Of a stretch of 38,852 nucleotides of DNA, positions 1-38,852 are shown piece after piece. The notes beneath the pieces were generated by a model. It was not told the DNA's origin, did not search any database, and worked only from the letters and a program-made list of their open reading frames with translations. The stretch is from Crystallibacter degradans (GTDB lineage Bacteria > Actinomycetota > Actinomycetes > Actinomycetales > Micrococcaceae), in assembly GCF_012952295.1 (NCBI RefSeq), contig NZ_JABBCH010000025.1:1-38852 (forward strand), in the 5' to 3' direction. The translations under genes and the position numbers were made by a program. Position 1 is the first letter of the stretch. Each line of letters opens with the position of its first letter.

Positions 1-915
1 ACCGGGGACACCGGCGGCACATCAGGCACGTCAACCTGCCTCGGGGGATCAAAAGTCACGAACACCCCAAGCATCCCGACCCTGCCGGGAAAATCAACCA
101 ACCACGCCGAGGACCTGAATAGTTACGCGGGGCTGGCTTTTCCCGTGATGGCTCTCCTGATCGGTTGGCGAGGGACCGCGGGCATCGCTGCCGTGGCCGT
201 ACTCGTCCTGCTGGCCTGCTCCTGGAACGTGGTTCCGGGCCGCGCTGCTCTTCCCGAAGGACCAGGTGCACGTTCCGCTAGCATCCGCCCACGGCCCGCT
301 GCGAATCGTGGGAAAGGCAAAGGCGCGGTCAAAACCGGAAACCTGCCCGTTTATGCGATCTATGCATTTCTGTCGGGAGCAGCGCTCCAAGCTACCAATG
401 TCTACCTTCCCCTCTTTTCCCAGCGTGAGCTGGACTTTTCGCTGTTGCTTGGCGGCATGACTGCGGCTGTTGCCGGTGGGGTAGGCATTGCCTCGCGCAT
501 CGCTTGGGGCCGCATTATTGCAAAGCGTGAGGACAGCTTCACGCTCCTGCTGGCCCTAGGTCTGGGGTCAGCACTGGGCTCCGTCCTGCTCCTCGCTGCA
601 GGGATACTGCATTGGAGCGTGCTTCTCTGGTCCGGCGTGGTGCTGCACGGCGCCATGGCTCTTGCCATCAATGTTGTGCTCATGGTCGCCGTGCTGCGCG
701 ATGCCAGCGGACAGAACGTCGGCGCATCCTCGGGAATCGTCGCGCTCGGCATGTACCTCGGGTTTGCCTTGGGGCCGCTGGCTATGGGCCTCGTTCTTGA
801 ATCCAAGCAGGGGTTCCTAGCGGGCTGGGCAGGCGCTGCCGCCACCTACTTAGTATGCGTCTTGCTGGTCACGGTAACAGCGAGGCGCCTCGGTGGTGCT
901 GCATCCGTCCCCTGA
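1..915 (+). CDS. MFS transporter, C-terminal part only (cut by window edge or N-terminally broken)
   Basis: This encodes the C-terminal half of a major facilitator superfamily efflux or uptake permease in the cytoplasmic membrane. The frame is open from base 1 to the TGA at 913-915; the first internal ATG is at 145. From about residue 48 on there are repeated hydrophobic segments, including the GWRG loop typical of the middle of MFS proteins, then a charged loop (residues about 85-110) and about six membrane segments. About 256 residues from the ATG compares with about 400 for the family, so the N-terminal helices are missing. The first 45 or so codons are Thr/Pro/Gly-rich and do not look like membrane helices, so the gene may be a truncated or rearranged copy rather than merely cut by the window. 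Substrate cannot be told. A hairpin follows the stop. Confidence 0.6.
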   Translation, partial: TGDTGGTSGTSTCLGGSKVTNTPSIPTLPGKSTNHAEDLNSYAGLAFPVMALLIGWRGTAGIAAVAVLVLLACSWNVVPGRAALPEGPGARSASIRPRPAANRGKGKGAVKTGNLPVYAIYAFLSGAALQATNVYLPLFSQRELDFSLLLGGMTAAVAGGVGIASRIAWGRIIAKREDSFTLLLALGLGSALGSVLLLAAGILHWSVLLWSGVVLHGAMALAINVVLMVAVLRDASGQNVGASSGIVALGMYLGFALGPLAMGLVLESKQGFLAGWAGAAATYLVCVLLVTVTARRLGGAASVP

Positions 916-977
916 GTTGGACTTCCGATGCAAGAAGATCCACGTACGGGAGCTGTGGACGTATCCGTGATTGGGGT

Positions 978-995
978 GAGCATTCTTCAATGCTC
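978..995 (+). terminator. Hairpin after the MFS gene
   Basis: A perfect 7-bp stem (GAGCATT / AATGCTC) with the tetraloop CTTC is followed by GTTTC. It lies 62 bases after the MFS stop codon. It has the shape of a rho-independent terminator with a weak T tract. Confidence 0.45.
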
Positions 996-1423
996 GTTTC
1001 TGGAATCTGCTGGCCATTACCACCGGCACGCCGAAATGAGATGTGTAGTCACTAGGGGATGCAGCAATTGAGGAACCCGAGCGGGCATTATTGCAGGCGG
1101 GGCAAACGCGAATCAAAGATGCCCGTGCCTGTAGGGAAACTCGATCGACAGCAGAGGGCTGTTTGTGTCGCGGTGAAGGACCGGCTTATGGGATAGCAAT
1201 ACGTTGAGCTGCGGCGTCGTACGGTTGCCGGAAGTCCGGTAGGAGATTGGAATCCCAAGATTGGCCGTTCGGGGACCGATAACAGATCTGCGTTGTCCTG
1301 ATGGCGGGCGTTCGGGAGTCGGCCGAACCTCGTCGACGCTGGATGCGGTGACGTTAGCGACCATTGGGCGAAGTGCCGGGCTAATCACTTGGAAGGACGG
1401 CTTGAGGTTTGCAGGTGAGGGGA
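996..1423. other. Gene-poor stretch
   Basis: I see no convincing gene here. Reading frames on both strands are open by chance but show arginine/serine/proline-rich translations with no recognisable domain and no good ribosome binding sites. It separates the MFS remnant from a small minus-strand gene. Confidence 0.4.
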
Positions 1424-1627
1424 TCAGGCCTCGGAGTGATGGATCTGGTATTCGTCGGTGGAGAGCATTCTGCGTTCCCCGGTCCGCAGGTCCCGGATCC
1501 ACACGACGTTCAGCTGCGGCATCGCGTCCTCCACGTATCCGTTGGAGCTGTGTCCATTCCAGCGGATGTCGACACGATCGCCGGATCGAAAAGTGGTGGA
1601 GTCAAGGGTGCCAGTGTTGTCCGTCAT
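1424..1627 (-). CDS. Small conserved-looking hypothetical protein, 67 aa
   Basis: A 67-residue acidic/polar protein of unknown function, predicted soluble and cytoplasmic. Support for it being real: it starts with ATG preceded by an AGGAAA ribosome binding site about 9 bases upstream, and its composition is protein-like (one WNGHSSNGYVEDAM stretch, then VVWIRDLRTGERR and a DEYQIHH tail). The alternating hydrophobic pattern suggests a small beta-strand fold; that is only an impression. No cysteines, signal peptide or membrane segment. It stands alone on the minus strand with no operon partner, and the 400 bases upstream hold no gene. I do not recognise the family. Confidence 0.55.
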   Translation of the reverse strand: MTDNTGTLDSTTFRSGDRVDIRWNGHSSNGYVEDAMPQLNVVWIRDLRTGERRMLSTDEYQIHHSEA

Positions 1628-2026
1628 TGATGAGGTTTCCTTTTTCTAGTGGTAGTCGAGCGGAGGCGTTGTGCGTCGGGAGGGGGCTATCGGAGGCACG
1701 GGCGATCCGAAGCAGGGGAGGCCGGGAAGCGCCGGGGCTGCCAGCACAACTCGGGGTCAGGGAGGCGTATGCTGAACCACGGTCCTCCTAGCCGGTCGAA
1801 GGCTGCGGTGGAGACCAGCTTCAGCGCCGGCTACCCGGAGGGCAGCGCAGAAGTGGCTTCTACGCCTAGAGAGTGATTGAACCCAAATCTGAGCGCTCCT
1901 GGTGCGGCAACAGAGCGTCCCGAATCAACCGGTTCTGCCCTGACTGTTGGAAGCGAATCGTAAGAGAAGACTTATCCATTCGGTCCGCGCGTCGTTTTCC
2001 GCATATTATGCGTGGGCATCGAATCC
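1628..2026. other. Gene-poor stretch downstream of glycerate kinase
   Basis: No supported gene. At its right edge lies a 9-bp inverted repeat, CGTGGGCAT at 2011-2019 and ATGCCCACG at 2070-2078, which straddles the stop codon of the glycerate kinase gene. A short palindrome CGCATA-T-TATGCG lies at 2000-2012. Either could be a weak terminator, but no T tract follows. Confidence 0.35.
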
Positions 2027-3013
2027 TCACGAACCGGGATGAGCAACAACAGCTGCCCCAGCATGCCGCATGCCCACGAAATCAGTGGCAATGATGACGT
2101 CTGCAAAGTTGTGGCCATAGTCTCCCAAATCTGTGGATACCGAACCGACAACGGCAAACACAGGAATATTTCGTATGGAACGCTGAACACGTGTCAGGAT
2201 GGCCGAGAGGATTTTCCCTTCCCCCGTCTGGGAGTCCAATCGCCCCTCACCCACGATGACGGCGTCAGCGCAGGAGAGACTGTCATCGAATCCTAAGGTG
2301 TCGAGCACGTAGTCCGCTCCGGAAACCAATTCCGCTCCAAAATGCGCCCACAGTCCGCCTGAGAATCCGCCGGCCGCCCCCGTACGGGGTTCCGATGAGG
2401 GATCACGGGGGAATTCCCGGGCTTGTTTCTGGAGCCTGTTGGTGAGTATTTCCACACAAGCCGCATCGGCGCCCTTCTGCGGGCCGAAGACGCGCGCCGC
2501 ATCCAAGAACGGGGTAACGACATCTGACAGGATGATGACACGCGATCCGCTCAGTCCCCCGGCTTCTTGAATCGCGCGAACCGCACCTGCCCCGCCGTCC
2601 GTGGTAGCCGAACCCCCGGCAGCAACAAGGATCTCCCCGGCGCCCCGTCGGACAGCTTCTACGATCATCATTCCGGTACCGTATGTGTCCGCCGTCAGGG
2701 GATCTCGGTAACCAGCATGCGGAACGGTGAGACCGCTGGCTTGCGCGAGTTCCACGACGGCCTTTCCGCTCTCTGACAGTCCGATGAACGCATCTATGTC
2801 CGCTCCCCAAGGGTTGCGCGCCTTTACGGGTATCGCTTTCGCCCCAAGAGTGTGTGAGAGGACATCGAATGTGCCTTCGCCGCCGTCGGCCACAGGAATC
2901 AGCAGTGGCTCGGCCTGGGCTTCGGATACACCCCCTGCAATCGCCCCTGCTACCTCCATCGCAGTGTATGTACCCTTGAAACTGTCGGGGGCAATCAGTA
3001 TCTTCATCTCCAT
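2027..3013 (-). CDS. Glycerate kinase (GarK/GlxK family), short at the C terminus
   Basis: Phosphorylates D-glycerate with ATP, normally to 2-phosphoglycerate in this family (type 1 glycerate kinases), bringing glyoxylate-, tartronate- or hydroxypyruvate-derived carbon into glycolysis; cytoplasmic. Seen: the family's N terminus MKILIAPDSFKGTYTA, the VADGGEGTFDVL motif (about residues 41-52), AAGGSATTDGGAGAVRA (about 130-146), FGPQKGAD and VGEGRLDSQTGEGK. The start ATG overlaps the stop of the upstream reductase gene by 10 bases, with CGGAGG just before it, so the two are translationally coupled. At 328 residues it lacks about 45-50 of the usual 370-380: the C-terminal helix that normally ends the family is replaced by a short tail (VVAHPGS). 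This suggests loss of the 3' end; activity is uncertain. Confidence 0.87.
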   Translation of the reverse strand: MEMKILIAPDSFKGTYTAMEVAGAIAGGVSEAQAEPLLIPVADGGEGTFDVLSHTLGAKAIPVKARNPWGADIDAFIGLSESGKAVVELAQASGLTVPHAGYRDPLTADTYGTGMMIVEAVRRGAGEILVAAGGSATTDGGAGAVRAIQEAGGLSGSRVIILSDVVTPFLDAARVFGPQKGADAACVEILTNRLQKQAREFPRDPSSEPRTGAAGGFSGGLWAHFGAELVSGADYVLDTLGFDDSLSCADAVIVGEGRLDSQTGEGKILSAILTRVQRSIRNIPVFAVVGSVSTDLGDYGHNFADVIIATDFVGMRHAGAAVVAHPGS

Positions 3014-3993
3014 GCCTCCGGGTTCACTGCATGGTGCGGTATCCTCCTAGCGGCGATGGCTATCGCGTTCTCTGCGCTGAGCCGGGACATCTCGCGGCGC
3101 ACTGGAACCGTGGCGCTGCCCAAGTGCGGCAGCAGAACTGTGTTCGGTAGTGCCGCGAGACCCGCGGTCAGGTGCGGCTCTTCCTCGAATACATCCAGGC
3201 CGGCCCCAGCGATCTGCCCGTCACGCAGGGCTTTCACCAACGCCTTCTCATCGACAATCGGGCCGCGGGCAGTGTTTACCAGAATGGCATTCGATTTCAT
3301 TCGACGCAGAACACTCTCGTCAACCAGATGCCGGGTCTGTTCGGACAGCGGCACATGTATCGATAGGAAATCACTCCGCTCCACCAACTCCTGCCAAGGC
3401 ACTTGTTGGGCCTTGCCGGCGAACTCCCCCAACTCTTCCTCACCCATCGCCCGGTCACCTGGTGGCCGAGGGGCGAAGATCACCTCCATCCCGAACCCCA
3501 GAGCCCTGCGTGCCGTGGCCCGCGCGATACGTCCGAACCCGGCAAGTCCCAGCACCTTGCCGGAAACATCATGCCCCAGCATCAATTCCGGCTCCCAGCC
3601 TCGGAAACCGCCGTCGCGGACTAAGCGGTCCGCTTCCACAATTCGACGGGCGGTGCCTAGGATGAGCAATAATGCGATGTCGGCCGTGGCGTTAGTCAAC
3701 ACTCCGGGGGTATTGCCGACCATGATGCCATGGCAGGTGGCCGCGTTGATGTCGATGTTGTTGAAACCCACGGCATAGTTGGCGATCCCTTTTATCCGCG
3801 CCTCGGCCAGTAGCGGTTCATCTACTTGGTCGCGCAGTTGGGTCAGCACTACGTCGAACTCGCCGGAAGCGCACAGGGAACGCAAGGTCCGGTAGTCCGG
3901 CTGTTCAGACAGGACGGTGACTGACCCCGCTTCCTCCAGTAGGGGAATCCCTGGATCGGGAATAGGCGTGGTGACAAGATACTGGCTGCCCAC
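3004..3993 (-). CDS. D-isomer-specific 2-hydroxyacid dehydrogenase (hydroxypyruvate/glyoxylate reductase type)
   Basis: NAD(P)H-dependent cytoplasmic reductase of 2-oxo acids, most plausibly hydroxypyruvate to D-glycerate or glyoxylate to glycolate. Seen: the substrate-domain region with YAVGFNNIDINAA, the Rossmann motif GLAGFGRIARATAR (about residues 149-162), and the three catalytic neighbourhoods of the family: ARGPIVDEKALV (Arg), LDVFEEEP (Glu) and LPHLGSAT (His). Length (329) is normal. Start is GTG, with AGGAG about 10 bases upstream. It is the first gene of a two-gene operon with glycerate kinase, whose ATG lies inside its end; the product of one is the substrate of the other, which is the main reason for preferring hydroxypyruvate/glyoxylate over other 2-oxo acids. 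Divergent from a LysR gene that may control it. Confidence 0.88.
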   Translation of the reverse strand: MGSQYLVTTPIPDPGIPLLEEAGSVTVLSEQPDYRTLRSLCASGEFDVVLTQLRDQVDEPLLAEARIKGIANYAVGFNNIDINAATCHGIMVGNTPGVLTNATADIALLLILGTARRIVEADRLVRDGGFRGWEPELMLGHDVSGKVLGLAGFGRIARATARRALGFGMEVIFAPRPPGDRAMGEEELGEFAGKAQQVPWQELVERSDFLSIHVPLSEQTRHLVDESVLRRMKSNAILVNTARGPIVDEKALVKALRDGQIAGAGLDVFEEEPHLTAGLAALPNTVLLPHLGSATVPVRREMSRLSAENAIAIAARRIPHHAVNPEAWR

Positions 3994-4168
3994 GATCAGC
4001 AGCTCCTGTAGTAGACGTCTGATGCAGATGACCCTGTAGCCGGTTCCCGGGCCCCAACCGTTTGCGCGTCAATACCGGCGGCTTTGTTCGAGTGTGGCGG
4101 AGTACTGTCAGATAGTGGATTCGTTACCATGAGACCTGAGCCTATATTTCTTCTACATTGCTTCGGAT

Positions 4169-4204
4169 CAATATAAGCAGATCAAATAGGATAATTACTC
4201 CTAT
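4169..4204. promoter_or_regulatory. Candidate LysR-type operator between reductase and LysR gene
   Basis: CAATATAAGCAG (4169-4180) is nearly identical to CAATATAAGTAG at 6419-6430 in front of hyuA. It is followed by an interrupted palindrome, ATAGGA-N7-TCCTAT (4186-4204), ending 25 bases before the LysR start. Inverted repeats of this kind next to a divergent LysR gene are usual binding sites for autoregulation; the assignment is inferred. Confidence 0.45.
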
Positions 4205-4228
4205 CCGAGATTGGCCCGAAGGGATCGC

Positions 4229-5161
4229 ATGGAACTTCGCGAAGCCCGCTATTTCCTTGCCGTTGTGCGCACCAAGAGCTTTAGTAAAGCGGCACGGGAA
4301 CTGCAGATGACGCAGCCTCCGCTGAGCCAGGCTATTCAGAAAATCGAGCGGGATACAGGCCTGGTCTTGTTCGAACGAAATAGCAGGACTGTTACCCCCA
4401 CCCAAGCGGCCCGCGCCATGGTACCGGAAGTGGAATCTCTTCTGCGCCGCAGCCAGGAGCTCGACATGCTCGCAAGGAGGTTGCGAGATCATCCCACCGA
4501 GACCTTGCCTCCATTGATTGTCCGAATTGGTTGTGTCCCGAGCGCACTGATCGGGTTCCTGCCTGGAATCATGCCTCTTATCTCGGGAGTGAGTCCAGTC
4601 ATATATGAGATGAATTCGGTTGACCAGCGGCGAGCCATCGATAGAAACGAAATCGACGTGGGATTTCTCCGGGACTGGCCAATCAATGATTCCAGGGTCC
4701 GGTTACTTTTCACAGAGCCCATGGTCGTCGTGCTGCCTGAAAAACATCCCTTGGCCGCATTTGAAACTGTCGCCTTAGCGGATCTGTCGCAGGAAGTATT
4801 CGTTCTTTTCCCCCGGGAAACTGCACCTGCAGCCTTTGATGCCATCACTGCTGCGTGTGCCGGGGCTGGGTACGCGCCTAATGTGCAGCACCTTGCTGCG
4901 AATGATCAGGCAATCTTCGGCCTGGTGGCCTGCGGCCAAGGGATTTCGCTGATACCGGCAATGTTGGGACGCCTGCATTTTCCAGGTGTGGTCCTGCGAC
5001 GACTGAACACAAATGATACGGCCGTGCCTCTGGGGGTGATTGCTCCCCGCAATGATCCCCAGAGGCACGGTGACGTATTTTATTCAGCTGGCATCGAACT
5101 TATAGGCCAGGAACAGCCGTGGGTTGCAGCACCCGAGAAGGTGCAAAGGCCTCCAAGTTAA
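4229..5161 (+). CDS. LysR-family transcriptional regulator
   Basis: DNA-binding regulator of 310 residues. Seen: N-terminal winged HTH (residues about 1-60) with the LysR signature FSKAARELQMTQPPLSQAIQ, a linker helix, and a type 2 periplasmic-binding-protein-like effector domain (about 90-300). I chose ATG 4229 (MELREARYF) rather than the in-frame TTG 18 bases upstream because GAAGGG lies at the right distance before it and LysR proteins begin just before the first helix. It is divergent from the reductase/glycerate kinase operon, and its 3' end overlaps the 3' end of the convergent flavoprotein gene by 62 bases. By position it is the likely regulator of the flanking catabolic genes; a motif upstream of it recurs in front of hyuA. 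Confidence 0.92.
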   Translation: MELREARYFLAVVRTKSFSKAARELQMTQPPLSQAIQKIERDTGLVLFERNSRTVTPTQAARAMVPEVESLLRRSQELDMLARRLRDHPTETLPPLIVRIGCVPSALIGFLPGIMPLISGVSPVIYEMNSVDQRRAIDRNEIDVGFLRDWPINDSRVRLLFTEPMVVVLPEKHPLAAFETVALADLSQEVFVLFPRETAPAAFDAITAACAGAGYAPNVQHLAANDQAIFGLVACGQGISLIPAMLGRLHFPGVVLRRLNTNDTAVPLGVIAPRNDPQRHGDVFYSAGIELIGQEQPWVAAPEKVQRPPS

Positions 5162-6251
5162 ACCCCGTTTCTTGATCGGTTGAAATGCGGGCCGCGATAT
5201 CACCGATAACCGGGGCGAGTTTGAAGCCATGCCCAGAAAACCCGGCGAGGATGATTCCGCGTCCAGTTGATTCGAAATTGCCGATGATCGGGTTGCGCTC
5301 GGGCAGGTAGGAATCGAGATGGACAGTGTGACGTACTGGTTCAGGGAATACCCCCGGGACCAATTCCGCCACCCTGTGACCGATGGCGCTGACAGTTTCA
5401 GCATCAAAATAGCGAATTAGGGAATCCGGGCTCTCAATCGGATCGAAGATATCGTTGACGCTGATCTTGACGCTAAATCCGTCAAGTACCGGCGCGCCAA
5501 AAATGTGGAAATCTTGGGTGTCTCGGATGAATGTAGGGAAAACGGCCGGCATGAATTCTGAAATCCGCAGTGGCGTGAACCAGGTCAAAAGCAGCGGTTT
5601 AATGACGAGAAGTCCTTTAAGTTCCGGCAGCAAACGATCAGTCCAAGCGCCGGAGGCAATGATGACTTTTCCGACTACATAGGTTCGGCGCTCCGTAGTG
5701 AGGTGGACTCCGTCCTCCTCGAATCGGATCTTCATGACCGGTTCATGTGCATGGAGATCGGCCCCGTTCTTCTTTGCCTGCTCCAGCGCTGACGTCACGG
5801 CCAGTTCTGGCCGAATCCCTCCTCCGAGGTGGTCTAGCACCCCAATCTCGCCTCCGGTCAACTTGTGCTGCGGGAAACGGCGCGCCAAGTCTGCGGAATC
5901 AAGGATCTCGTGCGGTAGATCGTAGTGGTCCACTGACGCAAAAACGTTTTCTAACTGGGGGGCATCGCCGAAGCCGATGGATAGTGTGCCGGTTGGTAGG
6001 AACAGCTCCCGCATGGACTTTTCCGATAGCTCCTGCCACAGCTTGCGTGCCTGGAGGAGGAAGGGGACAAAGCCCGGGTCCTCATGGTAAGCGGCGCGGA
6101 AGAGCCGGGATTCGCCGGCGGCAGATCCGTGGGCATGTCCCAGACCAAACTGTTCGAAACCCAAAACCCGTAACGAAGTTTGCTGGCTAAGACGCCAAGC
6201 TGCCATGGACCCCATCGTTCCAAGCCCCACCACTGCTACATCTGCATCCAC
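5100..6251 (-). CDS. FAD-dependent amine oxidoreductase, monomeric sarcosine oxidase / N-methyltryptophan oxidase-like, cysteine-free
   Basis: DAO-type flavoenzyme of 383 residues that probably oxidises a secondary or N-methyl amine (sarcosine-like) with O2 to imine/aldehyde and H2O2. Seen: N-terminal dinucleotide-binding motif VVGLGTMGSMAAWRL (residues 7-21), the GHAHGSAAGESRLFR stretch typical of the MSOX/SolA group, IIASGAWTDRLLPEL, and the C-terminal flavin motif AGFSGHGFKLAPVIGD. Family members carry FAD bound covalently to a cysteine near residue 310; here that place reads RHTVHLDSY and the whole protein has no cysteine, so FAD cannot be cysteine-linked. It starts 274 bases from divergent hyuA and probably shares its control region. 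Substrate could also be another N-alkyl amino acid. Confidence 0.85.
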   Translation of the reverse strand: MDADVAVVGLGTMGSMAAWRLSQQTSLRVLGFEQFGLGHAHGSAAGESRLFRAAYHEDPGFVPFLLQARKLWQELSEKSMRELFLPTGTLSIGFGDAPQLENVFASVDHYDLPHEILDSADLARRFPQHKLTGGEIGVLDHLGGGIRPELAVTSALEQAKKNGADLHAHEPVMKIRFEEDGVHLTTERRTYVVGKVIIASGAWTDRLLPELKGLLVIKPLLLTWFTPLRISEFMPAVFPTFIRDTQDFHIFGAPVLDGFSVKISVNDIFDPIESPDSLIRYFDAETVSAIGHRVAELVPGVFPEPVRHTVHLDSYLPERNPIIGNFESTGRGIILAGFSGHGFKLAPVIGDIAARISTDQETGFNLEAFAPSRVLQPTAVPGL

Positions 6252-6414
6252 TTCTAACTCCGTTCATAGTCAATTGTGGATCAATTTCAGCATGGCAAAC
6301 CTCAGCGAATCAATAGGGAATGCATATGAATAAGCGATGGCTCTAGTTGACTCGAATATAGGGTGGTGTTTCTTCTCCGCCCGCCTCAGGGAGCCGTGTG
6401 TAACAGCATCGTTC

Positions 6415-6438
6415 TTGACAATATAAGTAGTCTCTTAT
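6415..6438 (+). promoter_or_regulatory. Candidate hyuA promoter with overlapping LysR box
   Basis: A perfect -35 hexamer TTGACA (6415-6420) overlaps the shared motif CAATATAAGTAG (6419-6430) and an inverted repeat ATAAG-N6-CTTAT (6423-6438) of LysR-box type. No good -10 element lies 17 bases on; a poor one (TATGCA) sits at 15. A suboptimal promoter covered by an operator fits control by an activator. The region also lies upstream of the divergent flavoprotein gene. Confidence 0.45.
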
Positions 6439-6525
6439 GCAGGGATATTAAAAAAAGTATTAGACACAATAGTCAGGGGTGACGCAGAGTACATAGCAAC
6501 CACCGATGATCCAGAGAGGAAATTC

Positions 6526-8589
6526 ATGAGTTGGCGAATTGGCGTTGACACAGGCGGCACCTTCACAGACGTTTGCCTGTACGACGAAGAAACCCACGAG
6601 GTGTCTGTCGCGAAGGTCTCGAGCACGCCTTCTGACCCCGGCAGCGCCGTTATTGCCGGCGTCCGTGCCGCCCTCGCAATGAGCGATGACACCGCCGGGT
6701 TCCCACGGATCAGTTATCTAGCGCACGGTACGACCGTCGCCACTAATGCCCTGTTGCAGACCAAGGGCGCCAAGATAGCTCTTATCACCACGGCAGGGTT
6801 CAGAGACCTGCTGGAGCTTGGACGTCAGCGCCGGCCCAAGTTGTATGACCTGCAGGCGCAGAAGCCTATTCCCTTGATCCCTCGCGACCTGCGGCTGGAA
6901 GTCAAGGAACGCGTGACCTACGACGGAACGATTGCCATCGACGCCGAAATCAATGAAATCCGCGAGCAGGTCCGCAAGCTCAAGGATCAGGATATCGAGG
7001 CGGTGGCCGTGTGTTTCCTTTACAGCTATTTGCGGCCTGAACATGAAATGCTGGTCCGCCGGGTTCTCGAGGAGGAGCTGCCCGGGACTTTTCTCTCTAT
7101 CTCCAACGAGGTGCTCCCCGAATTCCGCGAGTTTGAGCGCCTCTCCACGACCGTCATAAATGCGTTCATTGGTCCGACCATGTCAACCTATCTGTCCAGG
7201 CTGCGTGGAAATCTCGAGTCAGAAGGCCTGAGCACGGTCCCTAAAGTGACCCAAAGCAATGGCGGCGTCATGTCGTTCAAGCTGGCCGAGCGGCTGCCGG
7301 TCCGCACGGTGCTCTCCGGGCCGAGCACCGGGGTGGTCGGGGCGGCACGCCTGGCCAGCCAATCCGGGATCGGTAATATCATCACTTTCGATGTCGGAGG
7401 GACGTCTTCTGACGTTGCACTGGTCCGTAACGGGCGGCCCACCGCTGCCAACGGCATGGTGCTGGACGGCCGCCCGATCCAATCCCCCATGCTCGACATT
7501 AACACCGTCGGTGCCGGCGGTGGTTCTATTGCCTGGGTTGACGATGGCGGGCACCTCAAAGTGGGCCCGCAGAGTGCCGGTGCTTACCCTGGACCGGCCT
7601 GTTACGGACTAGGCAACGAAGAACCGACCGTAACCGATGCGAACGTCGTCCTCGGCATCCTGAACCAGACGCATCTTCTGGCTGGCGAAATGCCCATCGA
7701 CGCTTCCAAGTCCTTCGCCGCCATCAAACGCCTCGGGGACAAACTGGGGATGAACGCTGTGGACACTGCGCAAGGCATTATCAGCGTTGTCACGGCGAAC
7801 ATGGCAAAAGCAATCCGGGTCATTTCCGTTCAGCGTGGCTACGATCCCGGCGACTATGCTTTGGTGGCCTTCGGCGGCGCCGGGCCGCTGCACTCTTCGC
7901 GCCTGGCAGCCGAACTTGGCATGAAGCGAACCCTCATCCCGCACCGCCCGGGTGCGATGTCCGCCATGGGCATGCTGATGACCGACCTGCGCTCCGACTA
8001 CACCCGGACCGTGCGCGTGCCACTTCAAGAAGCCAACCTGGATGTGTACATCAGCACGTTCAAGGCGTTGCAAGCCGAAGCAGAGTCCTGGTTCTCTGAG
8101 GAAAAGTTACCTCTTGAAAAGCGGAATCTGCATCGCGTTCTGGACGTACGCTACGTGGGCCAGAACTACGAAATCGGCATTGACGTTCCCGAGGGAGAGG
8201 TTAACACTGCGTGGCTGGCAACGATCCGCCAGTCATTCAACGCCGCCCACCGCGCGCGCTACGGCTATGACAACCCTGAAGCAGCGATAGAGGCCGTGAC
8301 CTTCAGGCTCGAAGCCATCGGCGAAGTTCCCCAAGCGAAGTTCCCCCGCCACGGCAGCGCAAAGGAGTCCATCGAGGAGGCCGTCATGGGCCAGCGCGAT
8401 GTCTACTTTCCGGAACTCGGTGAATACGTGGACTGCCCGGTCTATGACAGGCAGAAACTCGGAGCCGGCCATGTGATCCACGGGCCGGCCATCATCGAAC
8501 AATACGACACCACGACCCTTGTCCTCCCGAAAATGAAGGCGCGCGTGGATGACTATCTGCTCATTATCATCGAACCCCTTGACGACTAA
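6526..8589 (+). CDS. hyuA: Hydantoinase/oxoprolinase family subunit A (HyuA-like)
   Basis: Large subunit of an ATP-dependent amidohydrolase that, with HyuB, opens cyclic amides such as hydantoins, N-methylhydantoin or 5-oxoproline (related pairs act on caprolactam or carboxylate acetone-like compounds). 687 residues, normal length. Seen: N-terminal sugar-kinase/actin-type phosphate loop DTGGTFTD (residues 8-15), YLAHGTTVATNALL, the second nucleotide loop ITFDVGGTSSDVALV, GAGGGSIAWVD, AYPGPACYG, and VAFGGAGPLHSSRLA of the C-terminal part. The start ATG follows a strong GAGAGGAAA site. First gene of a long operon: hyuB is 20 bases on, then a full ABC importer, so the complex probably acts on the imported compound. 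The real substrate cannot be read from sequence. Confidence 0.93.
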   Translation: MSWRIGVDTGGTFTDVCLYDEETHEVSVAKVSSTPSDPGSAVIAGVRAALAMSDDTAGFPRISYLAHGTTVATNALLQTKGAKIALITTAGFRDLLELGRQRRPKLYDLQAQKPIPLIPRDLRLEVKERVTYDGTIAIDAEINEIREQVRKLKDQDIEAVAVCFLYSYLRPEHEMLVRRVLEEELPGTFLSISNEVLPEFREFERLSTTVINAFIGPTMSTYLSRLRGNLESEGLSTVPKVTQSNGGVMSFKLAERLPVRTVLSGPSTGVVGAARLASQSGIGNIITFDVGGTSSDVALVRNGRPTAANGMVLDGRPIQSPMLDINTVGAGGGSIAWVDDGGHLKVGPQSAGAYPGPACYGLGNEEPTVTDANVVLGILNQTHLLAGEMPIDASKSFAAIKRLGDKLGMNAVDTAQGIISVVTANMAKAIRVISVQRGYDPGDYALVAFGGAGPLHSSRLAAELGMKRTLIPHRPGAMSAMGMLMTDLRSDYTRTVRVPLQEANLDVYISTFKALQAEAESWFSEEKLPLEKRNLHRVLDVRYVGQNYEIGIDVPEGEVNTAWLATIRQSFNAAHRARYGYDNPEAAIEAVTFRLEAIGEVPQAKFPRHGSAKESIEEAVMGQRDVYFPELGEYVDCPVYDRQKLGAGHVIHGPAIIEQYDTTTLVLPKMKARVDDYLLIIIEPLDD

Positions 8590-8609
8590 CGGCTGAGGAG
8601 AACATTTCA

Positions 8610-10259
8610 GTGACTACTATCAACACTCCTTTGGACCCGGTGCAGGTCGAGGTAATCGGCTCCGCCCTAACATCCATCTGCGATGAGATGGGCGAAGCGC
8701 TTGTCAAGGCTTCCTATTCCCCCAATATCAAGGAGCGCCGGGACTGCACCACATGTATCTTCGACATTGACGGCAACGCCCTAGCCCAAGCCGAACACAT
8801 TCCGCTGCACCTTGGATCCCTGATGGGCATCGTTGATGCGGTGCTTGCCCGCTATCCGCTAGACAGCATCCGAGACGGCGATTCCTTCCTCGGCAACGAT
8901 CCGCACACAGGTGGTGGAACGCACCTGCCCGATATCGTGTTGGTCACCCCGATCTTTGTTGATGGCGCACTTGCCGGATGGGCCACAAACCTTGCCCACC
9001 ACGCCGACTATGCAGATCGAGGCCACGAGAACATATTTCAGGAAGGTATCCGCATCCCTGCGGTACGCATCGTCCGTGACGGCGAATTTCTGGACGATAT
9101 CCTTCATCTGATCCTGACAAACATGCAGGTTCCCTTGGAACGCATCGCTGACTTCAATGCCCAGCTGGCTGCGAACAAGCTGGGCGTTGAACGTGTCCGT
9201 GAGATCGCCGCACGCTATGGTTTGGAAACATTGAAATCCGCAGGCTTGGCGCTGCTGGACTACACGGAGCGCAAAGTCCGGGCTGGCATCCGAGAGCTGC
9301 CCAACGGTATTTACGATTTCACAGACAGCTTCGACAGCGACGAATTAGACCACACTTTTGACATCTCCGTACGAATCACCGTCGAGGATGAGTCCATGCA
9401 CCTGGAGTTCAAGGCTCCGGAGCAGGTGCGCGCCAGTATCAATATGGTCCGGACCGCGCTGCTGGCAACGGTCTACTACGCCGTCAAGACCGTTGTCGGG
9501 CCGGACATCCCCGCCAACGCGGGACTCTACCGGGCAATCACCGCGCACGCACCGGAGGGATCGGTGCTCAGCTGCGTCAGTCCGGCAGCAGTTAACGGAC
9601 GGACCCAGCTGTGCCAGCGCGTCGTCGATCTGGTCCACGGGGCACTGGCCCAGGCAGATCCCAGCAAGGTTATCGCCGCCTGTTACGGTTCAGTTCCGGC
9701 TACCACTTTCTCCGGCGTCAATCCCCGCACCGGCGAATACTACGTCTACCTTGAGACCATTGGTGGCGGACTAGGGGCCGGTGGCTGTTGGGACGGTTTG
9801 AACGGAGTGCAGTCACACATCACAAACACTTCAAACCTGCCCATAGAGAGTCTTGAAGCCGAGTACCCGCTGTTTGTCGAAAAGTACGAATTGGTAAACG
9901 GTTCCGGGGGTGCAGGCGAGCACCGCGGAGGCATGGGGATCCACCGCCGCATCCGTTCCGAACATGACGATTGCATCTGCGACGTCAGCGTCAGCCGTCT
10001 AAAATCCCGGCCCTGGGGTCTGCAGGGGGGCCTGCCTGGCGCATCACTCCGGGTTGAAAAGAACGATGGCGATACCGTGACGGAGAGCGTTACACGGTTG
10101 AATGCCGGCGAAAGTATCGCGGTACTGACCGCCGGTGGCGGTGGATACGGCGATCCCAGCAAGCGTCCGCATGAAACGGTTCTCAGGGAAATCCGTGAAA
10201 AAAGGATCACCCCGGCCGAGGCGACCGAGCTCTACGGCCTGGACCCGAAGCTGCTCTGA
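8610..10259 (+). CDS. hyuB: Hydantoinase/oxoprolinase family subunit B (HyuB-like)
   Basis: Partner subunit of the ATP-dependent cyclic amide hydrolase. 549 residues, within the usual 520-600. Seen: the family N terminus with DPVQVEVIGSAL, SPNIKERRDCTT, the FDIDGNALAQAEHIPLHLG region, the NDPHTGGGTHLPDI motif (about residues 93-106), a HADYADRGHE metal-like cluster, and the C-terminal GAGEHRGGMGIHRR and GGGGYGDPSKR stretches. GTG start preceded by GAGGAG at 8 bases. Spaced 20 bases from hyuA and 55 bases from the binding-protein gene, so it is co-transcribed with both. Together with HyuA it forms one enzyme; neither is expected to work alone. Confidence 0.93.
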   Translation: MTTINTPLDPVQVEVIGSALTSICDEMGEALVKASYSPNIKERRDCTTCIFDIDGNALAQAEHIPLHLGSLMGIVDAVLARYPLDSIRDGDSFLGNDPHTGGGTHLPDIVLVTPIFVDGALAGWATNLAHHADYADRGHENIFQEGIRIPAVRIVRDGEFLDDILHLILTNMQVPLERIADFNAQLAANKLGVERVREIAARYGLETLKSAGLALLDYTERKVRAGIRELPNGIYDFTDSFDSDELDHTFDISVRITVEDESMHLEFKAPEQVRASINMVRTALLATVYYAVKTVVGPDIPANAGLYRAITAHAPEGSVLSCVSPAAVNGRTQLCQRVVDLVHGALAQADPSKVIAACYGSVPATTFSGVNPRTGEYYVYLETIGGGLGAGGCWDGLNGVQSHITNTSNLPIESLEAEYPLFVEKYELVNGSGGAGEHRGGMGIHRRIRSEHDDCICDVSVSRLKSRPWGLQGGLPGASLRVEKNDGDTVTESVTRLNAGESIAVLTAGGGGYGDPSKRPHETVLREIREKRITPAEATELYGLDPKLL

Positions 10260-10314
10260 GCCCGTTTTGTTCAAAGCCGCTTTTCTCATCCCATATAGAT
10301 CAAGGAAACAGGGT

Positions 10315-11889
10315 ATGTTCGGATATAAAGCACCGGGCCGCACCACAGGTGCCGTGGCAGCAGGGGTCGCGATCGGCCTCCTCTTGTCCGCCTGCGGAGG
10401 GTCCTCATCCTCCCAAGATAGCGCCAGCGGGGAAATCATCGAGGACGGCGCCCTCACCATGGGTCTCTCGGCAGAACCGGCAAACCTGCCGGCCGGCAAA
10501 GACACCGGTCAAGTGGGGTACACCTTGAACGCGCTCCTGCATCGTGGACTCATGGCGTATGACTCCGACGGGAAGCTCACTGAGGGCCTTGCCGAGTCCT
10601 ACAAGGTCGTTGACCCCAAAACCTACGAATTCGACCTGCGACCGAATCTAGAGTTCTCTGACGGTACTGCGCTTACCGGCTCCAACGTTGAACAGACGCT
10701 GGAATACCTGAGTGACCCCGACACCGCAGCCCACGCGTACGGCGGGCTGAAAGACATTGAATCCGTTGAAGTGTCCGACGAAGACACCGTTGTGGTTCAT
10801 CTGAGCCAGCCAAACAACGCGTTCCTGCAGTACTTGGCTGTGCCGACGGCTGCCATCGTTCCACCGGATGCTCTTACTGGTGGTGTCGACGCGTGGGTCG
10901 GAGCCGGACCGTTTGTGCTCGAAGAGCACAACAAGGGCACCAATATGATCCTTAAGCGCAACGCAAAGTACTATGCGGCCGACGAAGTGCCCCTTGAGAC
11001 CTTGGAACTGGCGTTTTACCCAGACGGCAAGGCGCGTACTAACGCCCTGCTCAGTGGAGACGTGGATCTGATCGACTATGTTCCTTGGGAAGACTTTGAC
11101 CGTGTCAGCAGCACCGACGGCATCACCCTGGATGCCCAGGACGGTCCGTTCATGTACCTCCACTTCAACGTCACCGATGGGCCGGTCGCCAATCCGCTGG
11201 TTCGTCAGGCGATCGCCCACGCCATCAACCGTGACAACGCCGTCGCCGCCGCGTTCTCTGGCCATGGAAGCCCGCTCTCGGGTATGCCGGTGTCCGAAGA
11301 CGACCCGAACTACGATGAAGCATGGTCAAACATGTGGAGCTATGATCCGGATCGAGCCAAGGAACTACTGGCCGAAGCCGGCTATGAAAACGGTCTGACA
11401 CTGAGTCTGCTGACTTCCTCCCAGTATGCCTTCCACCAAGACACCGCGCTGTCCGTCCAAGCTGACCTCAAAGCAGTTGGAATTAATGCCGAACTGAATA
11501 ACCCGGATTGGGCCGCCCGCGTCGAACAGGGCAATGCAGGCAAATACGATATCGCCGTCAGCGGCAATGTCGGAACGGTGACAGATATCAGCTACATCAG
11601 TGCCTTCGTGGACGGCCCTGCCAACTACACGCGCAGCTTCGGATACAGCAACGCCAAGCTCAACGATGCGTTTAGCAAGGCCATGCTGACACAGGATCCA
11701 GGGGAACAGCAGAAGTTCTACGATCAGGCGCGGGAGATTTTCGCTGAAGATGTGCCGTTGACAACAATCAGCAGTCGCGCGCAGGGCTATGCCTACGCGA
11801 ATACGGTGACAAACTTCAAGAACCTGCCGGGTTTTCTCTCGTTCTACAGCGGTTACTCACTGGCGTCCATGGCCGAGGTCTCGCAGTAA
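10315..11889 (+). CDS. ABC transporter substrate-binding lipoprotein (dipeptide/oligopeptide type, SBP family 5)
   Basis: Extracytoplasmic solute receptor of a peptide/nickel-type importer, 524 residues, lipid-anchored. Seen: signal peptide with a basic start, hydrophobic core GAVAAGVAIGL and lipobox LLSAC (Cys at about residue 29), a Ser-rich linker, then the family pattern YTLNALLHRGLM, FDLRPNLEFSDGTALTG, GAGPFVLEEHNKGTNM and NPLVRQAIAHAINRD. I chose ATG 10315 over the longer frame upstream because only this start gives the signal peptide, and AAGGAAA precedes it. It sits between hyuB and two permease genes, implying that the importer brings in the substrate of the HyuAB enzyme. SBP family 5 also binds opines, small amides and other non-peptides. 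Confidence 0.93.
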   Translation: MFGYKAPGRTTGAVAAGVAIGLLLSACGGSSSSQDSASGEIIEDGALTMGLSAEPANLPAGKDTGQVGYTLNALLHRGLMAYDSDGKLTEGLAESYKVVDPKTYEFDLRPNLEFSDGTALTGSNVEQTLEYLSDPDTAAHAYGGLKDIESVEVSDEDTVVVHLSQPNNAFLQYLAVPTAAIVPPDALTGGVDAWVGAGPFVLEEHNKGTNMILKRNAKYYAADEVPLETLELAFYPDGKARTNALLSGDVDLIDYVPWEDFDRVSSTDGITLDAQDGPFMYLHFNVTDGPVANPLVRQAIAHAINRDNAVAAAFSGHGSPLSGMPVSEDDPNYDEAWSNMWSYDPDRAKELLAEAGYENGLTLSLLTSSQYAFHQDTALSVQADLKAVGINAELNNPDWAARVEQGNAGKYDIAVSGNVGTVTDISYISAFVDGPANYTRSFGYSNAKLNDAFSKAMLTQDPGEQQKFYDQAREIFAEDVPLTTISSRAQGYAYANTVTNFKNLPGFLSFYSGYSLASMAEVSQ

Positions 11890-11989
11890 CGCATCTTAAT
11901 GCCTAATTAATGCAAGTCGTCCTGCGGGAGTGTTTTCGGGCCGGGAAATACTCCTGCAGGACAGCCAATCGGGACCGGAGGCCTCGATA

Positions 11990-12943
11990 ATGATTAATTT
12001 CCTGCTCAAACGTGTCGCCACGGGAATCGTCCTTATCTACGTGGTGCTGACCCTCATCTTCCTGATGCTCCACGCGGTGCCCGGAGACCCTGCGATGCAA
12101 CTGCTTGCAGGCGATGGTGCAGCGCAGGTCACGCCGGCCGCCTTGGAGGCTGCAAGGGAACGGTTGGGTTTGAACGCTCCGTTGCCCGTCCAGTATTGGA
12201 ACTATCTCGCCGGTGCCGTCCAGCTGGACCTTGGCACATCCTTCCAGGACGGTGCACCGGTACTGGATCTCGTCAGCGAACGCTTGCCGAACACCTTGGA
12301 ACTGGTGCTGCTGGCTGTACTGATTGCGCTGGCCGTGGGCATCCCCTTGGGATCGGTTGCCGCACGTCGCGGAGGATTCGTAGACTCGGCCATTTCGGTG
12401 GGCACGAGCATCGGCATGAGTGTGCCGGTCTATGTGGTCGGCGCGCTCTTCGTCTTGTTGTTCGCGCTGAAGCTCGGCTGGTTCCCCGCCGGTGGCTATG
12501 AGGAGGCGGGCGGAAACTTCGTTGGCCACGTCAGCCGGGTCGTCCTACCTGCGGCCGCCCTGTCGTTCGGTATTGCGTCGATTATTGCCCGCATGACGCG
12601 TTCTGCAATTCTGGACAACTACCGCCAGGACTGGGTGCGAACGGCCCGTTCCTGGGGTATTGGACGGCGCTTGGTCTTCCGCAAGCATGTCCTGCGTAAT
12701 TCTCTGACCCCCGTGGCAACGGTCACGGCGCTGCAGATTGGCACCCTTCTTGGTTCCACTGTTCTAGTCGAACGTATTTTCAATTGGCCCGGCATAAGTG
12801 CTCTACTGGTCGACTCGGTGATCGAACGCGATTACCCAGTTGTCCAGGGAATCGTCATCATCCTGTCGGCCATCTTCATCTTCATCAACATTCTGGTGGA
12901 CGTCCTGTACGGGTACCTGGATCCGCGAGCGAGGGTTTCATGA
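11990..12943 (+). CDS. ABC transporter permease (DppB/OppB type)
   Basis: Membrane subunit of the peptide-type importer, 317 residues, about six membrane helices. Seen: the DppB N terminus LLKRVATGIVLIYVVLTLIF, HAVPGDPA, the LGLNAPLPVQYWNYL loop and the EAA-type coupling region around DWVRTARSWGIGRRLVFRKH (about residues 213-232), then GTLLGSTVLVERIFNWPGI. ATG 11990 follows GGAGG and begins at the membrane segment; a longer in-frame start 60 bases upstream lacks support. Its end overlaps the next permease start as ATGA, which indicates coupled translation of equal amounts of both membrane subunits. Confidence 0.92.
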   Translation: MINFLLKRVATGIVLIYVVLTLIFLMLHAVPGDPAMQLLAGDGAAQVTPAALEAARERLGLNAPLPVQYWNYLAGAVQLDLGTSFQDGAPVLDLVSERLPNTLELVLLAVLIALAVGIPLGSVAARRGGFVDSAISVGTSIGMSVPVYVVGALFVLLFALKLGWFPAGGYEEAGGNFVGHVSRVVLPAAALSFGIASIIARMTRSAILDNYRQDWVRTARSWGIGRRLVFRKHVLRNSLTPVATVTALQIGTLLGSTVLVERIFNWPGISALLVDSVIERDYPVVQGIVIILSAIFIFINILVDVLYGYLDPRARVS

Positions 12944-13806
12944 GCACCACAATTGTTCAGAAGAGTCCGAAGAAAGTCACCGTCTCGGCGGCCTTGAAGC
13001 GTGCTTTCACCCCGGTGCGTCTTGCTGCCGCGGTCATGGTTCTGGTCTTCATCCTGGTCATGATCCTGGCCCCGCTGATAGCTCCGGCCGATCCCTTGGA
13101 GCAGAACATCGCCATGAGGTTCGCTCCGCTTGGCACGCCCGGATATCTTCTGGGTGCCGATGAACTCGGCCGCGATGTATTAAGCCGGGTCATTTTTGGT
13201 ATCCGCACCGAATTGCTCGTCGCACTTTCCGCAACACTTGTTGCTATGGTCATCGGGACCGTGCTCGGGTTGGTCGCAGGCTATTTCGGGGGCATCATAG
13301 AAACGTTGAGCATGCGCGGCGTGGATGTCATTCTTGCCTTCCCTCCTATCATCATCGCCCTGCTGGCCACGACGCTCTATGGTCCCGGCCCGGGGACGCT
13401 GATCGCCGTAATGGGTGTGCTGTTCATTCCTGCCTTTGCCCGGATCGTCTACGGTCAGACACTAAGCGTCGGCCGCGCCGAGTTCGTCGAGGCGTCCGAG
13501 GTGTTCGGGGCACGTGTCTTTGTCCGACTATTCAGAGTCATTCTCCCCAACGTGATCGCACCCGTCTTCGTCCAGTTCTCCCTGACTATGGCAACCGCAA
13601 TCCTGCTTGAATCCGGCCTTAGTTATCTCGGTCTGGGAATTGTTCCTCCGGCACCTTCATTAGGCACCATGGTGGCCGAGGGCCAGCGTTATATGAGCAC
13701 TGAACCTGCTGCGCTCCTAGTTCCTGGCACCATCGTCAGCCTGACAATCCTCGGTTTCAGCCTGCTCGGCGATGCACTGCGGGATTGGTTGGATCCCCGC
13801 CGGTGA
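12940..13806 (+). CDS. ABC transporter permease (DppC/OppC type)
   Basis: Second membrane subunit of the importer, 288 residues. Seen: a cytoplasmic N-terminal tail of about 25 residues, a first helix (VRLAAAVMVLVFILVMILAP), the OppC/DppC signature LLGADELGRDVLSRVIFGIR (about residues 68-87), the coupling loop with EFVEASEVFGARVFVRLFRV, and LGLGIVPPAPSLGTMVAEG near the end. ATG 12940 lies inside the stop of the upstream permease (ATGA); the longer open frame further upstream is only a shadow inside that gene. It pairs with the preceding permease to form the channel. Confidence 0.93.
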   Translation: MSTTIVQKSPKKVTVSAALKRAFTPVRLAAAVMVLVFILVMILAPLIAPADPLEQNIAMRFAPLGTPGYLLGADELGRDVLSRVIFGIRTELLVALSATLVAMVIGTVLGLVAGYFGGIIETLSMRGVDVILAFPPIIIALLATTLYGPGPGTLIAVMGVLFIPAFARIVYGQTLSVGRAEFVEASEVFGARVFVRLFRVILPNVIAPVFVQFSLTMATAILLESGLSYLGLGIVPPAPSLGTMVAEGQRYMSTEPAALLVPGTIVSLTILGFSLLGDALRDWLDPRR

Positions 13807-13840
13807 TCACCGCCCCCCTGTATAGAGAAAGGCACAAGCT

Positions 13841-15508
13841 ATGAGTGCTCCTAGCATCTCTCCACTGCTTCAGGTCCGCGACCTGTCGGTTACATTCGAC
13901 GCAGGCACAAATAACCTTCAGGTCACCGACGGGGTCACCTTCGACATTTCTAACGGCGAGACCCTGGCTCTGGTAGGGGAGTCCGGCTCCGGGAAATCCG
14001 TGACGGCCATGTCCATCCTGAATCTCCTCCCGCACAACGCCCGGGCCTCTGGAAGTGTCCAATACAAAGGCCGCGAACTGATCGGCCTTGCCGAGCGACA
14101 GCTAGACAAGGTCCGCAGCCAAGATATCGCCGTCATCTTTCAGGACCCCATGACTGCGCTTAATCCTGTCTACACCATCGGCCAGCTCTTGGCCGACGCA
14201 TTGCGGAGCCGGAAACTGTCCAAAGCTCACCTGCGCAGGAGATCTCTTGAGCTGCTCGATCATGTGGGCATACCGGAGCCTCAACGGAAGATCGACCAGT
14301 ATCCGCACCAGTTCTCAGGCGGGCAGCGTCAGCGGGCGATGATCGCGATGGCCATTGCATCTAACCCCGGGCTGCTTATCGCGGACGAGCCCACTACGGC
14401 GCTGGATGTCACGGTGCAGGCAGAGATCCTCGATCTACTCATAGCGCTGCAACGCGAAAACGACATGGGTATCCTCCTGATCACACATGACATGGGTGTA
14501 GTAGCGGATGTGGCAGACCGAGTGAACGTGATGCGCCACGGCCGAATACTCGAGGCAGCGGACACACTACCGATCTTCGAGGCTCCGAAGCATGACTACA
14601 CCAGAGAACTTCTGGCCGCGGTGCCCAAACTGGGTACGGTCAGCCACCCTCGGCACGATTTCGAGGAACTGCCCGCGCATCGTACTCCCAGCCTGTCATT
14701 CAGGGACGTGGTCGTTGAATTCCCCACCAGGCTCAGGCGTCCGCCATTCCGCGCCGTCGATAAGGTCTCGTTCGATGTCTTCCCTGGGGAAGTGGTCGGC
14801 TTAGTCGGGGAATCCGGTTCCGGTAAATCAACGCTCGGACGTGTGGCAGTTGGCCTGCAGGCAATCGCTGCCGGGCACGCTAGGATCTGCGGTACAGACC
14901 TGCTCACAGCCAGCCGCAACGACATCCGGCAGGTTCGCCGCGAAGCGGCGATTGTGTTCCAAGATCCAGCGTCGTCCCTTGATCCTCGCATGACAATCGG
15001 CCAATCCGTCGCCGCCCCTTTGAAGTGGAACGGGCTGGTAACCCAAAGACAGGCTTTGGCCAAGCGGGCACATGAACTACTTGATATGGTGCGCATTCCG
15101 TCGGATTGGGCATCGCGCTATCCGCACGAGCTCTCGGGCGGGCAACGGCAACGGGTAGGCATTGCGCGGGCACTGTCCCTCCAGCCGAAAGTCATGGTTG
15201 CAGATGAACCGACTTCCGCCCTGGACGTCTCCGTGCAGGCAGCTGTCCTGGACCTTCTCAGGGAGCTGCAGGCATCGTTGGGATTCTCCTGCCTGTTCAT
15301 CAGCCACGACCTTGCGGTAGTGGAGATGTTATCGGACCGAGTGGTTGTGCTCAGGAGCGGCCAGATTGTAGAGCAGGGACCTACGGGAACAGTCCTTGCC
15401 GAACCAACGGATGATTACACGCGAAAGCTCGTTGCCGCTGCGCCCGTTCCGGATCCGATCATGCAGGCGTGGCGCCGTGAGCAGCGCTTGCTGGCCAGCT
15501 CGGCTTGA
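13841..15508 (+). CDS. ABC transporter ATPase, fused DppD-DppF type with two nucleotide-binding domains
   Basis: Energises the importer; a single 555-residue polypeptide carries both ATPase halves. Seen in the first half: Walker A GESGSGKSVTAM, signature SGGQRQRAMI, Walker B LLIADEPTTALD and the H-loop TH. In the second half: Walker A GESGSGKSTLGR, signature LSGGQRQRVGI, Walker B VMVADEPTSALD and switch region SHD. The short linker between them (about residues 260-285) carries the C-terminal extension typical of oligopeptide ATPases (ELLAAVPKL). The start has GAAAGG at 8 bases. Fused forms are common in actinobacteria, so the fusion is not remarkable. It completes the importer and is followed 48 bases on by a LysR gene. 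Confidence 0.95.
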   Translation: MSAPSISPLLQVRDLSVTFDAGTNNLQVTDGVTFDISNGETLALVGESGSGKSVTAMSILNLLPHNARASGSVQYKGRELIGLAERQLDKVRSQDIAVIFQDPMTALNPVYTIGQLLADALRSRKLSKAHLRRRSLELLDHVGIPEPQRKIDQYPHQFSGGQRQRAMIAMAIASNPGLLIADEPTTALDVTVQAEILDLLIALQRENDMGILLITHDMGVVADVADRVNVMRHGRILEAADTLPIFEAPKHDYTRELLAAVPKLGTVSHPRHDFEELPAHRTPSLSFRDVVVEFPTRLRRPPFRAVDKVSFDVFPGEVVGLVGESGSGKSTLGRVAVGLQAIAAGHARICGTDLLTASRNDIRQVRREAAIVFQDPASSLDPRMTIGQSVAAPLKWNGLVTQRQALAKRAHELLDMVRIPSDWASRYPHELSGGQRQRVGIARALSLQPKVMVADEPTSALDVSVQAAVLDLLRELQASLGFSCLFISHDLAVVEMLSDRVVVLRSGQIVEQGPTGTVLAEPTDDYTRKLVAAAPVPDPIMQAWRREQRLLASSA

Positions 15509-15556
15509 ACTCGTTGAGCAACGAAAGACAGCCGGTACAGGGAAGGCAGAGGAATC

Positions 15557-16498
15557 GTGGAACACAGGCAGCTTGAGTACTATGTCACGCTCGTGGACGA
15601 AAGGAGCTTCAGCAGGGCGGCTGGGCGTCTCTATATCTCACAGCCGGCACTGAGTCAGCAGATCCAACGGCTGGAGGAGAGCGTGGGGGTGGAGCTCATC
15701 GACCGATCGGTTCGCCCATTTGAAATGACACCGGCCGGCGAACGAGTGTATGTGGAAGCACAGAGGGTGCTGGGAACGGTCAAGGACATCCGTCGGATTT
15801 CGGACCAGGCACAGAACGGAAGCATCGGCCGGGTCCGTGTCGGCATCGCCCCCTCCCTGCTATTCGGCCCCATGCCACCGGTTCTCCGGGATTTTCAGCA
15901 GCGGTATCCGGACGTGGAATTTGTTCTAGAGCGCATGCCGACCAATTCTCTGCGCAGCCTCTTTGTCCAACGGCGCCTAGACGCTCTGTTGATGTTCTCG
16001 CCGGCAAAGCTGCCAGACACTGAATGTCAAGTGCTCTACCGTGAACCGTTTCTGGCGGCCCTGCATCGGGACAATCCCCTTGCCGCGTTCCCCTACATCC
16101 GCCTTGCACAACTACGCGATGAGCAATTCCTCTGTGTGCCTCGGGAAGAGGCTCCGGAGAATCACGATGCCATCGTGGGGGCCTGCATGAACGCCGGATT
16201 CTCGCCTCGGACCAAAATCGTCCTCGGGACGTACCTGGAACACATCGGGTTCGTCTCTGCGGGCTTTGGAGTGGCCATCGTCCCGGAAACCATCTCCCGT
16301 TATTCTGCCCCTGACGTCGTATTTCGGCCCTTGGCAGAACCCGTCATGAGCCTGGAAATCAGCGTCAGTTGGCTGGAGAAATCAAGGGATCCCGCCATCA
16401 ACAATCTTGTTGCATTCCTGAGTGCAGAACTGACAAAGCGCGGATTCGCCAGGGATGAGTCTGTCTTCCCCGCACCTGAAGGAATCCCCGCCCTATGA
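15557..16498 (+). CDS. LysR-family transcriptional regulator, inside the operon
   Basis: Second LysR regulator of the island, 313 residues. Seen: N-terminal HTH with FSRAAGRLYISQPALSQQIQ (about residues 17-36), then an effector-binding domain with RVRVGIAPSLLFGPMPP and the LAALHRDNPLAAF and SAGFGVAIVPE motifs of the family. GTG start with AGAGGAA before it. It is encoded in the same direction as the genes on both sides and its stop overlaps the next gene's start (ATGA), so it is probably made with the pathway genes and gives feedback on their expression rather than being set by a divergent promoter. Its effector domain differs clearly from that of the first LysR. Confidence 0.92.
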   Translation: MEHRQLEYYVTLVDERSFSRAAGRLYISQPALSQQIQRLEESVGVELIDRSVRPFEMTPAGERVYVEAQRVLGTVKDIRRISDQAQNGSIGRVRVGIAPSLLFGPMPPVLRDFQQRYPDVEFVLERMPTNSLRSLFVQRRLDALLMFSPAKLPDTECQVLYREPFLAALHRDNPLAAFPYIRLAQLRDEQFLCVPREEAPENHDAIVGACMNAGFSPRTKIVLGTYLEHIGFVSAGFGVAIVPETISRYSAPDVVFRPLAEPVMSLEISVSWLEKSRDPAINNLVAFLSAELTKRGFARDESVFPAPEGIPAL

Positions 16499-17193
16499 AT
16501 TCACACCCTAAGGCAATCATCACTGGCGCCTCACGCGGTATCGGCTTGGCCGTTGCGCGCTCCCTAGCCGATAGCCATCATCTACTGCTCGGCGGGCGCG
16601 ACTACGAGGCTTTGTCTACCCTGGCGGCAGAATTCCCTTCAGCTGTTCCGTGGGCCTGCGACTTGGGTGACTCTACGAAAGTCCAGGAGCTCGCGTCGGG
16701 AATCGACAGCGTCGATGTTCTGGTTCATTGTGCGGGAATGTACACACGAGGACTGGTCGCGGACCGTGACCGGGAGGACTGGAGGAGGGAATTCGAGCTG
16801 AACCTCTTTGCCCCTGCAGAACTGACACGATTTCTACTTCCCGCCTTGAGGAAGTCACGGGGAATTGTTGTCTTCCTCAACTCCGGTGCCGGGCAGTTTT
16901 CCTACAGCAAGGGCGCGGTGTATTCAGGCACCAAATTTGCCCTGAAAACGTTGGCCGATACCCTCCGCCTGGAGGAACGCGAATCTGGCTTGCGCGTCAC
17001 CTCTATCCACCCCGGACGGGTGGATACGGACCTCGTCCGTACGGTCGTCGAAGCCGAAGGAGGCACCTACGACCCCACCGGATATCTTCGTGCAGAGACA
17101 GTTGCAGAAGCCGTTCGGCTGGCAGTCACTGCCCCGGCCGATGCAAGTTTTGACTCCATAACCGTGCGGCCAGCATTTCAAAGCGGCCTTTAG
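16495..17193 (+). CDS. Short-chain dehydrogenase/reductase
   Basis: NAD(P)-dependent alcohol/carbonyl oxidoreductase, 232 residues, cytoplasmic. Seen: the cofactor loop TGASRGIG (residues 10-17), a D-L pair in WACDLGDS, the catalytic Ser at about 130 (LNSGAG), Tyr143 and Lys147 (YSGTKFAL), and HPGRVDTDLVR after the active site. The ATG overlaps the LysR stop. Immediately followed by an aldehyde dehydrogenase gene, which suggests that the pair takes an alcohol to aldehyde and then to acid; the substrate is not readable from sequence. Confidence 0.9.
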   Translation: MNSHPKAIITGASRGIGLAVARSLADSHHLLLGGRDYEALSTLAAEFPSAVPWACDLGDSTKVQELASGIDSVDVLVHCAGMYTRGLVADRDREDWRREFELNLFAPAELTRFLLPALRKSRGIVVFLNSGAGQFSYSKGAVYSGTKFALKTLADTLRLEERESGLRVTSIHPGRVDTDLVRTVVEAEGGTYDPTGYLRAETVAEAVRLAVTAPADASFDSITVRPAFQSGL

Positions 17194-17248
17194 ACACGCT
17201 GCAGCCTGCCGATTCACGCAACCAATCCCGTTATTTCAAAGGAGAATC

Positions 17249-18685
17249 ATGACCACCAGATACCACAACTATGTCGACGGAACATTCGCTACAACGACTG
17301 CCTCCTACAAAGAGGTGACCAATCCGGCAACCCACGAGATTCTCGCACTGGTCCCGGAGACGGAAGCAGCCGAAGTAGACGCTGCAGTCGCTGCAGCGCG
17401 TCGGGCACAGCCAGCCTGGGAAAAGCTCCCGGCTGTCCAACGGGCCGAATATCTGCGTCAAATATCGGCAGCAATCCGGCAGGAACGTACCAGGTTTCGT
17501 GACATCATTGTTCAGGAACAGGGGAAAACGCAGGAACTCGCGCAGGTTGAGGTCGATTTCACAGCCAATTACATCGACTACATGGCTGAATGGGCCCGGC
17601 GGATTGAAGGCGAGGTCATCCCCAGTGATCGACCGGACGAGACTATCCTGCTCACACACAAACCACTCGGCGTTGTTGCGGGAATTCTGCCATGGAATTT
17701 TCCCTTCTTCCTAATCGCCCGGAAACTCGCACCCGCATTGCTGACCGGCAACACGATCGTCATCAAACCAGCTGACGAAACCCCCATCAATGCCTTCGAA
17801 TTCGCGCGCCTTGTTGACGGCACCGATCTGCCGGCCGGCGTCTTCAACCTTGTTGGCGGTTCCGGGCGAGTTACCGGAGAGGCTCTGATCTCTAACCCGG
17901 ATGTCGACCTAATAACCTTCACGGGCAGCGTCTCGACAGGCAAGCACATCATGCAGGTCGCCGGCAAAAATCTCACACGGGTCAATCTCGAACTCGGTGG
18001 AAAGGCACCAGCAATCGTGCTGGCAGACGCCGATCTGGACTTGGCAGCCAAGAGCATCTGGCAATCCAGAATCATTAACACCGGCCAGGTCTGCAACTGC
18101 GCCGAAAAGGTCTACGTCGAGCGGAGCGTTCATGATCAGCTCGTTTCCAAGCTGACAACCCTGTTTGAAACAACTCGGTTTGGGAACCCATCCGCGGAAG
18201 CGGAACTCGATATGGGCCCCCTTATCAATGACTCCAGCTTGGAGGGCATTGCGTCGGCGGTAGAGAAAGCGAAAATCGACGGTGCCACTGTCATAACCGG
18301 AGGAAAAAAAGCTGCCCTCGCCCAAGGGTTTCACTACGAACCGACCCTGCTCACCGATGTCACGTCCGGCATGAGCATTATGCGCGAAGAGACATTCGGT
18401 CCGGTGCTTCCAATCCAGGCCGTTGACGGTCTGGACGAAGCCATTACCCTCGCCAACGACTCCGACTACGGCTTGACGTCCTCTATTTACACAACAAATA
18501 TCAACGCCGCATTGCGTGCAGCAAAAGAACTGCAATACGGCGAGACCTACATCAACCGCGAAAACTTCGAAGCTATGCAGGGGTTCCATGCCGGACGCAA
18601 ACAGTCCGGCATCGGCGGGGCGGACGGTAAACACGGCCTGATGGAGTTCACGGAAACCCACGTTGTGTATATCCAGGGTCACTGA
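17249..18685 (+). CDS. aldA: NAD-dependent aldehyde dehydrogenase, AldA (lactaldehyde/glycolaldehyde) type
   Basis: Oxidises a small aldehyde to its acid with NAD(P). 478 residues, as expected. The sequence is strikingly like E. coli AldA as I recall it: EVEVDFTANYIDYMAEWARR-type region, ILPWNFPFFLIARK, the general base Glu248 in LELGGKAPAIV, catalytic Cys282 in GQVCNCAE, and the YINRENFEAMQGFHAG end. That resemblance favours lactaldehyde or glycolaldehyde as substrate; related enzymes take other short aldehydes. AAAGGAGAA precedes the ATG. It ends the operon: a hairpin follows. With the neighbouring LldD and the hydroxypyruvate reductase it could carry C2/C3 hydroxyaldehydes to 2-hydroxy and 2-oxo acids (inference). 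Confidence 0.92.
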   Translation: MTTRYHNYVDGTFATTTASYKEVTNPATHEILALVPETEAAEVDAAVAAARRAQPAWEKLPAVQRAEYLRQISAAIRQERTRFRDIIVQEQGKTQELAQVEVDFTANYIDYMAEWARRIEGEVIPSDRPDETILLTHKPLGVVAGILPWNFPFFLIARKLAPALLTGNTIVIKPADETPINAFEFARLVDGTDLPAGVFNLVGGSGRVTGEALISNPDVDLITFTGSVSTGKHIMQVAGKNLTRVNLELGGKAPAIVLADADLDLAAKSIWQSRIINTGQVCNCAEKVYVERSVHDQLVSKLTTLFETTRFGNPSAEAELDMGPLINDSSLEGIASAVEKAKIDGATVITGGKKAALAQGFHYEPTLLTDVTSGMSIMREETFGPVLPIQAVDGLDEAITLANDSDYGLTSSIYTTNINAALRAAKELQYGETYINRENFEAMQGFHAGRKQSGIGGADGKHGLMEFTETHVVYIQGH

Positions 18686-18703
18686 CACAGAAAGTTCAAG
18701 TTA

Positions 18704-18743
18704 GGCGGCGGCCTAGCCTGCCCTTATGGGCAGACTGGCCGCC
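18704..18743 (+). terminator. Hairpin after aldA
   Basis: An inner stem CTGCCC-TTAT-GGGCAG (18718-18733) lies inside an outer pair GGCGGC / GCCGCC (18704-18709, 18738-18743). It begins 18 bases after the aldA stop and lacks a T tract, as is common for hairpin terminators of high-GC actinobacteria. It would separate the hyu operon from lldD. Confidence 0.5.
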
Positions 18744-18923
18744 CGGCTGTAGCCCGATCAAGATACGACCTCGGATAGAGAAAGCGTCCAAGAACGGTTC
18801 GAGTAAGCCAGTCAAAGTTACGCTATGCGGCGGAACGTTCAACTGCTCTGGCGGCCGAGCAGACGGTACCACCAATCGTTCCTTCACCAGGACTGTGAAC
18901 ACTGATCAAACAAGAAAGTTGCC

Positions 18924-20159
18924 ATGAGCCACAACACACCTCCCGCCCTCAATCGTCGAATGCCCAAAGTTGCGGACCTTGCCCCGCTCATGCAATTCAG
19001 CAAACCAGCCATCGGTACCGCGGCGCGGCTGAGAAAAGCGCACACAATCGGGGACCTGCGTGCCATCGCCAAGCGACGGACTCCGAAGGCACCCTTCGAC
19101 TACACCGATGGGGCCGCGGAAGCCGAAATCACCTTGGCCCGCGCCCGCCAAGCTTTCCTGGACGTGGAATTCCGCCCGGGCATCTTGCGCAACGTTGAAC
19201 AAGTGGATGTCAGCACAGAGATCCTAAGCGCTACCTCGAGCATGCCGTTCGGCATCGCGCCCACGGGATTCACCCGTATGATGCAGTCCGAGGGCGAGTA
19301 TGCCGGGTGTATGTCCGCGGCGACCGCCGGTATCCCCTACACACTCTCCACGATGGGCACTGCATCAATCGAGGACGTCGCTGCCGCTGCACCGACCGGC
19401 CGAAATTGGTTCCAGCTCTACCTCTGGACGGACAGGGACCGCTCGATACAGCTGATCGACAGGGCCGCAAAGAGTGGCGTTGACACTCTTATGGTCACAG
19501 TGGACACGCCTATCGGAGGGGCCCGACTGCGTGATATCCGCAACGGCATGACGATACCTCCGGCGCTAAGCGTCCATACGGTGCTAGACGCCTCCTACCG
19601 GCCGGCCTGGTGGTTCAACTTCCTGACGCATGAGCCCCTCGCCTTCGCCTCGCTCTCACGCTATTCCGGAACTGTCGCTCAATTGATCGACGCGATGTTC
19701 GACCCAACGCTCACCTTCGACGACCTGGCGTGGCTGCGGGAAACCTGGAAGGGCAAGCTGGTGGTCAAGGGCGTCCAGACCGTCGAGGATGCAAAACGCG
19801 TGACCGATCACGGCGTGGATGGCATCGTGCTGTCTAATCACGGCGGCCGCCAGCTGGACCGCGCACCCGTTCCGCTGCATGTGTTGCCGGAGATTGCGTC
19901 AGCGCTCAAAGGGAAAACTGCGATTATGTTGGACACTGGCATCATGAGCGGTGGTGATATCGTGGCCGCCCTAGCCTTGGGCGCAGACTTCACCTTAATC
20001 GGCAGGGCCTACCTCTACGGCTTGATGGCTGGCGGACGGGCTGGAGTTGACCGTGCCATCGAAATCCTGCACACAGAGATTTCCCGCACCATGCGCCTGC
20101 TCGGCGTCAACAAGATCAGTGATCTGAACCCTGACCACGTTCGCCTGCTGGGCGTCTAG
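18924..20159 (+). CDS. lldD: FMN-dependent L-lactate dehydrogenase / alpha-hydroxy-acid oxidase (LldD2 type)
   Basis: Membrane-associated or cytoplasmic flavoenzyme that oxidises an L-2-hydroxy acid (L-lactate, perhaps glycolate) to the 2-oxo acid. 411 residues. It matches the mycobacterial LldD2 form in its long N terminus ([14 protein letters not shown]), [45 protein letters not shown], and the active-site motif SNHGGRQLD with base His306 and Arg309, then [18 protein letters not shown] and [13 protein letters not shown] of the phosphate site. Own transcription unit: a terminator-like hairpin and 238 bases separate it from aldA. If glycolate is the substrate, it would follow the aldehyde dehydrogenase and supply glyoxylate to the reductase at 3004-3993; this is inference. 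Confidence 0.92.
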
Positions 20160-20445
20160 GAATCCGCTGACAAATTCTGGAATTGTGGTTTCCTGACGGA
20201 ACTTCGGACTTGGGTATGACCGGCTGGTTTACCGTACGGGTGGGCACACATATCACGGCCGAGAGGCCGAGCCGGTTAAAATATCAACCGTGGCGAGTGG
20301 CACGTCCGGAGTCTTCTGACGGTTGCCACCCACACCACAGCACTCCCGCACCTCGCCCGCAGGGTCGCTATCGGGCGGATACACGCCACCGGGACATCGG
20401 CATCTCCGTCGGCATGACCCGCGCGAGGATGGGATTCTTGCCGGG

Positions 20446-20574
20446 ACCGGGGCGGGCAGCGCGAACCTGACAGATGCGCAGGTGCAGCGGCTCGTTGAGT
20501 ACGCCTGCAGCAACGCCCCGGCGGCCATCAACGGCGTGTGCCGTCCGGATGAGCAGATCGAATCCGTCCTGTAA
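20446..20574 (+). pseudogene. C-terminal remnant of an unknown gene
   Basis: The last about 42 codons before the TAA at 20572-20574 read like a true protein end: NLTDAQVQRLVEYACSNAPA followed by INGVCRPDEQIESVL. Upstream in the same frame the translation becomes Pro/Arg/His-rich and random-looking. I read this as the 3' end of a disrupted gene; the family is not recognised. The two cysteines and amphipathic helix hint at a small soluble or secreted protein. Confidence 0.35.
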
Positions 20575-20748
20575 ATGGTGGTCTGCGTGAAGTATTCACC
20601 AGGGGCGTTCACTGCCCGCCGTCGCGGACTTTGGAATCCCTTCCGGGCGATGCACCCCTTGGAGTACAGATAATCGCCGTCGTCGCGCCCTGACGATCGG
20701 CCGGGACAAGGCCAGGTAAGCCAACCTCCCCCCGCCGGGCCAGGAGCT

Positions 20749-20780
20749 CCCTCAGCACGTCGGGTCCGACATGCTGAGGG
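20749..20780. repeat. 32-bp near-perfect palindrome
   Basis: Arms CCCTCAGCA (20749-20757) and TGCTGAGGG (20772-20780) enclose GTCGG-GT-CCGAC (20759-20770), with a single unpaired position on each side. The outer and inner stems stack into a 14-bp hairpin with a two-base centre. No gene ends close by on the plus strand. It could be a terminator, a protein-binding palindrome or a recombination site. Confidence 0.5.
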
Positions 20781-21008
20781 GTTCGGAGGGGCGGTCCGTC
20801 GCCCCGTGCGAACCACAGCAACCACTCACCGGCGGCGGACCGTCATCACGCGACCAACCAGCGTGGCACCAAAAGCCGCGCCGCCGAAATATCGGTCCGC
20901 CATCCATACCCCGAGGCGCCCGCATGAGCGTCTCGATGACGAGGACTCTCCCCGCGACGCCCCAGGGTTCCATTTCTCAGGAACTGGAACCGCGGCACTG
21001 TGGCGGCA

Positions 21009-21197
21009 TTATCCGGCCGCCTGGTCCGAGGCGTTCTTTGCCTTTTGGATGGCTTCGCGTGCATCACGTGAGGCTTCGGCCTGCTCCCTTGTCGGGCAGG
21101 CTCCTTCCCTCCAGCCGGAGCGCAACCAGTCTTCGGCGTCACCAAGCAGCGCGAAGGCGTGACGTCTCATATCTTCAAGGGTTGGTAGTTCGCTCAT
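21009..21197 (-). CDS. Small hypothetical protein, 62 aa
   Basis: A 62-residue soluble protein of unknown function. Support: AGGAAAA ribosome binding site 5-6 bases before the ATG, a helical, charged composition (LEDMRRHAFALLGDAEDWL, then EASRDAREAIQKAKNASDQA) and a normal codon pattern. It probably folds as two or three helices. The stop of an upstream broken gene (21208-21540) ends only 10 bases before its start, so both once formed one operon. Not recognised; small helical proteins of this kind are frequent on actinobacterial plasmids. Confidence 0.6.
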   Translation of the reverse strand: MSELPTLEDMRRHAFALLGDAEDWLRSGWREGACPTREQAEASRDAREAIQKAKNASDQAAG

Positions 21198-21207
21198 CGA
21201 TTTTCCT

Positions 21208-21540
21208 TCAGTTGAAACCGTCGTTACTTAACGGTTGATTCCCAGACTGGAGGGCACGATCAAGGAAGCCCGCAAATACCCACATCGTGCTCTGGTCCAT
21301 CGCTCGCGCTGCCCAGTCGACACTTTGCTTGTCGTATTCACCGAGGGGAAGGCCGTCGACCGCTTCACGCCAGCGGGCATTGGCGGCGACAACACTGTCC
21401 CCGCCGTACCGAGCCGCTGCAGCCTTTATTTCCTGGGTTGGCTCTGAATCATACGGCCCCGCAACCAGTTCCTATATGCCCGAATACTCCCATCCCGCAG
21501 TGACAATTTGGAAGGCCGCGTACGGCCGGCTCCAGACTTT
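21208..21540 (-). pseudogene. Decayed gene upstream of the 62-aa gene
   Basis: The minus strand from 21471 to 21208 encodes 87 codons of clear protein-like sequence (ELVAGPYDSEPTQEIKAAAA, RYGGDSVVAANARWREAVDG, QSVDWAARAMDQSTMWVFAG, ending LSNDGFN and TGA) but no start codon that could give it. The same frame continues upstream past an in-frame TAG (21472-21474) with equally good sequence (YAAFQIVTAGWEYSGI) until a TAA near 21540. So the gene has lost its 5' end and carries an internal stop. The breakpoint lies directly beside the left end of the duplicated leader at 21561, which suggests that arrival of the leader cassette truncated it. Family unknown; too short or start-less to be called by ordinary gene finding. 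Confidence 0.55.
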
Positions 21541-21560
21541 TTATCGCTGCCTTTTGGTCA

Positions 21561-21923
21561 GGGAAGCGGATCGTCCGCTGGCGCGGCCGGCTGTGATGTC
21601 CGGGCCCGTTGTCGCAGCGCTCCGCCGGACCCCGACCAGTTGTGTCTACGACGTTTTTGCTGCTGTCCTTCGGATTCTACGTGCCCGCTCCGCACCGTCA
21701 ACCGGACTCCGTCCGGCTGCGGACCCGGGAATTTTCGTCCGGCGCTTCGCTTTTTTCCTCCCGAAATTCCCCGTGTCCTTGCCCTGCGGGTTGAGCAGTG
21801 ACTCCGACGGGCACAGCTCCGCAAGCTTCGCCAGCAGGCAAAAAACAACCGGGGGAGAGGGGAAGCTGGCCGGTCACCGCGACTGCCCCGCCACCCGGAT
21901 TCCTCAGCAAAGGACGAAGAACG
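21561..21923 (+). promoter_or_regulatory. Duplicated leader, copy A (in front of the DprA-like gene)
   Basis: A stretch of about 363 bases that ends exactly at the ATG of the DprA-like gene and is about 93% identical by eye to 23039-23409 before the DUF4192 gene. Differences include a T5/T7 tract and several 1-2 base indels, so it is not protein coding. It holds two overlapping hairpins that cannot form together, CCGGAC-TCC-GTCCGG (21702-21716) and GTCCG-GCTG-CGGAC (21711-21724). A further stem pairs GGGAATTTTCG (21727-21737) with CGAAATTCCCC (21762-21772), and there are T- or A-tracts at about 21653, 21751 and 21840. The AAAGGA ribosome binding site is inside the repeat. Promoter, structured 5' UTR or single-strand promoter are all possible. 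Confidence 0.75.
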
Positions 21924-22835
21924 ATGAATGATGACCGTACAGCACGCGCCGCACTGACCCGCCTGTTCGAACCCGGCGACACCGTGGGCCTTGCCCTGGT
22001 CGCCAAACACGGTGCCCACGCTGCGTTGAGAATCGCGATCGGCGCCCGCCCGGCCCACCCGTTCGCAGACGTGACAGCCGAACAGCTTGCTGATGCGCTG
22101 GGCCGGTGGGCGCCGCGCGTCCGGACACTGGACGCTAACGCGGACCTTGCCGCCATCGAACACCTCCGCGGCGGATTCCTGACCCCGGACGACCCGCAGT
22201 GGCCCGCCGCATTGAATGACCTGCCGGCCGCACCGTTGGGGCTCTGGTACCGGGGAAACATCACGCACGGTGTCCCCGCCCCGGGACAGTGCGCTGCCGT
22301 GATCGGCTCCCGCGACAGCACCGCCTACGGGGCATCCGTGGCCGGGGAAATCGCCCATGGGCTGGCCCAGCGCGGAATCTGCGTCATGGCTGGCCTCGGC
22401 TACGGAATCGACGCCCAAGGCCACAGGTCGGCACTGGCCGGACACCAAGGCACCGGCCCGGCGACCATCGCCGTTCTGGCCGGCGGGCTGGACCGCGACT
22501 ATCCGGCCGGGAACGCCGACCTTGCCGCCGCCATCCGCGAGACGGGATTGACGCTCTCGGAACTGCCGCCGGGATCCGCGCCGACCCGGTACCGGTTCCT
22601 GATGCGTAACCGGATCATCGCCGCACTCGCGGGTGTGACTGTCGTGGTGGAGGCGCGCTGGCGTTCCGGTGCCCTGAACACGGCACACTACGCAGAAAAC
22701 CTGGGCCGGCTTGTTGGGGCTGTACCGGGCAGCGTCCACAGCGCCAATTCGGCAGGGTGTCACCGGCTGCTGAAAGAAGGCAGCGCCGTGCTGGTCACCG
22801 GCGCGGCCTACGTCGCGGAACTGCTCGCAAGCTAG
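21924..22835 (+). CDS. DprA-like DNA-processing protein
   Basis: Member of the DprA/Smf family: Rossmann-fold proteins that bind single-stranded DNA and load RecA on it. 303 residues, shorter than chromosomal DprA (about 370-400) but with a complete Rossmann core. Seen: VIGSRDSTAYGASVAGEIAH (about 127-146), MAGLGYGIDAQGHRSAL, ATIAVLAGGLDRDYPAGN, LSELPPG, RNRIIAALAGVTVVVEA, RSGALNTAHYAENLGR, AVPGSVHSANSAGCHRLL. ATG 21924 follows AAAGGA at 9 bases; the frame upstream lies in the leader repeat and is not coding. A DprA homologue beside a relaxase suggests a role with the incoming single strand during conjugation rather than in competence (inference). Confidence 0.88.
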   Translation: MNDDRTARAALTRLFEPGDTVGLALVAKHGAHAALRIAIGARPAHPFADVTAEQLADALGRWAPRVRTLDANADLAAIEHLRGGFLTPDDPQWPAALNDLPAAPLGLWYRGNITHGVPAPGQCAAVIGSRDSTAYGASVAGEIAHGLAQRGICVMAGLGYGIDAQGHRSALAGHQGTGPATIAVLAGGLDRDYPAGNADLAAAIRETGLTLSELPPGSAPTRYRFLMRNRIIAALAGVTVVVEARWRSGALNTAHYAENLGRLVGAVPGSVHSANSAGCHRLLKEGSAVLVTGAAYVAELLAS

Positions 22836-22841
22836 AACCGC

Positions 22842-22871
22842 CGGTGGCCGGCCTTTATGGGCCGGTCACCG
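22842..22871 (+). terminator. Hairpin after the DprA-like gene
   Basis: CGGTGGCCGGCC (22842-22853) pairs with GGCCGGTCACCG (22860-22871) through 12 positions with one G-T pair; the loop is TTTATG. It begins 6 bases after the stop codon. No T tract follows. Confidence 0.6.
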
Positions 22872-22873
22872 CG

Positions 22874-22928
22874 GGCGGTCCGCCGCAACGGGCCGGATTC
22901 TCCTGTTGGTTGTCGGCGGCGGACCGCC
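22874..22928. repeat. Perfect 13-bp inverted repeat closing cassette A
   Basis: GGCGGTCCGCCGC (22874-22886) and GCGGCGGACCGCC (22916-22928) are exact inverted copies with 29 bases between. It directly follows the terminator hairpin. A perfect 14-bp inverted repeat sits in the equivalent place after the DUF4192 gene, though its sequence differs. Confidence 0.6.
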
Positions 22929-23038
22929 ACCCGCCCAGGTCATCACGGGGGAACCGGAGGGTACGCGGCCCGCCTAGCCATCGCGGGAACCTGAGGTGAA
23001 AGCCGGGGTACTGGAGATGGGGCTCGCAAGCCTCGCCC

Positions 23039-23409
23039 GGGAATCGGATCGTCCGCTGGCGCGGCCGGCTGTTGAGGTCCGGGCCCGTTGTCGCAGCGCT
23101 CCACCGGACACGGACCAGTTGTGTCTACGACGTTTTTTTGCTGCTGTCCTTCGGATCGTACGTGCCCGCTCCGCACCGTCAACCGGACTCCGTCCGGCTG
23201 CGGACCCGCGGATTTTCGTCCGGCGCTTCGCTTTTTTCCTCCCGAAATTCCCCGTGCCCTTGCCCCTGGCGGGGTTGAGCAGTGACTCCGACGGGCACAG
23301 CTCCGCAAGCTTCGCCAGCAGGCAAAAAACAACGGGGGGAGAGGGGAAGCTGGCCGGTCACGCGACTGCCCCCGCCACCCGGAATCCTCAGCAAAGGACA
23401 CGAAAACCC
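23039..23409 (+). promoter_or_regulatory. Duplicated leader, copy B (in front of the DUF4192 gene)
   Basis: Second copy of the structured leader, about 371 bases ending at the ATG of the DUF4192 gene. The two alternative GTCCGG/CCGGAC hairpins, the CGAAATTCCCC arm, the AAAAAAC tract and the AAAGGA site are all kept, while the ends diverge at once outside 23039 and after the ribosome binding site. The long stem is weaker here (GCGGATTTTCG replaces GGGAATTTTCG). Conservation in two copies beside unrelated genes shows that the leader itself is the functional or mobile unit. Confidence 0.75.
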
Positions 23410-24462
23410 ATGAACAACAAGATCAAAGCTGTTAGCGCCGCCGATATCCTCAGCTACGTTCCCCACACGCTCGGTTTCCAGCCGAAAGACTCGATTGTGC
23501 TGGTCACCCTGACCGGGCCGCTGCTCGGCGCGACGCTGCGGATGGACGCACCGACACCGGGCAGCGATGTGCGTTCGTTCGCGCAGACGTTGACCTCGTT
23601 TGTGTGCAAGGACGAGGCGGCGGACGCCACCTTGTTCATCGTCTACAGTGACGAGAACACCCTGTCAGGCGCACGCCCCCACGCCGACCTGATCGACGCC
23701 CTGCGCGAAGAACTCGAGACGGCGGGCATGCCGATCCGTGACGGCTGGATCGTCACCACGGGCGGGTGGGCGAATTACCGGTGCGAGCCCGGCTGTGAGG
23801 TCCCGGACTGCACCGGCTGGCAGGACACGTCCCTGATTGAGAACAGTATCGTGAGCGCGGAAATGATCTACCGCGGATCCAACCCCGGCACCACCGAGCA
23901 CGCCCCGGCACCGGAGTTCAGCAGCTCCACCAGCAACGCGGACACCATCGACCTCCTCACCGGGAATTACATGGTGGCCGATCCGGTCGACTTCACGACC
24001 GAGCCCATGCTCGCCGCCCGCCACGCCTTCGATGCCGCGATCGGCAACGGCGGCGAACCCGACGAGCCGGAAGCGCTCGAGCTTTGCGCAGCGTTCCAAA
24101 TCAAGCCGGTGCGGGACCGGCTGATGGCCGACATCATCGACACCAGCGATGACGAAACCGTGTTCGGGAAAGTCGTGATCGGCCTGGCCGAGACGGCGCC
24201 GGACTGGGAACGGGTAGACGCAGCGGAGCGGTTGCTGGTGCACCTGCTGCGGTTCGCCCCCGGCGTGTACCGGGCGCCGCTGTTGACCGGGTTGGGTTGG
24301 ATCAACTGGTACAAGGGCAAAGGCACCCCGGCCGGGCTCTACACGGACAAGGCCCTCGCCGCGGATCCCGGTTACCGTTTGGCGGAACTGCTGCGCAAGT
24401 TCTACAACATGGGCATCCTGCCCCGCCCGGCCCTGAACAAGGAAACCGCCTACAAGCACTAA
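23410..24462 (+). CDS. DUF4192 domain-containing protein
   Basis: 350-residue protein of the DUF4192 family, which is widespread in actinobacteria and has no assigned function. Seen: the family N terminus SAADILSYVPHTLGFQPKDS followed by a strand VLVTLTGPLLGATLRMD, a central IVYSDEN strand, the region GGWANYRCEPGCEVPDCTGW containing three cysteines that could bind a metal or form a disulfide, and a helical C-terminal half with RLLVHLLRFAPGVYRAPLLT and a TPR-like run ending KALAADPGYRLAELLRKFYN. No signal peptide or membrane segment. ATG 23410 lies 11 bases after AAAGGA. It shares its leader type with the DprA-like gene, so the two are probably expressed under the same conditions. Confidence 0.85.
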   Translation: MNNKIKAVSAADILSYVPHTLGFQPKDSIVLVTLTGPLLGATLRMDAPTPGSDVRSFAQTLTSFVCKDEAADATLFIVYSDENTLSGARPHADLIDALREELETAGMPIRDGWIVTTGGWANYRCEPGCEVPDCTGWQDTSLIENSIVSAEMIYRGSNPGTTEHAPAPEFSSSTSNADTIDLLTGNYMVADPVDFTTEPMLAARHAFDAAIGNGGEPDEPEALELCAAFQIKPVRDRLMADIIDTSDDETVFGKVVIGLAETAPDWERVDAAERLLVHLLRFAPGVYRAPLLTGLGWINWYKGKGTPAGLYTDKALAADPGYRLAELLRKFYNMGILPRPALNKETAYKH

Positions 24463-24472
24463 CCACATCAGG

Positions 24473-24498
24473 GAGGCCCGCCCGCACGGGCGGGCCTC
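24473..24498 (+). terminator. Strong hairpin after the DUF4192 gene
   Basis: GAGGCCCGCCCG and CGGGCGGGCCTC are perfect 12-base inverted copies with two bases between, 10 bases after the stop. No T tract, as usual for this kind of genome. Confidence 0.7.
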
Positions 24499-24515
24499 AC
24501 CCGGTTTCGGAAATG

Positions 24516-24562
24516 GTCGGCCGGCTGCCTCCGCCGCTGCGCTCCCCCGGCAGCCGGCCGAC
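24516..24562. repeat. Perfect 14-bp inverted repeat closing cassette B
   Basis: GTCGGCCGGCTGCC (24516-24529) and GGCAGCCGGCCGAC (24549-24562) are exact inverted copies with 19 bases between. Like the one at 22874-22928, it follows the terminator of a leader-carrying gene. Function unknown; possible cruciform, protein site or second terminator. Confidence 0.6.
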
Positions 24563-24648
24563 ACGCTGGCGCGGGCGCAGCCCCTAACAACCGACAGGGA
24601 AACCAGAGTGCCAGACTGGAGGGAAAACCACTCCGAAAGGCCTCATCC

Positions 24649-24810
24649 ATGGGATCCGATTACCGGCGGCCCGTCGCCGACGTCTACTACTGCCAGGACA
24701 GCAGGGCGGACAGTATCGCAGAAGAGCAGCTGGAAGCATTTACCCTTCACGGTTCCGGAATTCCCGGCCCGGTCGATGCCGTGTGGGTCGACCGGCGGAA
24801 CGTTCCCTGA
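24649..24810 (+). CDS. Small hypothetical protein, 53 aa
   Basis: A short gene with a protein-like translation: MGSDYRRPVADVYYCQDSRA, then IAEEQLEAFTLHGSGIPGPV and a VDAVWVDRRNVP end. It has AAAGG 8 bases before the ATG. One cysteine, no membrane segment or signal. It follows the DUF4192 cassette and precedes a T-tailed terminator. Codon choice fits its neighbours. I do not recognise it; a false call is possible at this length. Confidence 0.45.
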   Translation: MGSDYRRPVADVYYCQDSRADSIAEEQLEAFTLHGSGIPGPVDAVWVDRRNVP

Positions 24811-24955
24811 CCCGTACCCCAGAAGAACACGGTGCCGCCCGAGGAGAGCCTGCGTAGTGTCAGGGTGGCTGGGTAGAGTTCTGCAGGGAAGACCACCGGC
24901 CCGGGCAGCCGTGGCACCGATGCAGCACCACAATTTTCCTTTTGCTGAGGGAAAC

Positions 24956-25000
24956 GAAGGGAAGGGCCGGCACCAGGTGCAGGCCCTTCCCTTCCTCTTT
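24956..25000 (+). terminator. Rho-independent terminator
   Basis: GAAGGGAAGGGCC (24956-24968) pairs perfectly with GGCCCTTCCCTTC (24982-24994), followed by CTCTTT. A 13-bp stem with a pyrimidine tail; the best intrinsic terminator of the window. It lies 146 bases beyond the 53-aa gene and isolates the next gene pair. Confidence 0.75.
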
Positions 25001-25131
25001 AACCGCCATCAAGACCAGACATTCGCAGGCGCACATGGATACAAGATGCAGCTGAATCAGGCAACCAGGGCGGGCAGCCCGGGACCTCGACCAGGGGAGT
25101 AACGATCGGACCGAATACTAGGAGCGCACCA

Positions 25132-25389
25132 TTGTTCATCCTGATCTTCCTCGCAGTCTTCGCCGCCCTCGCCCTGGGCGGGTGGACGGTCTTCGCGCTA
25201 ACACACCCGGTAACCGCCGGCCGGGGACTCCTGATCTTCCTGTGCAAAGCCGCCGGCGTCATCGCCCTCATCTCAGCTGTAGGGACCTGGCTCGGCCAAG
25301 ACCTGCTCCACGCGTTACCCGGACTGCTGTTTACCGTGGCCTTCTTCGTCGCCGCCAACAGGCTGGAACGCCGCTGGCCGAGACGATGA
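25132..25389 (+). CDS. Small integral membrane protein, 85 aa
   Basis: 85-residue protein with two to three membrane segments: FILIFLAVFAALALGGWTVF (about residues 2-21), LLIFLCKAAGVIALISAVGTW (about 33-53) and LPGLLFTVAFFVAANRL (about 62-78), ending in a basic ERRWPRR tail that should face the cytoplasm. TTG start with a well-placed GGAG 8 bases upstream. It lies 7 bases before an HNH nuclease gene in the same direction, so the two form an operon. Function unknown; small membrane proteins of this type are common on actinobacterial conjugative elements. Confidence 0.65.
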   Translation: MFILIFLAVFAALALGGWTVFALTHPVTAGRGLLIFLCKAAGVIALISAVGTWLGQDLLHALPGLLFTVAFFVAANRLERRWPRR

Positions 25390-25396
25390 ACCGGCC

Positions 25397-25879
25397 ATGA
25401 GCGTGTCACCGGACGAGGCCCGGTTCTGGCCCAAGATCATCAAAGGACCGCGGACGAATGACTGCTGGCTCTGGACCGGAGCCGTCGGCGATGACGGCTA
25501 TGGCCGCTACTGGATCAAGACCGCCGGCGGGCAGCAGGCCCTCCGCCCGCAACGCTTCGCCTACCTGCTGCTCACCGGCGAGCAGCTGCCGGCGGAAATC
25601 AAGCTCATGCACTCCTGCGACATCCCGCTGTGTGTCCGCGCCACCGGCGGGAAGGACAGCCACCTGTACCCGGGAACCCAGGCAGATAACCTTCGTGACC
25701 GCTCACACAAAAGACGCCACGCCAACGCCCATACATGGCGCTGGCGCGGCACCGGACGCGCCAACTTCGCCGCACAGTCCCGGCAGCTCCGCGACGCCCT
25801 CAAAGAGCACGGCTGGGACGAATCAGTGATCCGACCCCTCATGTCCGGACACGACCCCAACGCCCCTACTCTCTTCTGA
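25397..25879 (+). CDS. HNH-type endonuclease-like protein
   Basis: 160-residue protein with the HNH_3-like pattern of phage and plasmid nucleases: CWLWTGAVGDDGYGRYWI (about residues 23-40), then MHSCDIPLCVRAT (His71, Cys74, Cys79 region), HLYPGTQADNLRDRS (about 88-102). The metal-binding His/Asp/Asn set is present. The C-terminal helix-rich tail (RQLRDALKEHGWDESVIRPL) resembles the small DNA-binding module often found after such nucleases. Two genes upstream of the oriT/relaxase region. Its 3' end overlaps the convergent coiled-coil gene by 57 bases. A role in DNA entry or element mobility is possible but not shown. Confidence 0.78.
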   Translation: MSVSPDEARFWPKIIKGPRTNDCWLWTGAVGDDGYGRYWIKTAGGQQALRPQRFAYLLLTGEQLPAEIKLMHSCDIPLCVRATGGKDSHLYPGTQADNLRDRSHKRRHANAHTWRWRGTGRANFAAQSRQLRDALKEHGWDESVIRPLMSGHDPNAPTLF

Positions 25880-26257
25880 GCCCTCGGCACCGGTGCCGCC
25901 GCTATCGGCGGCGGGCTTGGGCTTCTTGGACGCTGCCACGTCGATGCTCCGCACGTAGGACACGCTGACGTCCAGGAGCTCGGCGATGCCCTTCCGGGTT
26001 TCCCCCGTAGCGAGCATCTTCCGCACCGTTTCCTTCGCATCCTCGACGGCGGCTTCCGCGTTTTTCTTCGCGGCAGCGATCAGCTCCGCGGCCTGACGCT
26101 CGGCTTCCTCCACCGTGGCCTCGGCCATCATCGTCGCCGCATGGTAATCGGTGGCCAGCGAGTGAAGTTCCGCCTCACGCTCGCGCCGCTTCGCGGCCAG
26201 CTCTTCGGTCTTGCGGCGCGCCTGAACCATCATCGAATTGCGTGCCTTGCCAGCCAT
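25823..26257 (-). CDS. Coiled-coil protein with C-terminal HTH, candidate relaxosome or partition accessory factor
   Basis: 144-residue protein. Seen: a long charged coiled coil (about residues 10-85; ARRKTEELAAKRREREAEL, then EATVEEAERQAAELIAAAKK), followed by a resolvase-like helix-turn-helix MLATGETRKGIAELLDVSVS (about 77-96 and on into YVRSID), and a disordered Gly/Ser/Glu tail. ATG 26257 is chosen because GAGGGGG lies 5 bases upstream; an in-frame ATG 42 bases further up has no such site. It is transcribed away from the relaxase gene, with the candidate oriT between. Small HTH coiled-coil proteins beside relaxases often bind oriT or partition sites; here that is inference from place. Confidence 0.7.
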   Translation of the reverse strand: MAGKARNSMMVQARRKTEELAAKRREREAELHSLATDYHAATMMAEATVEEAERQAAELIAAAKKNAEAAVEDAKETVRKMLATGETRKGIAELLDVSVSYVRSIDVAASKKPKPAADSGGTGAEGSEESRGVGVVSGHEGSDH

Positions 26258-26721
26258 CACGGCCCCCTCGGGTTGTCGTCGGGTTATACGTTCTTCCACC
26301 CCATTCTGACAGAACCCGGCAGGACACCCGACCTAACGGTTAGAAGCCGGACCCGTGTTGTTCCGGACGCCCGGGCAGACAGGCGCTGACACTCGAGCAG
26401 GGTCACCGCCGGGCAATAGCCGGCCGCTTGCCGGACCGGCGGCGTCAGCCCCCGGTGCGGGCCGCTGGCAGGGGTTACACACACCTCGCGTGAGCCGGAC
26501 CAGGAACCCCTGTGGGTGACCGAGCTGTGCATAACCCTTGCCAGCGTGTATCAACAATCGAAGCTGACGCTTCTCATATGGATACCCGCACCAAGACTGA
26601 TGGACCGAATCCGATGTTTTTCGAACCGATACTCGCACGCTCGCATCAGACTCAAAACGCCGAATCCAGTCACACCTCTTGCATTTCGAATAAACGAGGC
26701 CGATTCCGTTAGAGTCGGGTC
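26258..26721. other. Intergenic region in front of the relaxase, candidate oriT
   Basis: About 460 bases with no gene between divergent genes for the coiled-coil HTH protein and the relaxase. It contains inverted repeats: CTAAC-G-GTTAG (26333-26343), GCCGG-A-CCGGC near 26430, and CAGGGGTT (26469-26476) with AACCCCTG (26505-26512). The right third is clearly more AT-rich (about 26560-26720). MobF relaxases normally act on an oriT next to their own gene, and oriT regions carry such repeats and an AT-rich part. The nick site cannot be named. Confidence 0.4.
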
Positions 26722-29700
26722 ATGATGTCGCTGCACGTTCTCAGTGCTGGCACCGGCTACCTGTACTACACGCAGGAGACCGCCAGCGGTGATGAACTGC
26801 GCGCCGGGGACCGGCAGCTCGGCGACTACTACACCATGGCCGGGCTCCCGCCGGGGCAGTGGCTGGGCCGCGGCGCGACCGCACTCGGCGTCCGGGGGAA
26901 CGTCACCGAGGCGCAGATGGCGAACCTGTTCGGCAAGGGCCGGCACCCGGAGTACGAAGCCATCCTTCACGCCAAGTCCGCTTCCGGCATGGCGGCCAAG
27001 GCAGCCGAAAAGGCCGCCGAGAAGGAAGCCAAACTTGGGCGCAGATACTACGAGTACGCGCCTAAGGACAACAGCCTCGCGCAGGACATCAGCGTCCGCG
27101 AAAGCGACTTCGTACGCCTGCGCGGGCGCAAGCCGAACGCCGCGGAACGGCACCGGATCCGGGCCACCGCGGGCGCGGTGATGTTCCGCGAAGGGCACGG
27201 GCGGCCTCCCGCGTCGAAGGAGGAACTGGGAAAGTTCATCACCGCCGCGCTGCGGCCGCAGCAGAGCGCCGTCGCCGGCTACGACCTGACCTTCACCCCG
27301 GTGAAAAGCATCTCCGTGCTGTGGGCCCTCGGGGATGCCGATACCCGCCGGCTGGTCGAGGACGCCCAGCAGGCCGCGCTGAATGACTCGATCGAGTATC
27401 TGGAAACCCACGCCCTGGCCACCCGCCTGGGCACCAACGGCATCGCCCAAAGCTCCGTCAAGGGCGGACTCATCGCGACCGCGTTCCGGCACCATGACTC
27501 CCGCCTGGGGGACCCCAACCTGCACACCCATGTCGTCGTCTCGAACAAGGTCCAGGACCTTCAGGGCAACTGGAAGAGCATCGACGGTAAGCTCCTGCAC
27601 CGCTCCGCCGTGGCCGTCTCGGAGCACTACAACACCCGGATCCAGGCCTACCTGGAAGAGCACGGCGTCCGGTTCGAAGCCCGCACCGTGAATGGGTCCA
27701 GGCAGCCCGTCATGGAGATCGCCTCAGTCCCGCGGGAACTTGTTTCTTTGTTCTCTAAGCGCAGCGAGGGTATCCGTTCCAGCCTGGCCGAACTGCGCCA
27801 GGCCTACGAGGAACAGCACGGGTACAGCCCCGACCGTGCCGCCCTGATCAAGCTCGCCCAGGCCGCGACACTGGACACCCGGCCCGATAAAGAAGCACCC
27901 AAAACCCTCGCCGAGCAGGCCATCACGTGGCGGCAGGAAGCCGGCACCCTCTACACCGGGGACGACCTCGCTCGGATCACCGGAACCCGCTCCAACACCA
28001 TCCGGCCCATCGCAACAGGGATCGACGTTGACGCCGCAGCCCGCCGGATCATCGACGCGGTCTCGGACAAACGCTCCACCTGGACTGCGCAGAACGTCAT
28101 GGCCGAAGCCAACCGCTGGGCCAAGGAATACGCCTCCGAACATGGGCCGGTTCCGGCCGGAACGGTGGCCGATGTTGTCTCCCGCAGCCTTGGTGCCGCG
28201 TCCGTGCGCATCACGCCGGACCAGGTCCACGGACGCTTCGAGGCACTGACCCGCAACGCCGGCACGGCCGACTTCAACCACCGCACCGACACCCGCTACA
28301 CCTCCAAGAAGATCCTCGAAGACGAGAACCTGCTGCTGCGCGCCGGACGCAAAGACGTCATCCCGGCCGCCTCGATGCAGGACTTCGACGCCGCGCTGGC
28401 CGCCTACCACCAGGCCGTCGCCACGGGCGAGAAATCCCACCCGCTGGACACCGGGCAGATCGCCCTCGCCCGCGAGTTCGCCACCTCATCAAAGCTGCTC
28501 AGCGTCGGCATCGGCGCGGCCGGCACCGGCAAATCCAGCTCCATGGGCCTGGTCCGCGCCGCGATCACCCACGCCGGCAGCCGGGTCATCGGGCTCGCCC
28601 CCTCCGCCGTCGCCGCCGCCAACCTCGGCGGGCAGCTCGGCGTGGCGGCAGCGACCACGGACAAATTCCTGCACGCCAACCGCCACCCCGGCCAAGACCC
28701 CAACCAGGACCCGGACCGGGAACGGACCTCGATGGCCGGTCCGTTTACGGTTACTCCAGGCACGGTCGTGATCGTCGATGAAGCCGGGATGCAGGGCACC
28801 GGCAAACTCGCCGACGTCGTCCGGGTAGTCGAGGCCGGAGGCGGACTCGTCCGGCTCATCGGCGATGACCGGCAGCTCTCAGCCGTCCAGGCAGGCGGCG
28901 CCCTGCGCCTGCTGATCAACGAAATCGGCGCCACCGAACTCGACACCATCCACCGGTTCAACAGCCCCGAAGAAGCGGCAGCCTCCCTGCTGCTGCGCAC
29001 CCCAACGGCCCACGAAGCGGACCCGTTCGCCTGGTACAAAACCAACGGCCGCATCCAGGCCGGGAACATCGACATTGTTGAAGGCCTCGCCTTCGCACGG
29101 TGGCAGGCCCGCCTGAACCAGGGCGACGCCGCGGTGATGATGGCACCCACCAACGAAAGCTCCCAGCGCCTGTCCGAACGCGCGCAGGCCTACCGCATCC
29201 AGACCGGCGAAGTCGCCGGGACAGGGACCTGCGTGCAGCTGCGCGACGGCTCCCGGGCATGGGCCGGCGACCACATCGTCACCCGCTCCAACAACAACGA
29301 GCTGAAGGTCAAGCGCGGCCGGGACGTCGTGAAGAACGGCGACCTGTGGACCGTCGAACAGGCCCACGAAGACGGTTCCCTGTCCGTGGCCCACCTGGAC
29401 CACGGCGGGAAGATCCGCCTGCCCGCGGAGTACGTTTCCGTCCACGTCCACCTTGGCTACGCCCTGACCACCCACCGGGCGCAGGGCATGACCCGCGACG
29501 CCGGCATCCCGATCCTCGACGCGGCAACGTCACGGGAAAACGCCTACGTCGCCGCTACCCGCGGACGCGACGAGAACGTCCTGTTCGTCGCCGTTGAGGA
29601 AGGACAGGACCGCGACACTGTTCTTGCCGCGATCGCCGGGAACCACAGCCAGGATTCCTCCGCGCACGAAACCCTGGCCACCGAATACGACCGGATCAAC

Positions 29701-31197
29701 TCGCCGCTGACCCTGGCCGACCAGTACCGCTACGTCACCGAGGAAGCGAACACTATCCGCATGGCGGCCATGGTCCGGGACGTCCTGGGACCGGACGCGG
29801 AACCATTCATCACCGCCGAATCATGGGGAGCAGTGGCGACCCACCTGGCCGGCGCCGAGCACGGCGGCTGGGACCCGGCCGGGCTGCTGCGCACGGCGGC
29901 AGGCCAACGGGAATTCGACAGCGCAGAGGACCAGTCCGCCGTGCTCGCGTGGCGGCTGGAAAAGATCATGGAGAAGGCACCCGAACTCCTCGCCCAGGCA
30001 GGGGAGCGCCCGCTCCAGCAACTCACCGACGACCAGCTGGCCAAGCTCCGCACCGATGCGGAAGCCGCCGCCGGCACCGCACGGGAAGGCGCCGCAGGCG
30101 ACGGCCCCAAACCGGCCGGGCACTGGGCGAACCGCCGCCACGGCAAGCTCACGGACGCCGAGCTGGAACGCAGGATCTTCACCACCCGGTTCAGCGCGCG
30201 GGAACAATCCTCCATCAACGACGCCGCCGCCGCCCGGCAGGCACATCAACAGCTCCGTGCACTCCAGGACGAGCACCGGATCCGCACCCAGCAGCTCAAA
30301 GACGGACAGCGGACGGCCGAAGCAGCAGAGCGCGGGAGCCGCACCCAGCACGGTGCCGGTGATCCCGTGGCCGCCGCCGGCAACCAGAGGGCGCTCGGGC
30401 AGGAAGCCATCGCAGCACGCGCCCGTGCCGAAGAACGACTCCGCGCCCTCACCCCGCGCCCTGACACCGCCACTGATGTGCCGGACCGGCTGCCGGAATG
30501 GCTGGCCCCCTCACGGGCAGCAGCAAGTGAGTACCTGCCCGGGCCGTGGCGGGAAGAACTCGCCGCACGGCGTCAGGTCCTCGCGGCACGGTTCGAGGAA
30601 CGTGGGCACCTGCTGGCCGTCGACCCCCCGGAATGGGCACAGAAACTCGGGCCGGTGCCGGCACGCCCCGACGCTGCCCGGCAGTGGCGCGACACCGCAG
30701 CAACCCTTGAGGTGTTCCGTGCCCGCTACAACATCCCCGAAACCCAGGCCACACCCGTGCCGGAGCGGTTCAGAAACGACGACATCGGCCGCCAGCTCCA
30801 CGAGCAGGCCGTGACCGTCAGCAAACGCTCCCGCGCACTGCCGGACCACGCCACCGACCAGGACCGGACGCTGGACGCCATCAACGCCGTGGAACGCACC
30901 AAGAACACCCACGCCCTGCAGGCGCCCGCGCAACAGGCCTCCGACACCGACCGCAAGACTCACGGCCAGGAGCCAACAGCCATCACCCCGGCGCAAACGG
31001 AAAAGCCGCGCCTGATGACCAGGATGGAGAAAATGGTCGCCGAACAGCAGGCTAAGAAAACCGTGGAGCAGAAACCGGCAGAGCAGAAGGCCCCGGAAAC
31101 CGACGCCCAACGGCAGGCCAGGCTTGCCGCAGAACGCGCCGTGCGCGAACAACAGCGGGCAACAGACGAGCTACGCGGTCCGGGACTCGGCCTGTAG
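26722..31197 (+). CDS. MobF-family conjugative relaxase-helicase (TrwC/TraI-like)
   Basis: Nicks oriT, stays bound to the 5' end and unwinds the transferred strand. 1,491 residues. Seen: N-terminal TrwC relaxase domain (about 1-320) with candidate catalytic tyrosines Tyr13, Tyr15 and Tyr16 (GYLYY), YDLTFTPVKSISVLWALGD, and the metal-binding histidines His257/His258 and His268, His270 (DPNLHTHVVVSN). Then an SF1/RecD-like helicase (about 570-960): Walker A GAAGTGKSS with Lys604, Walker B VVIVDEAGM with Asp686-Glu687, and motif ALTTHRAQGMT near 914. The last about 350 residues are charged, Ala/Arg/Gln-rich and probably coiled coil. Start ATG 26722 or 26725; no clear ribosome binding site, so the transcript may be nearly leaderless. 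No type IV secretion genes lie in the window. Confidence 0.95.
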   Translation: MMSLHVLSAGTGYLYYTQETASGDELRAGDRQLGDYYTMAGLPPGQWLGRGATALGVRGNVTEAQMANLFGKGRHPEYEAILHAKSASGMAAKAAEKAAEKEAKLGRRYYEYAPKDNSLAQDISVRESDFVRLRGRKPNAAERHRIRATAGAVMFREGHGRPPASKEELGKFITAALRPQQSAVAGYDLTFTPVKSISVLWALGDADTRRLVEDAQQAALNDSIEYLETHALATRLGTNGIAQSSVKGGLIATAFRHHDSRLGDPNLHTHVVVSNKVQDLQGNWKSIDGKLLHRSAVAVSEHYNTRIQAYLEEHGVRFEARTVNGSRQPVMEIASVPRELVSLFSKRSEGIRSSLAELRQAYEEQHGYSPDRAALIKLAQAATLDTRPDKEAPKTLAEQAITWRQEAGTLYTGDDLARITGTRSNTIRPIATGIDVDAAARRIIDAVSDKRSTWTAQNVMAEANRWAKEYASEHGPVPAGTVADVVSRSLGAASVRITPDQVHGRFEALTRNAGTADFNHRTDTRYTSKKILEDENLLLRAGRKDVIPAASMQDFDAALAAYHQAVATGEKSHPLDTGQIALAREFATSSKLLSVGIGAAGTGKSSSMGLVRAAITHAGSRVIGLAPSAVAAANLGGQLGVAAATTDKFLHANRHPGQDPNQDPDRERTSMAGPFTVTPGTVVIVDEAGMQGTGKLADVVRVVEAGGGLVRLIGDDRQLSAVQAGGALRLLINEIGATELDTIHRFNSPEEAAASLLLRTPTAHEADPFAWYKTNGRIQAGNIDIVEGLAFARWQARLNQGDAAVMMAPTNESSQRLSERAQAYRIQTGEVAGTGTCVQLRDGSRAWAGDHIVTRSNNNELKVKRGRDVVKNGDLWTVEQAHEDGSLSVAHLDHGGKIRLPAEYVSVHVHLGYALTTHRAQGMTRDAGIPILDAATSRENAYVAATRGRDENVLFVAVEEGQDRDTVLAAIAGNHSQDSSAHETLATEYDRINSPLTLADQYRYVTEEANTIRMAAMVRDVLGPDAEPFITAESWGAVATHLAGAEHGGWDPAGLLRTAAGQREFDSAEDQSAVLAWRLEKIMEKAPELLAQAGERPLQQLTDDQLAKLRTDAEAAAGTAREGAAGDGPKPAGHWANRRHGKLTDAELERRIFTTRFSAREQSSINDAAAARQAHQQLRALQDEHRIRTQQLKDGQRTAEAAERGSRTQHGAGDPVAAAGNQRALGQEAIAARARAEERLRALTPRPDTATDVPDRLPEWLAPSRAAASEYLPGPWREELAARRQVLAARFEERGHLLAVDPPEWAQKLGPVPARPDAARQWRDTAATLEVFRARYNIPETQATPVPERFRNDDIGRQLHEQAVTVSKRSRALPDHATDQDRTLDAINAVERTKNTHALQAPAQQASDTDRKTHGQEPTAITPAQTEKPRLMTRMEKMVAEQQAKKTVEQKPAEQKAPETDAQRQARLAAERAVREQQRATDELRGPGLGL

Positions 31198-31244
31198 CAC
31201 TATCGAAATCCCTATGAAGAGCCCACATTCCAGATTCACCTGTC

Positions 31245-31343
31245 TGGGCCAACTGTAGTGAGACAAAGTCGCGAAATCCCGTCTCACTTAAGTTGAACCA
31301 CCCGCAGGAAATCAACGTCTGATGGTCCAACTTGAATGAGACA
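31245..31343. repeat. Cluster of three 21-bp IS-end-like motifs
   Basis: Three related copies: minus orientation at 31245-31265, plus at 31280-31300 and minus at 31323-31343. Read in one direction they are TGTCTCACTACAGTTGGCCCA, CGTCTCACTTAAGTTGAACC(A) and TGTCTCATTCAAGTTGGACC(A). Repeated transposase-binding motifs of this form occur at the ends of IS21-like elements; no transposase gene is nearby, so these would be solo ends. Two further copies lie at 36154-36194. Confidence 0.5.
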
Positions 31344-32163
31344 GGACACTTAGTTTTGCTGGCAGTATCGCTGTCTCACGGAGGCCGGCAACGAAAGGGC
31401 CAACTCGCCTTGCGTTCCCTACCAAACGCATCCCGCGGCTACCCAGCACGTCCACGTGCACATGGTCAAGGTGGCGCAGGATTTCATTGCCGGGCTCCGG
31501 TGCCTCATAGTCCTGCCACTGTCCTCGAGGGCTGTAGACGCTCCAGAACCGGTCGTCGAAAATGATGTACTGGATGTCCAGCTCCTCGGCATGAGCGACG
31601 AGCCAGTGGGCCAGCATCCACCCCTCACGCCGGTTCTCCTCCGTCACTGGGCGGAAGAAGATGTCAATGGCCCGGCCGTCGTAGTGCGTCGAGTCCGCTC
31701 CGTGTCCCTGATCGATGCCACCCGGAGCGAACCCGCCCAGGCTTTGGTCGCCGAACACCTCGGTCATCGCCTCGCGCAAATCCTCGGCGCGTGGTGTCAG
31801 GCCGGTGGCAGTCAGCTGCTGTTCCTGCAGGTCACCGGCGGATGAGCCCTGGCAGGTCAGACTGGGGCCAGCGTCCCCGGGCGGACCGGCGGCCAGCCGC
31901 TGCAGCACGGCCTCGTCGATGCCGGAGGTGTCCGGGGCCTCCATGCCGCGAGCCAGAAGCACCACCGCCGTCGTGGCCAGCTGCGCCTCATCACGGTCGA
32001 GCTCGACCTCTCCCTCCAAGGTCTCGACCGTGCACTCCGGGCCCCCTGGCAGCAAGCCGGGACCGAGGAGCATCAGCGCTGACGCGAGAATCCCGAGCGA
32101 GAGAAAGCCCAAGAGCAACCAAATTGGGCGGTGCTGACTCCCATGCGTCTCGTTATGGGTCAT
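31312..32163 (-). CDS. Membrane-anchored VldE-like (ARB_07466-type) metal-dependent hydrolase domain protein
   Basis: 283-residue protein facing outside the cell: short polar N terminus, one membrane segment (LLLGFLSLGILASALMLLGP, about residues 16-35), a linker with a Cys pair (PECTVETL...LTCQG), and a C-terminal domain with HYDGRAIDIFF and HLDHVHVDVLG, the His-x(n)-Asp and His-x-His metal ligands of a D,D-peptidase-like fold common in actinobacterial secreted proteins. Probable role: cell-wall cleavage or remodelling. Start: ATG 32163 overlaps the stop of a small upstream frame (TGATG), preferred to ATG 32178. Odd: the last about 10 codons (SHSSWTIRR) are read from an IS-end-like motif, so the original 3' end is lost, though the domain looks complete. 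Confidence 0.78.
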   Translation of the reverse strand: MTHNETHGSQHRPIWLLLGFLSLGILASALMLLGPGLLPGGPECTVETLEGEVELDRDEAQLATTAVVLLARGMEAPDTSGIDEAVLQRLAAGPPGDAGPSLTCQGSSAGDLQEQQLTATGLTPRAEDLREAMTEVFGDQSLGGFAPGGIDQGHGADSTHYDGRAIDIFFRPVTEENRREGWMLAHWLVAHAEELDIQYIIFDDRFWSVYSPRGQWQDYEAPEPGNEILRHLDHVHVDVLGSRGMRLVGNARRVGPFVAGLRETAILPAKLSVLSHSSWTIRR

Positions 32164-32261
32164 CACGAATACAGGCATGCGTGCAGCATGATGGCCTCTT
32201 CAGTGCCGGTACCGGCCAGCTCACCGGCCAGGGCTGATCCGAGGACTCCAGCGCTGATCAC
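32163..32261 (-). CDS. Possible 32-aa leader or membrane peptide upstream of the VldE-like gene
   Basis: GTG start with AGGA 6 bases upstream, then a hydrophobic stretch (ISAGVLGSALAGELAGTG) and a short tail ending HACLYS. Its TGA shares a base with the downstream ATG (TGATG), a typical coupling arrangement. The frame stays open upstream with protein-like sequence (TQRKGRLIVSRIAVISAG) but without a start codon, so it may also be the end of a truncated membrane protein. Not recognised. Confidence 0.35.
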   Translation of the reverse strand: MISAGVLGSALAGELAGTGTEEAIMLHACLYS

Positions 32262-32809
32262 GGCGATCCTGCTTACGATGAGGCGCCCCTTTCGTTGCGT
32301 GGCGATGCTCCAGCTATAGCAGAGGAGGGCACTGCTAGAGGTTCAGCGAGCCACTGGGACTGCTTCCCTACGCGGTTAGTCAGAGCCGGATTATATATTG
32401 TCTCAAAACTCGGTGGTGTGCTCCGTCCGGGGGCGCGCTGACGGTGTTAGCTGCATTCGATCCGTGTCGCGCTAGCGGGCCTGGGCTGGGCTCTCGTTGG
32501 CCTTACATAGCTGTCTCCTGGCGACGGGTGGTGAAAACGTAGACTAAGTGAGCCTGTTGGGTTATCACGGCATGTCTCATGCCCGGGACCCGCAGCTCCA
32601 CAAACCCGGGGAGGAAGATCAGTCTCACTGAGACTAACTGGCCGGTGCGTGCGAAATCCTTTCCGTCCGCCGACGGGCCACGCCGCCGGCCATCATCGAC
32701 CCTACCGGCACCGGCAACCTCTTGACCGGGCAGATGCTCGAGGCGTAACGACGTTGCATCCATTGCTTTCGTCTGAAGACGAGATGTTCCTGCCGATATC
32801 GTAGAGGTC
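32262..32809. other. Gene-free stretch before the YhcG-type gene
   Basis: About 550 bases without a supported gene. It contains a perfect palindrome AGTCTCA-C-TGAGACT (32621-32635) and an AT-rich patch (GGATTATATATTGTCTCA near 32389) that could serve as a promoter for either side. The repeated appearance of GTCTCA recalls the IS-end motif found at 31.3 and 36.2 kb, so decayed element ends are possible. Confidence 0.4.
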
Positions 32810-33847
32810 ATGGCTGCCCGTGAGATTGCCCTACCCGACGACTATCAGGATCTCCTTGGGTTACTAAAGGAGCGGGTTCGCAGCATCCGCGCTCAGGCTC
32901 TGCGCACTGTGAACACCCAGTTGATCGAGCTGTACTGGTCCATCGGGCGGGACATCCTTCAGCGTCAGGAAGTCCAAGGGTGGGGTAGCGGCGTTGTTGG
33001 CAGGCTTGCCGAGGACCTGCGGGCGGAATTCCCGGAGATCTCCGGCTTCTCCCGACGGAATCTGCAGTACATGAGGAGCATGGCCGAACTCTGGGGGAGC
33101 GGACCAAATGTGCCACAGCTTGTGGCACATTTGCCCTGGGGCCACATCCGTATCCTGATCGACAAGCTCGATGACCGCAAAGCGCTGGACTGGTACGCCG
33201 GGGCAGCTGTTGAGTACGGGTGGTCCCGGAACGTGCTGCTGAACATGATCATGGGCCAGGCGATGGAGCGGACAGGTTCCGCGCCCTCGAATTTCGCGGA
33301 AGTGCTTCCGGCGCCGGGGTCGGAGTTGGTACAGCAGGCAGCGAAGGACCCGTACAACTTTGAATTCCTGGGCCTGACCGGTGAAGTGGCAGAGCGGGAC
33401 CTCGAGCAGCGGCTGACTGACCGGATTGTCGAGACGCTGCGCGAGCTCGGTCCGGGCTTCGCATTCGTTGGGCGGCAGGTGCATCTGGAGGTCGGGGGCG
33501 ACGACTTCTATATCGACCTGCTGTTCTTCCACGTCGAGCAGCTGCGCTATTACGTCTTCGAGCTGAAGACGGGCAGGTTCCAGCCCGAGTATGCCGGCAA
33601 GCTGAACTTCTACGTCGCCGTCGTCGACGACCTCATGAAGCGCCAGTTTCACAACGAGACGGTCGGGATCCTGATCTGCGGCAGCAAAAACGATCACACC
33701 GTCCGCTACAGCCTGGGACATTCGACATCGCCGATGGCCGTTTCCACATATACATATGAGCAGTTGCCGGCCGCGGACAAGGCGCTGGTCCCGGGGGAGG
33801 ACCAGCTCACCGCCGCCTTGGACCAGCTCCCAGCGGACGACTCCTAA
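32810..33847 (+). CDS. YhcG/DUF1016-family PD-(D/E)XK nuclease
   Basis: 345-residue protein of the YhcG group, found in mobile regions and some defence loci. Seen: N-terminal DUF1016 helical domain (about residues 8-150) with ALRTVNTQLIELYWSIGRDI, GWGSGVVGRLAEDLRAEFPE and GFSRRNLQYMRSMAELWG, and LPWGHIRILIDKLDD. The C-terminal nuclease core has Asp236 in DDFYIDLLFFH and Glu251-x-Lys253 in VFELKTGRF, followed by KLNFYVAVVDD, so the catalytic set is intact. Start ATG with GAGG close upstream. It is a lone gene with no methylase or restriction partner nearby. Function in the cell is not established; DNA cleavage in defence or element maintenance is the likely field. Confidence 0.9.
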   Translation: MAAREIALPDDYQDLLGLLKERVRSIRAQALRTVNTQLIELYWSIGRDILQRQEVQGWGSGVVGRLAEDLRAEFPEISGFSRRNLQYMRSMAELWGSGPNVPQLVAHLPWGHIRILIDKLDDRKALDWYAGAAVEYGWSRNVLLNMIMGQAMERTGSAPSNFAEVLPAPGSELVQQAAKDPYNFEFLGLTGEVAERDLEQRLTDRIVETLRELGPGFAFVGRQVHLEVGGDDFYIDLLFFHVEQLRYYVFELKTGRFQPEYAGKLNFYVAVVDDLMKRQFHNETVGILICGSKNDHTVRYSLGHSTSPMAVSTYTYEQLPAADKALVPGEDQLTAALDQLPADDS

Positions 33848-34163
33848 CCCTTCCCAGTCTCAAATCACCTGTGTGGGGAACCCCGGAGCCAGGCCCGGCC
33901 AGCACCTGTCAAGGCGAAGCACGGCCATCAATCGCACCTTATCGAGAGGTACGAGTCGATCAGCCTACGAGGCCCTTCCGCCGCGGAAGCGGGAAGCGCT
34001 TCCTTCTCTGCAGTAATCACGGCGGCGCTGGAACACGGAACCGATGGGAGAACCGGGTGAAGCGGAGTGAGGCACGGGAACGGTTTTGACGCCGCGCGGC
34101 GCTCGAGGAACGCCTGGCCGCGGGTGCGGGTAGTCCGCCTGTAGGTCACGGCGGGGGAGTGGA
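33848..34163. other. Gene-free stretch between convergent genes
   Basis: About 315 bases between the YhcG-type gene and a minus-strand orphan. It contains the palindrome GGAAGC-GCTTCC near 33994, which could act as a two-way terminator. No convincing frame on either strand. Confidence 0.4.
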
Positions 34164-34877
34164 TCAGCGGGCGTAGGGCGTTACATGTCTCTCTTCGTTG
34201 AATGGTTCGAACCAGTGCTCGAGTGCCATGGGGGCCAGCCGCAACTGCTGGTTGAATCCTTCATCGTGTTGGAATCCGTCAAGGCTTCGGTCGTACAGCA
34301 TGTCGCTGTCGGTGTCTTCGAGGATTCTCTCGGTGAGCATGCCCCGCCAGTCCGGCTCAAGCTCAAGGTCGTAGGTGTCCGCGGTGACCTCGACCTGGTC
34401 CAGCAGGCACCGTACGGCAAGCTCCTGCGCCACGCAGGTCGGGTACGTCCAGTCGGCTGCCAGCTTGGTTGTCATGTCGGCGGCCACGATCAGGAAACGC
34501 TGGGCGAAGAGCCCGTTGTACTTATCCGCGTACTGCCCCGGCAGGCCCGAAAGAACCCACGTTTCGTCGATGTCCTCGCGCGTGATCGGCCTCTTGCCAT
34601 GCAGCAGGTGAATATCTTCGAACAGTTGGTCGATGAGGATGATGGAGGCGTGCCAGATGGCCCCGGCCAGCAGACGGGCCTGGTCCAGCCTCCGGGCCCG
34701 TTCCGCCTCCGGTATCGCGGCCATCCATGCCAGCGTCTCGGCATCCAGGCCGCCCCGCTCGTCGTCGGAGAGATCCCGGGGGTGTGGAATGTAGCCGAGG
34801 TCTTCCAGACTGAGACCCTTCAGCCGGCCGGCATCCGCGTAGAGCCTGGCAATGATGTTCTCTCGTCCCGTGTCCAT
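34164..34877 (-). CDS. Hypothetical protein, 237 aa
   Basis: Soluble, acidic, mostly helical protein of unknown function. Seen: a polar N terminus with LKGLSLEDLGYIPHPRDLSD, helices around RRLDQARLLAGAIWHASIIL, IDQLFEDIHLLHGK, LAADWTYPTCVAQELAVRCL, and a C-terminal DWRGMLTERILEDTDSDMLY. There is no signal peptide, membrane segment or clear catalytic motif. ATG start without a visible ribosome binding site. The codon pattern and length support a real gene. It lies 120 bases from the pRiA4b ORF-3-like gene on the same strand, so they may be expressed together. Not recognised. Confidence 0.72.
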   Translation of the reverse strand: MDTGRENIIARLYADAGRLKGLSLEDLGYIPHPRDLSDDERGGLDAETLAWMAAIPEAERARRLDQARLLAGAIWHASIILIDQLFEDIHLLHGKRPITREDIDETWVLSGLPGQYADKYNGLFAQRFLIVAADMTTKLAADWTYPTCVAQELAVRCLLDQVEVTADTYDLELEPDWRGMLTERILEDTDSDMLYDRSLDGFQHDEGFNQQLRLAPMALEHWFEPFNEERHVTPYAR

Positions 34878-34997
34878 TCAGCAGATGTTACCGCTGGAGG
34901 CGCCCTATAAATCCCACCGCGGAAGTGGAACCTGGCGCGCATGCCAACGGCGCCGGGGACGGCCCAACCGTCCCGTCCACATGAGTTGACGAGCGTC

Positions 34998-35651
34998 CTA
35001 CTTCGCTGCGGAGGAAAGGGCGGACAGCTCACGGTTGACGGCCGCGACGTCCAGAAACTCCGGATCAAACGGCTTGTCGGTTCCGGTGGTTTCTGCGACC
35101 CGGGCCGAGAGTTCGGCGTGGTCCGGGTGGGCAGGATCGGCCAGAGCATCGAGGAGGTCCTCGTATCCGGGGAAGCCGCCACAGTCCTCCAGGGGGCCCC
35201 GGCGGGCCCCGTCGGTCAGCCGCGCCGGCGGTGTGCCCGGTTCTGCCGGCCGGCGGGAGAGCAGTTCGAGTCCGTGAAGCCAGCTGTCGCCAAAGTCGTA
35301 CTCGTAGAAGGCTTTCCCAGAACCCCGGGCCAGAAGCTGCTCCAGGGAACAGTGCTCCTCCGGCCTGTCCGTGGGCTCTTCGCACCATTCTGCCGGGAGC
35401 CACTGGAGAGGCTCGGGGAGCGCGCCGTCGGCCGGACGCAGCGGCGCAAACGGGTCGCTGTCGGTGAACCGGTGCAGATGGACATCCTCCCAGCCGAACG
35501 CCACCTGAAGGATCCGGTGTACCTGGGCGAGCTGGACGGAACCGCGGATCTCCAGCAAACGCCAAATTTCCGGCTCCGTGCCGACCAGCCGGACACGAAT
35601 CTGCAGAATCCACTCCGTGCCGTCCGCGGTCTTGGCCTCGTCCTGTTTCAC
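34998..35651 (-). CDS. Plasmid pRiA4b ORF-3 family protein
   Basis: 217-residue protein of the pRiA4b ORF-3-like (MM3350-like) family, frequent on plasmids and beside transposable elements; molecular role unknown. Seen: the family pattern LQIRVRLVGTEPEIWRLLEI, VQLAQVHRILQVAFGWEDVHLHRF, the FYEYDFGDSWLHGLELL motif (about residues 114-130), and the conserved tail with GARRGPLEDCGGFPGYEDLL and DPEFLDVAAVN. Complete length. GTG start; ribosome binding site weak. It marks this segment as accessory DNA. Confidence 0.88.
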   Translation of the reverse strand: MKQDEAKTADGTEWILQIRVRLVGTEPEIWRLLEIRGSVQLAQVHRILQVAFGWEDVHLHRFTDSDPFAPLRPADGALPEPLQWLPAEWCEEPTDRPEEHCSLEQLLARGSGKAFYEYDFGDSWLHGLELLSRRPAEPGTPPARLTDGARRGPLEDCGGFPGYEDLLDALADPAHPDHAELSARVAETTGTDKPFDPEFLDVAAVNRELSALSSAAK

Positions 35652-35753
35652 CCGACCATCGTCTCAGGCTGACGGCCGGTCCGGGGATCTGTCGAGGCGG
35701 TCGGAGACTTACGGAATCAGCCCCCGGGGAATGCGGTTGGCAGACTGCTGGCC

Positions 35754-36056
35754 ATGGCTCCGGCGATTGAGGTGTCCCAGGACACTGGATCTGCTCAGGG
35801 TTCAGGCGGAAGCGGCGGATCAGCCGCTCGGCGACTACGTGCATGCCCTGGCAGCGGCGGCGGACCGGCGGCACGTTTCAACCGGCTCGGTGAGGCGATA
35901 CGGAAAACGACTGCGGACCAGGTCGAGTCCCAGGCCGCGGAAACGGCGGCCTGGGAAGCCACCGAACTGGCTGATCCGCAGAAGCAAGGAACCTGGTCAG
36001 AAGAAATGAGGGTCGCGGCTTTTGCCGATAGTTGTCTTAGGCGGCGATTTACTTGA
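35754..36056 (+). pseudogene. Frameshifted antitoxin-like small gene
   Basis: No single frame gives a sensible protein, but a three-part reading does. Frame 3 gives MAPAIEV from ATG 35754. Frame 1 gives RTLDLLRVQAEAADQPLGDY, then VHALAAAADRRH (about 35784-35878). Frame 3 again gives RFNRLGEAIRKTTADQVESQ, then AAETAAWEATEL. Joined, it resembles a small antitoxin or RHH-type regulator with a C-terminal helix. Two opposite frameshifts would therefore be needed, through decay or sequence error. The frame ends at 36056 inside the first dif-like site. No toxin gene is seen next to it. Confidence 0.4.
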
Positions 36057-36077
36057 CATAACGTTCGTTACGGCAAA
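36050..36077 (-). other. dif-like Xer recombination site 1
   Basis: In minus orientation it has the 11-6-11 layout of a dif site: XerC-type arm TTTTGCCGTAA, six-base centre CGAACG, XerD-type arm TTATGTCAAGT. The XerD arm matches the E. coli dif arm TTATGTTAAAT at 9 of 11 positions and is identical to the arm of the second site at 37014-37041. Function is inferred from this layout and from the pair. Confidence 0.7.
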
Positions 36078-36280
36078 AACTCACGGGAGTAGAAGTAGCT
36101 GCGAGAACTCCCGTTCCATGGCCGGTCCCGTGCCACTGTCCTTTTCCACTGCCTGTCTCATCTAAAGTGGCCCAATCTCATTTGACGTGGACCATTAGCG
36201 GGATCTGTTCACCACAGTCGGCCCATTGGCGCTTTCTGCCAAGCGTTTGTGGCTGTTGGGATGACGGTATTCGCCAACCG
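36078..36280. other. Spacer with a hairpin between dif-like site 1 and the tandem repeat
   Basis: Contains an 8-bp inverted repeat ACGGGAGT (36083-36090) / ACTCCCGT (36107-36114) directly beside the dif-like site, then the IS-end-like motifs at 36154-36194. No gene seen. Confidence 0.4.
36154..36194 (+). repeat. Two IS-end-like motifs
   Basis: TGTCTCATCTAAAGTGGCCC(A) at 36154-36174 and TCTCATTTGACGTGGACCA at 36176-36194, both in plus orientation, related to the three motifs at 31245-31343. Two tandem copies with the same direction look like one end of an IS21-like element whose body is missing. Confidence 0.45.
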
Positions 36281-36977
36281 CTGAGACTTTTGGACAACTC
36301 GGTTATGATTTGCACGTGTCGCCTGTGAAACAACACGTGAATTTGTCCGATAACAGCCGAGTTGTCGTGAGTGTCTGGCTACTTGTCCAACAGACGAGCG
36401 TGGATTCAGGGGTGCTCAACCGGGTGTTGTGACGGCCGATCTGTCCAAACCTTTGGCTGGAGAGTGAGCAGACCGATTTTTCTGTGGCCGTCAGTAGCCG
36501 CGAACGCAGCCGGGCCGCAGGTCGTCGAGGCTGACTCCGAACTCGGCAGTTCTGCTGGTAATGATGTCGATTGCGATCTCGACGAGTTCGTTGGACACAC
36601 CGCTGAGACTTTTGGACAACTCAGTTGTAATTCGGACATGTCGCCTGTGAAACAACAGAATTGTGTCCGATAACAGCCGAGTTGTCGTGAGTGTCTGGCT
36701 ACTTGTCCAACAGACGAGCGTGGATTCAGGGGTGCTCAACCGGGTGTTGTGACGGCCGATCTGTCCAAACCTTTGGCTGGAGAGTGAGCAGACCGATTTT
36801 TCTGTGGCCGTCAGTAGCCGCGAACGCAGCCGGGCCGCAGGTCGTCGAGGCTGACTCCGAACTCGGCAGTTCTGCTGGTAATGATGTCGATTGCGATCTC
36901 GACGAGTTCGTTGGACACACCGCTGAGACTTTTGGACAACTCAGTTGTAATTCGGACATGTCGCCTGTGAAACAACA
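36281..36977. repeat. Tandem direct repeat, about 320-322 bp, two full copies and a 55-bp partial third
   Basis: Units start at CTGAGACTTTTGGACAAC: 36281-36602, 36603-36922 and a partial 36923-36977. The two full copies are nearly identical; they differ mainly in the first 80 bases. Each unit contains GACAACTC and CGAGTTGTC arms around a short non-coding core. Plus-strand frames repeat too but look random. On the minus strand each unit carries a better-looking frame (TTELSKSLSGVSNELVEIAI, then DIITSRTAEFGVSLDDLRP) ending at 36491 and 36811, with no clear start. Confidence 0.85.
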
Positions 36978-37013
36978 AATTGGCCAAAAACCCCTTCTGA
37001 CTAGGCGTTTTGT

Positions 37014-37041
37014 TTTGCCGATAATGGAGATTATGTCAAGT
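37014..37041 (+). other. dif-like Xer recombination site 2
   Basis: XerC-type arm TTTGCCGATAA (37014-37024), centre TGGAGA, XerD-type arm TTATGTCAAGT (37031-37041). This has the exact 11-6-11 dif layout and lies in opposite orientation to site 1 at 36050-36077. The XerC arm matches E. coli dif at 7 of 11 positions, the XerD arm at 9 of 11. It resembles what I recall of actinobacterial dif sequences. Confidence 0.75.
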
Positions 37042-37242
37042 AAAATGGGCGCGGTAAAAGAAGCGCTTGGCGAAAGCGTTGAAAACAGTATCGCACCGCT
37101 CCCCTTCCCTAAGCAACTGGAAGGAGCCCGGGCCGGCAGGCAGCTATGCTTCCCGGGTTCACTGACACGTCCGGCCACGCGATACCCGTTGCGTGAACCG
37201 TTGCAGCTGAATACCGATAACGGCGCATATGACATGGCGTAG
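37033..37242 (+). CDS. Possible small protein, 69 aa, starting inside dif-like site 2
   Basis: The ATG lies in the XerD arm (TTATGTCAAG). The first 40 residues look protein-like (MSSKMGAVKEALGESVENSI, then APLPFPKQLEGARAG); the rest is Pro/Arg-rich and less convincing. A second in-frame ATG is at 37045. GGAG is only 3 bases before the first ATG. Could be a truncated gene whose start was joined to new sequence. Not recognised. Confidence 0.3.
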   Translation: MSSKMGAVKEALGESVENSIAPLPFPKQLEGARAGRQLCFPGSLTRPATRYPLREPLQLNTDNGAYDMA

Positions 37243-37253
37243 TCTGCGTATTT

Positions 37254-37457
37254 CATCTGATGAATCATGACGGCTCCTCTCCCCGCTGTGATGCGGGACG
37301 CCCATGGAAGGGCGAGTTTACGCGGATCACTGGCTGATCCCGGCTCTGTTGTCGGCTTCGGCGCGGCATCCGCTTGAGGGCGCGGCGCAGTCTTGTTCGG
37401 ACTCGGAAACTGTCTCTGACCTGCAGGTTTGCCTTGAAGTCTCATCTGATGAATCAT
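37254..37457. repeat. Direct repeat of a short palindrome in front of the recombinase
   Basis: The 15-mer CATCTGATGAATCAT occurs at 37254-37268 and 37443-37457, 189 bases apart. Each copy contains the palindrome TCATC-T-GATGA; the first extends to TTCATC-T-GATGAA. The second copy ends 43 bases before the chosen recombinase start. They may be binding or crossover sites of the recombinase or of the HTH protein encoded after it. Confidence 0.45.
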
Positions 37458-37499
37458 TGATTCGTTTGTTTGTGCGGCGTCTGGAGGCGGAAATTGGGT

Positions 37500-38600
37500 G
37501 TGGACCGGTCAGGTCGGGTGCTTGTTGTGGCGGGGTCGGTTCCGCTGCTGCATCCCGAGCAGCACACCGTCGAGGAAATGCTGGACGGGTGGCGCAACCA
37601 GCAGCTCTCGCGCAACCTGCAGTTCGACACGATCGCCCAGCGGATCCGCTATGTCCGCCGGTTTATCGAGCACATGAACGAGTTTCCGTGGAACTGGACG
37701 CCGGCCCATGTCGAGGAGTACTTCGGCGATCTGCGCTCCATCAAGCGCCTGTCACACTCCTCGGTGCGGGCCCAGCAATCCGCCCTGAGGGCATTCACCT
37801 CCTACATCGCCAACCCCGACTACGGCTGGGACCGACGCTGCGAAGAGCTCTTCGGCACCCACCCGGCCCAGGTGTTCTTCGAGTGGAACAGCGCCCCACA
37901 CGTGCAGGAATACGAGGGCGGGCCTGCGAAGCGCCCGTTCACACGCCGGGAGCTGCAGATGCTCTTCGACCACGCTGACGACGAGGTCGAACGCGCCGCA
38001 GCCTCCGGAAAGAAGGGCTGGCAGTCGGCCTACCGGGACGCGGTCATGCTCAAGGCGGCCTACTCCTACGGGCTGCGGTTCAACGAGCTGAGACACCTGC
38101 AGGCGGTGGACTTCGCCGCCAACCCGCACGCCCGCCGGTTCGGGAGGTTCGGGGTCTGCAAGGTCCGCTTCGGCAAGTCCCGCAGGGCTTCCCCTCCGAA
38201 GCCCCGCAGCGTGCTGACGGTCTTCGACTGGACCCCCGGGATCTTCGAGGACTGGCTCGCCAACGGCCGCGGCACCCTCGACACGCTTGACCTGTTCCCC
38301 AGCGAACGCGGTGGGCTGATCAGCGAATCCACTCTCCTGCGGCGGCTGCGCCGCTATGTCCAGGAGCTCGGGATCCCCTCGGACGGGTTGGACCTGCATT
38401 CGTTGCGGCGTTCCTATGCGACCCATCTTCTGGAGGATGGATGGGATCCTAGGTTTGTGCAGTATCAGATGGGACACGAACATGCCTCCACGACCGGCAT
38501 CTATCAGTTCGTCAGCGACGACTTCCGCGCCACGACCCTGCGGACCGGGCTCGAGCGGACCGTCACGGAAGCCTTCAGGCGCCCGGGAGGTGACTGGTGA
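37500..38600 (+). CDS. Tyrosine-type site-specific recombinase
   Basis: Phage-integrase-type DNA recombinase, 366 residues. Seen: N-terminal SAM-like DNA-binding domain (about 15-115; VEEMLDGWRNQQLSRNLQFD, RYVRRFIEHMNEFPW) and a catalytic domain with Arg193 (YSYGLRFNELRHL), His300 and Arg303 (DLHSLRRSYATHL), His326 (QMGHEHAST) and nucleophile Tyr335 (GIYQFV). The set is complete. GTG 37500 is preferred, with GGAGG upstream at a rather long distance; TTG 37470 is an alternative. Its GTGA overlap with an HTH gene makes a two-gene unit. It is not an obvious XerC/XerD, which are about 300 residues, so action on the dif-like sites nearby is uncertain. Confidence 0.9.
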   Translation: MDRSGRVLVVAGSVPLLHPEQHTVEEMLDGWRNQQLSRNLQFDTIAQRIRYVRRFIEHMNEFPWNWTPAHVEEYFGDLRSIKRLSHSSVRAQQSALRAFTSYIANPDYGWDRRCEELFGTHPAQVFFEWNSAPHVQEYEGGPAKRPFTRRELQMLFDHADDEVERAAASGKKGWQSAYRDAVMLKAAYSYGLRFNELRHLQAVDFAANPHARRFGRFGVCKVRFGKSRRASPPKPRSVLTVFDWTPGIFEDWLANGRGTLDTLDLFPSERGGLISESTLLRRLRRYVQELGIPSDGLDLHSLRRSYATHLLEDGWDPRFVQYQMGHEHASTTGIYQFVSDDFRATTLRTGLERTVTEAFRRPGGDW

Positions 38601-38852
38601 AGCGGCAGGTTGAGTATCGCTGGCGCCTTGCGGAGCTGATGGCCGCGCGAGGCCTTCACAACACCACCGACCTCATACCGCTGCTCGCCGAGCGCGGGAT
38701 CGTCCTCTCCCGCCCCCAGGTCTATCGGCTCGTGAACCAGAAGCCCGAACGCGTCGCACTGCAGCTCATCTCCGCGATCTGCGACATCTTCTCCTGCGGC
38801 CCGGAGGACCTCATCACGGTCACCGCAGCAGACGTAAAGGCCCGCAAGACCG
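38597..38852 (+). CDS. XRE-type HTH protein, cut by the window end
   Basis: The first 85 residues of a small DNA-binding protein. Seen: RLAELMAARGLHNTTDLIPL (helix 1-2), then SRPQVYRLVNQKPERVALQL (recognition helix region) and ICDIFSCGPEDLITV, the Cro/C1-type pattern of YozG-like regulators. GTG start overlapping the recombinase TGA, with GGAGG before it. Probably regulates or assists the recombinase. Confidence 0.8.
   Translation, partial: MKRQVEYRWRLAELMAARGLHNTTDLIPLLAERGIVLSRPQVYRLVNQKPERVALQLISAICDIFSCGPEDLITVTAADVKARKT

Follow-up and report, generated by a model that had tools for sequence, protein, structure and literature searches.

The two near-identical leaders standing before a dprA-like gene and a DUF4192 gene in the window (the whole stretch of 38,852 nucleotides analysed here) are, judging from sequence, very probably single-stranded DNA (ssDNA) promoters of conjugative-plasmid leading-region genes, working like Frpo of the F plasmid. 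They probably belong to an Actinomycetes-wide family of ssDNA promoters in conjugative plasmids and integrated elements, unrelated to Frpo in sequence and with the -10 element in a hairpin bubble. The leaders and their genes are as follows:

21561..21923, minus strand (presumed functional, transferred strand): leader copy A, the full element before dprA, from alignment, repeat searches and the family model
23039..23409, minus strand (presumed functional): leader copy B, before the DUF4192 gene, from alignment, repeat searches and the family model
21924..22835, plus strand: dprA-like gene (PF02481), from Pfam
21908..21915, plus strand: RBS-like CAAAGGAC of dprA, from sequence
23410..24462, plus strand: DUF4192 gene (PF13830), from Pfam
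23392..23399, plus strand: RBS-like CAAAGGAC of the DUF4192 gene, from sequence

The original prediction had put the identity of the two copies at about 93%, and this was borne out: they align over their full length with several small gaps, at 94.5% over 362 columns (BLAST) or 93.3% over the ungapped columns of the family model. It was also right that each copy ends at the start codon of its gene (ATG at 21924 and 23410), that similarity is limited to the copies, the alignment fading outside both, and that the two genes are unrelated (PF02481 versus PF13830 in Pfam). The duplication it described is real, but the element is not a two-copy one. Twelve leader matches are spread over six contigs of the source genome, 188 leader places occur on 63 plasmid records of PLSDB (BLAST; matches in Arthrobacter-group records only) and 114 of the 395 genomes of the host family contain matches, which rules out a plain local duplication. 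Among the plasmid records listed, each carries one to six leader places and most carry several. A search for a phage origin gave no match among 50,697 phage records.

The leader was correctly called non-coding. A coding sequence is ruled out by the gaps between copies, and annotated homologues begin 3′ of the leader. A frame is open across leader B (ORF 22996-24462), and looks like chance because the annotated homologues begin after the leader. The genes behind leaders belong to several families, namely DprA, DUF4192, ParB-like and a family of about 142 aa. The family model spans 353 positions and its end lies 0-14 nt 5′ of the chosen start codon in at least 134 of the 162 cases with a reading frame, a count raised by a start-codon rule that favours starts near the leader end. 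For 121 labelled copies, the closest other copy stood 30 times at the same locus but in front of a different gene; in the rest it was at a different locus, 44 times in front of the same gene and 47 times in front of a different one. Given this split, leaders seem to have been exchanged between genes and plasmids.

A long hairpin on the gene-antisense strand is common to 145 distinct copies, and its 3′ arm contains a promoter-like pair of hexamers. In the window these features are:

21652..21850, minus strand: core hairpin of copy A (ssDNA fold), from the consensus fold, z -3.20 and compensatory changes in the family
23133..23334, minus strand: core hairpin of copy B, ssDNA fold z -2.84
21659..21668: left base arm of copy A, GCTGCTGTCC, pairing with 21831-21849, from consensus and ssDNA fold
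21831..21849: right base arm of copy A, CCAGCAGGCAAAAAACAAC, on the minus strand the presumed template arm into dprA
21681..21687: left middle arm of copy A, GTGCCCG, pairing with CGGGCAC at 21808-21814
21808..21814: right middle arm of copy A, CGGGCAC
23140..23149: left base arm of copy B
23315..23333: right base arm of copy B, the presumed template arm into DUF4192
23162..23168: left middle arm of copy B, GTGCCCG
23292..23298: right middle arm of copy B, CGGGCAC
21696..21701, minus strand (antisense): -35 hexamer of copy A, TTGACG
21674..21679, minus strand: -10 hexamer of copy A, TAGAAT, in a mostly unpaired bubble
23177..23182, minus strand (antisense): -35 hexamer of copy B, TTGACG
23155..23160, minus strand: -10 hexamer of copy B, TACGAT

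Across the 145 copies, 65 double changes from one Watson-Crick pair to another fall in 30 of the 66 core pairs. In 40 tree-matched simulations the mean was 6.5 and the maximum 15, while six slid registers gave 5-8. The fold and the counted pairs come from one minus-strand alignment and the counts lean that way, a bias that persists in part despite the slid registers and the column-matched null. Watson-Crick cells amount to 82.9%, against 69.4 in the null (maximum 72.9). The window copies were folded letter for letter. On the minus strand none of 200 shuffles was as good as the core of copy A (z -3.20), and two of 200 were as good as that of copy B (z -2.84). The full 363 bases of copy A are not unusually stable on either strand, the signal coming from the core alone and from the alignment. 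Of the 12 significant column pairs from a pairwise scan, five are fold pairs, six connect columns 88-98 and the last is 218-222. The base stem is missing from some copies. Between them, the compensatory changes and the core z values (-3.20 and -2.84) establish the stem-loop by which Frpo-like promoters are recognised. The original prediction had named many plasmid copies with compensatory changes as support for a structured element, and both were found (188 places, 65 double changes); the opposite outcome, a plain local duplication with no covariation, is excluded.

The 3′ arm of the hairpin has T[A/T]GAC and TANNAT 16 nt apart, and the -10 is largely unpaired. A strict promoter rule finds a site on the minus strand in 97 of the 145 copies, all at a single column, against a mean of 7.5 in shuffles. 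The rule is failed by 48 copies, and the commonest -35, TAGACG (51 copies), matches the consensus at four of six bases. The spacer is 16 nt in 143 of 145 copies, the -10 is conserved at A2 (144/145), A5 (145/145) and T6 (145/145), and position 2 of the -35 covaries (TA 82, AT 51). In 49 copies folded with rare insert columns removed, the mean unpaired probability is 0.59-0.90 at the first five positions of the -10 and 0.17 at T6, compared to 0.35 for the core and 0.07-0.30 for the -35. The fold therefore rebuilds a -35/-10 that faces the gene by way of its own arm, the strict rule holding in the 97 copies given above. As double-stranded DNA the same hexamers would fire away from the gene; on the folded transferred strand they would fire into it.

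A structured mRNA leader on the gene strand, riboswitch-like or acting in translational control, would end at the start codon, hold an RBS-like stretch and be conserved and structured, as the repeat does, and the plus-strand core is on average also more stable than its shuffles (mean z -3.0, 49 copies). However, z is lower on the minus strand in 36 of these 49 copies and in copy A, where the plus-strand core reaches only -1.45, and the alifold energy is -152 on the minus strand versus -124 on the plus. Pair changes to minus-strand G-T number 146 versus 118 in the null and those to A-C number 50 versus 74 (null minimum 51), a bias in favour of the antisense strand, towards which the minus-strand alignment makes this comparison lean. 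Moreover, Rfam has no match above the gathering threshold in the window, and an mRNA leader leaves the conserved antisense -35/-10 unexplained. Because of the antisense G-T tolerance, the fold of copy A and the antisense promoter, the leader is not best read as an mRNA leader, which we regard as highly improbable. Thus a shared structured regulatory element before unrelated genes, as originally predicted, is retained, but not as a structured mRNA leader, given the strand bias and the antisense promoter. Selection for a minus-strand fold might also, in principle, have acted on an antisense RNA.

An ordinary double-stranded promoter or operator common to an establishment-gene regulon would also account for a leader common to the same genes in many plasmids, and the EGeRS2 repressor system of the pLS20 family is described as working in this way in Bacillus plasmids (PMC8708921). 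Yet the strict promoter is found on the plus (gene) strand in 0 of 145 copies, the conserved promoter faces away, and compensatory changes along a 200-base hairpin are not required by such an operator, which makes this reading very unlikely. A ParB-related role of the repeat (ParB binding, plasmid stability) draws on the ParB-like gene that often follows one copy (46 of 162 frames), but the window has two copies and no tblastn match there to the ParB-like protein, copies stand at the start codons of several gene families, and the fold and promoter signals are left unexplained; we consider it extremely unlikely. Frpo itself, reportedly, is also used for primer RNA synthesis, to go by the title of a 1997 paper of Masai and Arai, and the leader might by that token be a single-strand initiation site only, where RNA polymerase or primase is recruited for second-strand priming and gene expression is incidental. 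However, one copy would suffice for priming, whereas most of the listed plasmids have several, mostly just before a start codon, and there is little probability that priming is the sole role.

An ssDNA promoter would act on the transferred strand, and the surroundings of the leaders bear on which strand this is. Two further features of the window are relevant:

26722..31197, plus strand: MobF/TrwC relaxase gene (PF08751, E 2.1e-81), downstream of both led genes and on the same strand
26552..26572, minus strand: candidate oriT motif CAATCGAA (minus strand TTCGATTG) with the putative nick site, located 5′ of the relaxase gene

In an alignment of 14 MobF upstream regions, CAATCGAA is present in 11, the window's own MobF region having a diverged version. 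OriT-like motifs lie between leaders and relaxase genes, and both MOBF and MOBP relaxases are preceded by an inverted repeat with an imperfect nick-like motif on the minus strand. The MOBP nick candidate TAGCTTGC agrees with the published TATCCTGC at six of eight bases and at four of six in the core hexamer. All 77 copy-relaxase pairs (43 MOBP, 34 MOBF) are on the same strand with the leader pointing to the relaxase, or 74 of 74 if a plasmid held twice is counted once; this direction is partly favoured, since more downstream than upstream sequence was taken, and a relaxase was recognised in only 30 of 71 sources.

As an ssDNA promoter, the leader would work as follows. The plasmid would enter the recipient as a single-stranded T-strand, which we infer to be the minus strand of the window, and on this strand the leader would fold into the long hairpin. 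Its 3′ arm would supply the -35 and -10 in the non-template sense, with the -10 in the mostly unpaired bubble, and its 5′ arm would be the template, continuing directly into the gene. Transcription by the host RNA polymerase, carrying its main sigma factor, would presumably begin towards the right of the leader, in copy A at an estimated 21820-21835 to judge from the -10, and dprA and DUF4192 mRNA would be made ahead of second-strand synthesis. Upon conversion to double-stranded DNA the hairpin would be lost and the hexamers would face away from the gene, probably resulting in shut-off. Like Frpo, for which this is reported, the leader may also yield an RNA primer for the second strand.

Promoters of this kind have been reported for F and ColIb-P9 (Frpo/ssi), the Frpo copies of F being given as ‘92%’ identical and ‘about 5 kb apart’ (PMC9849209). 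In the F plasmid we found 462 bp before ssb to be repeated at 90%, corresponding to the published Frpo2/Frpo1. Like Frpo/ssi, the leader has a long hairpin that rebuilds a -35/-10 on the (here presumed) transferred strand, in near-identical repeats before presumed leading genes that point toward the putative oriT, and as in F a ParB-like gene occurs in the same region. Unlike Frpo, it resides in GC-rich actinobacterial hosts and precedes genes for DprA, DUF4192, ParB-like proteins, the ~142-aa family and, in distant relatives, ArdC. No resemblance to Frpo in sequence turned up: searching 20,395 E. coli records with the right 136 bases of copy A returned nothing, and plasmid matches of the whole copy are confined to Arthrobacter-group records. 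Applied to the two Frpo stretches of F, the strict promoter rule detects nothing on the minus strand and so is not a general Frpo detector. By analogy, the leader would place in plasmids of soil actinobacteria a kind of promoter hitherto demonstrated for those of gut bacteria. The EGeRS1 elements of the pLS20 family are likewise conserved, inverted-repeat-rich leaders (400-600 bp) repeated before establishment genes such as ardC; their authors consider an ssDNA promoter highly unlikely, citing a fold in which no promoter is seen, longer repeats and a transferred strand that serves as non-template (PMC8708921). The leader differs from EGeRS1 as so defined, in that it has a promoter in its fold and its transferred strand would be the template.

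Distant relatives of the leader were found in five more families belonging to the order and in one from outside, before genes for DUF4192, ParB-like, DprA, NrdH-like and ArdC proteins. The pattern TTG-16-xAxxxT is present in 20 of 27 distant places (0.6 in shuffles, 0 on the opposite strand), though it was picked after inspection, seven of the 27 fail, the search model itself includes the -35 and several of the places share a genome or lie in related ones.

The original prediction knew of no named element matching the repeat. This agrees with Rfam, but repeats at the same place were reported in 2016: PMC10494377 cites Mihasan and Brandsch (2016) for “DNA repeats located 5' of Duf4192, DprA and ParB” in 12 Arthrobacter/Paenarthrobacter plasmids, and PMC6305408 mentions them too. 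According to PMC10494377, the plasmid pAO1 of Paenarthrobacter nicotinovorans is conjugative, at 10^-3 to 10^-2 per donor. The leader is almost certainly the same element. The context in the relevant parts of both papers is partitioning, conjugation and common ancestry, not a single-stranded promoter, and no earlier ssDNA-promoter reading for actinobacterial plasmids was found in the titles and abstract starts of the open-licence papers that the searches listed. A large survey of leading regions is described as having used five known Frpo/ssi sequences and candidates from four islands as queries (PMC11541004).

The covariation-backed family offers concrete sequences for a direct test in its 145 distinct actinobacterial copies, and its model is a search tool for further leading regions. 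If the ssDNA-promoter reading is true, Gram-positives would have a built-in programme expressing DNA-protecting, anti-restriction (ArdC) and unknown leading genes minutes after DNA entry. Plasmid DprA, DUF4192 and the 142-aa family would then probably act in establishment or anti-defence. The confident predicted model of DUF4192 has no structural match at E 0.001 or better, the best being RadC (E 0.018), a lead only. The 142-aa family likewise has a confident model (pLDDT 89.3), for which the PDB search gave nothing at E 0.001 or better.

Both copies of the leader, a repeated element ending at the start codon of the gene behind it, lie where the original prediction placed them, at 21561-21923 (copy A) and 23039-23409 (copy B). 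They share about 93% identity, and the genes they lead are indeed DprA-like and DUF4192, respectively. Within a draft genome of 4.96 Mb, the window is contig 43; its MobF/TrwC relaxase gene begins 2.3 kb 3′ of the DUF4192 gene. With one leader copy as query, this genome gave 12 matches over six contigs (35, 43, 45, 47, 51 and 56), suggesting that the strain probably holds several related conjugative plasmids. Plasmid records contained 188 matching places in 63 records, of which 44 were typed conjugative; all 63 came from Arthrobacter, Paenarthrobacter, Pseudarthrobacter or Citricoccus. Phage records gave no match to the leader copy. Across the family, 114/395 genomes matched, spread over 15/32 genera. 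Many copies before plasmid genes had been named in the original prediction as something that would support a structured element. A profile search over the stretches around matches returned 180 hits from 71 sources, all chosen for having a match. After 29 partial hits were dropped, the 151 near-complete hits comprised 145 distinct copies.

Leaders also occur on chromosome-sized contigs (sources L020, on a 4.76-Mb contig, L044, L068 and L106). Those of L020 and L106 stand next to a relaxase gene, which points to integrated conjugative elements equipped with this system. In four further copies (L034:788-988, L053:12679-12875, L054:13344-13538 and L063:6422-6629) the left arm ends abruptly just beyond the -10 stretch and the base stem is missing. 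The letters at the break are consistent with the last part of a short frame (about 46 aa) found 5′ of other leaders, which here would read on into the leader.

With RNAalifold, the 145 copies fold into a long hairpin that scores -152 (RNA parameters) or -93 (DNA parameters) on the minus strand, antisense to the led genes; the plus strand gave -124 and -74, respectively. Compensatory base changes, which the original prediction had likewise named as support for a structured element, are present. On a tree of the copies, one Watson-Crick pair was replaced by another within a single branch 65 times, at 30/66 pairs of the core hairpin; 40 simulations under the same tree and column rates averaged 6.5 and never exceeded 15, and six shifted registers gave 5-8. 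A stricter pairwise scan returned 12 significant column pairs, five of which are fold pairs (expected share 0.3%); of the other seven, six connect columns within 88-98 with each other and one is the pair 218-222. Pairs changed to minus-strand G-T 146 times and to minus-strand A-C, equivalent to plus-strand G-T, 50 times (null 118 and 74; null minimum for A-C 51), a bias in favour of a minus-strand fold, although the pairs counted were themselves defined by folding this alignment on the minus strand. As single-stranded DNA, 49 cores with rare insert columns removed had a mean z of -3.65 (minus strand) and -3.0 (plus strand), with the lower value on the minus strand in 36/49. Folded with their exact letters, the window copies gave core values of -3.20 (minus) and -1.45 (plus) for copy A and -2.84 (minus) for copy B; the folding of the whole element of copy A was nothing special, the core aside.

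A closer inspection of the 3′ arm of the hairpin revealed the pattern T-[A/T]-G-A-C, 16 nt, T-A-N-N-A-T, resembling a promoter. In the window it is represented by:

21701-21696, minus strand: -35 of copy A, TTGACG
21679-21674, minus strand: -10 of copy A, TAGAAT
23182-23177, minus strand: -35 of copy B, TTGACG
23160-23155, minus strand: -10 of copy B, TACGAT

The bases conserved among the 145 copies are, in the -10, A2 (144), A5 (145), T6 (145) and T1 (118), with positions 3 and 4 variable, and, in the -35, T1 (141), G3 (144), A4 (141) and C5 (103). The spacer is 16 in 143/145 copies. A strict promoter rule was satisfied on the minus strand by 97/145 copies, in one and the same column throughout, compared with 7.5 in shuffled copies and 0/145 on the plus strand. 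Sigma recognises two bases of a -10 in single-stranded form, and A2 and T6 correspond to these. Positions 1-5 of the -10 are mostly unpaired (0.59-0.90) and T6 is mostly paired; pairing extends through the -35 into the stem that follows. At position 2 of the -35, T and A alternate among copies, and the pairing base alters with them (82 TA, 51 AT).

In double-stranded DNA these hexamers would, at every occurrence, drive RNA leftward, away from the led gene. In a self-folded minus strand, the 3′ arm would stand in for the non-template strand and the 5′ arm would be the template, running on into the gene. Such a reading requires the minus strand to be the transferred strand. Support for this comes from non-coding conserved blocks immediately 5′ of the relaxase genes, in which, read along the minus strand, a nick-like sequence comes after an inverted repeat. 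For MOBF, the nick-like candidate CGATTGTGTGG is present in 6/14 loci and TTCGATTG in 11/14; the candidate resembles the nick regions of F and R388, the match being imperfect. The window itself contains:

26552-26572: diverged MobF oriT-like candidate motif

For MOBP, the candidate TAGCTTGC, aligned in 10/15 loci, imperfectly matches the published MOBP nick TATCCTGC, which likewise adjoins an inverted repeat (PMC3772185).

A relaxase was recognised in 30/71 sources, and in 77/77 copy-relaxase pairs (MOBP 43, MOBF 34) leader and relaxase share a strand and the leader faces the relaxase; one plasmid was entered twice (L017, L031), leaving 74/74 pairs in 29 sources without the duplicate. More downstream sequence was taken for genome loci, which favours 'toward' and not strand agreement. 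The same orientation was found in the complete plasmid pChr15 and in the stretches of pSI-1 and FB24 plasmid 2, which were taken symmetrically. By a rule-based assignment, an open reading frame follows 162/169 hits reaching the model's 3′ end: ParB-like 46, DUF4192 43, an unnamed ~142-residue family 32, DprA 19 and other 22, counts in which one plasmid appears twice and a gene preceded by partial copies in tandem is scored twice. A common gene order is DprA, DUF4192, small genes, ParB-like and then the relaxase gene; the DprA position is occupied by a 143-aa gene in FB24 plasmid 2. The unnamed family (L011:1069-1497 and 31 relatives) is acidic (median pI 4.5), with a confident structural model (pLDDT 89) showing no clear solved relative, and is a candidate anti-defence protein. 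The DUF4192 model (23410-24462) has a weak, non-significant likeness to RadC in PDB (E 0.018).

A covariance model of the leader matched 17/297 genomes of the order, nine belonging to five other families, and 7/394 of the class, three in one family outside the order. Of the resulting places, 27 were examined, comprising 20 from a set of 23 matches (the three weakest, E 0.19 or worse, were left out) and all seven of the family outside the order. TTG, 16 nt and xAxxxT stood in the expected arm in 20/27 (shuffles 0.6, opposite strand 0), a count that leans upward since the pattern was chosen with the places already in view, related genomes contribute several of them and the -35 is itself part of the model. 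The distant leaders precede:

L105, L106, L114, L124: DUF4192
L112, L121, L111 (the last with an intervening short frame): ParB-like
L112: DprA
L108 (below NCBI's cut-off), L110 (above it): NrdH-redoxin-like
L122, L123: ArdC anti-restriction genes

The remainder precede frames without a known family. The orientation rule holds at relaxase loci L106 (MobF) and L111 (MOBP); in L110, where the relaxase sits on the opposite side, the rule would need the contig to be circular.

The F leading region shows the arrangement that the original prediction described for the window, unrelated genes each preceded by a copy of one structured leader: the 462 bp ahead of ssb have a second copy at 90% identity 5.4 kb away, and these correspond to Frpo2 and Frpo1 as described in PMC9849209. 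Because no sequence similarity to Frpo was found in plasmid records and E. coli genomes, the leader is not filed as a member of that sequence family. Mihasan and Brandsch (2016) are cited for DNA repeats 5′ of Duf4192, DprA and ParB in 12 plasmids (by PMC10494377) and within conjugal transfer modules (by PMC6305408); no single-stranded-promoter reading of these repeats was found in the open-licence papers searched. The authors working on pLS20 considered a single-stranded promoter highly unlikely for their repeats, mainly because the fold showed no promoter and the strand was wrong (PMC8708921). In contrast to the pLS20 repeats as described there, a promoter is seen in the fold of the leader, and the strand would suit it.

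Elsewhere in the window, 36344-36643 and 36664-36963 are direct repeats of 300 bases that are 100% identical and start 320 bases apart, either a very recent duplication or an assembly artefact; the two frames over them had no Pfam match. Beside the relaxase gene is a YhcG/DUF1016 nuclease-family gene (32810-33847), possibly a defence gene.
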